Assembly (NCBI GenBank): GCA_902790215.1
Contig: CADAQX010000008.1
Coordinates: 1 to 64,000, forward strand
DNA: 64,000 nt
Direction: 5' to 3'
Source of the DNA: an uncultured Bacteroidota bacterium
GTDB lineage: Bacteria > Bacteroidota > Bacteroidia > Bacteroidales > P3
Numbering within the stretch: the stretch's first letter is position 1; each line of letters starts with the position of its first letter. The translations under genes and the position numbers were made by a program. Below are positions 1 through 64,000 of the stretch, in pieces. A model generated the notes under the pieces. The model worked only from the letters and a program-made list of their open reading frames with translations, was not told where the DNA came from and searched no databases.

Positions 1-130
1 TGCCCTTTCAGGGCGAGGCAATATACTAACCACTTTCCCCAGGGCGTTGCCCTGGGCTAACAGGGTATTGGCCTTTCAGGCCATTGTATCATCAGCACCG
101 TCCGCGGCTGTTTGCTGCCAAAGCTGATGA
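1..130 (+). repeat. REP-like palindromic repeat, left direct copy
   Basis: Three small palindromes follow each other: GCCCT-TTC-AGGGC, CCAGGGC-GTT-GCCCTGG and GGCCT-TTC-AGGCC. They end in a shared tail CAGCACCGTCCGCG. The same order and spacing recur at 715-823 to the right of the transposase gene, at roughly 80% identity by eye. The copy is cut by the window edge, so its true left limit is unknown. Confidence 0.8.
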
Positions 131-149
131 GCGGTGAAATAGAGGTATG

Positions 150-245
150 TGAGACGGCCTGAAAGGCCAACAATCAGTCAGCCCAATGGCAACGCCTTGG
201 GTAAGAAAATAAGAAACAACAAACGCCCCGTAGGGGCAAAAGCAT
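150..245 (-). repeat. REP-like palindromic repeat, inverted copy
   Basis: This segment holds the same three palindromes in reverse order and orientation: GGCCTGAAAGGCC, then AGCCCAATGGCAACGCCTTGGG, then CGCCCCGTAGGGGC. With the copy at 1-130 it forms a head-to-head pair just upstream of the transposase start, the arrangement expected of a REP doublet served by a Y1 transposase. Confidence 0.7.
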
Positions 246-252
246 TATAAAC

Positions 253-708
253 ATGTCGCAATCGCTCTGTAAAGTATACCTACACATCATCTTCCATTTG
301 AAGACCGATAGTCCCGCCATAAAGGCCGAACACTTGGAACCATTGCATAGCTACATTGGCAAACTTGTCAACACGACTGGCTGTCAGGTATTGCGAGTTG
401 GCGGGACAGAAAACCATGTACATGCGTTGGTCATGTTTTCAAAAACCGAGACTGTTGCACATGTGGTTGAGGAAATGAAACGAAACAGCAGTAGATGGAT
501 GAAAACACTCTCGCCCACATACCAGCATTTTGCGTGGCAAGGAGGTTACGCGGCATTCTCGGTCAGTCAGTCGCAGGTTGATACGGTGATTGCATATATC
601 AAGAATCAGGCAGAACATCATAGAAAGCAGAGCTTCAAGGAAGAATATATAAGTTTTTTGAGATTATACAAAGTTGAATATGATGAACGATATGTGTTGT
701 CCGATTAA
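253..708 (+). CDS. IS200-like Y1 (HUH) transposase, REP-associated type
   Basis: A 151-residue single-strand DNA transposase of the Y1_Tnp family. The HUH metal-binding motif is visible as NHVHALVM (His-Val-His about residues 55-57). A plausible catalytic tyrosine lies about residue 114 in the helix AYIKNQ, the usual place in this family. Length matches a stand-alone TnpA; no tnpB partner is present. The gene is bracketed by palindromic repeats (1-130, 150-245, 715-823) rather than by classical IS ends, which points to a REP-associated tyrosine transposase (RAYT-like) acting on these hairpins. That link is inferred from position. The gene looks intact. No promoter of the TAnnTTTG type was seen upstream. 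Confidence 0.9.
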   Translation: MSQSLCKVYLHIIFHLKTDSPAIKAEHLEPLHSYIGKLVNTTGCQVLRVGGTENHVHALVMFSKTETVAHVVEEMKRNSSRWMKTLSPTYQHFAWQGGYAAFSVSQSQVDTVIAYIKNQAEHHRKQSFKEEYISFLRLYKVEYDERYVLSD

Positions 709-714
709 TGGTTT

Positions 715-823
715 TGCCCTTTCAGGGCGAGGTAATACAATAACTATATTTCCCAGGGCGTTGCCCTGGGCTGACAGTACATTGGCCTTTCAGGCCGTAG
801 TATAATCAGCAACGTCCGCGAGT
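715..823 (+). repeat. REP-like palindromic repeat, right direct copy
   Basis: A direct repeat of 1-130 begins seven bases after the transposase stop codon. The same three palindromes appear in the same order and the same tail ATCAGCAACGTCCGCG follows. The transposase gene therefore sits between direct copies, as a mobile REP unit would. Confidence 0.8.
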
Positions 824-878
824 AGTGATATTGTTGAGTAATGAACAATAAAACGGCAACAATAACGTTAATAAAATC

Positions 879-1838
879 ATGAGCGACAAACAACAATATG
901 CTGACTTTGATGTATATTTTCGCCAAGGTGAACCTTCGAAACGGGAGGCGGCGTACGCATGGAGTACCGCAATTGGTCTTCAGGCGGTGGACGGGCTGAA
1001 ACCTTCACAATATCTGCTTGATGTGGCCAAGCGCAACATTGAAGGTGATATTACCATCGATGAAGTCAGAGAGATGCTTGAATCCTATTACAGCAGTAAA
1101 GCAAAACGTACACCTGACATTGATGAAAGTGCTGAATGTGACAAATCTTCTGCCAATATCAAAAAGATACTTTCCACTAATACGTTTGCATTCAATACCA
1201 ATGGCTTTATTGCCACCCACCGCCGAATCTTTGAGGGAGTATTTAAACATGCGGGAGAGTTAAGGATTATCTAAATTGGGAAGATCTACGTCGTGCCATT
1301 GATTTTGACATCCAACAAGAGAAGGATTTCAACTACAGTGGGTTGTCAGAGGAAGAGAAAGTGCGTCACATTGCTCACTTCATCTCAGGGCTTTGGCAAA
1401 TACATCCTTTCCGCGAAGGCAACACCCGAACAACAGCGGTATTTGCAATACAGTATTTGCGTTCCATGGGTTATGACGTGACCAATAATTTGTTCAAAGA
1501 TTACTCTTGGTATTTTCGGAATGCCTTGGTTCGTGCCAACTATAAAAATTTTCAGAAACCTGTTGTTAAACGAGCATAACGAGCTAAAGAACCGTTATAT
1601 GCTTATCAATGCACCCGAAGGTTGGAGTGAGACCGACGATAAACCGACGATAACCGACGATAAACCGACGATAATTTTGGCCTACCTTAAGGAGAAAGGT
1701 TCATGCAGGACGGCAGAACTATCGACATTGTTGGGGCTGAAACCCACCCAGACAAAGGCTTATCTATACCAATTGCTTCAAGAAGGGAAGATTGTGGCGC
1801 ATGGAGCAAACCGAAATAGGACATACACATTAGCATAA
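879..1838 (+). pseudogene. Fic family protein, broken by two frame-changing deletions
   Basis: Fic enzymes transfer AMP or related groups to target proteins. The remains read in three pieces. 879-1274 gives the N-terminal region ending FKHAGELR. About 1271-1579 holds the Fic active-site motif HPFREGNTRT. About 1536-1838 gives NLLLNEHNELKNRYM followed by a winged-helix-like C-terminus (LKEKGSCRTAELSTLLGL). At each junction about 15-18 residues expected from family members are missing and the frame shifts, so two out-of-frame deletions explain it better than sequencing slips. Fic genes of this type are often found inside type I restriction operons, and this one ends six bases before hsdR. A full-length product is not expected. 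The C-terminal piece starting at 1521 is open but lacks the catalytic motif. Confidence 0.85.
1632..1673 (+). repeat. 21-bp tandem repeat inside the fic remnant
   Basis: Two copies of a 21-bp unit built on ACCGACGATA lie in the linker between the Fic core and the winged-helix region. They translate to a repeated TDDKPT. This is a low-complexity hinge. Confidence 0.75.
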
Positions 1839-1844
1839 ACTATC

Positions 1845-4800
1845 ATGTCATACGATTACAGCGAAGACCAATTGATACAGAAAAGTACTGCCGACTTCAT
1901 GGAGAAGGAGTTGGGGTGGACGAGCATATATGCTTACGACAAAGAGACGCTTGGTCCTGACGGTACCCTCGGTCGCAACAGTTACCACGAGGTGTTGCTG
2001 CAACGCCATTTCCGCAAGGTGTTGAAGACGCTGAATCCATGGCTGACGGACAAGCAGTTGCAGGAGGCTGTGGAGCGTATGACGGAATACATGAGCAGCC
2101 AGACGCTGATGCAGATTAATGAGCAGAAGTATCAGTACATCAAAGATGGTGTGCCTGTGACTCGCGTAAAACCGAGCGGAGAGACGGAAGAGGTGAAGGC
2201 CAAGGTCATCGACTTTGCTTCGCCCGACAAGAACGAGTTCCTCTGTGTGCGAGAGCTGTGGGTGCATGGGGCTTTGTATCGCCGTAGGGCCGACATCGTG
2301 GGCTTCGTGAACGGTCTGCCACTGCTCTTTATGGAACTGAAAAACCACGATGTGGAGGTACGGAGTGCTTTTGACGACAACTACCGCGACTACCTCGACA
2401 CCATTCCTCAGCTGTTCCGGTTCAATGCCTTTATCATGTTCAGCAATGGCTTGGAAGCCCGTGTGGGAACAATAGACTCGAAGTGGGAATTTTTCCATGA
2501 GTGGAAACGCCTGAACGAGATGGAGGCTGGCAACATAGAGCTGCCCACCATGTTGAAGGGTATATGCAAAAAGGAGAACTTCCTTGACCTGCTGGAGAAC
2601 TTCATCCTCTACGACCACAGCGGAGGCTCCACCGTGAAGATACTGGCACGCAACCACCAATTTTTGGGGGTGAACCAGGCGGTGGAGATGTACCGCAACC
2701 GCAAATTACATAACGGCAAGCTGGGTGTGTTTTGGCACACGCAAGGTAGCGGCAAGAGCTACTCAATGCTGTTTCTGGCGCAGAAGATACGGCGCAAATT
2801 CGAGGGCTCACCCACCATTTTAGTATTGACCGACCGCGATGAACTGAACAAGCAGATAAGCGACACTTTTGAGAACTGCGGATTGTTGGGTAATGTGAAA
2901 GCCAAGAAGTTCATTGCCAGCAGTGGCGAGGACTTGAAAACAAAACTGAGGGGCAACCCTTCGTTTATCTTCTCGCTGATACAGAAATTCAACGACCCCC
3001 AAGCAGAGCCCATCTATCCCGACCACGACATCATTGTGATGAGCGACGAGGCACACCGCACGCAGAACGGCATTTTCGCCGACAACCTTATGCATCTGCT
3101 GCCGACTGCCAACCGCATAGGCTTTACCGGAACGCCCCTGCTGAAGAACGACAATATCACAGCCCGCACTTTCGGCGGATATGTGAGTATATATGATTTC
3201 AAGCGGGCAGTAGAGGACAAAGCCACCGTACCGCTCTTTTATGAGAATAGGGGAGAACGGCTGCAAGAACTGAAGAACCCCGAAATCAACGAGGAGATAG
3301 CTGCGGCATTGGAACAAGCGGGAGATATGGATGCCTCGCAACTGGCAAAACTGGAGCGCGAGTTTGCCAAAGAGGTACATCTGCTCACTGCCAAAAAGCG
3401 TCTGCGCATCGTGGCACAGGATTTCGTGCGCCACTACAGCGACTTATGGACTTCGGGCAAGGCGATGTTTGTATGCTACAACAAGGTGACGTGCGTACAG
3501 ATGTACAACTACGCACAGGAATACTGGCAGCAAGAGATAAAACACCTGCAAGAGGTCATCGATAAGTGTGATTCACAACAGGAAGTACAGGAAATGCGCC
3601 GCAAACTGGCTTGGATGCAGGAAACGGAAATGGCAGTAGTGGTGTCGCAGGAGCAGAACGAGATACAGACTTTCCAGAAATGGGGACTCGACATACTGCC
3701 CCATCGTGAGAAGATGGAGAAACGCGAGCTGGACAAAGAGTTTAAAGACCCCGACTCAAAGCTCAGAGTGGTGTTTGTCTGCGCCATGTGGCTGACAGGC
3801 TTTGACGTGAAAACGCTTTCGTGCCTTTATATAGACAAGCCCATGAAGGCACACACGCTGATGCAGACTATTGCCCGTGCCAACCGTGTGGCAGAAGGCA
3901 AAACCAACGGACTAGTGATTGACTATATCGGTATCGTCAAAGCATTGCGTCAGGCATTGGCAGACTATACTGCTAATCCGGAAGGACAAGGAGGCAATGA
4001 CCCAACGATAAACAAAGAGGAACTCATCAAACATATCTTAGAAGCCATTGCTGCCGCTAAGTCATTCTTGAAAGAACATGAGATTGCACTGGACAGTTTA
4101 ATTCAGGCTAAAGATGGTTTTGTTAGACTCGCGTTGTTAAAAGAGGCCGCCAACGCTATGTGCGAGACGTTGGAGATAAGAAAAACCTATTGTACCTTTG
4201 CCACTACGTTGATGAATCTATGGAAATATCTCGACCGAGAGGACATCACACATGAAATGAAACAGCAGAAGGATGCCATAGAAGCCATCTACAAAGAATT
4301 GCAGAAGAAGCGAAAGCATGCGGATATCACCGACCTGAGTGTGGCTATCAGTGAAATAATAAACGAGCACATCGAAATGGAGGAAGTTGAAATAGCTGAC
4401 ATCGACCCGTACAGGCGTTTTGACATCAGCGGCATCAACTTTGAATTGTTACGCCGTGAGTTTGCCCGATGTCGTGAAAAGAATCTGCTGATGAAAGACA
4501 TTCAAGAGTTGCTTCAAGAAAGGATAGCCAAGATGCTTGCTGCCAATCCTTCGCGCATTAACTTCTACGAGAAATACCAGCAAATCATTTCGGACTACAA
4601 CAACGAACAGGACAGAGTGACAATAGAAAAGACATTTGAGGAGTTGATGAAGTTGTCGCATGATTTAGAAGACGAGGAAAAACGATATATACGAGAGGGG
4701 TTTGAAAACGACGAACAATTGTCGCTATTCGATGTTCTGATAAAAGATAACCTATCGAAGGATGAGATTAGGAAGTTGAAGAAAGTGGCGAAAGACCTTT

Positions 4801-4994
4801 TGGAGAAAATAAAGCAACTGCTGGCAGAGATGGATCACCCATTCGACAAGCAGGAGACTAAAGCTACGCTGAATAATGCCATCAGGGACGTACTTTGGAG
4901 CGAACTGCCGGACAGTTATTCCGACGAGAGTATTAACCAATACCGCGATGCAGTATTCACATACTTCAACCAACACTATGGCGATGTGGCATAG
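1845..4994 (+). CDS. hsdR: Type I restriction enzyme R subunit (HsdR)
   Basis: This is the translocase/endonuclease subunit of a type I restriction-modification complex; with HsdM and HsdS it cuts unmodified DNA after ATP-driven translocation. The 1049 residues fit the family. The N-terminal nuclease domain carries a PD-(D/E)xK-type MELKNH near residue 163. The SF2 motor has Walker A TQGSGKS near residue 298 and a DEAH box (SDEAHRT) near residue 398, with helicase motif VI-like IARANRVAEG further on. The C-terminal third resembles the helical DUF3387 region. hsdM and hsdS are not in the window. They may lie left of base 1, with fic and then the transposon repeats in between. The gene itself is intact. 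Start ATG at 1845 follows the fic stop by six bases, as in an operon. Confidence 0.95.
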   Translation: MSYDYSEDQLIQKSTADFMEKELGWTSIYAYDKETLGPDGTLGRNSYHEVLLQRHFRKVLKTLNPWLTDKQLQEAVERMTEYMSSQTLMQINEQKYQYIKDGVPVTRVKPSGETEEVKAKVIDFASPDKNEFLCVRELWVHGALYRRRADIVGFVNGLPLLFMELKNHDVEVRSAFDDNYRDYLDTIPQLFRFNAFIMFSNGLEARVGTIDSKWEFFHEWKRLNEMEAGNIELPTMLKGICKKENFLDLLENFILYDHSGGSTVKILARNHQFLGVNQAVEMYRNRKLHNGKLGVFWHTQGSGKSYSMLFLAQKIRRKFEGSPTILVLTDRDELNKQISDTFENCGLLGNVKAKKFIASSGEDLKTKLRGNPSFIFSLIQKFNDPQAEPIYPDHDIIVMSDEAHRTQNGIFADNLMHLLPTANRIGFTGTPLLKNDNITARTFGGYVSIYDFKRAVEDKATVPLFYENRGERLQELKNPEINEEIAAALEQAGDMDASQLAKLEREFAKEVHLLTAKKRLRIVAQDFVRHYSDLWTSGKAMFVCYNKVTCVQMYNYAQEYWQQEIKHLQEVIDKCDSQQEVQEMRRKLAWMQETEMAVVVSQEQNEIQTFQKWGLDILPHREKMEKRELDKEFKDPDSKLRVVFVCAMWLTGFDVKTLSCLYIDKPMKAHTLMQTIARANRVAEGKTNGLVIDYIGIVKALRQALADYTANPEGQGGNDPTINKEELIKHILEAIAAAKSFLKEHEIALDSLIQAKDGFVRLALLKEAANAMCETLEIRKTYCTFATTLMNLWKYLDREDITHEMKQQKDAIEAIYKELQKKRKHADITDLSVAISEIINEHIEMEEVEIADIDPYRRFDISGINFELLRREFARCREKNLLMKDIQELLQERIAKMLAANPSRINFYEKYQQIISDYNNEQDRVTIEKTFEELMKLSHDLEDEEKRYIREGFENDEQLSLFDVLIKDNLSKDEIRKLKKVAKDLLEKIKQLLAEMDHPFDKQETKATLNNAIRDVLWSELPDSYSDESINQYRDAVFTYFNQHYGDVA

Positions 4995-5193
4995 CTTAAT
5001 GCATACGCTGTGTAGGCGGTATATGGGTGTGTTCAGTGGGTGTCGGGGTTCGCAGATGAATTAACGCTGATGAGTGCATTCTGTGCCCGAGTTGGGGCTG
5101 AACCTAACAGGGGTTGAACAGCTGTCTCGCATGAATGATGGACTTTTTTCTTTGTCTTTGGTGAGAAAACCCTGATCTGTTAATTTTTTTTTG

Positions 5194-5201
5194 TATCTTT
5201 G
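5194..5201 (+). promoter_or_regulatory. Bacteroidota -7 promoter element
   Basis: TATCTTTG lies 24 bases before the lipoprotein start, preceded by a T-rich tract. It matches the TAnnTTTG consensus of the Bacteroidota housekeeping sigma factor. Bases 4995-5190 hold nothing else that I recognise. Confidence 0.8.
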
Positions 5202-5225
5202 CAAATCAATTAAAAATGTAATATT

Positions 5226-5948
5226 ATGAAGAAAACAAGTATTATTAAATTGGCTTTGCCACTGTTGCTCACTTCTTTGTTTGGCTCTTGCGTAATCTAT
5301 CACCCTCACAATGTCGACATCCCGCTGCTGCGCGAAAAGGGTGAGGTGGATGTTGATGCCAATCTCTCCTTGAGTGCTCCGTTGCTCGGAGCTCCGGCGT
5401 TCAATGGCACGGTTTCCTTTGCTCCGTTAAACAATGTGGGCGTACAGGCGGCTGTCTGTTTGTCAAACACCAACTCGTTTTACGTGCAGGGCGCTGCCGG
5501 CGGTTTCCTCCCGATGGGCGACAATGCAGTGCTTGAAGGATATGCAGGCTATGGCTTCGGCACCTCAGTGCACAAAACAGAGGTAAGCGAAGACAACTCG
5601 TACCGCAAAGTGGAGGGTAACTACAATCTGGTTTTCGGTCAGGTGAACACGGGCTGGGTGAACCTGCTCGGTGGCATCTTCGATATTGGCTTTGGCTTTA
5701 AGGGCGGCTTGATGATGCCTAACTTTGAGAAAAGCTTGGTGCAGGGAAATGGAGAGGTTGTCAAAGAAACCAAGCTTACCGACTCGCATGTGCTGCTCCA
5801 GCCCCAATTCATGGTACGTGTGGGATGGCAACAGGTAAAGTTCTCGTTTAATGTCGGCTATGCCTATCTCTCGAACTGGCATGATACCTATGGGTATTTC
5901 AACTACGAGCCGATAAGCGTAGGCCTTGGCGTTCACTTTGATTTTTAG
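5226..5948 (+). CDS. Outer-membrane lipoprotein of unknown function
   Basis: A 240-residue protein with a clear lipoprotein signal: charged MKKTSIIK, a hydrophobic stretch and the lipobox LFGSC (Cys about residue 21). The mature part is rich in Gly, aromatic residues and alternating polarity (NVGVQAAVCLSNTNSFYVQG, GYAGYGFGTS) and ends VGLGVHFDF, a pattern of small outer-membrane beta-barrels or barrel-like lipoproteins. I do not recognise a named family. It has its own promoter at 5194 and is followed after 15 bases by ygiQ, so the two may be cotranscribed. The stop codon is TAG. Confidence 0.75.
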   Translation: MKKTSIIKLALPLLLTSLFGSCVIYHPHNVDIPLLREKGEVDVDANLSLSAPLLGAPAFNGTVSFAPLNNVGVQAAVCLSNTNSFYVQGAAGGFLPMGDNAVLEGYAGYGFGTSVHKTEVSEDNSYRKVEGNYNLVFGQVNTGWVNLLGGIFDIGFGFKGGLMMPNFEKSLVQGNGEVVKETKLTDSHVLLQPQFMVRVGWQQVKFSFNVGYAYLSNWHDTYGYFNYEPISVGLGVHFDF

Positions 5949-5963
5949 GATACAAAGAGCTGA

Positions 5964-7781
5964 ATGAGCCACTTCTTGCCTATAACGTTGGATGAAGTGA
6001 AACGTTTGGGTTGGGAAACTGTGGACGTGGTGCTTGTCACCGGCGACGCCTATATTGACCACCCGGCTTTCGGCACAGCTGTAATCGGGAGGACATTAGA
6101 GGCTGCTGGCTACCGTGTGGCCGTCATACCGCAGCCCAACTGGCGCGACGACCTGCGCGATTTCCGCAAGTTTGGCCGTCCGCGTCTCTTCTTCGGTGTC
6201 ACCAGCGGGGCGATGGACAGTATGGTGAACCACTACACCGCTGCCCGTCGCCTTCGCCACGACGACGCCTACACGCCTGGTGGACAGGCAGGTTTCCGTC
6301 CCGACCGCGCCACCTATGTCTACACCCGCATCCTGAAGCAGATATATCCCGATGTGCCCGTCATCATGGCGGGCATAGAGGCCTCCATGCGCCGTCTGGC
6401 GCACTACGACTATTGGGACGACCGTCTGTTTCCCAGCATACTGGCCGACACCCCCGCCGACCTGCTCAACTACGGCATGGGCGAGCGCACCACCCTCAAG
6501 ATAGCCCGCCTGCTGGCCGAAGGCCAGCCCGTGGAGGCGCTCCACAGCCTGCCCCAGGTAGCCTATAAGATCAATCAGAGTATTCAGAGTATTCAGAATA
6601 TTCAGAAAAATCAGAATCCTCCGAACCCTCCGATTATTGAGCTCCACTCTTTCGAGGAATGCCTTCGCTCCAAGCGCGCAGAGGCCGAGAACTACCGCAT
6701 CATCGAACTGGAAAGCAATAAGATAGAGTGTGCCACCCTCGTGCAGCGGCACGGCGACAGCTGCATTGTCGTCAACCCGCCTGAGCCCCCCATGACCACC
6801 GAGGAAATCGATGCCAGTTTCGACCTGCCCTACCTCCGCCAGCCACACCCCAAGTACAAGAAGCGCGGCCCCATCCCGGCCTTCGACATGATACGCTGGA
6901 GCGTGAACACCCACCGCGGCTGCTTCGGCGGGTGCTCGTTCTGCACCATCAGCGCCCATCAGGGCAAACAAATAGCCTCGCGCAGCGAGGCCTCCATACT
7001 CAATGAGGTGGACACCCTGACACACGACCCCGACTTCCACGGCGTGCTCACTGACCTCGGCGGTCCCTCGGCCAACATGTGGCGCATGAAGGGGAGGAAC
7101 CCCGACCTGTGTCGCAAGTGCTCGCGATACAGCTGCTCGATGCCCACCCTGTGCAAGAATCTCGACAGCGACCACCGCCCGATGACCGACCTCCTGCGCA
7201 AGGTGTCGGCACACCCCAAGGTCAAGCACCTCTATGTGGGCAGCGGCATCCGCTGCGACCTCTTCACCGACCAGAACGGCGGCTGGAACTACTTCCGCGA
7301 CGTAGTGGTCAACCACACCAGCGGGCGACTTAAAGTGGCACCCGAACATACAAGCGACAAAGTGCTGTCGCTCATGCGAAAGCCATCGTTTAATCTTTTC
7401 CTCGAAACCAAGAGCCGGTTCGATGCCGTGTGCCGACAGGCGGGGCTGCGCTACCAGCTTATCCCGTACTTCATCAGCTCGCACCCCGGCTGCCAGCTGA
7501 AGGACATGGCCGACCTTGCCGTGGAGATGAAGCGGCTGGGCTACCGTCTGGAACAGATACAGGACTTCACGCCCACACCCATGACCCTCAGCACCGAGAT
7601 GTACTACACCGGCATCGACCCCACCACGATGCAGCCCGTCTATGTGGCCACCGCACCCGCCGCGAAGAAAGAGCAGAACCTTATGTTCTTCTACTACAAG
7701 CGAGAATGCCAGACGGCCATCCGCCAGGCCTTGCACCGCAACCACCTCGACTCCTACATCCCGCGGCTGCTGGGGAGGTGA
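5964..7781 (+). CDS. ygiQ: YgiQ family radical SAM protein
   Basis: A 605-residue member of the UPF0313/YgiQ family of radical S-adenosylmethionine proteins, whose reaction is not established. The N-terminal region has the family block VDVVLVTGDAYIDHP and later GIEASMRRLAHYDYW. The radical SAM cluster motif CxxxCxxC is seen as RGCFGGCSFCTIS near residue 320. A second Cys-rich stretch CRKCSRYSC lies near residue 382. Residues about 199-215 are an unusual Asn/Gln/Ile-rich run (INQSIQSIQNIQKNQN) encoded by a 9-bp microsatellite, which looks like an in-frame insertion. Start ATG at 5964 gives the usual family N-terminus. Confidence 0.93.
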   Translation: MSHFLPITLDEVKRLGWETVDVVLVTGDAYIDHPAFGTAVIGRTLEAAGYRVAVIPQPNWRDDLRDFRKFGRPRLFFGVTSGAMDSMVNHYTAARRLRHDDAYTPGGQAGFRPDRATYVYTRILKQIYPDVPVIMAGIEASMRRLAHYDYWDDRLFPSILADTPADLLNYGMGERTTLKIARLLAEGQPVEALHSLPQVAYKINQSIQSIQNIQKNQNPPNPPIIELHSFEECLRSKRAEAENYRIIELESNKIECATLVQRHGDSCIVVNPPEPPMTTEEIDASFDLPYLRQPHPKYKKRGPIPAFDMIRWSVNTHRGCFGGCSFCTISAHQGKQIASRSEASILNEVDTLTHDPDFHGVLTDLGGPSANMWRMKGRNPDLCRKCSRYSCSMPTLCKNLDSDHRPMTDLLRKVSAHPKVKHLYVGSGIRCDLFTDQNGGWNYFRDVVVNHTSGRLKVAPEHTSDKVLSLMRKPSFNLFLETKSRFDAVCRQAGLRYQLIPYFISSHPGCQLKDMADLAVEMKRLGYRLEQIQDFTPTPMTLSTEMYYTGIDPTTMQPVYVATAPAAKKEQNLMFFYYKRECQTAIRQALHRNHLDSYIPRLLGR

Positions 7782-7836
7782 AATTCAAGCAAAAACTCAA
7801 GCATTAACACATTAACGCATTCAAGCAATCACTCAA

Positions 7837-8090
7837 ACGTCGTCATTTATTCGATCGTTATTCGATCGTTTTCCACTCGTTCTCCGTTTCAGAAAGGGAA
7901 AACGATGGGAAACATATCGAAAAACGATAAGATAAAGAACGACGCTACTTCGAGTCCGGAAGGCACGCAGAGGAACGTTGGGGACAAATATGCGACACTT
8001 TCGGAACGGTGGAGTAAGTTGGCGAAAGGTGGCGTAATTCTTCACAGAATAATATTTAACTTCCGCGCGAAGCGGCAAGTGTCGCGCCGA
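7837..8090 (+). repeat. Dispersed ~250-bp element, copy A
   Basis: It begins ACGTCGTCATTTATTCG with the 11-bp unit TTATTCGATCG repeated in tandem. Next comes a hairpin of a TTTCCC arm and a GGGAAA arm, then AAAGAACGACGCTAC, and it ends near TTCACAGAATAATATT. Reverse-strand copy B (33030-33290) matches along its full length. Copies C (41974-42085) and D (63871-64000) match the first part. It fills the gap between ygiQ and parC. It contains short open frames in both directions, but the copies share no intact common one. A microsatellite (CATTAACACATTAACG) and CAAGCAATC repeats precede it. Confidence 0.85.
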
Positions 8091-8267
8091 AAAAAACGTT
8101 GTTCCCATTCGGTCATGCCGATAATAACGTTGCTTCCATCCGGTCGCGACGAAAAATGGACGGAAATGTATGGATTATTGATGGAATAACGATGGTCGGG
8201 CAAAGGTGTGAGTAAGTCTGTTTATAATTTATGGGGACTGAAAACCGGTTATGTCAGAAATAATTGG

Positions 8268-8275
8268 TATCTTTG
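8268..8275 (+). promoter_or_regulatory. Bacteroidota -7 element for parC
   Basis: TATCTTTG ends 17 bases before the parC start codon, so the leader is very short. Confidence 0.75.
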
Positions 8276-8292
8276 CATTTTAAACGATTATT

Positions 8293-10992
8293 ATGGACGA
8301 AGAGCATATCATTCCCCCGGAAGAGGAGAAGGACATCGAACCGAATGAGTCTCAAGACCCTGAGACGGACGATACTGTGGCGGTTCCTCTGACTGATGAC
8401 GAGGAGCCGGTGGGCGAAGGCACTACCCTGTCGCTGAACGGCATGTTCCGCGAATATTGGATAGACTATGCCTCGGACGTCATCCTCGACCGTTCGGTGC
8501 CAGACATCGACGACGGCTTGAAACCGGTGCAGCGTCGAATCCTCCATGCCATGAAGGAGACCGACGACGGCCGGTTCACCAAGGTGGCCAACATCGTCGG
8601 AACGACGATGCTGTATCACCCCCACGGCGACCAGTCGATCAACGATGCATTAGTGAACCTGGGGCAGAAGAACCTGCTGATTGACTGCCAGGGTAACTGG
8701 GGCAACATCCTTACCGGCGACGGCGCAGCTGCAGGGCGTTATATTGAGGCGCGCCTCTCGAAGTTCGCCAAGGAGGTGGTGTTCAACCCCAAGACCACAC
8801 AGTGGAAACCCAGTTACGACGGCCGCAAACAGGAGCCCGTCACCCTGCCCATCAAGTTCCCCCTGCTGCTGGCACAAGGCACCAAGGGCATTGCTGTCAC
8901 CCTGACCTCTAACATCCTGCCTTATAACTTCTGCGAGCTGATGGAGGCTTCCATCCATGTGCTGAAGGACGAGCCTTTCGAGATATACCCCGACTTCCCC
9001 ACGGGCGGGTTGATAGACGTGTCGAAATACAACGACGCGGCATTGGGCGGACGGCTGCGCATCCGCGCCAAGATGCACTATGACGAAAAGCGCAAGGCCG
9101 TCGTCATCACCGAGATACCCTATACCGTCACCACCGACGTACTGATAGAGAGCATTCTCAAAGCCAACGAGAAGAAGAAAATCAGCATCAAGAAGGTGGA
9201 CGACAACACGGCTGCCGAGGTGGAGATAGTCTGCTATCTGCCCAACGGTGTCTCGCCCGACCAGACGATTGACGGGTTGTATGCTTTTACCAACTGCCAG
9301 ATCAGTTTCTCGCCGCAGACGTGCGTCATCGTCGACAACAAGCCTGAGTTCATGACCGCCAGCGACATACTGCGGCACTCCACATTCCATACCAAGGACC
9401 TGCTGAAGCAGGAACTGGAGATACTGCTTGCCGAGCTGGAAGACCGCTGGCACTGGGTGTCGTTGGAGAAGATTTTCTTCGAGAAGGGCATATACAAGGT
9501 CTTGGAGAAAAAAGACTTTGCCACATGGGAAGATCAGGTTACCGGCATCGAGCGCGGCTTTGACCCCTACAGGAAACTGTTCCGCAAGGAGATTACGCGC
9601 GAGCAAGTGTTGAAACTGTGCGAGAAGCCTGTGCGCAAGATTTCGAAGTTCGACATCAAAAAGGCCGAGCAGGAGATTGCCAACATCGAGGTGGATATCG
9701 AGGAGACCAAGAACCACTTGGCACACCTGACGGAGTATGCCATCAACTATTTCCAGCATATTCTGGATACCTACGGCAAGGGCCGCGAGCGCAAGACCGA
9801 GATAAGGAACTTTGAGGAGATACAGGCCGCCAACGTGGCTGTCGCCAGCGAGAAACTGTATGTGAACATGGCCACGGGCTTTGCCGGAACAGCCATGAAG
9901 AAAGACGAAGGCGCCGAATATGCCTTTGACTGCTCCATGATTGACGACATCATCGTGTTCCGCACGGACGGCACGATGATTGTCACCAAGGTGCAGGAGA
10001 AGGCGTTTGTGGGTTCGTCGGCCTGTAAGGAACTGCTGTATATCGGTCTGTTCCGCAAGAAGGACGACCGCACGGTGTACAACATGGTTTACCGCGACGG
10101 AGCAATGGGTTTTGCCTTTGTCAAGCGTTTCTCGGTAGTCGGCATCACACGCGACACGGAGTATAACCTGACACAGGGCACCAAAGGCACCAAGATACTG
10201 TATTTCACTGCCAATCCCAATGGAGAGGCGGAAGTGATTACGGTCCATCATGCCACCAAGGCCAAGCTGAAGAAGGTCAGCTTCGATTTCGACTTTGCCA
10301 AGCTTGCCATCAAGGGGCGCAAGGCCATGGGCAATATCCTGACCCGTAATGCAGTGCGAAATATCACCAAGAAAGGGGAGGGGGTCTCCACCCTTGAGGC
10401 GCGTGAGATTTGGTACGACCCCACGGTGAGGAGGCTGAATGTGAACGGCGCAGGCCAGTCGCTGGGGCGTTTCTCGGGCAGAGACAAGGTGTTCTCCCTC
10501 ACCCAGTCGGGCTATATGCGCCTGACAGGGCATGACTTGGGCACCCATTTTGACGAAGACTTGATTGAGGTGCGCAAGTACAACAGCCGCAACATCGTCA
10601 CGGTGCTGTATCAGGAGGGCGAAACGGGCAGTTACTATCTGAAGCGTTTCCAGGCCGAGGACAGCGACAAGAAACTCTCTTTCCTGGACGAAGGCGACAG
10701 CATGGTTTCCTACAGCATGGACACATTCCCCATCCTGCATGTAAGCTATGACGAGGCTTCGGGCAAGAAGATTCTGGAAGAGGATATTGATGTGGAAGAG
10801 TTTATTGCCGTGAAGGGCTACAAGGCCAAGGGCAAGCGTGTCACGACCAGCAAGGTGAAGGAGTTCCGCTGGCTGGAGCCCCGTCCCGAACCGGAGCCTG
10901 AACCCGAAGAGGAACAGCCCGAACCAGACTTGAACACCGTTGACGAGGAGCGTGAAGGCTTTGCCGAAGGCACACAAACGTCATTGTTTTGA
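8293..10992 (+). CDS. parC: DNA topoisomerase IV subunit A (ParC/GyrA family)
   Basis: Type IIA topoisomerase A subunit, which breaks and rejoins DNA to unlink daughter chromosomes. The 899 residues begin with an acidic extension of about 45 residues, then the winged-helix core RSVPDIDDGLKPVQRRIL and the active-site Tyr in AGRYIEARLSK (about residue 150). A tower and coiled-coil region follows, then a C-terminal beta-propeller with degenerate blades and an acidic, proline-rich tail (PEPEPEPEEEQPEP). The divergence from GyrA blocks and the weak C-terminal boxes favour ParC over GyrA. No parE or gyrB lies next to it; the gene stands behind a dispersed repeat with its own promoter. Confidence 0.9.
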   Translation: MDEEHIIPPEEEKDIEPNESQDPETDDTVAVPLTDDEEPVGEGTTLSLNGMFREYWIDYASDVILDRSVPDIDDGLKPVQRRILHAMKETDDGRFTKVANIVGTTMLYHPHGDQSINDALVNLGQKNLLIDCQGNWGNILTGDGAAAGRYIEARLSKFAKEVVFNPKTTQWKPSYDGRKQEPVTLPIKFPLLLAQGTKGIAVTLTSNILPYNFCELMEASIHVLKDEPFEIYPDFPTGGLIDVSKYNDAALGGRLRIRAKMHYDEKRKAVVITEIPYTVTTDVLIESILKANEKKKISIKKVDDNTAAEVEIVCYLPNGVSPDQTIDGLYAFTNCQISFSPQTCVIVDNKPEFMTASDILRHSTFHTKDLLKQELEILLAELEDRWHWVSLEKIFFEKGIYKVLEKKDFATWEDQVTGIERGFDPYRKLFRKEITREQVLKLCEKPVRKISKFDIKKAEQEIANIEVDIEETKNHLAHLTEYAINYFQHILDTYGKGRERKTEIRNFEEIQAANVAVASEKLYVNMATGFAGTAMKKDEGAEYAFDCSMIDDIIVFRTDGTMIVTKVQEKAFVGSSACKELLYIGLFRKKDDRTVYNMVYRDGAMGFAFVKRFSVVGITRDTEYNLTQGTKGTKILYFTANPNGEAEVITVHHATKAKLKKVSFDFDFAKLAIKGRKAMGNILTRNAVRNITKKGEGVSTLEAREIWYDPTVRRLNVNGAGQSLGRFSGRDKVFSLTQSGYMRLTGHDLGTHFDEDLIEVRKYNSRNIVTVLYQEGETGSYYLKRFQAEDSDKKLSFLDEGDSMVSYSMDTFPILHVSYDEASGKKILEEDIDVEEFIAVKGYKAKGKRVTTSKVKEFRWLEPRPEPEPEPEEEQPEPDLNTVDEEREGFAEGTQTSLF

Positions 10993-11111
10993 AAATTAAT
11001 ATGATTAGAATGTGTTAATGTGTTAACATGTTAATGAGTTAGTCGATTTACGAATTAACACATTTACGAATTCACACATTCAACCAACAAATCAACAAAA
11101 AACACATCAAC
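10993..11111. repeat. 8-bp microsatellite spacer
   Basis: The gap between parC and the glycosyltransferase is degenerate GTGTTAAT/ATTAACAC repeats, first on one strand and then inverted (TTAACACATTTACGAATTC). It could fold back on itself. No promoter box of the usual type was seen here. Confidence 0.7.
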
Positions 11112-12332
11112 ATGAAGATATTGGTTGTTTTACCCCGGTTCCCTTATCCGCTTGAGAAAGGCGACAAGCTGCGTGCCTTCAATCTGATAAAAGAGTTGTC
11201 GCGCCGTAACGAGGTCATACTCTTCTGTGTGTCGCACACCAAAGTGCTGCCGGAGCATATAGAGCATCTGCGCCCCTACTGCTCGGTAATCAAAGTGGTG
11301 AGTTCTCCCCGGTTGGTGAACTACAAGAATGTGTTGCGCAACTTTATCTATACCAAGTCGCTGCAGATAGGCTACTGGGATTCGCGCAAGGCGCGCCGAG
11401 CCTGCCGCCGCTTGGAGCAGGAAGTGAAACCCGATGTCATCTTCAGCCAGATGGTGCGCACCATGCCGCTTGTCAGCCGCTCGGTACTGCCCAAGGTGAT
11501 GGACTTTCAGGATGCCTTGTCGATGAATATTGAGCGTCGCATGGAGCAGGCCCGCGGACTGTGGCGGTATATCCTCCACTTCGAGTTCAAGATGCTGCGC
11601 TCGTCGGAATACAACTCCTTCAAGATTTTTGACGACCTCACCATTATCTCCGAGGTAGATTCCGAGGCCATCCCCCACAAGAAGAGCGGCGACATACACG
11701 TCATTCCCAACGGGGTGGACTTTGACTATTTCAAACCTATCGAGCGGGTGAAGGAGTATGATATTGTCTTTTGCGGCAATATGCGCTATGAGCCCAATAT
11801 CCGTGCGGCACAGTATCTGGCCAAGCAGGTGATGCCCTTGGTGTGGGAGTCGTTCCCCGAAGCCAAACTCCTGCTGGCCGGTGCCAATCCCAAGTATAAT
11901 GTGAGCCATTTGGCCAACGACCGCATCACGGTGACAGGCCCTGTGGAGGATATCAGGGAGTGCTATGCTTCCGCCCGTATATTCGCCGCCCCCATGCAGA
12001 CAGGGTCGGGATTGCAGAACAAGCTGCTCGAAGCCATGGCCATGGGACTTCCTTGCGTCACCACCTCATTGGCCAACGACTCCCTTTGTGCCGAGAAGGA
12101 CAAGGAGGTGCTGGTGGGCGACACTCCGCTTTCCTTTGCCGAGTGTCTGATAGCCCTGCTGCGCGACAGGAATCGGTGCGATATACTGGCTGCCAATGGC
12201 TATGCATTTGTGCATGACAAATACAGCTGGGAGACTGCGGGAGAAAAGATTGAAGAGGTGCTGCGGAATGTGGTGCAGCGCGGCAGCAGCAAGGTGGCAC
12301 ACGAGGTGCTTTCGCGTGGCATGGAAGGGTAA
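11112..12332 (+). CDS. Glycosyltransferase family 4 protein
   Basis: A 406-residue GT-B enzyme that would move a sugar from a nucleotide or lipid donor; the substrate cannot be read from sequence. The N-terminal Rossmann domain opens ILVVLPRFPYPLEKGDKLRA, typical of GT4. The C-terminal domain has HVIPNGVDFDYF near residue 196 and the donor-binding GSGLQNKLLEAMAMGLP near residues 300-316, with the conserved Glu. No signal peptide or membrane span is seen, so it is probably cytosolic at the inner membrane face. hflX follows after 15 bases, suggesting cotranscription. No polysaccharide cluster surrounds it. Confidence 0.88.
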   Translation: MKILVVLPRFPYPLEKGDKLRAFNLIKELSRRNEVILFCVSHTKVLPEHIEHLRPYCSVIKVVSSPRLVNYKNVLRNFIYTKSLQIGYWDSRKARRACRRLEQEVKPDVIFSQMVRTMPLVSRSVLPKVMDFQDALSMNIERRMEQARGLWRYILHFEFKMLRSSEYNSFKIFDDLTIISEVDSEAIPHKKSGDIHVIPNGVDFDYFKPIERVKEYDIVFCGNMRYEPNIRAAQYLAKQVMPLVWESFPEAKLLLAGANPKYNVSHLANDRITVTGPVEDIRECYASARIFAAPMQTGSGLQNKLLEAMAMGLPCVTTSLANDSLCAEKDKEVLVGDTPLSFAECLIALLRDRNRCDILAANGYAFVHDKYSWETAGEKIEEVLRNVVQRGSSKVAHEVLSRGMEG

Positions 12333-12347
12333 AGACAGAGAGACATT

Positions 12348-13649
12348 ATGAGTTGGAAACCAAATAATCACGGCAAATGGAAGAGTCCCACGGGTGCCTG
12401 GGAGGCTGAGGGAATGCCCAAGAAACGCCCTACGCCCCAGGAACGCAACACCTTCAGTACCGAGGTTGTGCCGGAGAAGGCGATACTGGTGAGCGTGTGT
12501 GCCAACGGCACTACGATGGAACGCACACAGGAGTGTCTCAACGAGCTTGCCTTTCTGCTCGACACCGCAGGGGGCATACCCGTGAAGCAGGTGATTCAGA
12601 AACTGGAGCGTCCTGACACACGAACCTATGTGGGCAGCGGCAAGTTGGAGGAAATCAAAGAGTACAAGAACGCATTGGATGCCGATTTCCTGGTGTTCGA
12701 CGACGAGCTGTCGCCCGCCCAGCTGCGCAATCTCGAGCGGGAATTCGGGTGCCGCATCTTGGACCGCACCACCTTGATACTGGATATCTTTGCCAAGCGT
12801 GCCCGCACCAGCATTGCCAAGACACAGGTGGAGCTGGCGCAGTTGCAGTACATGCTGCCACGACTGACCCGCATGTGGACGCACCTCGAGCGCCAGCGCG
12901 GCGGTATCGGTATGCGTGGACCGGGCGAGACACAGATTGAGACAGACCGTCGACTGATTACCGAGAAGATAGCCCTGCTGAAAGAGAAACTGCGCGACAT
13001 AGACAAGCAGAAGGTGCAGCAACGCAAGAACCGCGAAAGCCTGGTGCGTGTGGCACTGGTGGGATACACCAATGTGGGCAAGTCGACACTGATGAACTTG
13101 CTAAGCAAGAGCGATGTCTTTGCTGAAAACAAGCTTTTTGCCACCCTCGACACAACCGTGCGCAAGGTGGTGCTTGGCAATCTGCCTTTTTTGTTGACCG
13201 ACACGGTGGGCTTTATTCGCAAGCTGCCTCATGGGTTGGTGGAGTCGTTCAAGTCGACGTTGGATGAGGTGTGCGAGGCTGACTTGCTGATGCACGTGGT
13301 GGATATTTCCCATCCCGACTACGAGGAGCAGATTAACGCCGTGAACCGCACACTGGAGGAAATCGGAGCCAACAATAAGCCTACTATCCTTGTGTTCAAC
13401 AAGATTGATGCCTATACCTATGTTGAGAAAGAAGAGGACGACCTGACGCCCATGACCAAGGCCAACTGGACGCTGGAGATGCTGCAAGACAGCTGGATGG
13501 CTCGGCAGTCGGAAAAGAACGACACCCTGCACACTCTCTTCATCAGTGCCGCCAACCGCGAGAATATCGACGCCCTGCGTGATGTGATGTACGAGGAAGT
13601 GAAGAAAATCCACGCGGTGAGGTACCCTTACAACAACTTCTTGTACTGA
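12348..13649 (+). CDS. hflX: Ribosome-associated GTPase HflX
   Basis: GTPase that binds the 50S subunit and splits stalled ribosomes in species where it has been tested. The 433 residues show the HflX N-terminal domain (RTYVGSGKLEEI), a Gly-rich joint (RGGIGMRGPGETQIE) and the G domain with G1 VGYTNVGKST near residue 240, G3 DTVGF and G4 NKID. The last 22 residues (VMYEEVKKIHAVRYPYNNFLY) matter here, because the DNA encoding them is found again at 15913-15981 and as a stub near 14572. The lipoprotein array starts 31 bases downstream with no terminator in between, so readthrough from hflX may express it. Confidence 0.95.
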   Translation: MSWKPNNHGKWKSPTGAWEAEGMPKKRPTPQERNTFSTEVVPEKAILVSVCANGTTMERTQECLNELAFLLDTAGGIPVKQVIQKLERPDTRTYVGSGKLEEIKEYKNALDADFLVFDDELSPAQLRNLEREFGCRILDRTTLILDIFAKRARTSIAKTQVELAQLQYMLPRLTRMWTHLERQRGGIGMRGPGETQIETDRRLITEKIALLKEKLRDIDKQKVQQRKNRESLVRVALVGYTNVGKSTLMNLLSKSDVFAENKLFATLDTTVRKVVLGNLPFLLTDTVGFIRKLPHGLVESFKSTLDEVCEADLLMHVVDISHPDYEEQINAVNRTLEEIGANNKPTILVFNKIDAYTYVEKEEDDLTPMTKANWTLEMLQDSWMARQSEKNDTLHTLFISAANRENIDALRDVMYEEVKKIHAVRYPYNNFLY

Positions 13650-13680
13650 AAAAGATTATTAATTCAAAAATAGTATCAAT

Positions 13681-14532
13681 ATGAAGAGGTTAAGTAAATT
13701 AATGATGGCCTGTTTTATGGCTGCCGTTATGATGATGACAGTGGGGTGTCAGAAAGAAGATATTGCTCCTATTATCCCTGATTCTCCTATTGTCCCTGAT
13801 GGAGTGTTGCCTGGCCTGTTCTCGGTGAGTGCAACGCGACAAGTTCGTTTCTCGCAGGGCAACCTGCAGTACCAAGCAAGCACCAATACTTGGCGGTTTG
13901 CCGAGCACCAGTATGACTATGTAGGGAGTGATAACCGTAGTATCAGCTCTACCTATAGTGGTTGGATAGACCTCTTTGGTTGGGGCACGGGCAGCAATCC
14001 AACCCTATCCTCATCATATCCAGAGGACTATGGCACCTTCGTTGACTGGGGTAGCAACGCCATCATCAACGGCGGAAATACCACCAACCTATGGCGTACA
14101 CTCACTAGTGCCGAATGGGAGTACCTGCTAAATACCCGCCCCGGTGCCTCATCCAAACTTGGTTCTGGCAACATTAACGGTGTGGGCGGGCTGATTATAC
14201 TTCCCGACAGTTGGACACTGCCTTCGGAGTGTTCGTTCGCTTCAGGATTCGCCATTATTAATCCTTACCACTATCCTGACTGGAAACACAACAGCTACAC
14301 TCTCGCACAGTGGGCGCAGATGGAGGCAGCTGGTGCAGTCTTCCTGCCTGCGGCGGGCCGGCGCAAAGGCACGGATTTCGACAATGTGGGCTTCCACGGC
14401 TACTATTGGTCGTCCACGCCCTACAGTAAGAACGACGCGTACCACATGTACTTCAGCAGCTACAATCTCATCGCGTCGATCAACTGCAGTCGCAGCTACG
14501 GGTACCCTATACGCCCCGTTCAGGATAATTAA
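13681..14532 (+). CDS. Variable lipoprotein 1 (DGR-type target, C-type-lectin-like C-terminus)
   Basis: A 283-residue lipoprotein with signal peptide and lipobox MTVGC (Cys about 23). A Pro-rich spacer holds two IIPDSP-type units, followed by a conserved domain starting LPGLFSVS and containing LFGWGTGSNPT. The C-terminus (PAAGRRKGT to YPIRPVQDN) contains the YYWSSTP core and ends in RPV, like formylglycine-generating-enzyme/C-type-lectin folds used by DGR targets and by Fibrobacter-type paralogous domains. Compared with the paralogues at 14997 and 16013, the body is nearly identical while the last 162 nt differ at many codons, mostly only at codon bases 1 and 2. This is probably a surface-exposed ligand-binding protein. 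Its binding partner is unknown. Confidence 0.85.
   Translation: MKRLSKLMMACFMAAVMMMTVGCQKEDIAPIIPDSPIVPDGVLPGLFSVSATRQVRFSQGNLQYQASTNTWRFAEHQYDYVGSDNRSISSTYSGWIDLFGWGTGSNPTLSSSYPEDYGTFVDWGSNAIINGGNTTNLWRTLTSAEWEYLLNTRPGASSKLGSGNINGVGGLIILPDSWTLPSECSFASGFAIINPYHYPDWKHNSYTLAQWAQMEAAGAVFLPAAGRRKGTDFDNVGFHGYYWSSTPYSKNDAYHMYFSSYNLIASINCSRSYGYPIRPVQDN
14359..14520 (+). other. DGR-like variable region 1 (54 codons)
   Basis: Aligned without gaps to 15705-15866 and 16745-16906, each 162 nt. Of 54 codons, 33 differ among the three copies and 27 of those 33 keep the same third base in all copies. Invariant codons are those without AA, such as the core TATTGGTCGTCCACGCCC and GCG, CGC and GGG. Variable codons are mostly NNC, as expected if a template had AAC there and its adenines were mutated. 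Confidence 0.85.
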
Positions 14533-14553
14533 TTTATTAAAACGTTAAACCTT

Positions 14554-14593
14554 GTTGCGGGCAGCGGAGACCATACAATAACTTCTTGTACTG
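14554..14593 (+). other. Half hairpin fused to an hflX tail stub
   Basis: GTTGCGGGCAG (14554-14564) is the left arm of the hairpin seen intact after the third copy. Here it is followed by CGGAGA, the reverse complement of that hairpin's loop TCTCCG. The sequence then jumps to ATACAATAACTTCTTGTACTGA, the last codons of hflX. This marks a duplication junction inside the hairpin. Confidence 0.7.
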
Positions 14594-14624
14594 AAAAGAT
14601 TATTAATTCAAAAATGGTATTAAT

Positions 14625-14708
14625 ATGAAGAGATTAAGTAAATCCATGGTGGTCTGTTTTATGGCTGCCGTAATGGTGATGTCAGTAGGTTGTGATAAGG
14701 AAAAATGA
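14625..14708 (+). pseudogene. Truncated lipoprotein leader of the array
   Basis: ATG to TGA encodes 27 residues: a signal peptide and lipobox nearly identical to the other array members (MKRLSKSMVVCF to VGCDKEK), then a stop. The upstream leader TTATTAATTCAAAAATGG is also shared. It is a fourth array copy that lost its body. A tiny secreted lipopeptide is conceivable but unlikely. Confidence 0.8.
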
Positions 14709-14996
14709 CGAATAAGGAACGGATATGAATTGAATATCAATGGGCGTTACATGGCCAACAATGGGGTGTGACAGGCAGCCGTGTGTTAAAAAAATATAAA
14801 TATTGGGGTGCCGGGGTATCCAAAACGGGCTTTCCGACTCTATATAGAAAAGCAGTGTTTTTTGCTGCGCTGTCCAGTGGCAGAGGTGGGTGACAGAGGA
14901 GTGTGGGACGGAAATGATGAAGAGTGGGGGAGTTGCGGGCGGCAGTGGGAAAGACTGTATTTAATAAAAATATCAAGATTTAAAAATAGTATAAAT
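14709..14996. other. Unassigned spacer within the lipoprotein array
   Basis: This 288-bp stretch has no gene I can defend. It is more GC-rich and G-biased than the leaders around it and contains scraps such as NINGRYMANNGV in one frame, interrupted by stops. It may be the decayed body of the truncated copy at 14625 or unrelated inserted DNA. A 20-bp leader before 14997 resembles those of the other copies. Confidence 0.4.
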
Positions 14997-15875
14997 ATGA
15001 AGAGATTAAGTAAATCCATGGTGGTCTGTTTTATGGCAGCCGTTATGATGATGACAGTGGGGTGTCAGAAAAAAGATATTGCTCCTATTATCCCTGAGGG
15101 ATGCTTGCCAGGCCTGTTTTCGGTGAGTGAAACGCAGCAAGTGTATTTCTCGCGGGGCAATCTACAGTACCAAGCAAGCACCAATACCTGGCGTTTTGCT
15201 GAACACCAGTATGACTATGTAGGTACACAAACAGCCGACGGTAATGGATATTACGGAGGTAATGTCAGCGGAAGTGATAACCGCAATATCAGCTCCACCT
15301 ATAGTGGTTGGATAGACCTCTTTGGTTGGGGCACGGGCAGCAATCCAACACTATCCTCCCAAAACAATGAGGACTATGGCACCTTCGTGGACTGGGGCTG
15401 CAACCCCATCAGCAACGGAGGAAATACTGCCAACCGATGGCGCACTCTCACCCAAGCCGAATGGGAGTACCTGCTTAACGAACGTCCCAATGCCTCATCC
15501 AAATTTGCTATCGGCAACATTAACGGTGTGGGCGGGCTGATTTTACTTCCCGACAGTTGGACACTGCCTTCGGAGTGTTCGTTCACTTCAGGATACGCCA
15601 CTTATGATGGATACATCGATATTGACTGGACACATAACAGCTACACTCTCGCACAGTGGGCGCAGATGGAGGCAGCTGGTGCAGTATTCCTGCCTGCGGC
15701 GGGCGACCGCTACGGCACGAATGTCTACGATGTGGGCCTCGGCGTCTACTATTGGTCGTCCACGCCCGTCAATAAGCTCAGCGCGTACATCATGAACTTA
15801 GTCAGCAGCGGTCTCAGCGCGACGAACTGCAACAGTCGCACTGTCGGGTACTCTGTACGCCTCGTTCAGTATTAA
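14997..15875 (+). CDS. Variable lipoprotein 2 (DGR-type target)
   Basis: A 292-residue paralogue of the gene at 13681. The start at 14997 is chosen because it restores the shared signal peptide (MKRLSKSMVVCFMAAV) and lipobox MTVGC; the frame stays open upstream but carries no such signal. The Pro-rich spacer is short, with only one PIIPE unit. The middle carries an extra TADGNGYYGGN segment absent from copy 1. The C-terminus runs PAAGDRYGT to SVRLVQY around YYWSSTP. The variable codons retain several AAC/AAT triplets (for example in MNLVSS and TNCNSR), as expected of template-like positions. A small hairpin follows the stop at 15879-15893. Function is inferred as surface display of a diversified lectin-like domain. 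Confidence 0.85.
   Translation: MKRLSKSMVVCFMAAVMMMTVGCQKKDIAPIIPEGCLPGLFSVSETQQVYFSRGNLQYQASTNTWRFAEHQYDYVGTQTADGNGYYGGNVSGSDNRNISSTYSGWIDLFGWGTGSNPTLSSQNNEDYGTFVDWGCNPISNGGNTANRWRTLTQAEWEYLLNERPNASSKFAIGNINGVGGLILLPDSWTLPSECSFTSGYATYDGYIDIDWTHNSYTLAQWAQMEAAGAVFLPAAGDRYGTNVYDVGLGVYYWSSTPVNKLSAYIMNLVSSGLSATNCNSRTVGYSVRLVQY
15705..15866 (+). other. DGR-like variable region 2 (54 codons)
   Basis: Against region 3, most differing codons keep the third base (for example GAC/TAC, CTC/CGC, GGC/TAC, GTC/GGC, AGC/ATC). The exceptions are codons 9, 24, 32 and 46 of the block. The 70 bp before the block are almost identical in all three copies, including silent positions, so the change is local to this block. 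Confidence 0.85.
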
Positions 15876-15912
15876 GAGTGAGCCAGTGGCTCATTTGATA
15901 GTGAAGCTGAAG

Positions 15913-15981
15913 AATGTGATGTGCGAAGAGATGAAGAAAATCCACGCGGTGAGGTATCCTTACAATAACTTCCTGTACTGA
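15913..15981 (+). pseudogene. Duplicated 3' fragment of hflX
   Basis: Reading in phase gives NVMCEEMKKIHAVRYPYNNFLY and a stop, matching the last 22 residues of HflX (12348-13649) with three changes, and with several silent base differences. It is followed by the same leader (CTGAAAAAGATTATTAATTC) that follows the true hflX stop. The unit that was duplicated therefore ran from inside hflX through a lipoprotein gene. Confidence 0.9.
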
Positions 15982-16012
15982 AAAAGATTATTAATTCAAA
16001 AATGGTATTAAT

Positions 16013-16918
16013 ATGAAGAGATTAAGTAAATCCATGGTGGTCTGTTTTATGGCAGCCGTTATGATAATGACAGTGGGGTGTCAGAAAGAAGATATTGCTC
16101 CTATTATCCCTGATTCTCCTATTATTCCTGATACTCCTATTATTCCTGATGGAGCGTTGCCAGGCCTGTTTTCGGTGAGTGCAACGCAACAGGTATATTT
16201 CTCGCAGGGCAACCTGCAGTACCAGGCAAGCACCAATACTTGGCGATTTGCTGAACACCAGTATGACTATGTAGGTAAACAAACAGGATATTACAGAGGT
16301 AATGTCAGCGGAAGTGATAACCGCTATATCAGCTCCACCTATAGTGGTTGGATAGACCTCTTTGGTTGGGGCACGGGCAGCAATCCAACCCTATCCTCCA
16401 CCAGCTTTGAGGACTATGGTGCCTTCGTGGACTGGGGCTGCAACCCTATCAGCAACGGAGGAAATACCAACAACCTATGGCGCACTTTGACAAAATCTGA
16501 GTGGTACTATCTTTTCAACAGTCGCACCGACGCCTCATCTAAATGTGGTACTGGCAACATTAACGGTGTGGGCGGGCTGATTATACTTCCCGACAGTTGG
16601 AAACTGCCTTCGGAGTGTTCGTTCACTTCAGGATTCTGCTCTCCCAGTGGAGACAGCTATCCTGACTGGTCACACAACAGCTACACTCTCGCACAGTGGG
16701 CGCAGATGGAGGCAGCTGGTGCAGTATTCCTGCCTGCGGCGGGCTACCGCTACGGCACGAATGTCTACCACGTGGGCCGCTACGGCTTCTATTGGTCGTC
16801 CACGCCCCTCAATGATGGCGACGCGTACAGCATGAGCTTCGTCAGCTACGGTCTCATCGCGATGGACAGCAACTATCGCGGCTTCGGGCTCTCTGTACGC
16901 CCCGTTCTGGATAATTAA
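16013..16918 (+). CDS. Variable lipoprotein 3 (DGR-type target)
   Basis: The longest array member, 301 residues. Signal peptide and lipobox MTVGC are as in copies 1 and 2. The spacer carries three tandem 18-bp units (PIIPDS, PIIPDT, PIIPDG) against two in copy 1 and one in copy 2, so the distance between membrane anchor and binding domain varies. The conserved body shares ISSTYSGWIDLFGWGTG with its sisters. The C-terminus runs PAAGYRYGT to LSVRPVLDN around FYWSSTP. An 11-bp-stem hairpin follows at 16940. It lies behind the hflX tail fragment at 15913, so it arose with that duplication. The role in binding is inferred; no ligand can be named. Confidence 0.85.
   Translation: MKRLSKSMVVCFMAAVMIMTVGCQKEDIAPIIPDSPIIPDTPIIPDGALPGLFSVSATQQVYFSQGNLQYQASTNTWRFAEHQYDYVGKQTGYYRGNVSGSDNRYISSTYSGWIDLFGWGTGSNPTLSSTSFEDYGAFVDWGCNPISNGGNTNNLWRTLTKSEWYYLFNSRTDASSKCGTGNINGVGGLIILPDSWKLPSECSFTSGFCSPSGDSYPDWSHNSYTLAQWAQMEAAGAVFLPAAGYRYGTNVYHVGRYGFYWSSTPLNDGDAYSMSFVSYGLIAMDSNYRGFGLSVRPVLDN
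16745..16906 (+). other. DGR-like variable region 3 (54 codons)
   Basis: Same limits as regions 1 and 2. Region 3 uses bases other than A at many sites that would be A in a template (CTC, GGC, TTC, CGC codons), so it would be a much-edited copy. The codon frame, block length and invariant core are unchanged. Confidence 0.85.
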
Positions 16919-16939
16919 TTTATTAAAACGTTAAACCTT

Positions 16940-16967
16940 GTTGCGGGCAGTCTCCGCTGCCCGCAAC
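16940..16967 (+). terminator. 11-bp stem hairpin after variable lipoprotein 3
   Basis: Arms GTTGCGGGCAG (16940-16950) and CTGCCCGCAAC (16957-16967) pair perfectly around the loop TCTCCG, followed by AAATAAAAAAAG. It could be a terminator. It also resembles the GC-rich hairpin that lies just beyond the variable region of some DGRs (described for the Bordetella phage BPP-1 system). The trailing A-run rather than T-run is not ideal for intrinsic termination on this strand. Confidence 0.65.
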
Positions 16968-17009
16968 AAATAAAAAAAGAGCACTTGTAGTATAACAATT
17001 TCTAAAATT

Positions 17010-17747
17010 ATGAAGAAAAGAAATGCGATTATGTTGGTCTCCATTCTGTTCTTCTTTACGATCATTGTAACAAGTTGTCAAAAGGAGGTTGAGCAGATAG
17101 AGGGAGCATTGCCCGGTTTGTTCTCAGTAAGTGACAATCAAAAGGTACGCTTCTCGCAGGGCAATCTGCAGTATCAAGTCAGCACTAATACTTGGCGTTT
17201 TGCTGAAAAACAGTATTTGTATGGCGACTTGTTTGGTTGGGGAACGGGAAACAATCCCAGCCTGTCATCAACAAACGACCTTGATTATGCCACCTTTACC
17301 GATTGGGGCAATAACCCCATCGTCAATGGAGGCAATGCTCCCAACATGTGGCGAACATTAACTCAGGCAGAGTGGGTTTATCTCCTCAATCGCCCAGGCA
17401 AATCTGGTATGGGTATTGTAGGTGGATATACTGGATGGATTATCTTACCCGACAATTGGCTACAGCCATCCGGGTGTCCTGATTTCGTGCCGGGAAATCA
17501 AGAGTACAATGAATATTCCCTTTCAGAGTGGATGGTGATGGAGTTGGCGGGTGCGGTATTCCTCCCTGAAGCGAAATACAATGCTGAACCTCATACCGCT
17601 ATGAGAGGGCCCTATGGAGAATACTGGGCGTCCACCCCCGACGGTGAGTACAAAGCCTATCGTCTATATCTATATGGCTACAATGTGCCGGTTACGTGGG
17701 CCAGTTGTGTTCGCCACAATAAATGTTCTGTACGACTTGTTCACTAA
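17010..17747 (+). CDS. Divergent paralogue of the variable lipoproteins
   Basis: A 245-residue lipoprotein with signal MKKRNAIMLVSILFFF and lipobox VTSCQ. The body aligns with copies 1-3 (LPGLFSVS, FSQGNLQYQ, LFGWGTGNNP, GGNAPNMWRTLTQAEW) and the C-terminus keeps EYWASTP and ends SVRLVH. Unlike copies 1-3, the DNA differs throughout, third positions included, and the terminal codons do not show the NNC pattern. It is therefore an older family member and probably not a current diversification target. It lacks the Pro-rich spacer units. No promoter box of the TAnnTTTG type was found before it. Confidence 0.8.
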   Translation: MKKRNAIMLVSILFFFTIIVTSCQKEVEQIEGALPGLFSVSDNQKVRFSQGNLQYQVSTNTWRFAEKQYLYGDLFGWGTGNNPSLSSTNDLDYATFTDWGNNPIVNGGNAPNMWRTLTQAEWVYLLNRPGKSGMGIVGGYTGWIILPDNWLQPSGCPDFVPGNQEYNEYSLSEWMVMELAGAVFLPEAKYNAEPHTAMRGPYGEYWASTPDGEYKAYRLYLYGYNVPVTWASCVRHNKCSVRLVH

Positions 17748-17782
17748 TGCGACATGGTTTGATTCAGTTTCCGAGTACAGTG

Positions 17783-17833
17783 GGAGTTGGCACCGCTATT
17801 GCTGCATGGCGAAGTAGGTGAGGATGGTTTTGG
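17783..17833 (-). other. Copied scrap of the uvrC 3' end (copy 1)
   Basis: On the minus strand it reads SKTILTYFAMQQ and a stop, against AKAILAYFATQQ and a stop at the true UvrC end (20054). Similarity extends a few bases past the stop (GAGTTGGCAC against GAATTGGCAC). It sits just beyond the 3' end of the decayed ATPase cassette at 17836-18594. Confidence 0.8.
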
Positions 17834-17835
17834 AC

Positions 17836-18594
17836 TCATTGTATGCATACCCCACATGCATACATAGGCACGTTCTTCATCCAACCTTGATCAACGTATG
17901 GTCTCATTGAGAACCGCAGACCTTTTAGGTTGTCGTGTTCCTGAATAAAAGTCCGGAGTGATTTACTCTTCACATTCTCTTCAGCCTTGACTTCTGTAGG
18001 AATTATACGATTAGCTGTTTGTAGTAAGAAATCGATTTCGAGTTGTGAATTATCTTTGCTGAAATAATATACATTGGCACTCTCGGCAGCAATAATTTGT
18101 TCCAGAACGTAATTTTCCGAGAATGCACCTTTGAACTCGGAGAACGCGGCGTCACCTATAAGAATGTCTTGTGGCGTTGTCCCTGTCATGGCAGCAAGAA
18201 GGCCTACGTCAATCAGATAAATCTTGAAAGCAGAACTGTCGGCATAGAACTTGAGTGGTATTTGTGGCGTTTTACAGCGCTCAACACGATACACCAACCC
18301 AGCATCGATAAGCCATTGCAGAGCTAGTTCGAATTCGTTTGCACGAGCACCTTTTTTCATCATTCCGAAGATGAACTTCTTGTTTTCTTTTGCCAATTTT
18401 GAAGTCTCGGAATAACGAGTTGGCAAATGGATTGTTGTGGCAGTTGACATACACCATGTTGTCAAACTCTTGCTTGCCCATTTGATTAAGAATATAAGTT
18501 TTGCCGACCTGTCTTGCTCCGAGTAGCACAAGAGGTTTGCGGTATGGGCTGTTTTACCACTCTATTAGTTGGTTGTATATCAGTCTTTTCATTT
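17836..18594 (-). pseudogene. Decayed AAA/DUF4143 ATPase
   Basis: The ancestral protein is an AAA-fold P-loop ATPase with a C-terminal DUF4143 nuclease-like region, a family abundant in Bacteroidales with no settled function. From ATG at 18594 the frame reads MKRLIYNQLIEW, then a TAA stop where a Lys is expected, then the P-loop LLGARQVGKTYI. After NSLFRDF the frame shifts and about 150 residues of the ATPase core, including Walker B, are missing. The C-terminal part then runs ETSKLAKENKKF to the end near 17836, with the DUF4143 features YLIDVGLLAA and EIDFLL. A nonsense change plus a deletion make it a pseudogene. Confidence 0.85.
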
Positions 18595-18619
18595 TAAAAT
18601 AAGGGCTTGAAATAATTTA

Positions 18620-18627
18620 CAAATATA
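18620..18627 (-). promoter_or_regulatory. -7 element of the decayed ATPase gene
   Basis: TATATTTG on the minus strand, 26 bases before the ATG at 18594. The periodic repeats at 18627-18740 lie immediately upstream. Confidence 0.7.
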
Positions 18628-18740
18628 CATTTTTTTGAGTGAATATTTGAAAATATTACATTTTATGACTGAATAAATGCATGGGAGCGCACTTTTATGA
18701 GCGAATAATTGTAGAATAATACATTTTTATGAGGGAATGG
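18627..18740 (-). promoter_or_regulatory. Four phased direct repeats upstream of the ATPase promoter
   Basis: Copies of ACATTTTTATGAGNGAATA start at 18627, 18658, 18690 and 18721, a spacing of 31, 32 and 31 bp or about three helical turns. They begin next to the -7 box and cover the -33 region and beyond. This is the layout of an operator array for a repressor or activator; which protein binds is unknown. Confidence 0.7.
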
Positions 18741-18751
18741 TGCGCTCAATC

Positions 18752-18773
18752 CTGCTGCGTGGCGAAGTAGGCG
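18752..18773 (-). other. Copied scrap of the uvrC 3' end (copy 2)
   Basis: CTGCTGCGTGGCGAAGTAGG is identical to the DNA for the last residues of UvrC (AYFATQQ on the minus strand), with looser similarity on both sides. It lies just beyond the 3' end of the intact ATPase gene at 18791. Confidence 0.75.
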
Positions 18774-18790
18774 GTGTGGTTGGTTTAAAA

Positions 18791-19927
18791 TCATCTCTCT
18801 GATGGGGGAAGCACGAATCGTTCAATATTGTCGGGTGTGATGACATTGAACTCCGCATCAGGATAGGCAGCGGTGAAGTTCTTGGGGACTGTCACTTGTT
18901 TCTTGTGGTTGTATTTAAATTCGTATGCGTGTAACTTTCCATCGGACTCCTCAAGGTAGTCGATTTCCTTTTGCTCCTGTGTGCGCCAGAAATATGTGTT
19001 GCACCAATGTCCATAGTACTCGTTGTACTTCATACGTTCTGCTACAATAAAGTTCTCCCACAAGGCTCCTGTGTCCATGCGGTTTTCTACTTGGGAAAAA
19101 CCTGAAATCAGAGCATTGCGCACACCATTGTCATAGAAGTATATCTTCTTGCTATGTTTTAACTCGCTGCGCATGTTGCGGCTGTACGATGGCAGGCGAA
19201 AGATAATATATGCTTTTTCCAGCACATTGATGTATGTCTCTACAGTTTTTGCATCAATGCCTACAGTGCCAGCCAGTTCGGAATAGGATATTTGAGAGCC
19301 GACTTGATAGGCCAGTGCTTTTAGCAGAAGCACCAGTTTGTCGGACTTCTTTACATTGTCGAGGGCGAAGAGGTCTCGATATAGGTAGCTGTCCGTTAAT
19401 TGTCGAAGCACCTCAATCTCATTGCCAGCAGATGTGACAACTTCAGGGTAATAACCGTAGACCATTCGATGAGGGATAAGAGTGAGTTCGTTCAGTAAGC
19501 CGTGATGTTTAGCCATCTCAGCAAAAGAGAGAGGGAACATGCGATATTCCCATTTGCGGCCTGTTAATGGTTCGTTCAAACGGTTGGCAAGTTCGAATGA
19601 AGAGCTGCCTGTGGCTACCAGTTGAACGTCCTTGATTTGGTCAGTAACTAGTTTCATACGCAGACCAATGTCTTTGATGCGCTGTGCTTCGTCAATAATC
19701 AAAAGCCGCTTGCCACCGAGTATTTGTTGTAGTCGGGCGGCTGACATATTCTCCATCAATGTTTGTGTGGCTATATCGTCGCCATTAAGCCAGATGGTGT
19801 CGTCATTTTTTGGAAATAGTTGTTCCAATAATGAGGTTTTGCCTGTTTGGCGGCTTCCCATCAGTATTATTGCTTTACCCGTAAAAAGGTGTTTCTCAAT
19901 GGTTTCTTTTAGTATGCGATCTATCAT
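18791..19927 (-). CDS. AAA family ATPase with DUF4143 domain
   Basis: A 378-residue protein of the ATP-binding AAA/DUF4143 family. Walker A is MGSRQTGKTS near residue 24 and Walker B LLIIDEAQR near residue 77, with a sensor-like ATGSSSFEL near residue 106. The C-terminal half has a winged-helix-like segment (ISYSELAGTVGIDAKTVETY) and the DUF4143 part with YFYDNGVRNALI and EIDYLEE...YEFKYN, a nuclease-like arrangement. Family roles are unproven; links to toxin-antitoxin or defence functions have been suggested. It has its own promoter at 19948 and a palindromic upstream region. It lies between the uvrC 3' end and a scrap of it, as though inserted there. Confidence 0.88.
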   Translation of the reverse strand: MIDRILKETIEKHLFTGKAIILMGSRQTGKTSLLEQLFPKNDDTIWLNGDDIATQTLMENMSAARLQQILGGKRLLIIDEAQRIKDIGLRMKLVTDQIKDVQLVATGSSSFELANRLNEPLTGRKWEYRMFPLSFAEMAKHHGLLNELTLIPHRMVYGYYPEVVTSAGNEIEVLRQLTDSYLYRDLFALDNVKKSDKLVLLLKALAYQVGSQISYSELAGTVGIDAKTVETYINVLEKAYIIFRLPSYSRNMRSELKHSKKIYFYDNGVRNALISGFSQVENRMDTGALWENFIVAERMKYNEYYGHWCNTYFWRTQEQKEIDYLEESDGKLHAYEFKYNHKKQVTVPKNFTAAYPDAEFNVITPDNIERFVLPPSER

Positions 19928-19947
19928 GGTGGTAAGATTATGTTATG

Positions 19948-19955
19948 CAAAGATA
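19948..19955 (-). promoter_or_regulatory. -7 element of the intact ATPase gene
   Basis: TATCTTTG on the minus strand, 20 bases before the ATG at 19927. The inverted repeat at 19969-20026 starts about 14 bases further upstream, over the -33 region. Confidence 0.75.
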
Positions 19956-19968
19956 CAACTTTTTTTTG

Positions 19969-20026
19969 AATTCAAGGAATGGATTCCTAAAATTCTGCCA
20001 AATTTCGGGAATGTATTCCTTGAATT
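19969..20026. promoter_or_regulatory. 19-bp inverted repeat at the ATPase promoter
   Basis: AATTCAAGGAATGGATTCC (19969-19987) faces GGAATGTATTCCTTGAATT (20008-20026) across 20 bp, with 17 of 19 positions complementary. Each half contains its own small dyad GGAAT-N2-ATTCC. It lies between the ATPase promoter and the uvrC stop. It may be an operator and may also act as a bidirectional stem at the uvrC 3' end. Confidence 0.7.
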
Positions 20027-20053
20027 TTGTAATTTTTCGGGAATTGGCACTTC

Positions 20054-21874
20054 TTATTGCTGCGTGGCGAAGTAGGCGAGGATGGCTTTGGCTTTGGCGG
20101 GGCCTACTACTTTGGCTAGGTCGGTTTCGGTTTGGAGGCGCACCTCTTTGACGCTGCCGAATTTCAGGAGCAGGTCGCGGGCGGTCTTGTCGCCGATGCC
20201 GGGTATGTCGGTGAGCTGGGTTCGGAAGGTGCCTTTAGAGCGTTTGTCCTTGTGGAAGGTGATGGCAAAGCGGTGTACCTCATTTTGAATGTTTTCCAGC
20301 ATGTGGAAGAGAGGGTCGGTTGGCTTGAGTCCTACCACTTGTGGCGGGAAGCCGTAGAGGAGTTCGGAGGTGTGGTGGCGGTCGTCTTTGGCAAGGCCTG
20401 CGATGGGGATTTCGAGGTGCAGCTGGTCTTGGATTACCTGTCGTGCCACTTCCATCTGTCCGGCACCGCCATCGACAATCAGCAGTTGGGGTAGGGGCTG
20501 TCCCTCTTCGGAGAGGCGTTTGTAACGTCTAAAGATGACCTCTGCCATGGAGGCATAGTCGTCGGGGCCTTCGACTGTCTTGATGTTGTATTTCCGGTAT
20601 TCTTTGCGGTTGGGTTTGCCATTGGTGAAGCGCACCATGGCGGCCACGGGATAGGCCCCCTGGATGTTGGAGTTGTCGAAGCACTCGATATTGACGGGAA
20701 GCATGGGCAGGTTCAGTGCTTTCTGTATGCGCTCCAGCAGGTGCTGGTGTCTGCGCTGAGGCTCGCCCTCGTCGGGATTGACCAAGGCGCGCTGGTGGCG
20801 GCACTGCAGCTGGTAGGCCTTGACATTGCGCATGGAGAGCTCAAGCAGTGAGAGCCGGTCGCCACGGGAGGGAATGGTCTGTTTCATGTATTCCTCGGGC
20901 AGATCGGGTACGGGGATGGGAAGCACCACTTCGCGGGCGGTGCTCTCGGTGCGCTCGTGCAGGGTGGGGATGACGGTAGAGAGAATCTCCTCGTCGGTCT
21001 CGTCCAGCTGTTTCTTCACCTCGTGTGAGAAACTGTAGATGATGCTGCCGTTTTTGATGCGCATCATGTTGACGTAAGCGTATTTGTCGTCGGACACAAT
21101 GCCAAAGACATCCACGTCTTTCACCGAGGTGTTGACGACGGTTGAACGACTTTGGTATTCCTCAAGGCGGCGGATGCGGCGTTTCATCATCTCCGCCTCT
21201 TCAAAACGCAGTTGGTCGGCCAGGGAGAGCATTTGGCGTTTCATCTCTTCCACGATGTCGGAGAAGTCGCCCTTGAGTATGTTGCGGATGTTGTTGATGT
21301 CGTCCATATACTCCTCGTGGCTCTGCAGGCCGGCGCAGGGGGCTTTGCAGAGGCCTATCTGGTGCTTGATGCAGGGTCGTTTCTGCATCTTGTTGCATTT
21401 GCGGTAGGAAAAGAGCTGGTCGATGATTTCCTGCAGTTCGCGCAGGATGCGTTGGTTTGGGTAGGGGCCGAAGTACTGCCCCTTGATATGGCGGTTGCGG
21501 GTGAAGAGCAGGCGGGGGTACTCCTCGTCGGTGATGCAGAGGTAGGGGTAGGATTTGTCGTCCTTGAGCATGCTGTTGTAGCGCGGCTGGTAGCGTTTGA
21601 TGAGGTTGTTTTCCAGCAGCAGGGCATCGACCTCTGTGGCCACCACAGTGACACGAATGTCGTAGATGTGGCGAACCAGCATGCGTATCTTGGCACTTTT
21701 GTCTTCGTAGTGTGAGAAATAGGAGCTGACGCGGCGCTGCAGGTTGCGTGCTTTGCCCACGTAGATGACGTTGCCCTCTTCGTCGAGATGCTGATAGACA
21801 CCAGGGTTTTCCGGGATGGTCTTCAGCCGGAGGGCTATGCGGTCGATGTTTTTATTGATTGAGGAGTCAATCAT
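20054..21874 (-). CDS. uvrC: Excinuclease ABC subunit C
   Basis: UvrC makes both incisions in nucleotide excision repair with UvrA and UvrB. All parts are present in 606 residues: the GIY-YIG nuclease (GVYQHLDEEGNVIYVGKA, residues about 22-40), a Cys cluster (CNKMQKRPCIKHQIGLC), the UvrB-binding UVR helix pair (RFEEAEMMKRRI), the RNase H-like half (IECFDNSNIQGAYPVA), and C-terminal helix-hairpin-helix motifs (DIPGIGDKTARDLLL, KVVGPAKAKAI). The gene is intact. Its last dozen codons have been copied twice downstream (17783 and 18752), each time beyond an ATPase cassette. Confidence 0.97.
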   Translation of the reverse strand: MIDSSINKNIDRIALRLKTIPENPGVYQHLDEEGNVIYVGKARNLQRRVSSYFSHYEDKSAKIRMLVRHIYDIRVTVVATEVDALLLENNLIKRYQPRYNSMLKDDKSYPYLCITDEEYPRLLFTRNRHIKGQYFGPYPNQRILRELQEIIDQLFSYRKCNKMQKRPCIKHQIGLCKAPCAGLQSHEEYMDDINNIRNILKGDFSDIVEEMKRQMLSLADQLRFEEAEMMKRRIRRLEEYQSRSTVVNTSVKDVDVFGIVSDDKYAYVNMMRIKNGSIIYSFSHEVKKQLDETDEEILSTVIPTLHERTESTAREVVLPIPVPDLPEEYMKQTIPSRGDRLSLLELSMRNVKAYQLQCRHQRALVNPDEGEPQRRHQHLLERIQKALNLPMLPVNIECFDNSNIQGAYPVAAMVRFTNGKPNRKEYRKYNIKTVEGPDDYASMAEVIFRRYKRLSEEGQPLPQLLIVDGGAGQMEVARQVIQDQLHLEIPIAGLAKDDRHHTSELLYGFPPQVVGLKPTDPLFHMLENIQNEVHRFAITFHKDKRSKGTFRTQLTDIPGIGDKTARDLLLKFGSVKEVRLQTETDLAKVVGPAKAKAILAYFATQQ

Positions 21875-21893
21875 TTGAATTCGTTAATTTAAT

Positions 21894-21953
21894 GTTGATA
21901 TGTTGATACGTTGATATGATACGAGCCGTATAAATTTATCAACTTATCAACGG
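21894..21953 (+). repeat. GTTGATAT hairpin element, copy 1
   Basis: Three GTTGATAT-type octamers are followed by a core ACGAGCCGTATAAA and then TTATCAACTTATCAACGG, the reverse complement of the octamers. Related copies lie at 44831, 55628 and 59919. It fills the gap between gldH and uvrC together with CATTAACACATTAACAC repeats up to about 22020. Confidence 0.8.
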
Positions 21954-22055
21954 ATAACATTAACACATTAACACATTCCCGCATTAACACATTCCTCCAT
22001 TCCCGCATTCACACATTCCAATCGTAGCTCTTAATTCTTCTCTCTTACATCTACA

Positions 22056-22550
22056 TCACTCAGGGTATTCCAGCTTGACCTTTACGATGGAGAATTTGAG
22101 GCTCTTGATGCCTTGGATTTCGTAGCGGTGGGTGCGCTGGCTTAGGTTGAGGGAGTGTGTACCCGTTGTGTTGAAGAAATAGAACTGCCGAACAGTCTGT
22201 GTGACGGTAAGCAGGCCGTTGTCGTCGAAAGAGCCCAGCCAGTTTCCTTCGTGGTTGCGGAACAGGATGGTGCTGAAGAGTGTGCGCTTTTCGTGGTCGG
22301 GGCTTTCCATCTCCATCATGATGGGGAGAGATGTCTCGCGATAACGGGCGGTGTCGATGGTGAGGGTGACGCTGAAGTTATAGCAGTCGTCGGTGTATGT
22401 CGCCTGGATGTCGAAGTGCTCGGGGGTAAAACGCATCCATGTGTCGTTGGTGAAGGTGCGGGTTTCGTCAAGCAGTGTCTTGTTGCCACAGGAGCACAGC
22501 AGCACGGATGCAACAAGGGCTATGAGGGTTAAATGGCGGGTGTATTTCAT
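22056..22550 (-). CDS. gldH: Gliding motility lipoprotein GldH
   Basis: A 164-residue lipoprotein with signal MKYTRHLTLIALVASVLL and lipobox LLCSC. The body has the GldH pattern FTNDTWMRFTPEHFDIQ followed by an immunoglobulin-like beta-sandwich (YNFSVTLTIDTARYRET, NWLGSFDDNGLLTV). GldH is needed for gliding in Flavobacterium and is widespread in Bacteroidales that do not glide but use type IX secretion, so a link to T9SS or envelope assembly is possible. It follows asd by 13 bases and is probably cotranscribed with it. Confidence 0.85.
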   Translation of the reverse strand: MKYTRHLTLIALVASVLLCSCGNKTLLDETRTFTNDTWMRFTPEHFDIQATYTDDCYNFSVTLTIDTARYRETSLPIMMEMESPDHEKRTLFSTILFRNHEGNWLGSFDDNGLLTVTQTVRQFYFFNTTGTHSLNLSQRTHRYEIQGIKSLKFSIVKVKLEYPE

Positions 22551-22563
22551 GAGGGTATATTGA

Positions 22564-23601
22564 TTACTTTGTCAGTTGCTGTAGTATTTGTATTGCGTTG
22601 GTTGCGGCGCCTTTGCGCAGATTGTCGGACACTACCCAGAGGTTGAGGGAACGGGGCTGCGAGGGGTCGCGGCGCACACGTCCCACAAAGACCTCGTCAC
22701 GGTTGTGTGCCATGACAGGGGTGGGGTAGAGGTTGGCTGTGGGGTCGTCGCAAAGTATTACACCGGGCGTGTCGGCAAGTAATTGCAGCGCCTCGTCGAT
22801 GTCGTAGTCGTCGTGGAATTCCACATTCACCGACTCGCTGTGTCCGCCCACCACGGGCACGCGCGCCACGGTGGCACTGACCATGATGTCTGGGTCGCCC
22901 AATATCTTGCGGGTCTCGTTCACCAGTTTTTCCTCCTCTGTGGTATAGCCGTCGGGCAGGAAATCACCCCCGTGGGGGAAGAGGTTGCGGAAAATCTGGT
23001 TGGGGTAGGCAGGCTGATACTGGTCGCCGAGTTCCTGCTCCATGCTTTGGCGCAGCTGAGAGCTGGGCACTTGATGACGGAAGAAATAATCCTCCTCGGC
23101 CTCCAACTGGCGCACAGCCTTGATGCCGGTGCCGGTGATGCTTTGGTAGGTGGACACTACCAAGCGGCGAATACGGTAACGCCAATGCAAGCGCGACAAG
23201 GCCAATACCAGTTGTATTGTCGAGCAGTTGGGGTTGGCGATGATGCGGGTGGAGGGTGTGACGGTTTCGATGTTGATTTCGGGCACCACCAGCGGCACGT
23301 CGTCGTGCATGCGCCAGCAGGAGGAGTTGTCGATGACGGTGCATCCCACGGCGGCAAACTGGGGGGCATACTGGCGGGAGGTGGAGGCTCCGGCCGAGAA
23401 TACTGCATATTGCGGATGCTGTGCGATGGCGTCTTCCACACTCAACACCGTCAACTTGCGGCCGGCAAAATCAATTTTCTTTCCCACCGACTTGGGTGAG
23501 GCGGCGGCCAATATCTCGCATTCGGCAAATCCGCGTTCCTGCAGCACCTGCAGCATCACGCCGCCGACAAGCCCTGTGGCTCCAACAACAGCTATTTTCA
23601 T
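22564..23601 (-). CDS. asd: Aspartate-semialdehyde dehydrogenase
   Basis: Reduces aspartyl phosphate to aspartate semialdehyde, the branch point to lysine, diaminopimelate, methionine and threonine. 345 residues. The NADPH-binding motif AVVGATGLVGG is at the N-terminus and the catalytic Cys lies in IIANPNCSTIQL (about residue 126). The dimerisation part includes the conserved GGHSESVNVEF. It links in pathway terms to dapF at 59098. It lies 22 bases after the type-B T9SS gene and 13 before gldH in one minus-strand run. Confidence 0.96.
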   Translation of the reverse strand: MKIAVVGATGLVGGVMLQVLQERGFAECEILAAASPKSVGKKIDFAGRKLTVLSVEDAIAQHPQYAVFSAGASTSRQYAPQFAAVGCTVIDNSSCWRMHDDVPLVVPEINIETVTPSTRIIANPNCSTIQLVLALSRLHWRYRIRRLVVSTYQSITGTGIKAVRQLEAEEDYFFRHQVPSSQLRQSMEQELGDQYQPAYPNQIFRNLFPHGGDFLPDGYTTEEEKLVNETRKILGDPDIMVSATVARVPVVGGHSESVNVEFHDDYDIDEALQLLADTPGVILCDDPTANLYPTPVMAHNRDEVFVGRVRRDPSQPRSLNLWVVSDNLRKGAATNAIQILQQLTK

Positions 23602-23623
23602 TGTGTTCTGTTTATCAGTGTAA

Positions 23624-25963
23624 TTATCTGAGCAAGGTTATTGTTCCCGTTATTTCCTGAGTCATGGTTGGCTCAAGCGAGTTGCGGAAACGGATGACAT
23701 AGGTATAGGCACCCTGAGCGCAGGGGCGGCCTTTCAAGTCGTTGCCGTCCCAATAGCCTCCAGGGCAGGTGAAATGGCTCACCTGTTCGCCATGGCGGTT
23801 GTAAATCCATACGTACACGTCTGTCACATTCCCTTGGATAGTGGGTGCAAAACGATTGTTTTCGCCTTTGCCGGGAGTGAAGACATTGGGTATAAACTCC
23901 GACACACGGTGCAGCGGGATAACGACGCGGGCTGTGTCGTCGCAGCCGTAATTGTTGTGGACAGCCAGCCGCACATCCATCGAGTCGATGCCGTTGAGGG
24001 GGAAGATAATGCTGGTCTCGGCATCGGTGCTGGTGCGTCCGTTGGGGAGAAGCCAGCAGCGTGAATCGTGACCGTAGCTCTGGTCGTAGAGCTCGATGGT
24101 GAGCTCGTCGATAGTGGCCACTTCGGGGTTGTGTCCGATAATGGGTTTCATGGGAATGAAGGTGAAGTCGAGGGTGACAATGCTGTCGCAGCCCCATTCA
24201 TTCTTCAGCGTAACGGTGTCCTGGTCGCGGGTGTCGTCGTTGTCGTGGCTGTAGGTCTTGCCGTTAATCCAGGTGTGCGGTTTGCAGTCGAGGACGTAGT
24301 CGGTGTTGTAGCTAAGGTCGGAGACAATCAGGTGTAGGTGGCGGGTGCTGTCGCACTCGGTCTGCGAGTAGTAGTGTTTGCTGGTGTCGCAGGCACTGCG
24401 GAACGTCATGCCGCACCAACTGTAGCTGTCCCCTTTGCAGATGCCGACGGTGTCGTAGAAATTGTAGTTGGGGAAAGTTTGGATAAGGATGCTGTCGTGG
24501 TTGTTGCAACCGTTGAGGAACGAGGTGGAACACACAATCCATGTGGAATCGATATGGTTCTGTGTCAGCTGTCCCTCTTGGCTGTTCAACTGCACTATGG
24601 TGTTGCTGACATTCAATGCGCTGGCAGGCATGACAGTCTTTTGCCCATTGAATTCTTTCACGGCGCTCCAGGCGCAAGAATCCAGTTGCTGGTCGTCGGT
24701 GGGGTATTGCAGGGCGATGGTGGTGCGCTCGCCTTCGCAGAGAATGGTGTCTTCGCACACCAGAGTCATGTTGCGCAGGGTGTCCATTCCCACGGTGATG
24801 GTGTCGTGCATACTTACACCGTCGAGACCGTACCAGTAGCCATTGGCGCCTCTATAGACACACTTGACCATGTATCGTGTCGTTTTATGGGGCGTCACTC
24901 TCACCATCGTATGTTCAGTGTTGAGATAAGTACCGTTGGTGTCGCCCGGCGTGCTGGTGAATTCTACGGAGTCAACAATGTTGCCGTTGGCATCCTCGAA
25001 CAGCCTCCACCAGCTGATGTTCTTGTTGGTCTCGCCCTGCGGGGTGAAACGCCATGCCTCGTACGAGGTGGTGTCTGTCCAGCCGCTTGGTTGGTTGCCA
25101 CGGTTTGGGGGGACAAAGGCTCCGGGAGAGTTGGCCTGTATGTAATAGGTGGGGTCGCCGATGAAGTTGATATCGCGGTAGTGCGACACTTGGTTCTGCC
25201 CTGAGGCATTCTGTATGCCAATCATGCCTTTGCCGCTGTTGGTGCTGGAACAGCAGCTGCGTTTCTTGATATGCACTTCGATGATATTTGTGCCCTCATA
25301 GCAGACAATCTGGTAGGTGCACCGGTTGTTCAAGTTGCTGCTGTAGGGAAAGAGAGGCACTTCATTAACGCTTGCGCACAGGTGACGGCATGGATATTCG
25401 CCGCCCACGTAGCGGAACATGCCCTGGGTGGCAGACAGTCCTCCGCCCGGATCGATGTCTTCATAAACCCCATAGATGGCATTCTTGGAAGTGTTGTTCG
25501 AGGTGCTGAAGTCGGCACGGGGTATAGGCACGTTAAAGGTATAGTCGCAATAGGAACCGGCCTGTGTGGAGTTGAACGAAACCAATCCGTTGGAACCTAC
25601 ATTGGCCTGTGTGTAAGGGTAGCCGAAAAACACGAATGTGAACGGGAACTGAATCATGGTGGCCTCCCACTGGTCGTCGCTTGTAATATTGAGACGTGAA
25701 CCGGCATGGAATGTCGGGTCTACCGGGTTATATGGGATGGAATCCACCGTGTATGTGCCGTTGAAATGCTGGGTGGTGATAAACGGGGTGGCGTTCAGCA
25801 CCAATGTGCCATTCGTGCAGTCCACAAGCGTGTCCCAGCCGTGTTCGTGGCAGTGGGCAGAAATCGTGTGATCGTATTTCTGGTCGATGGTAATCTGGGG
25901 ACACTGTGCAAAGACACCTGTGGCGGCAAAACACATTATCAGGAATGTCAAATTGCTTCTCAT
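23624..25963 (-). CDS. Secreted protein with T9SS type-B (gliding-motility) C-terminal domain
   Basis: 779 residues. A signal peptide (MRSNLTFLIMCFAATGVFA) is followed by a beta-rich extracellular region with GYPYTQANVGSNGLVSFN, found in many Bacteroidota surface proteins, and a Cys-rich middle (PHTWINGKTYSHDND). The last 90 residues are the CHU_C/type-B sorting domain: FIPNVFTPGKGENNRF, VWIYNRHGEQVSHF, GGYWDGNDLKGRPCAQGAYTYVIRF and ITGTITLLR. Type-B cargo is carried by the T9SS and can be shed or held at the surface. No enzymatic domain is visible; an adhesin or matrix role is a guess. It heads the run with asd and gldH. Confidence 0.88.
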   Translation of the reverse strand: MRSNLTFLIMCFAATGVFAQCPQITIDQKYDHTISAHCHEHGWDTLVDCTNGTLVLNATPFITTQHFNGTYTVDSIPYNPVDPTFHAGSRLNITSDDQWEATMIQFPFTFVFFGYPYTQANVGSNGLVSFNSTQAGSYCDYTFNVPIPRADFSTSNNTSKNAIYGVYEDIDPGGGLSATQGMFRYVGGEYPCRHLCASVNEVPLFPYSSNLNNRCTYQIVCYEGTNIIEVHIKKRSCCSSTNSGKGMIGIQNASGQNQVSHYRDINFIGDPTYYIQANSPGAFVPPNRGNQPSGWTDTTSYEAWRFTPQGETNKNISWWRLFEDANGNIVDSVEFTSTPGDTNGTYLNTEHTMVRVTPHKTTRYMVKCVYRGANGYWYGLDGVSMHDTITVGMDTLRNMTLVCEDTILCEGERTTIALQYPTDDQQLDSCAWSAVKEFNGQKTVMPASALNVSNTIVQLNSQEGQLTQNHIDSTWIVCSTSFLNGCNNHDSILIQTFPNYNFYDTVGICKGDSYSWCGMTFRSACDTSKHYYSQTECDSTRHLHLIVSDLSYNTDYVLDCKPHTWINGKTYSHDNDDTRDQDTVTLKNEWGCDSIVTLDFTFIPMKPIIGHNPEVATIDELTIELYDQSYGHDSRCWLLPNGRTSTDAETSIIFPLNGIDSMDVRLAVHNNYGCDDTARVVIPLHRVSEFIPNVFTPGKGENNRFAPTIQGNVTDVYVWIYNRHGEQVSHFTCPGGYWDGNDLKGRPCAQGAYTYVIRFRNSLEPTMTQEITGTITLLR

Positions 25964-26069
25964 AATCGCAAATTAAATGATGTTCGGACTTCTTTTGTAA
26001 TGAGTGATGTTCTCTTGCAAGTTGATTTATTCTTGAAACAATCGGGGAAATCGTTTATGAAAGGGTTTA

Positions 26070-26096
26070 GTCCGGGCCACCGGAGGCGACCCGGAC
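26070..26096 (-). terminator. Hairpin after hppA
   Basis: GTCCGGG (26070-26076) pairs with CCCGGAC (26090-26096) around a 13-nt loop, ten bases past the hppA stop codon. On the minus strand it is followed by TAAACCCTTTC, a weak T-tract, so termination is plausible but not strong. Confidence 0.55.
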
Positions 26097-26106
26097 AATA
26101 GTGTGG

Positions 26107-28503
26107 TTATTTAATGCGCATTCTGTAGAAAGAACGGTAGGCGAACACAATAGCCACGGCCAGGAACACCAGCCCGAACCAGGGTGCTATGTGGCGGAAA
26201 CCGGCGCTGATGGCTATCTCCATGGCCAGCACGCCAAAGAGGGTGGTGAACTTGATGATGGGGTTCAGGGCAACCGACGAAGTGTCTTTGAACGGGTCGC
26301 CCACAGTGTCGCCCACCACGCTGGCATCGTGCAGGGGTGTGCCCTTGGCTTTCATGTCCACCTCCACAACCTTCTTGCTGTTGTCCCAGGCGCCGCCGGC
26401 GTTGGCCATATACACAGCCTGGAACAGGCCGAAGACGGCAATGCTGATGAGGTAGCTGATAAAGAGGCATACGGCATTCTGGCCGCCGATGCTGTCGGGC
26501 GACGAGAAGCAGGCAAAGGCCAGGGCAAAGCAGAAAATGGCGATGAAGATATTGATCATGCCGCGCTGGGCGTAGTTGGTGCAAATCTTCACCACTTCCT
26601 GGCTCTTCTCGGTGTCGGCCTTCTTGGGGGCGTTGGCATCGAGTTTGATGTTGTTCTCGATATATTCCACCGCGCGGTTGGCACCCGTGGTGACGGCCTG
26701 CATCGAGGCTCCGGTGAACCAGTAGATGACGCAGCCGCCCAGGATGAAGCCGATGATGCAGTAGGGGTTCAGCAGGTTGAGAATGGAAGAGGGCTCAATG
26801 CCGAGGGTTTTCTGGATGAGCAGGATGAGCGAGAAAATCATCGTGGTGGCGCCCACCACGGCCGTGCCGATCAGCACAGGCTTGGCGGTTGCCTTGAAGG
26901 TGTTGCCTGCGCCGTCGTTGGCCTCGAGGTAGTACTTGGCCTTCTCAAAGTCGGGAGTGAAGCCGAATTCCTCTTTAATCTCGCGGGTGGCCTTCTCCGT
27001 GTCGTCCTCGATAAGCGAAAGCTCGTACACGCTCTGTGCGTTGTCGGTCACAGGGCCGTAGCTGTCAACCGCGATAGTTACGGGACCCATGCCCAGCATG
27101 CCGAAGGCCACAAGGCCGAAGGCGAAGATGGAGTAATAGTCGCCGAAGACGGGGGCAAGGTCGAAAGCCGAGGAAGTCATATAGGCGATAATCATCAGCA
27201 CCACGAATACCAGTCCCGTCCAGAAGGCACCCATATTGCCGGCCACGATGCCGGAGAGGATGTTGAGCGAGGCGCCGCCTTTCTCCGAGGCGCGCACCAC
27301 CTCCTTGACATGCTTGGAAGTGGGGGAGGTGAAAAATTTCGTAAACTCCGGGATGAGGGCTGCGCCGAGGGTGCCGCAGCTGATGATGACGGCCAAAGCC
27401 AGCCAGTAGCTGTGGCCAAGAGAAGCGAGGATAAAGTAGCTGGCAAGGAACGTGCCGGCAATGCTCAGCAGCGAGGTAATCCACACCAGGCTGGTAAGAG
27501 GTTTCTCAAAGTCGAGGTCGTCGGCCTTGCCGTACTTCGCCTTGGCAATGGCGCCGTTGATATAGTAAGCCAGCACCGAAGCCACGATGCCGAGGATACG
27601 CATGGCGAAAATCCACACAAGGAGGCGCACCTGATACTCAGGCGGCACGGCAAGGAGGATAAAGCTCACAAGGGCCACACCGGTCACACCGTAGGTCTCG
27701 AAGCCGTCGGCCGTGGGGCCGATGCTGTCGCCGGCGTTGTCGCCCGTGCAGTCGGCAATCACACCGGGATTGCGCGGGTCGTCCTCGCCAATCTTAAAGA
27801 CCACCTTCATCAGGTCGCTGCCGATGTCGGCAATCTTGGTAAAGATGCCGCCGGCAATTCTCAGGGCGCTGGCGCCAAGGCTCTCGCCGATGGCAAAGCC
27901 GATAAAGCAGCTGCCGGCCAAGTTCTCAGGCATAAAGAGCAGGATGACCAGCATCAGCACCAGCTCGATGCAAATCAGCACAATGCCGATGCTCATACCT
28001 GCACGCAGGGGGATATTGAGCAAATCGAGCGGCTTGCGTCTCAGCGAGGCAAAAGCCATGCGGGCGTTGGCGTGGGTGTTCATGCGCACCCCGAACCAAG
28101 CCACCCCGTAGGAGCCGAGGATGCCGATAACAGTCCAGGAAAGCACCAGAATCACCGAGCCTGCCGGCATATGCGAGAGCACACCGAAATAAAGGGCAAT
28201 GGCTGCGCCGATGAAAAGGAAAAGCAGCACAAGGAACTTGCCTTGCTGTTTGAGGTAAGTGGAACAAGTCTTGAAGATCACGTCGCCAATTTCCAGCATC
28301 GAGCGGTGGGCTTTCAGCTTGCGCACTCTGCTGTACTGCCAAAAGCCGAACAGCAAACCCAACACCACAATCAAGAAACCCCAATAAAGGATTTGGGTGT
28401 CGGGATGGGAGGCAAACCCTTGGGGCATTTCTAAATCAGCCTCGCTGGCAAATGTGAAAAAGGGCAGGGCAATGGAAGCCAATGAAGTCGCTAATCTTTT
28501 CAT
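26107..28503 (-). CDS. hppA: Membrane-bound proton-pumping pyrophosphatase
   Basis: Couples hydrolysis of pyrophosphate to ion export across the inner membrane. About 798 residues and some 15 hydrophobic segments. The substrate-binding loop is seen as EDDPRNPGVIADCTGDNAGDS (about residues 238-258), close to the family's DDPRNPAVIADNVGDNVGD. The position that separates potassium-dependent from potassium-independent enzymes reads GNTFKATAK, with Lys where dependent enzymes have Ala, so this is probably a potassium-independent proton pump. Start ATG at 28503 is preferred over the TTG two codons earlier because the signal-like MKRLATSLASIALPFF follows. It is divergent from argS with its own promoter. 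Confidence 0.94.
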   Translation of the reverse strand: MKRLATSLASIALPFFTFASEADLEMPQGFASHPDTQILYWGFLIVVLGLLFGFWQYSRVRKLKAHRSMLEIGDVIFKTCSTYLKQQGKFLVLLFLFIGAAIALYFGVLSHMPAGSVILVLSWTVIGILGSYGVAWFGVRMNTHANARMAFASLRRKPLDLLNIPLRAGMSIGIVLICIELVLMLVILLFMPENLAGSCFIGFAIGESLGASALRIAGGIFTKIADIGSDLMKVVFKIGEDDPRNPGVIADCTGDNAGDSIGPTADGFETYGVTGVALVSFILLAVPPEYQVRLLVWIFAMRILGIVASVLAYYINGAIAKAKYGKADDLDFEKPLTSLVWITSLLSIAGTFLASYFILASLGHSYWLALAVIISCGTLGAALIPEFTKFFTSPTSKHVKEVVRASEKGGASLNILSGIVAGNMGAFWTGLVFVVLMIIAYMTSSAFDLAPVFGDYYSIFAFGLVAFGMLGMGPVTIAVDSYGPVTDNAQSVYELSLIEDDTEKATREIKEEFGFTPDFEKAKYYLEANDGAGNTFKATAKPVLIGTAVVGATTMIFSLILLIQKTLGIEPSSILNLLNPYCIIGFILGGCVIYWFTGASMQAVTTGANRAVEYIENNIKLDANAPKKADTEKSQEVVKICTNYAQRGMINIFIAIFCFALAFACFSSPDSIGGQNAVCLFISYLISIAVFGLFQAVYMANAGGAWDNSKKVVEVDMKAKGTPLHDASVVGDTVGDPFKDTSSVALNPIIKFTTLFGVLAMEIAISAGFRHIAPWFGLVFLAVAIVFAYRSFYRMRIK

Positions 28504-28545
28504 AAACAATGCTATTTGTTAATTATATAGGATTTAAACAAAATA

Positions 28546-28553
28546 CAAATATA
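28546..28553 (-). promoter_or_regulatory. -7 element for hppA
   Basis: TATATTTG on the minus strand, 43 bases before the hppA ATG at 28503. It lies back to back with the argS promoter. Confidence 0.7.
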
Positions 28554-28584
28554 CTAAAATTCCCGCAGATACAAAAAAAAATCG

Positions 28585-28592
28585 TACTTTTG
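28585..28592 (+). promoter_or_regulatory. -7 element for argS
   Basis: TACTTTTG, 38 bases before the argS start, following an A-rich tract. The two -7 boxes of this divergent region are about 31 bp apart. Confidence 0.7.
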
Positions 28593-28630
28593 CATTCCGT
28601 TTTGAAACAATACAGAAAAGTTATAGTACT

Positions 28631-30421
28631 ATGATAGAGAATAATCTTCAACAGGCTGTGGCCAATGCTCTCAAAAGTTTGTACGGCATCGAGGCCGCTC
28701 CCGGCACCGTGGTGCTTCAGGCCACCAAAAAAGAGTTTGAGGGGGACTATACCGTTGTGGTGTTCCCCTATGTGAAACAGACGCGCAAGTCGCCCGAACA
28801 GGTAGGCAACGAGCTGGGAGCCGAAGTGAGCAAGGCAGTAGCTGAAGTGTCTGGCTACAACGTCATCAAAGGCTTCCTCAACTTCTCTGTGTCCGACAGC
28901 TATTGGGCTGAATTTGTGGACAGCAAGGCTGGCGATGCCTCCTATGGGTTAAGCAAAGCCCTGCCCGACGCCAAGCCTGTGGTGGTGGAGTACTCCTCGC
29001 CCAACACCAACAAGCCCCTGCATCTGGGACACATCCGCAACAACCTCCTGGGCTGGTCAGTCAGCCAGTTGCTCGAGGCCAACGGCGCCAACGTGAAGAA
29101 AGTGAACCTCGTCAACGACCGCGGCATCCACATCTGCAAGTCCATGCTCGCATGGCTCCGCTACGGCAACGGCGAGACCCCCGAAAGCAGCGGCATGAAA
29201 GGCGACCACCTGGTGGGCAAATACTATGTCGAGTTCGACAAACACTACAAAGAAGAGATAAACCAGCTCGTGGCAAAGGGCATGGACGAGGAAGAGGCCA
29301 AGAAACAGGCACCCCTCATGCTCGAGGCTCAGCAGATGCTCAAACGCTGGGAGGAAGGCGACAAGGAAATCCGCGCCCTGTGGGAAAAGATGAACAACTG
29401 GGTGTATGCCGGCTTCGACGAGACCTACCGCAAGATGGGTGTGGCCTTCGACAAGATATACTATGAGTCCAACACCTACCTGCTGGGCAAGGAACTGGTG
29501 CAGAAAGGACTCGACATGGGTGTGCTGTTCCGCAAGGAGGACGGCTCCGTGTGGTGCGACCTCACCGCCGACGGCCTCGACCAGAAACTGCTGCTCCGCC
29601 GCGACGGCACCTCCGTCTATATGACCCAGGACCTCGGTACCGCCCTGCTGCGCCACAATGAGTTTGATGCCGACAAGCTCATCTATGTGGTGGGCAACGA
29701 GCAGGACTACCACTTCAAGGTACTCAAACTTGTGCTGGGCAAACTGGGCTTCGATTGGGCCGACAAAGTCTATCACCTGTCCTACGGCATGGTCGAACTC
29801 CCCAACGGCAAGATGAAATCGCGTGAGGGCACTGTGGTCGATGCCGACGACCTCATAGCCGAAATGGAAGTGACCGCCGAAGAGATGTGCCGTGACCACG
29901 GCAAGAACGACGACATGAGCCCCGAGCAGCTCAAGGCTCTGTACCACACACTGGCACTCGGCGCATTGAAATACTTTATCCTCAAGGTCGACCCCACCAA
30001 GAACATGCTGTTCAATCCCGCCGAAAGCATCGACTTCAACGGCAACACAGGCCCCTTCATCCAATACACCTATGCCCGCATACGCAGCATCGTGCGCAAA
30101 GCCGCTGAGCAGGAGGGGACCGACCTCTCGCTCAACGTGAAACCGTTAGAACTCAACGCCAAGGAGCGTGCTGTGGTAAAAGCCCTTCACGACCTGCCCG
30201 GCACCGTGGCCTCGGCTGCCGACAGCTACAGCCCCGCCATGATAGCCAACTATGCCTACGACCTGGCCAAGAACTTCAACAGCTTCTATCAGGACACTCC
30301 CATCCTGCGCGAGACCGATGCCAACATCCGCCTCTTCCGAGTCAAACTCTGCGCACTCGTCGCCGTGGCACTGAAAAACACCATGAACATCCTCGGCATC
30401 GACGTGCCTGAAAGAATGTAA
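28631..30421 (+). CDS. argS: Arginyl-tRNA synthetase
   Basis: Class I synthetase that charges tRNA-Arg. 596 residues. The N-terminal Add1 domain is followed by the signature HIGH box in NKPLHLGHIRNN (about residues 128-139) and the KMSKS-equivalent loop GKMKSREGTVV (about residue 394), in the altered form usual for ArgRS. The C-terminal anticodon-binding helical domain ends FRVKLCALVAVALKNTMNILGIDVPERM, as expected. It is complete, with its own promoter. The stop is followed at once by a repeat element (30424). Confidence 0.97.
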   Translation: MIENNLQQAVANALKSLYGIEAAPGTVVLQATKKEFEGDYTVVVFPYVKQTRKSPEQVGNELGAEVSKAVAEVSGYNVIKGFLNFSVSDSYWAEFVDSKAGDASYGLSKALPDAKPVVVEYSSPNTNKPLHLGHIRNNLLGWSVSQLLEANGANVKKVNLVNDRGIHICKSMLAWLRYGNGETPESSGMKGDHLVGKYYVEFDKHYKEEINQLVAKGMDEEEAKKQAPLMLEAQQMLKRWEEGDKEIRALWEKMNNWVYAGFDETYRKMGVAFDKIYYESNTYLLGKELVQKGLDMGVLFRKEDGSVWCDLTADGLDQKLLLRRDGTSVYMTQDLGTALLRHNEFDADKLIYVVGNEQDYHFKVLKLVLGKLGFDWADKVYHLSYGMVELPNGKMKSREGTVVDADDLIAEMEVTAEEMCRDHGKNDDMSPEQLKALYHTLALGALKYFILKVDPTKNMLFNPAESIDFNGNTGPFIQYTYARIRSIVRKAAEQEGTDLSLNVKPLELNAKERAVVKALHDLPGTVASAADSYSPAMIANYAYDLAKNFNSFYQDTPILRETDANIRLFRVKLCALVAVALKNTMNILGIDVPERM

Positions 30422-30423
30422 TG

Positions 30424-30498
30424 AATTGAAAAATGAAAGTTGAGAATTGAAAGTTGCTGCCGCACCTGGATAATTTTCACTTTTCACTTTTCAATTTA
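30424..30498 (-). repeat. TTGAAAG hairpin element, copy 1 (reverse)
   Basis: Arms of TTGAAAG/TTGAGAA type are followed by the core GCTGCCGCACCTGGATAAT and then TTTTCACTTTTCAATT. On the minus strand the core reads ATTATCCAGGTGCGGCAGC, nearly the core of the copies at 33305 and 35056. Confidence 0.75.
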
Positions 30499-30532
30499 AT
30501 TAGCTTTCAACTCTCTTAACGAATTCTTTGCT

Positions 30533-31270
30533 ATGTACTATACAGATACAATCACCATACCCAACTACATCTGCGACCAGTACGACCACATCTCCCTGTG
30601 GGGATTGGCACGCCTTTTCCAAGAATCAGCCGGACACCATGCCGAGACCGCCGGAATGGGCTTCCGCCAGCTCATCGACCGGGGCAAGGCCTGGGTGCTC
30701 TGCCGCATGTATTATGTGATAGACCGCATGCCCAAGGAAAGCGAGACCGTCACCGTGCGCACGTGGTCAAGAGGCACCGACGGCCTCTTTGCCTTCCGCG
30801 ACTTCCAGCTCATCGACTCCCAAGGCGTGGCCGCCACCTGCAGCAGCTATTGGGTCATCATCGACTTCGACACCCGCCGAGCCGTGCGCATACGCGACTA
30901 CTGGGCTGCCATCTCCACCCATCCCGACTGCGCCACCGACCGTGAACAGCTCGACCGGCTGCGTATCCCCAAGAATGCCGAAGAGAACCTTGTGGCACAG
31001 TTCCCCGTCAAACCCTCCATGCTCGACCACACATTCCATGTCAACAATGCGGAATACATCAAGTGGATAATGGACAACCTGCCCGCCGGTGCCCCGCACA
31101 ACGCCCCCTACCGGTTCTCCATCGAGTTCCTCAACGAAACCCAGCCCGACGAGTCGGTATCTGTATATCGGTGCAACGCTCTCTCCCAAGATGATAGGAA
31201 TACCTACTTCAAGGTGTGCAACAACCACTCAACCGCCGTCGTGGCATCACTGTGTGAAATTGAAAATTGA
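30533..31270 (+). CDS. Acyl-ACP thioesterase (FatA/FatB type)
   Basis: Releases fatty acids from acyl carrier protein. 245 residues arranged as two hot-dog folds. The first has SLWGLARLFQESAGHHAE and ARTWSRGTDG-like VRTWSRGTDGLFAF. The second has the hallmark FHVNNAEYIKW (about residues 167-177) with the Asn/His pair used in catalysis by plant and bacterial enzymes. SSYWVIIDFDTRRAVRI links the halves, as in the family. The last residues CEIEN come from a TTGAAAATTGA repeat that runs over the stop codon, so the C-terminus is probably repeat-derived. Confidence 0.88.
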   Translation: MYYTDTITIPNYICDQYDHISLWGLARLFQESAGHHAETAGMGFRQLIDRGKAWVLCRMYYVIDRMPKESETVTVRTWSRGTDGLFAFRDFQLIDSQGVAATCSSYWVIIDFDTRRAVRIRDYWAAISTHPDCATDREQLDRLRIPKNAEENLVAQFPVKPSMLDHTFHVNNAEYIKWIMDNLPAGAPHNAPYRFSIEFLNETQPDESVSVYRCNALSQDDRNTYFKVCNNHSTAVVASLCEIEN

Positions 31271-31362
31271 AAAGTGAAAAAATGTCGACAGGAGGTGCGC
31301 CAGCCAATTCTCAATTCTCAATTCTCAATTCTCAACTTTCAACTTTCAACTTTCAACTCTCA
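31256..31362 (+). repeat. TTGAAAG-type repeat abutting the protease start
   Basis: GAAATTGAAAATTGAAAAG arms, an odd core with GGAGGTGCGCCAGCC, and seven TCTCAAT/TTTCAAC units on the far side end directly at the ATG of the S41 protease (31363). The frame is open through the repeat, which would add a meaningless 32-residue leader; the signal peptide only fits the start at 31363. Confidence 0.7.
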
Positions 31363-32997
31363 ATGAAACGCCTAATAATATTCACCCTGCTCCTGACGCT
31401 TGCCGCAGCACCGGCCAACGCCCAATGGCTCAAAGGAATCTTTAAGAAAAAGGCACCCGCCGACACCGTTGCCGGCATGCAGCGGCTCACCGAGGTGATG
31501 AACCTGCTGCAAAAGCAGTACGTCTCCGACCCCAACACCGACAAACTCAGCGAAGACGCCATCCGCTACATGCTGAAAACACTCGACCCCCATAGCATCT
31601 ACGTCCCTGCCAAAGAGGTAAAACGCACCAACGAAGCCCTGCAGGGCAATTTCGAGGGAGTGGGAATCACCTTCTCGGTTATAGACGACACCATCCGTGT
31701 GCAGGAAGTCTTTGCCGGTGGCCCCGCCGAAAAAGTAGGCATGATGCCTGGCGACAAGTTCCTGCGTATGGACGGAGTCAACGCCACAGGCGACAGTGCT
31801 GTCAACTCCTTTGTTTTTCGGCACCTGAGAGGCAAGAAAGGTACCGTTGTCGTCACCGACATGCTGCGAGGCAAAGACTCCATCACCTTCCACATCGTCC
31901 GCGACCGGATACCCATTCATTCCATTGAGGTCTATTTCATGGAGGATGACTCCATTGGCTACATCAGCCTCATGCGCTTTGCCCGCAACTCTGTCAGCGA
32001 GTTCCGCAAGGCACTGGACCAACTGCGCAAGCAAGGCATGCAGTCGCTCATCCTCGACCTCCGGGGCAACAGCGGCGGCTATCTCGACATCGCCTGCGGC
32101 CTCTCCAACGAGTTCCTCTCGCCAGGCCGGATGATAGTCTATCAGGAAGGTCGCAACCGTCCGCGACAGGACTTCCGTGCCGCCCGTGTCGGCCACTTCC
32201 GCAAGGGCGACCTCGTTGTGCTCATCGACGAAGGCAGCGCCTCGGCGTCCGAGATTGTCAGCGGCGCCGTCCAGGATTGGGACAGAGGGCTCATCATAGG
32301 CCGCCGCAGCTATGGCAAAGGCTTGGTGCAGACCATGTACAACCTCTCCGACGGAGCGCAGGTGCGCATCACCACCGCCCGCTACTACACCCCCTCCGGG
32401 CGCTGCATCCAGCGGCCTTACGACAACGGCACCGACGAGTACAACCGCGAGCTCCAGAACCGCTACAAGCACGGTGAACTCTTCTCCGCCGACTCCATCC
32501 ATTTCCCCGACTCCCTAAAGTACACCACCTTCGGCGGGCGCACAGTCTATGGCGGGGGCGGCATCATGCCCGACATCTTCGTCCCCATCGACACCACACC
32601 GTCCACCCCCTTCTATCGCGAATGCCGCCGCAAAGGCATCCTCAACCAGTTCCCCCAGTATTGGGCCGACCAGCACCGCACCGACACCCTCGTGGCCGAC
32701 TTCGACTGCTATATGGCAAACTACGACAGCCTCACCGTCGATTCCGACTTCGTGGCCTATGCCGCCACCAAGGGCGTCGTGCTTGACAGCATACTCGACT
32801 CCCTCTACGCCGACGACACCCTTGGGCGCAACGCATACTCCTTCGCCACACACGAACATTTCCTGCACCTGCAGATAAAAGCCCTCCTCTCCGACAACCT
32901 GTTCGGACGCGGCCACTACTACCGCATCATGAAAGAGGAAGACCCCGTCTACCGTGTGGCCGTCGAAACCCTCCGCAAGAATAGCGGCAAGAACTAA
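31363..32997 (+). CDS. S41 family C-terminal processing peptidase
   Basis: Periplasmic serine protease of the CtpA/Prc type, which trims or degrades envelope proteins from their C-termini. 544 residues from the chosen start, with the signal peptide MKRLIIFTLLLTLAAAPANA. A PDZ domain (GVGITFSVIDDTIRVQEVFAGGP, about residues 95-165) is followed by the protease core. The catalytic Ser is in DEGSASASEIVSGA (about residue 293) and the Lys in RRSYGKGLVQT (about residue 317). The C-terminal 150 residues are the helical tail common in Bacteroidota members. Confidence 0.93.
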   Translation: MKRLIIFTLLLTLAAAPANAQWLKGIFKKKAPADTVAGMQRLTEVMNLLQKQYVSDPNTDKLSEDAIRYMLKTLDPHSIYVPAKEVKRTNEALQGNFEGVGITFSVIDDTIRVQEVFAGGPAEKVGMMPGDKFLRMDGVNATGDSAVNSFVFRHLRGKKGTVVVTDMLRGKDSITFHIVRDRIPIHSIEVYFMEDDSIGYISLMRFARNSVSEFRKALDQLRKQGMQSLILDLRGNSGGYLDIACGLSNEFLSPGRMIVYQEGRNRPRQDFRAARVGHFRKGDLVVLIDEGSASASEIVSGAVQDWDRGLIIGRRSYGKGLVQTMYNLSDGAQVRITTARYYTPSGRCIQRPYDNGTDEYNRELQNRYKHGELFSADSIHFPDSLKYTTFGGRTVYGGGGIMPDIFVPIDTTPSTPFYRECRRKGILNQFPQYWADQHRTDTLVADFDCYMANYDSLTVDSDFVAYAATKGVVLDSILDSLYADDTLGRNAYSFATHEHFLHLQIKALLSDNLFGRGHYYRIMKEEDPVYRVAVETLRKNSGKN

Positions 32998-33029
32998 GAG
33001 CCAGGAACTTCGGTATACAATCCTGGTTC

Positions 33030-33290
33030 TTACCTCTTGCTTCGCTTTCTGCCGCTCCGCGCGGAATTTACTTTTTATTCTGTGAAGGATTACTCCAACT
33101 TTCCTCAGCGTTCCGATATTGTCTCTTATTTGTCCCCAACGTTCCTCTGTGTGCTTTCGGGGCTCGATGTAGCGTCGTTCTTTATCATATCGTTTTCCGA
33201 TATGTTTCCCTCATTTTTCCCTTTGTGAAACGGAAACAAAAGGGAAAACGATCGAATAACGATCGAATAAATGAGGACGCATCATCGTTG
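33030..33290 (-). repeat. Dispersed ~250-bp element, copy B (reverse)
   Basis: Read on the minus strand it starts GCGTCCTCATTTATTCG, with the tandem ATTCGATCGTT, the hairpin TTTCCGTTTCACAAAGGG, the dyad CATATCGGAAAACGATATG, GAACGACGCTACATCGAG and GAACGTTGGGGACAAATA. It ends TTCACAGAATAAAAAG then a GC-rich tail. It matches copy A along its whole length, and copy D with only about three changes over the first 100 bases. It lies just beyond the S41 protease gene. Confidence 0.85.
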
Positions 33291-33304
33291 TCTGATTGTG
33301 TTAA

Positions 33305-33404
33305 AATTGAAAATTGAAAGTTGAGAAGATTGCTTAAAAGTTGAGAGTTGAGAATTATCCGGGTGCGGCATCAACTTTCAATTTTCAACTTTCAATTTTC
33401 AATT
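33305..33404 (+). repeat. TTGAAAG hairpin element, copy 2
   Basis: AAATTGAAAGTTGAG arms, the core GAATTATCCGGGTGCGGCA, then CAACTTTCAATTTTC arms. It continues into TCAAGCATTCAAGC repeats. Bases 33405-33692 otherwise hold A-rich tracts, the promoter at 33527 and a 150-nt leader that I do not recognise. Confidence 0.8.
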
Positions 33405-33526
33405 CGTCAAGCATTCAAGCAATAATTTTAATTTTCAACTTTCAACTTTTTTCTGTTTCGGATATTTGTGGATAATCAAAAAAAATACAAAAATGTAAAA
33501 AAAATACAAAATGTAAAAAAAATATG

Positions 33527-33534
33527 TATATTTG
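33527..33534 (+). promoter_or_regulatory. -7 element for the T9SS type-A gene
   Basis: TATATTTG after a long A-rich tract with ATACAAAA repeats, 158 bases before the start codon, so the transcript would carry a long leader. Confidence 0.75.
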
Positions 33535-33692
33535 CAGCGTGGTATAAATAGAAAATATATATTAAAATGTTATTATTTGTTTTGTTTTCAGTAGTTTGTA
33601 AATAATAGCCATCCGGTGACGCATAACAGGTTGCATTTGGAGTGCGGCAACGGGCGGAATGACAGTATTGTTGAAGACTAAAAAAAATAGAT

Positions 33693-35015
33693 ATGAAAAA
33701 GATTGTATTACTTGTGACGGCATTGACAGCGGGTTGGCTGTATGCACAGGTGCCGCACACGGCTCCGCTCGACACTATCAGGGACGGTGAACGGGAGATA
33801 ACATATTTTTATTACAATAATTGGGAGCGTATTTGTAAAGAGGGATATAAATACGAAGGTTATTCCAATTATACATCAACAAGGGCACTTCGGTTTCATA
33901 CAGATTCGTTACTGCGGGTATGTGGCATAGCTATATGTGCGACACCTTCGAATGACGATTTTTACATGCAATTGTTAAATTGTTATACAGGCAGTATCCT
34001 GCGGTTGCAGATTTTCGAGGCCGGCAACGGTTCGCCTGTCCTGTTGGCGGAGGCGACGGGCGACGTCAATACGGCAAGCCGCTGGATAGAAGTGTATGGC
34101 TATGAATCTGATCCAGGCATTTCAAATAATACCCCTCCAGGTCCGAAACACTATAGAGTCTATCCAGTTACTGAGGTGTACTTCGACTCAACGGTAACGG
34201 TGAATGACTCTTTCTATGTTGGCTGGAGTGTCAACCCTCCATCGGATCATCACCAATATGATGGTGCATTTATGAATATATTGAGTTGGACTGGGATATC
34301 CACCAATAATGATTGTATGCGTGTTCATGATCCAGCCTCTTATCAATTCCCTGAAGTCGTGTTTAATACAGTTACTGAGACATGGTCTTATTTTGTCACA
34401 TGTTTGCCATACTTACCGTTCATTTTTCCAATAATCGACTCGACAGGATGGTATTTGTATTGCGACACGATGGTGTGCCCCCGGATAAAGGACTTGAACG
34501 TGTCGACGAATTACGGGATGGCAGTATGCTCGTGGCTGGGCGACACGCTGGATGGTCATGGGGAGTGGCAGTTGTCGTATGGACCTGTGGGCACAGAACC
34601 CGGGGGTGGGCGAGTGATTACGACATACTCACAGAGCCATGTGCTGAGCGGTTTGGACGACACCATGGCATATGTGGCATATGTGCGAGGCAAATGTACC
34701 CGATGCGACAAGTGGGGGGAATGGAGTTACGGAGTGGAGTTCCGTTTGCGAGAACCCGAAGGGGTGCAGAGTCCTGAGGAAATGGGGGAAGGTGTGCGGG
34801 TGCAGCCCAACCCCACGAGCGGCAAGGCAGAGGTGACGGTATCCATTGGCATGCACCGGGTGACGGTGTTTGACGCGCAGGGTACGCAGGTGCTGACACA
34901 AAGGGTGTCAGGGACAGTGGCCGAGCTGGATCTTGGCGGCAATCCGTCGGGAGTATATCTGGTGGCGGTCTATACGCCAAAGGGCATAGTGTGCAAGAAA
35001 CTGGTGGTGGAATAG
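33693..35015 (+). CDS. Secreted protein with T9SS type-A sorting domain
   Basis: 440 residues. A signal peptide (MKKIVLLVTALTAGWLYAQ) is followed by a beta-rich region of unknown family containing the Asp-rich VTEVYFDSTVTVNDSFYVGW, and a fibronectin-III-like repeat (DLNVSTNYGMAVCSWLGDTL to YVAYVRGKCT). The Por-type sorting domain at the C-terminus reads VRVQPNPTSGKAEVTV, VTVFDAQGTQVLTQRV and GVYLVAVYTPKGIVCKKLVVE. Type-A cargo is usually anchored to A-LPS after secretion. No catalytic motif was seen. The first 300 residues are AT-richer than the last 140, which suggests a recent join of a foreign body to a native sorting domain. Confidence 0.88.
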   Translation: MKKIVLLVTALTAGWLYAQVPHTAPLDTIRDGEREITYFYYNNWERICKEGYKYEGYSNYTSTRALRFHTDSLLRVCGIAICATPSNDDFYMQLLNCYTGSILRLQIFEAGNGSPVLLAEATGDVNTASRWIEVYGYESDPGISNNTPPGPKHYRVYPVTEVYFDSTVTVNDSFYVGWSVNPPSDHHQYDGAFMNILSWTGISTNNDCMRVHDPASYQFPEVVFNTVTETWSYFVTCLPYLPFIFPIIDSTGWYLYCDTMVCPRIKDLNVSTNYGMAVCSWLGDTLDGHGEWQLSYGPVGTEPGGGRVITTYSQSHVLSGLDDTMAYVAYVRGKCTRCDKWGEWSYGVEFRLREPEGVQSPEEMGEGVRVQPNPTSGKAEVTVSIGMHRVTVFDAQGTQVLTQRVSGTVAELDLGGNPSGVYLVAVYTPKGIVCKKLVVE

Positions 35016-35055
35016 AACGAGGTGAAAGCAAGTTAGAGTTGGGAAGATTGCTTTA

Positions 35056-35164
35056 AAGTTGAAAGTTGAGAGTTGAGAGTTGAGAGTTGAAAGTTGAGAG
35101 TTGAAAGTTGAGAATTATCCGGGTGCGGCAGCAACTTTCAATTTTCAACTTTCAATTTTCAATT
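35056..35164 (+). repeat. TTGAAAG hairpin element, copy 3
   Basis: Eight or so TTGAGAG/TTGAAAG heptamers lead to the same core as copy 2 (GAATTATCCGGGTGCGGCA), then CAACTTTCAATTTTC arms and AATTCGTCAAGCATTC. Core and right arm are almost identical to 33350-33420. Confidence 0.85.
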
Positions 35165-35219
35165 CGTCAAGCATTCCACAAATCACAACAAAAATTCATC
35201 AACAATCGAAAAAAAAATG

Positions 35220-35227
35220 TATATTTG
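35220..35227 (+). promoter_or_regulatory. -7 element for leuS
   Basis: TATATTTG, preceded by an A-run, 180 bases before the leuS start codon. A structured leader follows. Confidence 0.75.
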
Positions 35228-35231
35228 CAGA

Positions 35232-35296
35232 ATATAACATTTTGCGGAAAGTTTTGCAAGATGTTATATCACAGCGGAAAAACTCTAATAGTAGAG
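35232..35296 (+). promoter_or_regulatory. Hairpins at the 5' end of the leuS leader
   Basis: ATATAACATTTTGC (35232-35245) pairs with GCAAGATGTTATAT (35256-35269) with only one G-U position, around a 10-nt loop. A second stem CTCTA-N4-TAGAG is at 35283-35296. The first stem would begin almost at the transcription start. It could protect the mRNA end or regulate leuS. It is not a T-box of the type known from Firmicutes. Confidence 0.6.
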
Positions 35297-35320
35297 ACTC
35301 CGTGCATATATAAAAAGAGG

Positions 35321-35400
35321 AATGTTTGAATGTGTGAACGTGGGAATGTGGGAGTAAGAAAAAACTAACACATTAACACATTAGCACATTAACACATTAA
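35321..35400. repeat. 8-bp microsatellite in the leuS leader
   Basis: GAATGTGTGAACGTGGGAAT-type units are followed by ACATTAAC-type units, seven bases before the leuS ATG. The two halves are loosely complementary and could pair, bringing the start codon near a stem. Confidence 0.65.
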
Positions 35401-35407
35401 AAAAACT

Positions 35408-38251
35408 ATGGATTATAACTTCAACGAAATCGAGTCGAAGTGGCAGAGGTATTGGCGCGACAACCATACCTACCGCTGCTCCAATGTGTCCGACAAACCG
35501 CATTTCTATGTCCTCGACATGTTCCCGTACCCTTCGGGTGCCGGTCTGCATGTGGGGCACCCGCTGGGGTACATTGCCAGCGACATCTTCGCCCGCTACA
35601 AGCGGCTGCGGGGTTTCAACGTGCTTCACCCCATGGGCTATGATGCCTACGGCCTCCCTGCCGAGCAGTATGCCATTCAGACCGGCCAGCATCCTGCCAT
35701 CACCACTGAGCAGAACATTGCCCGCTATCGCGAGCAGCTGGACAAGATTGGCTTCAGCTTCGACTGGGAGCGCGAAGTGCGCACCTGCGACCCCAAGTAT
35801 TACAAATGGACTCAGTGGACTTTCATACAGCTCTTTTCCCATTACTACGACACCGAGCTGGACAAGGCCATGCCTATCAGTCATCTCGTCGAGAAACTGG
35901 AGAGGGGGGAAGAGACCACCGGCGACAAACCGTGGAGCGAGATGACTGAAGAAGAGCGTCAGGATTACCTGATGGGCTTCCGTCTTGCCTATCTGGCTGA
36001 CATCCCCGTCAACTGGTGCCCCGGTCTGGGCACCGTCCTTGCCAACGACGAAGTGGTCAACGGAGTGAGCGTGCGTGGCGGTTATCCCGTGGAGCGCAAG
36101 CTGATGCGCCAGTGGAGCCTCCGCATCACGGCCTACGCCCAGCGTTTGGTCGATGGACTGGAGCAGGTGGACTGGACCGACAGCCTCAAGGAGATTCAGC
36201 GCAACTGGATAGGCCGCAGCGAAGGTGCCGCAGTGTGGTTTCCGCTCGACATCAAGGCCAATGCCGATGTGTTGCCCGGTGCCCAGGCCTACATCACGCA
36301 GGGCATGCCGCAGCCTGTACCCAGCTTTGAGATTTTCACCACCCGTCCCGACACGATCTATGGCGTGACGTTCATGGTGCTCTGCCCGGAGCATGAGATG
36401 ATTGAGCATATCACTACCCCCGAACAGCGCGCCGAGGTGCAGGAATATGTCAATTGGGCCAAGAACCGCTCCGAGCGCGAGCGCCAGGCCGAGGTGAAGA
36501 AGGTGAGCGGTGTCTTCACGGGCGCCTTTGCCGTCAATCCCCTCACGGAGGAGCGCATCCCGATATGGGTGAGCGACTATGTGCTGGCAGGCTACGGCAC
36601 AGGTGCCATCATGGCTGTGCCCGCCCACGACAGCCGCGACTTTGCCTTCGCACGCCATTTCCACCTGCCTATCCGCCAGGTGGTGGCACTCGACCCGCAC
36701 AACCTCACCGACCCCGAGACCTGGGAGGAGAGCATGGACGCCAAGACGGGCTACAGTGTCAACAGCGGTTTCATCAGCGGCATGAAGGTGAAGGATGCCA
36801 TGAAGGCCGTTATCGACAAGATTGAGGAGATGGGCATCGGCCACCGCACGGTGAACTACCGTCTGCGCGACGCCATCTTCAGCCGCCAGCGCTATTGGGG
36901 CGAACCCTTCCCCGTATATTATAAGAACAACCGTCCCTTCGTCATCCCCGAGGAGTGTCTGCCGCTCTGTCTGCCCGAAATCAAGGACTTCAAACCCACC
37001 TCCACCGGAGAACCCCCGTTAGGTCACGCCACCTGTTGGGCTTGGGACGAACAGAACCGCCAAGTGGTGGATAACAGCAGAATCGACAATGTGACGGTGT
37101 TCCCGCTCGAACTCAGCACCATGCCGGGCTTTGCCGGCTCCAGCGGCTACTACCTCCGCTATATGGACCCCCGCAATGACGAGGCCTATTTCAGCCGCGA
37201 GGCTGCCGAATATTGGCAGAACGTTGACCTCTACGTGGGCGGTGCCGAGCATGCCACCGGCCACCTCATCTACGCCCGTTTTTGGAACAAGTTCCTCTTC
37301 GACATCGGTCTCAGCGTCAAGCAGGAGCCCTTCCAAAAACTGGTCAACCAGGGCATGATTCAGGGTCGCTCCAATTTCGTGTTCCGCAGCAAGACCGACA
37401 ATAACCTCTTCATCTCAAAGAATATCCCTGGACGCGAGGAAAACACCGACCCTGTCCATGTTGATATCAGCATTGTTGACGACGACGTGCTGAATATTGA
37501 GAAATTCCGTGCCTGGATGCCGGAGTATGCCAACGCCCGTTTCGAGCTGGAGGATGGCAAGTACATCTGCGGCTGGGAAATCGAGAAGATGTCGAAGTCG
37601 AAATACAACGTCCACAATCCCGACGACCTCGTGGCACGCTACGGCGCCGACACCCTGCGCCTCTACGAGATGTTCCTCGGCCCCGTGGAACAGTCCAAGC
37701 CTTGGGACACCAAAGGCATCGAAGGGGTCTTCCGTTTCCTAAAAAAATACTGGAAACTCTTTGAAAACCGTACCGACACCCCTGCCGGCAAGGCCGAACT
37801 CAAGATATTGCACCAGACCATCAAGAAGATAACCGACGACATTGAGCGTTTCTCCTTCAACACGGCTGTCAGTACCTTCATGATTTGCGTCAACGACCTG
37901 ACTGACCTAAAGACTGTCTCGACCGACACCCTCGAGAAACTCTCCGTCCTCTTGGCTCCCTTTGCCCCCCATATCGCCGAGGAGGTTTATCATCAGCTGG
38001 GACACGACACCAGCGTGTGCACGGCCCAGTGGCCGGTCTGCGACGAGCAGATGCTGGTGGAGGACAGCTTCACCTATCCCGTCTCTTTCAACGGCAAGAT
38101 GCGTTTCACCCTCGACCTGCCCGTCGGCATCAGCCAGCAGGATGCCATCGCAGCCGTCAAGGCTGACGGCCGCTCGCAGAAATGGCTGGAGGACAAAGAA
38201 CCCAAACGCATCGTCTTTGTGCCGAACAAGATTATCAATATCGTTGTATAA
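35408..38251 (+). CDS. leuS: Leucyl-tRNA synthetase
   Basis: Class I synthetase that charges tRNA-Leu. 947 residues, long because of Bacteroidota insertions in the editing region. The HIGH box is in [15 protein letters not shown] (about residues 39-53). The CP1 editing domain includes [16 protein letters not shown] and [16 protein letters not shown], with the editing Asp. The KMSKS loop is [15 protein letters not shown] (about residue 726). The C-terminal anticodon-binding domain ends [14 protein letters not shown]. It heads a probable operon with nusB 23 bases downstream. Confidence 0.97.
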
Positions 38252-38274
38252 CCCTATAGAATCTTCTATATACT

Positions 38275-39258
38275 ATGTTAAGCCGTCATTTTCTCCGCTC
38301 CAAGGTGTTGCAGACCGTCTATGCAGTCCATGCCGACCCGGTCGAACTGTCTGTTGCCGAAAAGAATTACAAGCACAACATATATCGCCTCAACGACCTG
38401 GGCACAAAGCAGGTCTCTGCCCTTGTCCACTTCGCCGAGGTGGCAGGTGTCATGATCGACGAAGCCCAGCACAAGTACCTGCCCACCGAAGCCGAGCGCA
38501 ACCCCAACCGCCGTCTGCCCAATAACGTCTTCCTGAACAAGCTGGCCGAGAACTACGACTTCCGCCATCACTGCAAGGAGTCCAATGCCACCTGGGGCGG
38601 CGTGGAGTACGACGAGATGTTCCGCCAGGCATACGTGGCCTTTACCAAACTGCCCGACTATGCCGAATATCTGGCCTCCAAGGAATCCTTTGCCGAAGAC
38701 CACCAGTTTGCGCTCAAGCTCTTCAAGTTCCTTATGAACCACGAACCCCTGCGCGACAACCTCTTCTCGCAGAGTCTGCTCTGGGAGGACGACTTCGACC
38801 AGATTGCCCAGTACAACTTCATGATGCTGAAGGCGCTGAACGAGAACCTCGACGAGTCCACCTTCATCCCCGTCATGCACGACGACCGCGTGGAGAAAGA
38901 CGTGGAGGCCTTCGAGTTCTCGCGCCTGTTGCTCCTCAACACGCTGCGCCACACCGAAGAGGTGGAGGCCATGATACGCGGCCACCTCAAGGGCTGGGAG
39001 TATGAGCGCGTGGCCAGCATGGACGTGCTGCTCCTCAACATGGCAGTGGCCGAACTCACCGAGTTCCCCTCCATCCCCGAGCGCGTCACCGTCGATGAGT
39101 ATATCGAGCTCTCCAAGGAGTTCAGCACCGAGCGCAGCAAACTCTTCATCAACGGCATCCTCGACAAGTTCATCATCGAGCTCCGCTCTGCCGGACGCAT
39201 CAACAAAAGCGGTCGCGGACTCTACGACCCATCGTTCAACCCTCAAGAAGAAGACTGA
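38275..39258 (+). CDS. nusB: Transcription antitermination protein NusB, Bacteroidota long form
   Basis: NusB binds boxA RNA with NusE to support rRNA antitermination. Classical NusB is about 140 residues; this one is 327, with an N-terminal extension (MLSRHFLRSKVLQTVYAVHA and on) typical of Bacteroidota. The NusB fold is in the C-terminal half (DVEAFEFSRLLLLNTLRH, WEYERVASMDVLLLNMAVAEL, IPERVTVDEYIELSKEFSTERSKLFINGILD). It is followed one base after its stop by the DUF1573 gene, so translation is probably coupled. Confidence 0.93.
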   Translation: MLSRHFLRSKVLQTVYAVHADPVELSVAEKNYKHNIYRLNDLGTKQVSALVHFAEVAGVMIDEAQHKYLPTEAERNPNRRLPNNVFLNKLAENYDFRHHCKESNATWGGVEYDEMFRQAYVAFTKLPDYAEYLASKESFAEDHQFALKLFKFLMNHEPLRDNLFSQSLLWEDDFDQIAQYNFMMLKALNENLDESTFIPVMHDDRVEKDVEAFEFSRLLLLNTLRHTEEVEAMIRGHLKGWEYERVASMDVLLLNMAVAELTEFPSIPERVTVDEYIELSKEFSTERSKLFINGILDKFIIELRSAGRINKSGRGLYDPSFNPQEED

Positions 39259-39259
39259 T

Positions 39260-39712
39260 ATGCGATTAATTAAATACCTGCCCCTGCTGGCCGTGCTGAT
39301 GCTTGCCGCCTGTGGCGGCGGCACCGATACAGGCTCCGACTTCGATGTGGACCTCATCAACAACCCTAACACAGCCGACGGCTACGACCAGTCGGCACGC
39401 ATGCCCGCCATCGCGTTCGACAAAGAAATGCACGACTTCGGGCGCATCACCCAGGGCGAGAGCATCTCCTACAGCTTCCACTTCCGCAACACCGGCAATG
39501 CCGACCTCGTCATCAGCGGCTGCTCGGCCACCTGTGGCTGCACCGTCGCCGACTATCCCCGTGGCCGCATCGCCCCCGGCAAGGAAGGCTATGTCACCGT
39601 GTCCTTCAACTCTCAGGGCAAAGTGGGGATGCAGTATCAGGAAGTGACCGTCAACACCAATGCCCAGCCAGGCCGCAACATCCTCAAGATAACGGCCCAG
39701 GTGGGGTACTAA
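39260..39712 (+). CDS. DUF1573 lipoprotein
   Basis: 150 residues. The start at 39260 gives a lipoprotein signal (MRLIKYLPLLAVLMLAAC, lipobox LAAC). The mature part is a single DUF1573 domain, an immunoglobulin-like fold: FDKEMHDFGRITQGESISYSFHFRNTG, then the conserved ISGCSATCGCTVADYP with paired cysteines, and VTVNTNAQPGRNILKI. Function is unknown. In many Bacteroidales it sits between nusB and yajC, as here. Confidence 0.9.
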   Translation: MRLIKYLPLLAVLMLAACGGGTDTGSDFDVDLINNPNTADGYDQSARMPAIAFDKEMHDFGRITQGESISYSFHFRNTGNADLVISGCSATCGCTVADYPRGRIAPGKEGYVTVSFNSQGKVGMQYQEVTVNTNAQPGRNILKITAQVGY

Positions 39713-39860
39713 CTGTTAGTTGTCAATGAATTAATACGTGTAAAGAGAGAATGTTTTGAGGGCGTGAATCCCCACACTATTCCCCTCAACCCCAAAAACT
39801 TTAAAATCCTAAAACCCCGAACAGTTTATTTTTTAATCATTAATTTTTAATATCCCAAAC

Positions 39861-40175
39861 ATGAACACACTTTTCCTTCTCCTTCAAGCCCAGGGCGGCA
39901 ATGGCGGCGGCAGCATGCTGATATGGCTCATCCTCATCTTCGTGGTGATGTGGCTCCTCATGATTCGTCCACAACAGAAACAGGCCAAGAAAGAACGCGA
40001 GTTCCGCGACTCACTGAAAAAAGGCGACCGTGTCAGCTTCAGCGGCGGCATCTACGGCAAAGTCCACGAGATAGCCGACCACACCATCGACGTTGAAATC
40101 TCCAACGGCGTTGTCGTCACCGTCGAGAAATCCATGGTGCAGCCCGTCCCCGAGCAACCCGCACAGAAAAAATAA
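39861..40175 (+). CDS. yajC: Preprotein translocase subunit YajC
   Basis: Small inner-membrane partner of SecDF. 104 residues with one membrane span (SMLIWLILIFVVMWLLMI, about residues 17-34), the conserved RPQQKQAKKEREF at the membrane face, and GDRVSFSGGIYGKVHEI. The 148 bases before it carry A/T-rich spacer with TTTAAAATCCTAAAACC units. Confidence 0.93.
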   Translation: MNTLFLLLQAQGGNGGGSMLIWLILIFVVMWLLMIRPQQKQAKKEREFRDSLKKGDRVSFSGGIYGKVHEIADHTIDVEISNGVVVTVEKSMVQPVPEQPAQKK

Positions 40176-40183
40176 AGGAATGT

Positions 40184-40286
40184 GTTAACGTGTTAATGTG
40201 TGAATGAGTAAATCGACCTGCGATTGAACAAATTGACACATTAACGCATTAACGCATTAACACATTAACGCATTTACACATTAACG
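40184..40286. repeat. 8-bp microsatellite spacer
   Basis: GTGTTAACGTGTTAATG units turn into CATTAACGCATTAACAC units around a short middle, ending at the ybbR-like start codon. The inverted halves could form a long imperfect stem. Confidence 0.75.
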
Positions 40287-40287
40287 C

Positions 40288-41208
40288 ATGTTCCGTCGTC
40301 GGTCGTTCTGGATTATCCTTGCCCTCACAGCCATAGTGTGGCTGATGGCCGTTATGTCCGAGCATAACGACTACCCCGTCAATGTGCGGGTGAAATGGGC
40401 AGGCATCGATACGGCGCGCTATGTGGTCACCTTTGCCGACACCCTTCTGCCGGTGACCATCAACTCCAACTGCTTCCTGGCCATGTCGCGCTACAATGCT
40501 GTGCGCCGCAAACCCTATGTCCTCACCATTTCGGGCGACACAGTGGTGAAGGTGAACAGCGCGCTCCTCGACGACCTGGTCAAGCAGCTCGACTTCGACG
40601 GCACCCATGGCATCACCTCCACGGCCGAGAGCCTGCGCATCACCCTCACCGAGCGGGGCAGAAAAGGCTTCGTGCCGCAGCTGCGGCATGTCAACTTCTA
40701 CTTCGTCAACCAGCGGGGACTGGCCGGAACACCCGTCGTGGAACCCGACACCGTGTGGCTCTACGGCGACCCCGCCTCGCTCGACAATATCAAGGAAATC
40801 TCAACCCTCGACTATGCTATCGAGGGCATCCGCGACAGCGGCTGGTATGTACTGCCGCTCGACCCGGTATGGCGGCAGTACCCCGACGTGCGCTCCTCGC
40901 ACGACAGCGTGCGGGTCTTCCTCCCTGTCGACCGCTATGTGGAGAAGACCTTCAACGTCAATGTAATCCCCCATTGCGACGACAGCCGCTACACCCTCCG
41001 CCTCATCCCCGCACGGGTGAGTGTCACCCTCTGGGTGCCGGTCAAAGACTACGATTTCCTCTCGGCCGACCAGATAGAGGCCGTGGCCAACTACGACCCC
41101 GCGCTGCCCTCTCAGGAGCTGCCCGTCCTCGTCACCCGCTTCCCCAACAACGCCCGAGTCAAGCAGGTGTCGCCCGCCTCGCTGCAATACGTCATTCTGC
41201 ATAACTAA
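40288..41208 (+). CDS. YbbR-like (CdaR-type) membrane-anchored protein
   Basis: 306 residues: a single N-terminal membrane span (SFWIILALTAIVWLMAVMSE) and an extracytoplasmic region of YbbR-like beta domains (PVNVRVKWAGIDTARYV, VVEPDTVWLYGDPASLDNI, YVEKTFNVNVIP). In Firmicutes CdaR modulates a diadenylate cyclase. Bacteroidota homologues are found between yajC and coaE, as here, with no proven role. No cyclase gene is in the window. Confidence 0.8.
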   Translation: MFRRRSFWIILALTAIVWLMAVMSEHNDYPVNVRVKWAGIDTARYVVTFADTLLPVTINSNCFLAMSRYNAVRRKPYVLTISGDTVVKVNSALLDDLVKQLDFDGTHGITSTAESLRITLTERGRKGFVPQLRHVNFYFVNQRGLAGTPVVEPDTVWLYGDPASLDNIKEISTLDYAIEGIRDSGWYVLPLDPVWRQYPDVRSSHDSVRVFLPVDRYVEKTFNVNVIPHCDDSRYTLRLIPARVSVTLWVPVKDYDFLSADQIEAVANYDPALPSQELPVLVTRFPNNARVKQVSPASLQYVILHN

Positions 41209-41225
41209 AAAACAAACGGCAGAAA

Positions 41226-41933
41226 ATGAAGAATAAGGAATGCAGTACATTGAATGAGGAGAATCATGCCGATACAGTCGATAATTCTCAAAATAAACTG
41301 TCAGCCGGACACCGGCCTCATTTTTCAACCTCGTTGCTTGTAGCCCTCACCGGCGGTATAGGATGTGGCAAGACTACCGTCCTCAACGAGTTCGCCAGGT
41401 TGGGCATCCCTTGTTTTGTGGCCGACGAGGTGGCGGGAGCCTATTATTCCGACCCTGCGTTCCTGTCGCAGATACGCGACCTTTTGGGCAACCGGGTCTT
41501 CCGTCCCGACGGCACCGTCGACAAAAAGGCCATCGCCTCCATCGTCTTCGCCGACCCCGCCATGCTGCAGCGCCTCAACGCCCTGGTCCACCCGCGCGTG
41601 TGGGACGACTTCGTCCACTTTGCATCGCAGCATACAGATGCACCCTACATCCTGTTCGAGAGCGCGATAGTCTATGAATATGGCTTCGACCGCCTGGTGG
41701 ACAAAGTTATTTGCGTCTATCTCGAGAAAGAGGAACGGCTGCGCCGTCTGGAGCTGCGCGACCACGCCACCCGCTCCCAGCTCGAGGCCCGCATGGCCAA
41801 CCAGCTCAGCGCCGAAGAGAAGATGATGCGCGCCGACTACGTTGTCCTCAACTACGAAGGCAACCCCCGCACTCGCCAAGTGCAGCACATCCACAACCTT
41901 CTTCTTGCCGGGCACCGCCAACCCGAGGCATAG
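41226..41933 (+). CDS. coaE: Dephospho-CoA kinase
   Basis: Final step of coenzyme A synthesis. 235 residues with P-loop VALTGGIGCGKTTVL (about residues 40-54), the CoA-binding stretch NRVFRPDGTVDKKAIASIVF and the lid region ELRDHATRSQLEARM. The first 36 residues (MKNKECSTLNEENHA and on) are an extension not seen in most CoaE proteins. An in-frame TTG at about 41333, next to LLVALTGG, is an alternative start giving the standard length. It ends the run from leuS. Confidence 0.93.
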   Translation: MKNKECSTLNEENHADTVDNSQNKLSAGHRPHFSTSLLVALTGGIGCGKTTVLNEFARLGIPCFVADEVAGAYYSDPAFLSQIRDLLGNRVFRPDGTVDKKAIASIVFADPAMLQRLNALVHPRVWDDFVHFASQHTDAPYILFESAIVYEYGFDRLVDKVICVYLEKEERLRRLELRDHATRSQLEARMANQLSAEEKMMRADYVVLNYEGNPRTRQVQHIHNLLLAGHRQPEA

Positions 41934-41973
41934 ATAATCCCAGACCCCCAATCACCCATCGCAGCGTCGTAGT

Positions 41974-42085
41974 AGCGTCGTCATTTATTCGATCGTTATT
42001 CGATCGTTTTCCCTTCTTTTTCCCTTTCCAGAAGGGAAAACGATGGGAAAAGGATATGTCACAAAGTGCATAAAGAACGGCAACA
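41974..42085 (+). repeat. Dispersed element, copy C (short)
   Basis: GCGTCGTCATTTATTCG, the tandem TTATTCGATCG, the TTTTCCC/GGGAAAA hairpin and ATAAAGAACGGCAACAC match copies A and D. The middle has diverged and the last half of the element is absent. It begins 41 bases after coaE. TTTTCAA heptamers follow to 42205. Confidence 0.75.
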
Positions 42086-42316
42086 CAACGCCTTAATTAT
42101 TGCTTGAATGCTTGATTGAGTAAACAGTGAAAAGTGAAAAATGGAAAATGGCTTGCGCACCATTTGTCAAAATATTTCAATTTTCAATTTTCAATTTTCA
42201 ATTTCATACAATTAAGCAATCGGTCAATCAAGGAATCTTCCGTCCCTTATTGGTATTTTTACGAAAGACGAGGCGAGGTTAAGGTAAAATAACGAACCGG
42301 ACAAAAACAAAACGAG

Positions 42317-42324
42317 TACTTTTG
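42317..42324 (+). promoter_or_regulatory. -7 element with no gene downstream
   Basis: TACTTTTG in a good context (A-rich upstream, GCATAG after), but no open frame with family resemblance follows. See the region 42325-42600. Confidence 0.55.
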
Positions 42325-42600
42325 CATAGTTTTTCCGTGAAATCGCTGGCAAAGGTGTGAAGAAAGCCTCCAGAGGATGCCCCCGACACCGAAGCGGAGA
42401 CATCTACAGCGAGACTGACTAATGGTGGGTTCTATTAATTGCTTGCAATTATAGTCTTAAATTCTTATTAGATTCAAAGTGTGAAATTTACAAATTCTCT
42501 AATCCTCAAATTCTTGATAAATAGAAGCCCCCATAAGTAATTATTCCTTAACATGAGTTGCTTATTTGGAACTGATTTCAAACAACTTGATAATTGTAAA
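42325..42600 (+). ncRNA. Possible small RNA or dead leader, unidentified
   Basis: The 100 bases after the promoter are GC-richer than what follows and contain short complementary runs (GCCTCCAGAGG, AGCGGAGACATC, CAGCGAGACTG). The stretch then becomes AT-rich and ends at a strong hairpin with a T-run (42601-42635). Promoter, structured segment and terminator are the parts of an sRNA gene. It does not match RNase P, tmRNA or SRP RNA as I know them. Confidence 0.3.
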
Positions 42601-42636
42601 GAGGGTGTCCTTAACTTTTGGGACACTCTCTTTTTA
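42601..42636 (+). terminator. Rho-independent terminator
   Basis: GAGGGTGTCC pairs with GGGACACTCTC (one G-U pair) around TTAACTTTT, followed by TTTTT. The arm sequence GGGTGTCC also resembles ends of some insertion sequences, but no transposase or partner end is near. Confidence 0.7.
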
Positions 42637-43007
42637 CTTTTTTCAGGTCTGTTTATGACATTTCAGCATTTCTCCCGACCTCTTGTCCACATCCCTGTAT
42701 CGCCGTAGTCCGCTACGACTTAACTTCGTTGACGTTGCTGTGGCTCGGTAAAGTAAGCAAGCTTCCTCTGCTCTCGCTTTACGCAACGTTCGCCAGCGAT
42801 GCTGCCAATCTGCTCGAAACAAATACTAATCTGTCATAAACCCTAATGACCGATTTGGGTTAATGTCCCCTTATTTTATTCGGGTTAAACACAAACTGCC
42901 AGAATATAACGAATTGATTTCTCGAATATATGTAAGCAGGTATGTGTTTTTGATGTGAATATCGGTAACTATCCGAAAGTTGAGGATTGTGATACACTCT
43001 TTCTTTG

Positions 43008-43015
43008 TATCTTTG
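43008..43015 (+). promoter_or_regulatory. -7 element with no gene downstream (second)
   Basis: TATCTTTG followed by GCAGCTGCAAGGAGG and ATGATTATTGTTTTGTAA, a five-codon frame behind a good ribosome-binding sequence. The next 70 bases contain a nested dyad (CCTCG...CCGC...GCGG...CGAGG). No protein gene follows. From here to 43515 I see only repeats and AT-rich DNA. Confidence 0.5.
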
Positions 43016-43118
43016 CAGCTGCAAGGAGGATGATTATTGTTTTGTAATTGACTGAATGAGTCCTCGTTGTCTTCCGCTGTTGGGCGGCGAGGTCTTTGAC
43101 AGGTTGTGTTTATTTTTC

Positions 43119-43249
43119 GAAGGTTTTAGGGTTGAAAGGTTGTAGGGTATGAGGGATTATGGGGTGTGAAGGTTTTAGGGTTAGAGGGTTTGAAGGTTGT
43201 AAGGTTTTTAGGGTTAGAGGGTTTGAAGATTGTAAGGTTTTAGGGATTG
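43119..43249 (+). repeat. G-rich degenerate microsatellite
   Basis: Units such as GTTTTAGG, GTTAGAGG, GTTTGAAG and GTTGTAAG run for about 130 bp. They are the opposite-strand version of the CCTTAAAACCCTAAAA tract at 57645-57680. Confidence 0.75.
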
Positions 43250-43515
43250 AATGTCACCTCTTAAGCCTTTACCCCCTGAGACCTTTCCACCTTGAAACAT
43301 CACCAGGTCTTGGTTCGGCGGACTTTGGTGCGGTGGTTGCGTTGGTGGAGGCTACAGTGTCTTATTTCGGAAAAGTGCCGTAAACGGAAAAAATATTAAA
43401 TGAATTGTTCTCTTTTATGGTGTATTGTCTGATGGTTGATGATTTGTTCTATCCTAATTTATAACGTGTTAATAGGTTTTTTATTATGTTTTTTTGTTGT
43501 TTTGAATAAAATTCA

Positions 43516-43523
43516 TATCTTTG
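43516..43523 (+). promoter_or_regulatory. -7 element of the third ATPase gene
   Basis: TATCTTTG, with TTGTTTTGAAT upstream near the -33 position, 50 bases before the ATG at 43573. Confidence 0.75.
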
Positions 43524-43540
43524 CACTGATTTAATAAAAC

Positions 43541-43554
43541 TTCCGTGAACGGAA
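43541..43554. promoter_or_regulatory. Perfect palindrome between promoter and ATPase start
   Basis: TTCCGT-GA-ACGGAA is a perfect 6-bp dyad 18 bases before the start codon and just after the expected transcription start, a repressor-like position. A related site CCGTAAACGG followed by the same AAAAAATATTAAA lies at 43378-43400. Confidence 0.65.
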
Positions 43555-43572
43555 AAAATATTAAAAGGATAT

Positions 43573-44814
43573 ATGTATTTTGCACGTAAACGATATCTTG
43601 ACAGATTGGTTGCTCATAAACACAATCACATGGTAAAAGTGGTTACAGGAATTCGTCGATCGGGGAAATCGTTCCTGTTATTCAATATTTTCTACAAGCA
43701 TTTGATAAATGAGGGTGTTGCGGATGACCATATCATTATGATTGATTTGGAAAACCGTCGCAATAAGACTCTCCGTGATCCTGATGCTTTGATGAAATAT
43801 ATTGATGACCATATTAAAGATGGTGGCATGTATTACGTTATGCTGGATGAGATACAGTTGGTTTCTGAGTTTGAGGATGTACTCAACAGTTATGTGAAAA
43901 TGCCCAATGTCGATGTTTATGTTACAGGTAGCAATTCGCGCTTTTTGTCTCGTGATGTCATCACTGAATTCCGTGGTCGTGGAGACGAGTTGCGCATCTA
44001 TCCTCTTTCAATATCGGAAATAGCTGAAGCTATGCCTGAATTGGGGTGGGAGCAACTATGGCAGAAATACCTACGTTATGGAGGTCTGCCGCTAACTATA
44101 CTTTCACCATCTGACGAGGATAGGGAAAGTTATTTGAAACTATTGTTTAAAGAGACGTATATCCGGGACATTGTAGAACGCAACAGTGTGCAGAATGATA
44201 TGGCACTTGAGACATTGTTGGATATCGTTTCGTCGTCTATTGGTTCAATGACTAATCCTTCGAAGTTGGAACGTTCATTCAACAGCCTGGGGAAGGTGTC
44301 GCTGTCAGCTTCAACTATTAAGGGTTACCTTGACTATCTTGAGGATGCTTTTCTTATTAGTCGTGCCAGTCGTTATGATGTGAAAGTCAAACGGTATATC
44401 TCGACTCCTTTCAAGTATTATTTTACCGATGTAGGCCTTCGGAATGCCCGGTTGAATTTTCGACAGATTGAGGAAACTCACCTTATGGAGAATGTAATAT
44501 ATAATGAGTTGCTTGTAAGAGGATATAGTGTAGATGTCGGAATAGTAGAGCTTCGTAAAGGCGATGACCGTAAGCAGGTAGAGATTGATTTTGTTGCCAA
44601 CAGAGGTAGTCAGCGTTACTATATCCAGTCTGCATATGCTTTGCCAACAGAGGAAAAGCAACAGCAGGAGGTACGTCCATTGCGAGCTGTTGGCGATTCA
44701 TTCAAGAAGATTGTTGTCGTAAAAGATGACATTCTTTTGCGGCGTGATGATTACGGCATTGTCACTCTTGGCTTACGTCAGTTTCTGACTGATGATAATA
44801 GTTTGAATCTGTAG
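43573..44814 (+). CDS. AAA family ATPase with DUF4143 domain (third copy)
   Basis: 413 residues, a different subgroup from the copies at 17836 and 18791. It opens with RKRYLDRLVAHKHNHMVKVVTGIRRSGKSFLL (Walker A about residue 28), Walker B YYVMLDEIQ near residue 95 and the sensor VYVTGSNSRFL. The C-terminal part has a winged-helix-like SASTIKGYLDYLEDAFL and DUF4143 features YYFTDVGLRNARLNF and VEIDFVANRG. Base composition is clearly AT-richer than the flanking core genes, pointing to transfer. It stands alone with its own promoter and palindrome; no partner gene is adjacent. The molecular role of the family is unproven. Confidence 0.88.
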   Translation: MYFARKRYLDRLVAHKHNHMVKVVTGIRRSGKSFLLFNIFYKHLINEGVADDHIIMIDLENRRNKTLRDPDALMKYIDDHIKDGGMYYVMLDEIQLVSEFEDVLNSYVKMPNVDVYVTGSNSRFLSRDVITEFRGRGDELRIYPLSISEIAEAMPELGWEQLWQKYLRYGGLPLTILSPSDEDRESYLKLLFKETYIRDIVERNSVQNDMALETLLDIVSSSIGSMTNPSKLERSFNSLGKVSLSASTIKGYLDYLEDAFLISRASRYDVKVKRYISTPFKYYFTDVGLRNARLNFRQIEETHLMENVIYNELLVRGYSVDVGIVELRKGDDRKQVEIDFVANRGSQRYYIQSAYALPTEEKQQQEVRPLRAVGDSFKKIVVVKDDILLRRDDYGIVTLGLRQFLTDDNSLNL

Positions 44815-44830
44815 TTTATTACAGCTGGGC

Positions 44831-44940
44831 GTTGATAATATTATCGTTGATAAGTTGATACGTTTATCGTTGATAGGTTGATGATTCATCGTTGTCCGTT
44901 GATAAATTTATTCGGCTCGCATCATATCAACGTATCAACA
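44831..44940 (-). repeat. GTTGATAT hairpin element, copy 2 (reverse)
   Basis: Contains CCGTTGATAAATTTATTCGG and CTCGCATCATATCAACG. On the minus strand this gives GATGCGAGCCGAATAAATTTATCAACGG, the same core as copies 1, 3 and 4, with extra GTTGATAA units on the left. Confidence 0.75.
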
Positions 44941-44954
44941 CCTAACATCGACCA

Positions 44955-47825
44955 TCACCATGTTTTTGTGAGGCGGACTTCTATGCGGCGGTTGGAGCGG
45001 TGGAGGCTGCTGCGGGTTGTGGCGGGCTGGTTGCTGCCCAGGCCGCGGGCGGTGACGGAGGTGGGACGGCAGCCGAGGTCTATGAGGTATTCGCGTATCT
45101 GGTCGGCACGGCGTTGGGAGAGGGCTGTGTTGTCGCGGTCGTCGGGGTTGCCGTCTATATGGCAGGTGATTTCGATGTTGAGGTGCCGACTTTTGATGAG
45201 TCGGGCAAGGCGGCGCAGCTCGGCTTCGGATTCGGGGGAGAAACGCCAATCAGCGGCATTGAATTGGACGCTGTTGAGGGTCTGCGGGATGCCGTCGTCG
45301 GTCATTTGGACGTATGTGGTGAGCTGGAAGTTGTGTGATAGGCTATTTGTAGGCACGTTGTTTCCGGCTTTGGAGTCTGTTTTGTTTGGCTGGGGTTGCT
45401 CTATGCGGTGCGTGGTGGGGAAGTAGAGGCTGTCGTTGATGTAGAGGTTGTAGTCTTTGCCTTGGGGCAGGACGATGTAATAGCGGCCTGTGGCCGGGTC
45501 GGTGTTGGCCTGTCCGAGGAGTTGCCCGGTGGCGGGGTTCTCCCAACAGATCTGGGTGGATACGGGACGGTTGGCGCGGTCGAGGACGGTGCCGGTGACG
45601 ATGGTGACGGGCTGCGGCCGCATGGCTTTGGGCAGGGTGATGTTGTAGATGTCCTGTGAGCGGTCGCCTTGGGCATAGTAGGCGGTGGTGCCGTCGGTAG
45701 TGATTTTGTAGCCCCAGTCGTCACCGGTGGTGTTGAATTCTTTCCCTATGTTGACGGGTTGAGACCAGTGGGTCCAGCTGCTGTCGCTGAGTCGGGTGGA
45801 CATGTAAAGGTCCATTTGCCCCAGGGAGCCGTGGCTCTCGGAGCAGAAGTAGAGGGTGTGCATGTCGGGGTGGAGATAGGGAGAACGCTCGTCGAAAGGG
45901 GTGTTGATGGCAGGTCCCAGCTCGAAGGGTTCGCTCCAGTGGCCATTGCTGTCGAGGAGCGAGGCATAGATGTTGACAGATGAGTCGGCTTCGCGGTCGG
46001 TGCGGCCTGTGGCGGCCCATAGCATGAGGCGGCCATTGGCGGCGATGGTGGCGTCGGCTTGCCAGGTGCTGCTGTTGATAAGGTCGGGCAGACGGTAGGT
46101 TTTCCACCCGTTGGCAGTGCGGTCGGCTCGGTAGAGCAGGCCGTTTTGGAAGAGGAGCAGGGAGGTGCCGTCGGTGGTGACGGAGACGGGGGCTTCGTTG
46201 CCATAGGTGTGGCTGAGGTCCATCTCGATGGCGGCGGGACTCCATTTGCTGCCTTTGCGGCGGGAGATAAAGACATCCTCGCCTCCGATGTTGTCGGGTC
46301 GGTCTTTGGCGGCAAAGTAGAGGGTGTTGCCGTCGGCACTGATGACGGGGGCATACTCGTTGCCCTTGGGACTGTTGACGGCAGAGCCTATCGGTGTTGC
46401 CTTGGGTGAGCCTTGCGAGGGCTCCTGCAGGGTGGCGAGGAGGCGTTGGTACTCGTAGCTGTCGGCAAAGTCGTCGGCATAGAGCATGGCGGTGTTTGTG
46501 GCGGCATTCCATCGGTGGTGGTCGAGGTCGTCTTTGAGGAGTTGCTGCAGCATTAGGTAGGCCTCGTGTGCGGGAGCCAGTGCATGGATGCAGCTGTCGG
46601 CTATGCGGTAGTCGTAGTTTTGGTATAGGTGGAGCGCGAGGGAGTCGCGGAGGCGTTGCTGCAGGGGCATGAGGTCGGGGTAGAGGGTGTAGAATGTGTG
46701 GTAGTTGCGTATGGAAGTGTGGAGGTAGGCGTGGTGGAGCATGAGGGCAAGGGAATGGCGCAGCGTGTCGTCGGCCGGGAGGCGGAGAATGGCGTGGTGG
46801 GCAGCGGAGAGGTGATGATGGTTTAGTGCATAGTGTGCAAGGCTATGCTGGGCATGGGCAGTCCAGGCGGTGGCTTTGTTGTGGGCATCGAGGTAGAGGA
46901 TGAAGGAGCGCCAGTTGGAGGTGTCGATGTCGCGGAAGTATTCTATGCTGTCGGCCAAGTGGATGCAGCGGGGGGTATAGGGACTTTCGGGGAAGCGTTC
47001 ACCGTAGCCGCGGTAGTATTGCTCGGCGTCATAGTGCCTGGTGAGTCGATACTCGATGGCATAGACGCTGTCGGTGGCACGAGAGGCGAGGTGGGATAGG
47101 GGATAGGTTTGGCGGAATTCTTGGTAGGCCAAAGAGGTGTGCTTGCGGTCGGCTTCGGCAAAGGCTATGCTGTCGCGCAGCCGTATGGCATCGGGCAGTA
47201 CTTTTGAATGCGGGCGGCGTTGGATAAAGTCCTGCAGCATGTCGAAGGTGCCGATGTCGCGAGTTTGGACGAACTCGAGCGTGTCGCGGCTGTCGATGAT
47301 GCTGTCGCGCTGGTCGGGCAGGGCAAGGGTGTAGAAGTCGAGGAAGTGCCGGTAGGCATCGATGGTATGGCGGGAATGGGCTTGGGCCATGGCCATGCTG
47401 CAGAGGCGCCGCAGGTCGTGGTCGAAGAGTGCACCGCTGTAGCTGTCGCGAGACCATCGGTCGAGTTGTTTCTGTTCAGCGGAGGCAAAGATTTGGCGTA
47501 CCCGTACAAGGTGAGTGTATGCAGTGTCGATGTTGCGGGCTGGGAAAGATGTGTCGCTATAAAGCCTGTAGGCAGCATAGTGGCATTCGAGGTTGTTGGT
47601 GTCGCGGCTGAGCCTGCGTTCCAGTTTGGCCTGCACTTTGTCATAGCGTCCCCGCTCTATGTCGCGCCTGTAGGGATATTCTGCTTCCACCACTCCCTGT
47701 GCCTGCAGAGTGCTGCATAGTGTCTGCAGCACCAGCATGAGGCACAGGGCTGGGAGTAGAGGTATATGGCACCGGCGTGGCCGGAAGAGTCTGTCGGGTG
47801 TGGCTGGCAGGGGTTTGGGAGTCAT
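44955..47825 (-). CDS. OmpA family protein with PD40 propeller (PorE-like architecture)
   Basis: About 956 residues from the start at 47825, one base after the upstream stop. A signal-anchor (HIPLLPALCLMLVLQTLCSTLQAQG) is followed by a helical, TPR-like region of some 440 residues. A beta-propeller of PD40 repeats follows (NEYAPVISADGNTLYFAAK about residue 488, DERSPYLHPDMHTLYFCSES about residue 640). A carboxypeptidase-regulatory-like fold comes next (VTGTVLDRANRPVST, about residues 742-800). The C-terminal OmpA domain (about 842-956) has IEITCHIDGNPDDRDNTALSQRRADQI and binds peptidoglycan in relatives. This order is that of PorE, a periplasmic T9SS component. Whether it is PorE itself or an OmpA relative paired with the glucan synthase cannot be settled here. 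Confidence 0.82.
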   Translation of the reverse strand: MTPKPLPATPDRLFRPRRCHIPLLPALCLMLVLQTLCSTLQAQGVVEAEYPYRRDIERGRYDKVQAKLERRLSRDTNNLECHYAAYRLYSDTSFPARNIDTAYTHLVRVRQIFASAEQKQLDRWSRDSYSGALFDHDLRRLCSMAMAQAHSRHTIDAYRHFLDFYTLALPDQRDSIIDSRDTLEFVQTRDIGTFDMLQDFIQRRPHSKVLPDAIRLRDSIAFAEADRKHTSLAYQEFRQTYPLSHLASRATDSVYAIEYRLTRHYDAEQYYRGYGERFPESPYTPRCIHLADSIEYFRDIDTSNWRSFILYLDAHNKATAWTAHAQHSLAHYALNHHHLSAAHHAILRLPADDTLRHSLALMLHHAYLHTSIRNYHTFYTLYPDLMPLQQRLRDSLALHLYQNYDYRIADSCIHALAPAHEAYLMLQQLLKDDLDHHRWNAATNTAMLYADDFADSYEYQRLLATLQEPSQGSPKATPIGSAVNSPKGNEYAPVISADGNTLYFAAKDRPDNIGGEDVFISRRKGSKWSPAAIEMDLSHTYGNEAPVSVTTDGTSLLLFQNGLLYRADRTANGWKTYRLPDLINSSTWQADATIAANGRLMLWAATGRTDREADSSVNIYASLLDSNGHWSEPFELGPAINTPFDERSPYLHPDMHTLYFCSESHGSLGQMDLYMSTRLSDSSWTHWSQPVNIGKEFNTTGDDWGYKITTDGTTAYYAQGDRSQDIYNITLPKAMRPQPVTIVTGTVLDRANRPVSTQICWENPATGQLLGQANTDPATGRYYIVLPQGKDYNLYINDSLYFPTTHRIEQPQPNKTDSKAGNNVPTNSLSHNFQLTTYVQMTDDGIPQTLNSVQFNAADWRFSPESEAELRRLARLIKSRHLNIEITCHIDGNPDDRDNTALSQRRADQIREYLIDLGCRPTSVTARGLGSNQPATTRSSLHRSNRRIEVRLTKTW

Positions 47826-47826
47826 G

Positions 47827-50800
47827 TTAGTGTATGAGTACTTCGTGGGTCTGGCCGTCGTCGACAAGGTTGATGGCGGTGGGCTCGGCAGGACGTGTGT
47901 CGCTGTGCTGGTAGGTGATGAGGTAGAGGGCACTGCCGTAGCGGTAGCGGATGGTGAAGGAAGGCCAGTCGGTAGGCACACGCGGGTCGATGGTGAGGGT
48001 TTCGCCCTCTTTGTGGATGCCGAGGATGTTCTCGATGCCGGTCTTGTAAGCCCAGGATGCAGAGCCGGTGTACCATGTCCAGCCGCCGCGGCCGGGGTGC
48101 TGCGGGTTGCTGTAGATGTCGGCGGCAATGCAGTAGGGCTCCACTTTGTATTTGAGCACGTCGGCCAGTGACTGTGTGCGATGGACGGGGTTGATGAGGG
48201 AGTAGAGGAAGTAGGCCATGTCGTAGTTGCCTTCTTTGAGCTGCGCCATGATGTACCACATGGCACCGTGGGTGTATTGTCCACCGTTTTCACGCACTCC
48301 GGCTGGGTAGGCGGCTATGTAGCCCGGGTCGTTGCCACTTATGGCAGCGGGATTGCCGGCGCGCGAGAAGGGAGGTGTGAGGAGCTGGATGATTTCGTGT
48401 TCGCGGTTGACCAGTCGGTTGTCGGTCTCGCGCAGGATGGATTTCTTCTGTTCGGGAGTCGCCACATCGGTGAGGATGCTCCAGGCCTGGGAGATGAGGT
48501 CGATTTGGCATTCGGTGTTGTTGCGGCTGCCCATGGGGTCGCCGTTGTCGTAGTAGGCGCGGAGGAACCAGGCACCATCCCATGCATTGTCTTGCAATGC
48601 CTTGACAAGACGGGCACGGAAGTCGGTGAGCTCGCTGCAGTAGGAGAGGTCGGCACCTGGCATGAGCTGGGTGATATGTTCCATCTTGGGCAGAATGTCG
48701 GCCAGGAAGAAGGCTACCCACACGCTCTCGCCTTTGCCCTCGACACCTACGCGACTCATACCGTCGTTCCAGTCGCCACAGCCCATCAGAGGCAGTCCGT
48801 GGTTGCCGATGCGGCTCATGGAGCGGTTGATTGAACGGCGCAGATGCTCGTAGAGTGTGGCGTATTCGAAGCGCGGGTCGTGCTGGTCGGAACTCTGCGG
48901 TACGGCGTAGTTGAGGCAGCGCTCGGATTCGCCGGGAGTGAGCTGGTCGGCCTGGCAGAAAGGCACCATTTCCGAGAGGATGTCGTTGTCGCCCGTCACC
49001 TGGATGTATTGGTAAGTGACAAAGACGAGCCAGAGGTAGTCGTCGCTGAATGTGGTGCGGGCACCGAGGTGCATGTTGGCATGCCACCAGTGGAGGACAT
49101 CGCCTTCGGCAAACTGGTGGGAGGCATGGTCGAGAATTTGCCGGCGTGCATAGGCGGGGTCGCTATAGAGGATGCTCATCACATCCTGGAGCTGGTCGCG
49201 GAAACCGGTTGCGCCGCCCACCTGATAGAATCCGGCGCGGGCGAAGAGACGTGCCGAGTAGACCTGGTAGAGATACCAGCGGTTGAGCATGAAGTTGAAG
49301 GATTTGTCGGGGGTGTCGACTTGTATGTGGGAGAGTTTGTCGTCCCAGAAGCGGCACACGCGGCCGTACTCGCCGTTGATTTGTTCAATGGTGTAAGGCG
49401 TCTTGGAAAACTCTGCCGTTCCGCTCTCGTCGCTGACAGCGATGACATAGGCAATTTCGCGTTGCCCGTTGGCCGGGATGTCCAGCGTGAGGCCGAGCCG
49501 TTTGCGGTTGGGGTAGTTGAGCGAGATGTCGGTGATGGGTTCTGTGGAGGTTAGTCTTAGGCGGGTATTGCGGTAGATTTCGTGGTATACGTTGCGGACG
49601 ATGAGGCTGTTGAGTCCTTCGTCCCATTCAGAATAGAGATAGCGGGCGGTTCGTTCCTCGTTGGTGCCCATCACGAGTTTATAGACCATGTCGAGTTGGA
49701 CTGAGAGGTCGTCGGCTGTTTTGTTCTCTATTTTGATTTGGTAGTATTTCTCAGGTTTGTCAGAGGAGACGAACACCCGGACCATGACTTTTATGTTGTC
49801 GTAGTCGGCATCGAAAGCGGAGTAGCCTTGGCTGTGGCGTGCGGTGGCGGGGACGAACTGCTGTTTGTTGATAAGGAGCATCTCGGCGGCGTTGTCGCGC
49901 ACGATGTCGTTGCTCCACCCGGTGAGTTTGAACTGCTGGGCATTGAAGGCAAAGGTGAATCCTGCCATGGTGGAGCTGATCACACAGCCAAAATGTGGGT
50001 TGGCAATGACATTGACCCACGGCATCGGGGTGTTGGTGTTGGTGACCACGTAGTCCTGGCCGTTGTTGTCGAAGCCGCCATATTGGTTGTAATAGTCGAG
50101 CGAGCTCCACACGCGGAACTTGGCACTGGGTTTCAGAACGGGATATTCGATTTTGTCCTGATATTGCTGGTTGACTTTTTCGAGTGCTTCGAGCTGCTGT
50201 TGGATGCTGAGACCGTCGCGGGTGTTGAAACACAGGCGTGCCACGGTGCGCAGGAGTGTGCGCTCGGCACTGCTGATGTCGTTGCCGTTAAGTACATAGA
50301 CATGTCCGGCTTCCTGGTGCGATGCCCAGAGATGCTCGGTGTTAGCCATGTTGCGGATGAAGTGGGAGAGACCTTCGCGGTCGGAGCCTTCAGCGTCATT
50401 GATAATGACAAGGTCGAGCAGCAGACCGTGGATTTTGAAGTACTCAAAGGCACGCAGCATCTCCTTGGCAAATCCGGAACGGTCTATTCTGTCGATTTCG
50501 AGCAGCAGGATGGCCAGGTCGCCGCTGATGCCGAAACGCCACAGGTTGCTTTGCGACAGGGTGTTCTGGGCAAGGATTTCCTGCCGTTTGTTGCCGAGGG
50601 TGGCCGTTTGGGCCATGTATTTGGATATGCTGTTGTAAAGCCGCATCTGCGCTCCTTTCAAGAGCGACATGTTGGTGCGCATGTTGTTGAAGACCGAGGC
50701 AGTCTTGAAGGCATGCTCGATGTCGATGGGGCTTTGGTATTGTTCGGTGAGTTGCAGCAGGTGTTCGCGGGCCTTGGAGAATCCTGTGATGATGTAGGCC

Positions 50801-53800
50801 TCGGACGATTTGCCGGCTGGCAGGTGGATGCGGCGCCGCATGCTCATGATGGGGTCGAGTGTGGTGCCGACGGTTCCCGTAAGGTTTCGGTGGCTGTCGA
50901 TGATGTCGGCATGGTGCAGGCTGCCTCCACGTCCTAAGAATTTGAGGCGCGAGGTCTCGTATTCCACCAGATTGGATATCGGACTCTGCGGTTTGCTGGT
51001 CTCTTCTGCATTGCTGTCGATATCGTTGCACACCCACAGCTTATGTATCATGTAGTGGCGGCTGTCCTGTGTGCCCTGTACAAGGCGGTTGAAGATGAGT
51101 GCCTCGTGTTCGGCATCGTATTCGCTATGGATTTTCATGCCATTGAATACCCGATGGTTCTCGTCCTCGATGTTGGATGTCAGTACCACTTCGCCATAAC
51201 TGGTGATTTCAAGGTCTACATCCTGTGCGGTGTTGTTGACAAAGGTGAAGCGGCGAATCTCGGCTGAGCGGTCTTTGAGCACAGTGACTTCCGTCTTGGT
51301 CTCTATGCCGTTGTCCACACGCATATATACTATCTTGTCGCTTGCAAAACTCACATGGTAGGTCTCCGGCATCACATCAAGGGGTGAGTAGGTGGCTGAC
51401 CACAGTTTGTCGTTCCGCAGGTTGCGGATGTAGAGGTAGGTGCCGTAGTGGTCGGAACTGATTTTCCTGTAGCGGTTGAGGAGGATGTTGCGATAGCGCG
51501 AGAATCCACTTCCGCGGTCGTTGAGCAGCACGGTGTAGAGTCCGTTGCTGATGGTGCCTATCTCGGGCACATTGGAGATGGTGTCGAAATCGCGTGCATC
51601 GCTCTCGGTCTGCACCTTCGAGTATTGGTACCGCTTATATTGGGTCACCTTCAGGTCGATATAGGGCTTCACCTGAGCCTTTTCTTTCAAGAGTGTTTCC
51701 ATTGAGCGCATTGTGGGCTCTTGCATAAAGTAGTGCTGCAGGCAGTGGTCGGCCAGGTAGTTGGCCAGACTGGCCAGTATCATGCCTTGGTGGTGGGCAT
51801 AATGGGCTTTCACCGGCACATGGTCTTCCTCGTCGTAACTCTCGAAGAAACCCATATTGTTGTCGTACATGCTGAGGTCTTTGAACCGCTGCATGTTTTC
51901 ATATACTGCACGGTCGTCCACGCCGATAGTCATCAGCGAGCTGTAGGGGGAAATGACAATACGGTCGGGTGTAGTGTTCTGGAACTTCAGGTAGGGAACG
52001 CCGAAAGCATGGTATTTGTAGTTCTGGGCATCGTCCAGCTCGTTGTAGGCTGTCTCCGAAATGCCCCATGGCAGCACCTGTGAACGGTTCACCTGCTTGA
52101 TGAAAGCCCGTTGGGCGCGGATGGCGAAACTGTAGGTCTCGTCCATCAGTGTGTGCTTGTAGGTGGGCAGGAAGATGAGCGGCATGAAATATTCAAACAA
52201 CGTGCCGTACCACGATGCCACGCCCTTGTATCCCTTGTATTGCACCAGAGTTTTGTCTAGGCAGAACCAATGCTTGTAGGGAGCGTCGCCTTGCGCAATG
52301 GTCATGAAACTGGTAAGCCGTGCCTCTGAGGCAAAGTTGTTGTAGTGATAGGGTAGGAGGGTGTAGGAGCTGTAGTCGTAGCCAATGCTGAACACGTCCA
52401 GGTCGGGGTTGTACAGCTTCATGAAGTCGGTTTGGTCAATGAGTCGCTGCACCTTTGAGATGAGTGACAGAATATCCGATGTATCGGGGGTGCCGTCGCC
52501 GCTGTCCTTTGCTTCACACTTGCTCTCCAAATATCCCTTCACGGTGTACAGGCAGGCCACGAAGTTGCCGCTGTCGCATGTGGAGATGAAGAAATTGGGC
52601 AATGCCTTGAGGGTCTTGACATGGTACCAGTTGAAGAGGTGACCGTTCCATTTCTCCAGTTTGATGACGGTGTCGATAATGTGGTTGATGCGTGTCACGG
52701 CGTCCTTGGCGCTGATGAAACCCAGTTCGGCTGCGCTTATCACGCTTGTCAGCGAATACCCGATATTGGTGGGTGAGGTCTTGTAGTCGGTCTTCTTCTC
52801 GCGGTTCAATTGGTAGTTGTCGGGGATAAGCCAGTTGTTCTCCTCAGTGATGAGGCTGTCGAAGAAATGCCAGGTGTCGCGTGCCAGCTGGCGCACCTCT
52901 TCGGTCTCCTTGGCGTTGAGACTGCGTTTTTCCTGCGGGAACTTCTTGCCAAGCCAATACATCAGGAACGGTGCGCCGCACCATGTCACCACGCAGAACA
53001 ATGCTGCCACCATGGTCATCACATGCCACTGCCCAACAAACAGAGCCAGTGCCAGGACCACTGCGGCGGCCACGTAGTTGAACCAGAACTTGCCGAGGTA
53101 GTCGCCCAGGGTGCCTTTCGTACTCTTGGCAGCCTCGTCGCTGGTAATCCAGTTGAGCAGGTTTCGGTGCGAGAACCACAGACGGTAGCATGCCCGCACC
53201 AGTGCGTCGGTATACATCCATGCCTCCTTGGGCAGGAGAGCGAACTGCACCAGCGAGCGGTACACAATCACATTGAAACCCCGCATCAGTGTGGCGTAGT
53301 AGTGATAGCGCTTGCCAAAGTTTGGCAGTTTGGTAATCTGCCCCAGGATAAAGAACACGATGGGGCTTGCCACCACAATCAAAGCCGCCAGCACATACCA
53401 TGCCGGAGAGGCCGATGTGCCGCCGCTGGCGAAATAATAGCCAAAGCCGAATAGCAGCAGTACCATCACCGCCAGGCTCAATACTGAACGGCGCAGATTG
53501 TCGAAAATCTTCCAGCGGCCGATGGTGTTCACCTGGTTCTTCACCACCTCGCCTTTCTCGTTGTGCACCTTGTTCTTCAGCCAGCCGATAATCTGCCAGT
53601 CGCCGCGCGTCCATCGGTGGTGACGCTTGGCATCGTCTATATAGTTGCTGGGGTTGTCGTCAAACAGCTCCAGGTCGTTGATGAGGCCGCAGCGTATGTG
53701 GCAGCCCTCTATCAGGTCGTGGCTCAAAATCAGGTTCTCGGGGAAGGTGCCTTTCAGCACCTGCTGGAACACCTTCAGGTCGTAGATGCCCTTGCCGCAG

Positions 53801-55542
53801 AACGAGCCCTCGTTGAAGATGTCCTGATACAACTCAAACGAAGCTGTGGTGTATACATCCAGGCCGCCCAGTCCGGCAAACAGTTGGGCATAGCGGCTCT
53901 TGTTGGTCACCTCCACGTCCACGTTCACCCTCGGCTGCATGATGCCGTAGCCTGCGTTCACTCTCCGGCCGTCGGGAGACAGCTGGGCGCGGTTCAGCGG
54001 ATGGGCCATGGCACCAATCAGTTTCTGGGCGGAATAAAGCACCAGCTCCGTGTCGGTGTCCAGCGTGATGATAAACTGAATGTGTGGCACAGGACCTTTC
54101 AGCCATTGGCTTATCGTCTCGCAGCGGAACCGTTTAGCCTTCTCTTCCTCCGAGGTTTGATCTAAAACCAGGTCGTTGAAATGAAGTATGGCACCGCGCT
54201 TGCGCTCGTGTCCTAACCAGCAGTTCTCACCGTCGCTCCATGCACGGCGGCGATAGACGAAGTTGAATATCTGCGCACCGTATTTCTCATTCAGCTCCTT
54301 CACCTTGGCAAGACCCGCCTCAACCACCTCGTTGTCCCACGGCATATCCTCGTTGGGACCCGCTGCGGCATCGCCAATCAGCGTATAGTAGAGGTTCTGC
54401 TGGCGGCTCTCAAGACGCTGGCCGTCGCTGGCACGGTTGATGTTCGAGAGATAGTAAATCTCCAACTGCTCCAGCAGCTCCTCCGTCTTGGCTTTGTTTT
54501 TCAGAATGGTGGGCATAATCACCATAGTGGCGTACTCCTCCGGAATCAGGCCGTCTTTGAACTTGATTTTAAACGTGTTAACCGGCCTGTGCACATGGTA
54601 CAACACTTGGTTGAAAAGGTCAATCACCACCTGGCTCATCGGCACCAGTGCCAGCAGGGCAAGCACAACGGCCACCACGCCGAATCCGCCCGTGGCCAGT
54701 GTGGCAAATATCGAGGCCAGCACCAACGATGCGGCAGCCACAATCCATATATATAGATGTGCACGCAGTTCCCACTTCTTGGGTTTGAACAACTGCCAGC
54801 CCACATGCTCTTCATCCTTGTCAGCCTGCTCCACCAGCTTCCTCACCAAATCGTACTCCTTCACATGCTGCTTTTTGGCCAGCCGTACAATCCTCGCGCG
54901 GTAGTCGTCCTTCGTACGGTCGTACATCTCGTCGTACATGCCCGCTTTCTCGCCCTTCAAAGTGCGCTCCGAATAGCTCACAGAATCTATCAACTCCTCC
55001 ACGGGCAGCTTAGTCATCTTCTTCAGCGAGTTGAAGATATTCATCATCAACAGGTTCTGCTGAGCTGCTTCGTTCAGCTTCTCCATGTCGGCCAGAGACT
55101 TGTCCGTCGGCGAATAATGGTACGCATTATTCGCTGCCAGCAGGTGGCAGAGGTCGGCAAGTTCCTTGATTAGAAGAGTCTTCAACAAAGGCAGAAGCGC
55201 ACACACTTCGGGATAAGTGAAGTAATCCTTGCGCTCAGCCTGTATCTGCGACAGATGCTGGAACAACAAACCTCTGTCAATCTGGAAATGGCATTTTTGC
55301 AGATACCCCTCGGCAACCTCCTTCAGGTAGTGCATGCGCCTGCCCTCCAGCCGTCGAAACTCCTTGCTCCGCAAATCCACCTTCAGCACCTTCTCCTGCT
55401 CGCTAATCATATAGTAATTGTCCAGCACCCACTCATTGGTGCTGCCCACCAAACGCTGAGATTTCGTTTCGTCAACCAGCAGCATGTAGTATTGGGTAAT
55501 CTCTTTTACACTCTCTTTGAATATCTTATACGTACTTTTCAT
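47827..55542 (-). CDS. Cyclic beta-1,2-glucan synthase-like protein (GT84 + GH94)
   Basis: A very large membrane enzyme, 2571 residues, laid out like NdvB/Cgs, which build and cyclise beta-1,2-glucan. Membrane segments flank the GT domain (LYIWIVAAASLVLASIFATL, about residues 265-310; SVLSLAVMVLLLFGFGYYFA, about 680; later VAAAVVLALALFVG). The glycosyltransferase has ITLDTDTELVLYSAQ (DxD, about residue 494) and HHRWTRGDWQ (about 642). A glucoamylase-like region follows (YSLTSVISAAELGFISAKDA). Two GH94 sandwich/barrel regions follow, with the catalytic-acid motif GCGDWNDGMSRVG (about 2254). It leads a two-gene operon with the OmpA protein. The product could be periplasmic or surface glucan; cyclisation is not proven by sequence. 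Confidence 0.88.
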   Translation of the reverse strand: MKSTYKIFKESVKEITQYYMLLVDETKSQRLVGSTNEWVLDNYYMISEQEKVLKVDLRSKEFRRLEGRRMHYLKEVAEGYLQKCHFQIDRGLLFQHLSQIQAERKDYFTYPEVCALLPLLKTLLIKELADLCHLLAANNAYHYSPTDKSLADMEKLNEAAQQNLLMMNIFNSLKKMTKLPVEELIDSVSYSERTLKGEKAGMYDEMYDRTKDDYRARIVRLAKKQHVKEYDLVRKLVEQADKDEEHVGWQLFKPKKWELRAHLYIWIVAAASLVLASIFATLATGGFGVVAVVLALLALVPMSQVVIDLFNQVLYHVHRPVNTFKIKFKDGLIPEEYATMVIMPTILKNKAKTEELLEQLEIYYLSNINRASDGQRLESRQQNLYYTLIGDAAAGPNEDMPWDNEVVEAGLAKVKELNEKYGAQIFNFVYRRRAWSDGENCWLGHERKRGAILHFNDLVLDQTSEEEKAKRFRCETISQWLKGPVPHIQFIITLDTDTELVLYSAQKLIGAMAHPLNRAQLSPDGRRVNAGYGIMQPRVNVDVEVTNKSRYAQLFAGLGGLDVYTTASFELYQDIFNEGSFCGKGIYDLKVFQQVLKGTFPENLILSHDLIEGCHIRCGLINDLELFDDNPSNYIDDAKRHHRWTRGDWQIIGWLKNKVHNEKGEVVKNQVNTIGRWKIFDNLRRSVLSLAVMVLLLFGFGYYFASGGTSASPAWYVLAALIVVASPIVFFILGQITKLPNFGKRYHYYATLMRGFNVIVYRSLVQFALLPKEAWMYTDALVRACYRLWFSHRNLLNWITSDEAAKSTKGTLGDYLGKFWFNYVAAAVVLALALFVGQWHVMTMVAALFCVVTWCGAPFLMYWLGKKFPQEKRSLNAKETEEVRQLARDTWHFFDSLITEENNWLIPDNYQLNREKKTDYKTSPTNIGYSLTSVISAAELGFISAKDAVTRINHIIDTVIKLEKWNGHLFNWYHVKTLKALPNFFISTCDSGNFVACLYTVKGYLESKCEAKDSGDGTPDTSDILSLISKVQRLIDQTDFMKLYNPDLDVFSIGYDYSSYTLLPYHYNNFASEARLTSFMTIAQGDAPYKHWFCLDKTLVQYKGYKGVASWYGTLFEYFMPLIFLPTYKHTLMDETYSFAIRAQRAFIKQVNRSQVLPWGISETAYNELDDAQNYKYHAFGVPYLKFQNTTPDRIVISPYSSLMTIGVDDRAVYENMQRFKDLSMYDNNMGFFESYDEEDHVPVKAHYAHHQGMILASLANYLADHCLQHYFMQEPTMRSMETLLKEKAQVKPYIDLKVTQYKRYQYSKVQTESDARDFDTISNVPEIGTISNGLYTVLLNDRGSGFSRYRNILLNRYRKISSDHYGTYLYIRNLRNDKLWSATYSPLDVMPETYHVSFASDKIVYMRVDNGIETKTEVTVLKDRSAEIRRFTFVNNTAQDVDLEITSYGEVVLTSNIEDENHRVFNGMKIHSEYDAEHEALIFNRLVQGTQDSRHYMIHKLWVCNDIDSNAEETSKPQSPISNLVEYETSRLKFLGRGGSLHHADIIDSHRNLTGTVGTTLDPIMSMRRRIHLPAGKSSEAYIITGFSKAREHLLQLTEQYQSPIDIEHAFKTASVFNNMRTNMSLLKGAQMRLYNSISKYMAQTATLGNKRQEILAQNTLSQSNLWRFGISGDLAILLLEIDRIDRSGFAKEMLRAFEYFKIHGLLLDLVIINDAEGSDREGLSHFIRNMANTEHLWASHQEAGHVYVLNGNDISSAERTLLRTVARLCFNTRDGLSIQQQLEALEKVNQQYQDKIEYPVLKPSAKFRVWSSLDYYNQYGGFDNNGQDYVVTNTNTPMPWVNVIANPHFGCVISSTMAGFTFAFNAQQFKLTGWSNDIVRDNAAEMLLINKQQFVPATARHSQGYSAFDADYDNIKVMVRVFVSSDKPEKYYQIKIENKTADDLSVQLDMVYKLVMGTNEERTARYLYSEWDEGLNSLIVRNVYHEIYRNTRLRLTSTEPITDISLNYPNRKRLGLTLDIPANGQREIAYVIAVSDESGTAEFSKTPYTIEQINGEYGRVCRFWDDKLSHIQVDTPDKSFNFMLNRWYLYQVYSARLFARAGFYQVGGATGFRDQLQDVMSILYSDPAYARRQILDHASHQFAEGDVLHWWHANMHLGARTTFSDDYLWLVFVTYQYIQVTGDNDILSEMVPFCQADQLTPGESERCLNYAVPQSSDQHDPRFEYATLYEHLRRSINRSMSRIGNHGLPLMGCGDWNDGMSRVGVEGKGESVWVAFFLADILPKMEHITQLMPGADLSYCSELTDFRARLVKALQDNAWDGAWFLRAYYDNGDPMGSRNNTECQIDLISQAWSILTDVATPEQKKSILRETDNRLVNREHEIIQLLTPPFSRAGNPAAISGNDPGYIAAYPAGVRENGGQYTHGAMWYIMAQLKEGNYDMAYFLYSLINPVHRTQSLADVLKYKVEPYCIAADIYSNPQHPGRGGWTWYTGSASWAYKTGIENILGIHKEGETLTIDPRVPTDWPSFTIRYRYGSALYLITYQHSDTRPAEPTAINLVDDGQTHEVLIH

Positions 55543-55569
55543 GAGGGCATTGTTTGTTAGTTCAATTTA

Positions 55570-55577
55570 CAAAGATA
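55570..55577 (-). promoter_or_regulatory. -7 element of the glucan synthase operon
   Basis: TATCTTTG on the minus strand, 27 bases before the ATG at 55542, after a T-run. Confidence 0.75.
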
Positions 55578-55627
55578 CAAAAAAATCCCAACCCCGCAAA
55601 TATTTTTTTAAGAATCGTTAAATATTC

Positions 55628-55732
55628 GTTGATATGTTGATACGTTGATATGTTGATACGTTGATATGTTTTGCGTTGATATGTTGATATGTTGCGAGCC
55701 GGATAAACTTATCAACTTATCAACGGACAACG
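55628..55732 (+). repeat. GTTGATAT hairpin element, copy 3
   Basis: Seven or more GTTGATAT/GTTGATAC octamers, the core GCGAGCCGGATAAAC, then TTATCAACTTATCAACGG and ACAACGAATTTACACATTAACG. The last 50 bases are nearly identical to copy 4 (59955-60008). Confidence 0.85.
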
Positions 55733-55783
55733 AATTTACACATTAACGCAATCACATTTTTTATTTATACAAAAGTTTTTTTG

Positions 55784-55791
55784 TATCTTTG
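55784..55791 (+). promoter_or_regulatory. -7 element for dnaX
   Basis: TATCTTTG, 25 bases before the dnaX ATG at 55817, with a T-rich tract upstream. Confidence 0.8.
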
Positions 55792-55816
55792 CAACGGTTA
55801 ATTTGTGTATATCCCA

Positions 55817-56926
55817 ATGGAAAATTTCATAGTATCAGCACGTAAGTATCGCCCTTCGACTTTCGGGAGCGTGGTGGGACAGCAGCATGTCACCACTACG
55901 CTGAAGAATGCCATCCGCACCGGACAACTGGCGCAGGCCTTTCTTTTCTGCGGTCCGCGTGGCGTGGGCAAAACCACCTGTGCCCGTATCCTTGCCAAGA
56001 CCATCAACTGCATGCATCTCACTCCCGACACGGAGGCCTGCAACGAATGCGAGAGCTGCCGCAGTTTCGCCGACGGGAGCTCGATGAACATATTTGAACT
56101 CGATGCCGCGTCACACAACAGTGTGGATGACATCCGCGAACTGGTGCGACAGGTGGACATCCCGCCGCAGACGGGGCGCTACAAAGTGTACATCATCGAC
56201 GAGGTGCATATGCTGTCGCCCTCAGCGTTCAACGCCTTCCTCAAAACCCTTGAGGAACCGCCGGCATATGCCAAGTTTATTCTGGCCACCACCGAAAAGC
56301 ACAAGATCATCCCCACCATCCTGTCGCGCTGCCAGGTGTTTGACTTCAAACGTATCCAGAGCGACGACATCGTGGCCCACCTGAAGGAAATTGCCGCGAA
56401 AGAAGGTGTGGCGTATGAAGAGGAGTCCCTCCACATCATCGCCCGCAAGGCCGAGGGCGGCCTGCGCGACGCCCTCTCCCTGTTTGACCAGCTGGTGAGC
56501 TTCACGCAGGGCAACCTGACAAGGCAGCTGTGCAACGAGAACCTGAACCTGCTGGACTATGAGTATTACTTCCGGTTGGTGGACTATTTCAGGCAGGGGG
56601 ATATAGCGCACTCCCTTTTGCTGTACCAGGATGTAATCGACAAAGGATTCGAAGGACAGCACTTCATAACCGGATTGAGTGAGCATCTGCGCAACCTGAT
56701 GGTGGCCATCGACCCTGCGACCCATAAACTGATGGAGGTGAGCGATGCCGCGAGGGAACGCTATGGGCAGCAGGCAGCGGCCTGCGGACTCCCCTTGCTG
56801 CTGAGGTGGCTGGACATCTCGAGCGACTGCGAATACCGCTACAAAGATGCCGGCAACAAGCGACTGTTTGTCGAGGTGGCACTGATGAAGCTGGCCTCGG
56901 TCATCATGGCGGCAGGCAACCCATAG
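55817..56926 (+). CDS. dnaX: DNA polymerase III clamp-loader ATPase, DnaX domains I-III (gamma-like product)
   Basis: DnaX is the motor of the loader that puts the sliding clamp on DNA. 369 residues end at TAG (56924-56926). Walker A is FCGPRGVGKTTCA (about residue 45), followed by four zinc-binding cysteines (CMHLTPDTEACNECESC), Walker B YIIDEVHML and the sensor ILATTEKHKIIPTILSRC. The C-terminal collar domain ends LMKLASVIMAAGNP. The start at 55817 (MENFIVSARKYRPSTF) is standard; a GTG four codons upstream is less likely. The same frame stays open after the TAG and encodes the usual C-terminal part, so the stop interrupts an otherwise normal tau-length gene exactly where a gamma form would end. 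Confidence 0.92.
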   Translation: MENFIVSARKYRPSTFGSVVGQQHVTTTLKNAIRTGQLAQAFLFCGPRGVGKTTCARILAKTINCMHLTPDTEACNECESCRSFADGSSMNIFELDAASHNSVDDIRELVRQVDIPPQTGRYKVYIIDEVHMLSPSAFNAFLKTLEEPPAYAKFILATTEKHKIIPTILSRCQVFDFKRIQSDDIVAHLKEIAAKEGVAYEEESLHIIARKAEGGLRDALSLFDQLVSFTQGNLTRQLCNENLNLLDYEYYFRLVDYFRQGDIAHSLLLYQDVIDKGFEGQHFITGLSEHLRNLMVAIDPATHKLMEVSDAARERYGQQAAACGLPLLLRWLDISSDCEYRYKDAGNKRLFVEVALMKLASVIMAAGNP

Positions 56927-57535
56927 ATTGCAAGGTCGCCCCAGGCGGAGCACGGCAAATCGGCAACGGTGCAGACCCCTGCGCCCCCTGCTGCCGTACC
57001 CGTTGCGGGAGCGACCCCCACAGCACCCGAGGCCAAGCCCCAACCTGCAGCAACTCCTGCAGCCGAGCCCCAAAGGCCTGAGCCTGTAGGAAAAATTCAC
57101 CGCCTGTCGGGCATCTCCATCAAAGCCATGCCGACCCTTGCCGTGGACGTGGACGTGCAGAAGACTGCGCTCCCTCCCCTGGACGACGACTCTTTCGGCA
57201 AATGCTGGAACGCAATGCTCGAGGCCTTTGCCGCAAAGGAACCCAAGCTGGTGGACACGTTGAAAAACCGGTTGGTGCGCCTCGACGGCGAGGACCACTT
57301 TGTGATAGAAGTGGGCAACTCGTTTGTCGAAGCGGAGATACGCCCGCATCTGATGGAAATGCTGGAATGGATGCGCTCTGCCTCAGGACACAAGCTGCTC
57401 AACTGCAGGATAGAGGTAGTGTATGAAGAGCGAGAGGCTGTCGTCTATGCACCGCGTGACAAATACGAGGTGATGTCGAAAACCAACCCCGTGCTTGAGA
57501 CATTCCGCATCCTCTTCCCCGAAGTAGATCTGTAA
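56927..57535 (+). CDS. dnaX: DnaX C-terminal (tau-like) region downstream of an in-frame TAG
   Basis: In phase with the gene above, this reads IARSPQAEHGK, a Pro/Ala-rich linker (PAPPAAVPVAGATPTAPEA) and a folded domain (KIHRLSGISIKAM, FGKCWNAMLEAFAAKEPKL, FRILFPEVDL) that in Bacteroidota forms the C-terminus of DnaX. Codon use is as clean as upstream and there are no further stops, so it does not look decayed. It could be reached by readthrough of the TAG, or made separately from GTG at 56969, though no clear ribosome-binding site is seen. CAG to TAG is a single change, so a recent nonsense mutation is the plain alternative. Confidence 0.75.
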   Translation: MARSPQAEHGKSATVQTPAPPAAVPVAGATPTAPEAKPQPAATPAAEPQRPEPVGKIHRLSGISIKAMPTLAVDVDVQKTALPPLDDDSFGKCWNAMLEAFAAKEPKLVDTLKNRLVRLDGEDHFVIEVGNSFVEAEIRPHLMEMLEWMRSASGHKLLNCRIEVVYEEREAVVYAPRDKYEVMSKTNPVLETFRILFPEVDL

Positions 57536-57540
57536 TTTTT

Positions 57541-57755
57541 AAAATTGAAAATTGAAAGTTGCTGCCGCGGTCAAATCACTCAAGCACTCAAGCAATAATA
57601 AATTATCAACTTAATCAACGGCAAATAATAACACACTTAACCCTTAAAAACTTAAAACCCTAAAACCTTAAAACCTTCCTCACATAAAAAACATCAAAAC
57701 ATATTCCCACGTTAACACATAAAATTTTCAATTTTCAATTTTCAATTTTCAATTC
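57541..57755. repeat. Mixed microsatellites between dnaX and the antiporter
   Basis: A half copy of the TTGAAAG element (AAATTGAAAGTTGCTGCCGCGG) is followed by CACTCAAGCACTCAAGC, then a CCTTAAAACCCTAAAACC tract and four TTTTCAA units that end eight bases before the antiporter ATG. No promoter box was recognised. Confidence 0.75.
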
Positions 57756-57757
57756 CC

Positions 57758-59017
57758 ATGACCTTCATATTCCTCGGACTGCTAATCTTCTGCGCGCACC
57801 TGTTCAATGCGTGGTTCAGCCGTCAGCGTATCCCCGATGTGCTGCTGCTGATGATTATCGGCATCCTGGTCGGCCCCGTGACCGGCTGGATAACCCCCGA
57901 CAGCCTTGAGGAAATCGGCCCCGTATTGGCTTCGCTGACACTCCTCTTCATCCTCTTCGACAGCGGAATCGACATGAAGATAGACCTTATCCGCAAATAC
58001 TGGTCCGGAGTGGTACAGGTGACATTCCTCTCCTTCCTCCTCTCAATGACCGCCGTGTCGTTGCTTGCCTACTTCCTTGTAAAGCTACAGATGCAGGCCA
58101 GCATGATGTTGGGTGCCATGGTGGCGGGCACAGCCGCTGCCATCGTCATCCCGCTCGTCAGGCAGATGCGCGTCAGCGACAAGACCAGAGTAACCCTCAC
58201 CCTCGAATCGGCAATCTCCGGCGTGCTGTGCATCGTCGTCTCCCTGGCCTTTATCGAAGGATACAAACTGGGCAATGTCAGTGTGGGTTCGATGCTCGGT
58301 CGAGTGCTGGCGTCGGTGTTGATGGCTCTCGTCATCGGCACCGTGGGCGGCATCGTGTGGTCATCCTTCATGGACCGTATCCGCAAACTGCAGAACTCCA
58401 TGTTCCTCACCCCAGCGTTTGTCTTTGTCATCTACGGCATCGCTGAGTCGCTGGGCTACAGCGGTGCAATCGCCACCCTGTCGTTTGGCCTTGTGCTGGG
58501 CAACCCGGAGTATTTCGAGATGTCCTTCCTCAAAAAACTCAAACTGCGCGACATGACCCCACTCGAAGAGAACGAGAAAAGCTTCTTCAAGGAATTTGTC
58601 TTCATCCTCAAGACATACTTCTTTGTCTATATAGGCATCTGCATCCCCTTCAGCAACCCCATGGCCTTGGCCTACGGAGCCGTCATCGCCGCTTCGCTCT
58701 TCGTGGTGCGCTTCATCCTCATAGCTGTTGTGGGACGGAAAAACACACCCGAAGATCGGCTCACCGTGTCGATGATGATACCCAAGGGACTGGTGTCTGC
58801 TGTGCTGGCCTCCATGCCCGAACAGGCGAACATCGCGGCAGGCTATACCATCATTCCCGGGGCTGAGATCATCAAGCACATCACCTACTCCGTCATATTC
58901 TGCTCCATCATAATCTGCTCGCTATTAGTGCTGCTCACCAGCCGCCGCCTGGTCAAGGCGCAGACCGAGCTCGAAAAAGCCGACGCCCCAATCGCCCCCT
59001 TCGCCAATAGCGAATAG
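57758..59017 (+). CDS. Cation:proton antiporter (Na+/H+ exchanger domain)
   Basis: 419 residues with about 12 hydrophobic segments and no cytoplasmic TrkA-type tail. The opening TFIFLGLLIFCAHLFNAWFS and IPDVLLLMIIGILVGPVTGW are typical of the CPA family. The core segment TLLFILFDSGIDMKIDLI holds an Asp in the usual unwound-helix region. SLGYSGAIATLSFGLVLGNPE and MMIPKGLVSAVLASMPEQ match later core helices. Sodium or potassium exchange for protons is likely; which ion cannot be told. Confidence 0.88.
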   Translation: MTFIFLGLLIFCAHLFNAWFSRQRIPDVLLLMIIGILVGPVTGWITPDSLEEIGPVLASLTLLFILFDSGIDMKIDLIRKYWSGVVQVTFLSFLLSMTAVSLLAYFLVKLQMQASMMLGAMVAGTAAAIVIPLVRQMRVSDKTRVTLTLESAISGVLCIVVSLAFIEGYKLGNVSVGSMLGRVLASVLMALVIGTVGGIVWSSFMDRIRKLQNSMFLTPAFVFVIYGIAESLGYSGAIATLSFGLVLGNPEYFEMSFLKKLKLRDMTPLEENEKSFFKEFVFILKTYFFVYIGICIPFSNPMALAYGAVIAASLFVVRFILIAVVGRKNTPEDRLTVSMMIPKGLVSAVLASMPEQANIAAGYTIIPGAEIIKHITYSVIFCSIIICSLLVLLTSRRLVKAQTELEKADAPIAPFANSE

Positions 59018-59022
59018 AAAAA

Positions 59023-59095
59023 AAGTTGAATTTCGAATTTCGAATTTCAATTTTCAATTTTCAATTCCCAAGCATTCAAGCAATAATTAACACAT
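59023..59095. repeat. AATTTCG and TTTTCAA microsatellites before dapF
   Basis: TTGAATTTCGAATTTCG is followed by TTTTCAA units and CAAGCATTCAAGC. The frame of dapF is open through it, but the added 24 residues (MNFEFRISIFNF...) are repeat-coded and not family sequence. Confidence 0.7.
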
Positions 59096-59097
59096 TC

Positions 59098-59886
59098 ATG
59101 AACATCCCCTTTTCCAAATTCGACGGCGCCGGAAATGATTTTGTCGTCATCGACAACCGGACGGAGACAGTGAGCCTCACCACAGACCAGATAGCCCACG
59201 TATGCCACAGGCGCATGGGTGTGGGTGCCGACGGACTCATCCTGCTCGGCCGTGCCGGAGGTGAATATGACTTTGCCATGCACTACTACAACTCCGACGG
59301 ACTGCCTGCCGACATGTGCGGCAATGGAGGACGCTGCATCGCCGCCTTCGCCCATATCCTCGGATTGGGAGCAAACGGCCGTGTCGGTTTCCTTGCAGAC
59401 GACGGACCCCACGAGGCCTCTGTCGTCATGTGGGACAGCCAGGAGCGTTTCGGCCTAGTCACTCTGGGCATGAAGGACGTTGTCGCCAAAGAAGTGGTGC
59501 GCTGCCTCGACGGCTGGCTGCTCAACACCGGCGTGCCCCACTACGTACAGCGGGTGGAAAACCTTGCCGACTTCGATGTGGCAGGGGAGGGGAGGCGTAT
59601 CCGTCACCTGCCCGAACTGGGGCCTGCAGGGGCAAATGTCAACTTCATAGAGGACTTGCCCGACGGACGGCTGATGGTTCGCACCTACGAGCGCGGTGTC
59701 GAAGACGAGACCTGGGCGTGCGGCACAGGTGTCACAGCCTGCGCCATCGTCACGGGGAACCGTCGTCTACGCACACATGGCGGCGACTTCCGTGTCGATT
59801 TCAACTCCACAGGCACAGCCTTTACACACGTGCGACTAACAGGCCCCGTGTCGCTCAACTTTACAGGAGAACTGATGATAAACTAA
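59098..59886 (+). CDS. dapF: Diaminopimelate epimerase
   Basis: Converts LL- to meso-diaminopimelate for lysine and peptidoglycan. 262 residues. The start at 59098 (MNIPFSKFDGAGNDFVVID) matches the family exactly. The two catalytic cysteines are in DMCGNGGRC (about residue 73) and WACGTGVTAC (about residue 208). The substrate-binding NTGVPHYV and GANVNFIED are present. It works in the same pathway as Asd at 22564. Confidence 0.96.
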   Translation: MNIPFSKFDGAGNDFVVIDNRTETVSLTTDQIAHVCHRRMGVGADGLILLGRAGGEYDFAMHYYNSDGLPADMCGNGGRCIAAFAHILGLGANGRVGFLADDGPHEASVVMWDSQERFGLVTLGMKDVVAKEVVRCLDGWLLNTGVPHYVQRVENLADFDVAGEGRRIRHLPELGPAGANVNFIEDLPDGRLMVRTYERGVEDETWACGTGVTACAIVTGNRRLRTHGGDFRVDFNSTGTAFTHVRLTGPVSLNFTGELMIN

Positions 59887-59918
59887 ATTGAAAAATGCTC
59901 GAATGTGTTAATGTGTTT

Positions 59919-59992
59919 TGTTGATATGTTGATACGTTGATATGTTGATATGATGCAAGCCGTATAAACTTATCAACTTATCAACGGACAAC
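59919..59992 (+). repeat. GTTGATAT hairpin element, copy 4
   Basis: Four GTTGATAT-type octamers, the core GATGCAAGCCGTATAAAC, then TTATCAACTTATCAACGG and ACAACGAATTTACACATTAACG. ATTAACGAATTAACG and TTTTCAA units continue to the ligA start. Confidence 0.85.
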
Positions 59993-60007
59993 GAATTTAC
60001 ACATTAA

Positions 60008-62158
<2,151 letters not shown>

Positions 62159-62256
62159 TTGTCTGATTGCTTGATTGTTTGAGTATTTTCACTCAAGCAT
62201 TAACACAATCAAGCATTCAAGCATTCATTTTTTTTTCTCAATTAAAAAAAAGTACG

Positions 62257-62264
62257 TATCTTTG
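62257..62264 (+). promoter_or_regulatory. -7 element for the GH25-like gene
   Basis: TATCTTTG after an A-run, 54 bases before the ATG at 62319. Confidence 0.8.
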
Positions 62265-62318
62265 CAAACTAAATAGTCCGCATAATATCCACATATCAAT
62301 AAGAAAAAACATATCAAC

Positions 62319-62960
62319 ATGCGAAAAATAATACTCACCCTCCTCATGGCATTGCCTTTAATGGCAGCAGCCCAGACCACTGCCCCCATGGGCATATTCG
62401 TATCCCAAAAACAGGGCACCATCGACTGGCCCGCAGTCGTTGAGCAAAACGAACTCGAATTCGCCTTCGTCATGGCCACAACAGGCGCCGCCGTCACCGA
62501 CGAGCGGTGCGGCACCAACCTCGAGCAGGCTCGCAAAGCCTCAATGCCCGTCACCGCCGTGCACCTCTACGACCGTCACTACTCCGCCCAGGGACAGTTC
62601 GACAACTTCCAGGCCGCAGTCAAAGGCCATCACCTCGACCTTGCACCCGTCGTCTATGTAGTGCCCGACAGCCCCTTCGACATCAACATTAAGCGGCTTG
62701 ACATGCTGCTGCAGCTCTTCGAGCAGGCCTATGGCCGCAAGCCCCTCATCATGGCCTCGCAGCAAGCCTACCTCAAATACTTCAGCCTCGAGCGCTACGC
62801 CTCTTATCATGTCGTCATCGTCTCCAACGGCCTCCGATTCCCCGACACCCGCTACACCGTCTGGCAATACACTGACAAAGAGAAAGTCGCAGGTATCGTC
62901 GAATACGTTCCCGGACTCAAACTGCACCCCACCTACACCCTCTCCAATTTTGAATTTTGA
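62319..62960 (+). CDS. GH25 lysozyme-like secreted protein without the catalytic acids
   Basis: 213 residues with signal peptide MRKIILTLLMALPLMAAAQ. The rest follows the GH25 muramidase layout: GIFVSQKQGTIDWPAV at the first strand, FAFVMATTG at the second, LDLAPVVYVVPDSP at the fourth, YGRKPLIMASQQAYLKYF and YTVWQYTDKEKVAGIVEYV at the end. In active enzymes these read GIDVS, KATEG and DVE. Here the acidic residues are Phe, Thr, and Tyr and Val, so hydrolysis is not expected. A binding or structural role is the likeliest inference. The final residues LSNFEF come from an AATTTTGAATTTTGA repeat. Confidence 0.78.
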   Translation: MRKIILTLLMALPLMAAAQTTAPMGIFVSQKQGTIDWPAVVEQNELEFAFVMATTGAAVTDERCGTNLEQARKASMPVTAVHLYDRHYSAQGQFDNFQAAVKGHHLDLAPVVYVVPDSPFDINIKRLDMLLQLFEQAYGRKPLIMASQQAYLKYFSLERYASYHVVIVSNGLRFPDTRYTVWQYTDKEKVAGIVEYVPGLKLHPTYTLSNFEF

Positions 62961-63015
62961 ATTTCGAATTTCGAATTTCAAATTTCAAAATTCAAAATTA
63001 AAATACTACCTCAAC

Positions 63016-63744
63016 GTGAAAAAAACACTGCTTGTCATTCTCCTGCTCGCAGCAACGGTTGCACCCTCCTATGCCCAGCTCTTCATGTCGGGCAATATAG
63101 AATACTCCAACCGAAGTTACTCGCGCAGCCAAGGGTTCGACAACACCCAGCCCCAAGGCATGGCATTGGGCGTCACAGTGCAGATGGGTTACCAATTCAG
63201 CGAGACATTCAAAGCCGGCATACAGGCAGGAATATCCAACTCACGCTTCACCTACACCGACGGATTCTACGACCGCGACGCTCTTACGTGGAAACAGTCC
63301 ATAACCAACGACCGTACCCTCATGACTGCCGGAGGCGGCCTGTTCATGCGCATACGCTGTGTCGATGCAGGACGACTCACGTTCCACATGCAGCTCAGCG
63401 GCAACTACGCCTACGGCATGGGTGCCAGCACCGTCGTCGAGCAGCGTGCCAACGAAGACATGCCCAACAAGACACGCACCGACTTTACGCGCAACACATT
63501 GGAAATTAAACTTGTGCCTGTTGCCACTTTCGCCCTGTCGCAGCACTTCGGCATAGATCTCTACGCCGACCTCCTGTCTATAGCATACCGCCATGACAAA
63601 CAAACCAACATGCTGCCCATAGACCTCCTCGTCACATCCCGCTCCGCAGGCGTCGACTATACCCTCTCCACCTCCACCATCGAGGCAGCACTGAAATCAC
63701 GGCAAGCCAGCCTGCTCACCGTCGGACTGTACTACCAGTTCTAA
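63016..63744 (+). CDS. Outer-membrane beta-barrel protein
   Basis: 242 residues from the GTG at 63016, chosen because it opens a clean signal peptide (VKKTLLVILLLAATVAPSYAQ); no ATG fits. Alternating strands (SGNIEYSNRSYSRS, MALGVTVQMGYQFSETFKAGIQAG, RTLMTAGGGLFMRIRC, FHMQLSGNYAYGMG) and a terminal aromatic (LTVGLYYQF) mark a small OmpW/OmpA-like barrel of the Bacteroidota type. It lies 55 bases after the GH25-like gene and is probably cotranscribed with it. AATTTCGAATTTC repeats separate the two. Confidence 0.8.
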   Translation: MKKTLLVILLLAATVAPSYAQLFMSGNIEYSNRSYSRSQGFDNTQPQGMALGVTVQMGYQFSETFKAGIQAGISNSRFTYTDGFYDRDALTWKQSITNDRTLMTAGGGLFMRIRCVDAGRLTFHMQLSGNYAYGMGASTVVEQRANEDMPNKTRTDFTRNTLEIKLVPVATFALSQHFGIDLYADLLSIAYRHDKQTNMLPIDLLVTSRSAGVDYTLSTSTIEAALKSRQASLLTVGLYYQF

Positions 63745-63784
63745 CACCCCCCTGCCGGCAACCCTATCGGCAAAACATACCAAA

Positions 63785-63842
63785 TGCCAACACAGCACGT
63801 AGTAGCATCGTTTAATATCCGCTGTGTTGGCACTTTTTTTTC
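63785..63842 (+). terminator. Rho-independent terminator
   Basis: TGCCAACACAGC (63785-63796) pairs perfectly with GCTGTGTTGGCA (63821-63832) around a 24-nt loop and is followed by C and nine T residues. It closes the GH25-like/barrel unit. Confidence 0.9.
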
Positions 63843-63870
63843 AATCTCAATTCGTCGATGCAACCATCAA

Positions 63871-64000
63871 GCGTCGTCATTTATTCGATCGTTATTCGAT
63901 CGTTTTCCCTTTTGTTTCCGTTTCACAAAGGGAAAAATGAGGGAAACATATCGAAAAACGATACGACAAAGAACGACGCAACAACGAGCCCGGAAGTCGC
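63871..64000 (+). repeat. Dispersed element, copy D (cut by the window end)
   Basis: GCGTCGTCATTTATTCG, the tandem TTATTCGATCG, the hairpin TTTCCGTTTCACAAAGGG and CGAAAAACGATACGACAAAGAACGACGC follow copy B closely. The sequence stops at the window edge, about half-way through the element. Confidence 0.85.

Follow-up and report, generated by a model that had tools for sequence, protein, structure and literature searches.

Three tandem genes for FISUMP-like lipoproteins in the window, meaning the whole 64,000-nucleotide stretch of DNA analysed here, carry variable regions (VRs) of the type produced by diversity-generating retroelements (DGRs). This assignment, proposed earlier in a sequence-only reading of the same DNA, is strongly supported by the template (TR) of a related DGR that predicts the variable positions, by the homogenisation of silent sites and by the adenine pattern of 13 VRs. 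The array is not a complete DGR in the visible genome, where neither a DGR-type reverse transcriptase (RT) nor a template matching the VRs except at adenines was found. With moderate confidence, since the reading of a mobile driver rests on absence, the three genes are considered to be DGR targets that were rewritten recently in trans from a cross-species template, probably carried by a mobile or unbinned element.

Array layout and variation in the three blocks

The window is part of contig C8 in G000, a draft genome of 2.98 Mb in 40 contigs with a completeness of 96.85%. All features described here are on the + strand. Gene A (13681..14532, 283 aa) has a Cys after TVG, as read by eye, and gene C occupies 16013..16918 (301 aa). 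Gene B (14997..15875, 292 aa) is given from the ATG at 14997 in a frame that opens earlier, with a GTG at 14808. They are followed by gene D (17010..17747), a more distant related lipoprotein gene that is used as an internal control, with a VR equivalent that evolves ordinarily. A remnant of another array copy, consisting of the leader peptide only, was read by eye at 14625..14708. The array is preceded on its 5' side by an hflX-like gene (12348..13649), and array genes are also located downstream of the orthologue in six relatives (G021, G027, G028, G082, G100 and G119). An inverted repeat with 13-bp arms and a 6-nt loop, read by eye 3' of gene C (16938..16969), could be a terminator. Half of it is present behind A and none behind B, and comparable inverted repeats were seen by eye behind the VRs of many relatives. 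An Rfam search at the gathering threshold and a tRNA scan of the window gave no matches.

The label FISUMP-like is used because the family scores are below the curated cut-offs. For TIGR02145 (cut-off 41.65), genes A, B, C and D reach 33.5, 24.3, 22.7 and 21.6 bits, and PF09603 (cut-off 33.9) matches gene A only, with 17.5 bits. An AlphaFold2 model of the gene C protein, built from 35 sequences, has a mean pLDDT of 79. A Foldseek search of this model against the PDB returned 17 matches at E<=10 and none at E<=0.001. The best of these was 4eps (E=2.4), which in Ye 2014 (PMC4159848) is the structure superimposed on the variable protein TvpA. A C-type-lectin-like fold was therefore not established by this comparison. 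A profile search against solved structures gave one match (E=0.78), which is unrelated. The products of A to C are putative receptors with putative surface display.

The VRs lie at the 3' ends of the genes and correspond to three blocks of 162 nt at 14359..14520 in A, 15705..15866 in B and 16745..16906 in C, each supported by the block alignment, the TR of G063 and the set of 13 VRs. A recount confirmed that the blocks align without gaps, that 33 of 54 codons are variable, that the third base is identical in 27 of these 33, and that the 21 invariant codons are all free of AA doublets. The variable columns are distributed over codon positions 1, 2 and 3 as 27/24/6 (p=0.001 against equal thirds). 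This is the reverse of the order in the upstream parts of the three gene pairs, with mismatches of 24/24/38, 25/22/43 and 25/20/32. Codon positions 1 and 2 are both changed in 32 of the 79 differing codon pairs of the blocks. The earlier statement that the flanking DNA is nearly identical, silent sites included, is correct over the 69 nt directly upstream, with one variable column, but not farther out, where the number rises to 9 columns in 90 nt and 24 in 120 nt. Downstream, likeness is found only between copies 1 and 3. Ordinary divergence as the source of the block pattern is ruled out by the codon-position pattern and the two controls given below.

Template prediction and silent homogenisation

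The motif [ILVM]GxxxSQ is a mark of DGR RTs. Of 59 genomes in the genus, 24 have an RVT_1 match; 14 of the 30 RT loci examined carry the motif, and a TR/VR-like repeat pair was found in 12 of the 14 regions with a motif-bearing RT, with none in G003:C149 and G029. As the repeat scan selects mismatches on A of one copy, the adenine purity of these pairs is not independent, whereas their presence beside an RT is. Templates of the domain encoded by A to C were seen at the examined loci of G003, G024, G063, G070 and G094, and also in G135. The DGRs of these genomes have a TR beside a DGR-type RT and a homologous target domain. The DGR on contig C50 of G063 (L093), where a DGR-type RT adjoins the TR, has a target that is FISUMP-like, and the window blocks can be aligned to this TR codon by codon without gaps. 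Adenines of this TR coincide with 36 of the 57 variable columns, compared with 14 of the 105 invariant ones (p=1e-10), and displacing the TR by one to five codons in either direction leaves 19 to 27 variable columns matched. With the codon positions taken separately, the match is significant at position 1 (p=0.001) and position 2 (p=2e-5), and there is no association at position 3 with its three template adenines (p=1). The expectation that mismatches fall on template adenines was borne out indirectly, with this relative's TR and with the 13 VRs. The G063 TR is ruled out as the direct driver of A to C by its many silent differences from the window VRs in the codon table.

Related regions yielded 44 VR or TR sequences, of which 13 VRs were chosen by genome. 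They comprise 60 codons each and come from nine genomes (three from G000, two each from G084 and G119, and one each from six others). Ten VRs of the same type were left out because they are longer or shorter than 60 codons (two each from G027, G028 and G119, and one each from G061, G082, G089 and G100), as was a 60-codon VR of G017, which is a more distant match. Across relatives, the length of VRs of this type is 55 to 64 codons. The 13 VRs have a backbone that is common nearly letter for letter. Their diversity is 0.515 at columns with an adenine in the G063 TR and 0.097 elsewhere, a contrast attained by none of 10000 shuffles made within codon positions. With the ten VRs from other parts of the data set taken without those of the window, the values are 0.506 and 0.089. 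The set contains 42 hypervariable columns, distributed over the codon positions as 25/17/0. A is present in all 42, and 35 of them correspond to an A in the G063 TR. The base counts at these columns (A238, T142, G129, C37) follow the same order as those in the 12 TR/VR pairs of the genus (A157, T57, G55, C24).

Upstream of the VRs, over 220, 226 and 232 codons, the three pairs among A to C differ synonymously at 28, 28 and 21 codons. The VR part of the same pairs has 30, 28 and 25 non-synonymous differences and no synonymous ones. For same-residue codons of gene B and one hand-picked gene from each of 11 other genomes, pairs that are non-independent since B is part of every one, silent differences amount to 23 of 354 in the VR and 344 of 1435 upstream (p=2e-15), and each of the 11 genomes has the lower value in the VR. 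For all between-genome pairs, including those with other VR lengths, silent differences are 29% upstream compared with 10% in the VR, and for within-genome pairs they are 26% and 5%. Gene C and its counterpart in G006 have mismatches by codon position of 18/14/27 over 228 flank codons and 20/18/2 over 60 VR codons, which speaks for rapid change in the VR. Near-identity at non-adenine sites, silent ones included, which characterises DGR targets, is found both between copies and between genomes. Homogenisation is weaker in G061 and G089:C2, with about 20% silent differences in the VR, and a window VR compared with the second array copy of G027 has 8 third-position mismatches in 58 codons.

Gene D and a conserved paralogue of the array genes evolve ordinarily. 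Compared with its orthologue in G119, gene D has mismatches by codon position of 8/8/17 over 188 codons and of 4/1/8 over the 57 VR-equivalent codons. In the ten pairs of the conserved paralogue (G000:C1, G021, G027, G084 and G119), silent differences range from 7-20% for the flank to 11-19% for the VR equivalent. Its diversity is 0.052 at TR-adenine columns compared with 0.072 elsewhere (671 of 10000 shuffles). Because the silent sites of the VRs are homogenised while the flanks, gene D and the conserved paralogue are ordinary, the VRs of A to C and their relatives appear to have been overwritten from a near-common backbone after the genomes diverged, and their neighbours not.

Search for the reverse transcriptase and template

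The resident template and RT that the sequence-only reading had looked to elsewhere in the genome were found neither in the visible assembly of G000 nor, for the template, in 12 relatives. That reading had named such a result as refuting, and it speaks against a resident DGR. A profile search of the visible G000 assembly gave no RVT_1 match, and the G063 RT had no match in G000 at E<=10; the same query finds the RTs of G003, G024, G070, G094 and G135 at 47-58% identity. The inferred template was searched against G000 with every candidate scored, and all matches at E<=0.01 fell on the three VRs or the C1 paralogue, with no template among them. An 18-base core is present exactly only in the VRs of G000; 14 further places with two to three mismatches were read in part.

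Searching the 12 genomes with this VR type and G021, with all candidates scored and weak partial matches read in part, gave no matching template. The best match there, at 87%, is a VR of G089. Nine of the 12 genomes are without a match to RVT_1. The RT of G068 lacks the DGR motif and is another RT type, and that of G021 carries QGAPTSP. G030 and G089 have a DGR-type RT with a different template. In G089 the template was chosen by eye among stretches rich in AAC, and scanning part of the region gave no TR/VR pair. These two DGRs are ruled out as drivers since their templates encode other targets. Elsewhere in the genus, DGR-type RTs do stand beside templates of this domain.

Within the genus, the inferred template matched 40 of 120 genomes, with up to 7 candidates scored each, and in the order it matched 7 further genomes of 393, with 2 candidates scored each. 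Five of these 7 contain Asn-rich copies that are template-like as judged by composition (L258, L259, L261, L263, L264 and L266), and L258 is also supported by an adenine-limited pair. Since distant template-like copies were found in genus and order, the query reaches templates that are far less alike than the cognate one is expected to be. Three VR patterns were searched in IMG/VR. The first gave one contig with an unrelated DGR-like pair and a FISUMP-like target, as judged by eye, the second gave no match and the third four chance matches; the inferred-template protein matched only the same unrelated contig. No carrier was found in the phage and plasmid collections.

Proposed source of the rewriting and relation to known systems

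In the proposed mechanism, a template RNA would be reverse-transcribed with randomisation of its adenines, mostly in AAC or AAT codons, and the copy would then replace the VR. This would erase silent differences between copies and scatter amino-acid changes across the C-terminal FISUMP-like domain. Genes A to C, together with genes from eight or more further genomes of the genus, would have been rewritten from near-identical template backbones more recently than the genomes diverged. Because template and RT are absent from the visible chromosomes, the likeliest driver is one that works in trans and sits on an element that spreads horizontally or was left unbinned for another reason. We infer retrohoming in these strains, trans action, mobility and ligand binding.

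The missing RVT_1 matches in 9 of the 12 genomes and the missing template in all 12 could also mean that a resident DGR was once present and lost its RT and template, leaving the VRs as frozen past diversification. The length differences between VRs and the two weakly homogenised genes resemble such ageing. However, an old loss should have left silent divergence as in the conserved paralogue, while the silent sites of most VRs are nearly alike across genomes and those of the flanks are not. Many independent recent losses would be required, and we consider such relics rather unlikely. A standard resident DGR that serves remote targets, with its driver in unassembled, contaminant-filtered or hidden sequence, is likewise unlikely. 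The drafts are incomplete, with 71-99% for the 11 genomes besides G000, all five regions with the conserved paralogue contain unsearchable runs of N of 2.1-9.5 kb, and remote targets served in trans have been described in Thiohalocapsa PB-PSB1 (PMC10907252). Nevertheless, this DGR must have been missed in 12 of 12 genomes, three of which are 98-99% complete, and a template passed on vertically would be expected to show more silent divergence between species than is seen in the VRs. Recombination does act on the array, as its genes are tandem duplicates and certain flanks resemble each other unusually closely between genomes, with four silent differences in 151 codons between C and the first copy of G027:C26. 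Yet diversifying selection with gene conversion, or an exchange of VR cassettes between species, is a very improbable origin of the VRs in the face of changes confined to A-containing columns, frequent joint replacement of codon positions 1 and 2, the lack of hypervariable columns at position 3 and the prediction of variable columns by the TR of an independent DGR. Cassette exchange would still require a DGR as its source.

Rewriting by a mobile driver was preferred because a resident DGR should leave a template in some of the 12 genomes, and a long-lost one species-level silent divergence. A more specific version is offered tentatively: a mobile DGR, its RT and template carried by a phage, a plasmid or a conjugative element missed in binning, may cross the species of the genus and rewrite resident chromosomal lipoprotein genes from one shared template. 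The range of VR lengths counts against the preferred explanation, since plain retrohoming keeps the length and several templates or later indels would be needed. The weaker homogenisation in G061 and G089:C2, the third-position mismatches of the second G027 copy, the collections without a carrier and the uneven inverted repeat were also counted against it.

The DGRs of Bordetella phage BPP-1 and of Legionella lipoproteins direct C-terminal changes to adenines in a surface-type protein, as in A to C. They are complete cassettes, unlike the window array. Ye 2014 (PMC4159848) describes human-microbiome DGRs with Fib_succ_major (FISUMP) or DUF1566 targets and expects targets also on contigs without an RT. 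These systems share the target domain family, the lipoprotein context and the adenine-limited VR with the window array, which differs in its genome without RT and template, its tandem array of three targets and its near-common cross-species backbone. In Thiohalocapsa PB-PSB1, targets are likewise distant from the RT and TR, and some have no matching template in the genome. There, intact variants are present in the same population of one species, whereas here the backbone crosses species and the driver was not found. Among titles and abstract openings, a scope outside of which most subscription papers and preprints lie, no paper on cross-species DGR targets without a driver was found.

Large DGR surveys begin with the RT, and Roux et al. 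2021 (PMC8144416) state that their own survey would miss remote targets; here, the targets alone reveal the system. The silent sites of the VRs indicate nearly one template for several species. If the mutator is a mobile element, infection could bring the diversification of surface proteins and also end it, and target arrays would remain as a lasting trace that can be searched for. Silent homogenisation combined with adenine-limited variability provides an RT-free test that is applicable to any genome set. Among the best 80 of 155 loci, records with related genes are mostly from uncultured Bacteroidales or Paludibacteraceae, many of them from rumen or other ruminant samples.

Fixed paralogues of the FISUMP-like lipoprotein genes

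A FISUMP-like paralogue gene lies on the minus strand in another part of the window's genome, G000 (C1:70000-85000), and is conserved in five genomes (G000, G021, G027, G084 and G119). The equivalent of the variable region (VR) is nearly fixed across these genomes, and this paralogue was used as the control for the VRs of genes A, B and C. Runs of N occur in all five of the regions carrying it. A second fixed FISUMP-like paralogue was noted at L105 (G006:C140) and L244 (G119:C55), and a 61-residue stretch at its C-terminus is identical between the two genomes.

Repeats and duplicated sequence around the target genes

By eye, the window stretch at 15930-15980, before gene C, duplicates the hflX-like gene's 3' end (13600-13649) and is a trace of the tandem duplication. 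In a relative (L103, G030:C144), tandem copies with a unit of about 60-70 nt were likewise seen by eye just after the VR, immediately past the target gene's stop region.

Other diversity-generating retroelements and a viral contig

Further diversity-generating retroelements in the genus have other targets (L085, L086, L095 and L096). Among these are reading frames about 2270-2290 aa long, as well as proteins whose motif, SVxWEDAxEF...GNVWEWCxDWYG, looks similar to the FGE-sulfatase family. The viral-collection contig IMGVR_UViG_3300035327_000500 carries an apparent template repeat and VR (about 1740-1890 and 3540-3717, by eye), with the VR-like stretch in a 510 aa FISUMP-like protein and an integrase-like ORF near the pair. 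The backbone of this pair is unrelated to that of the window VRs.
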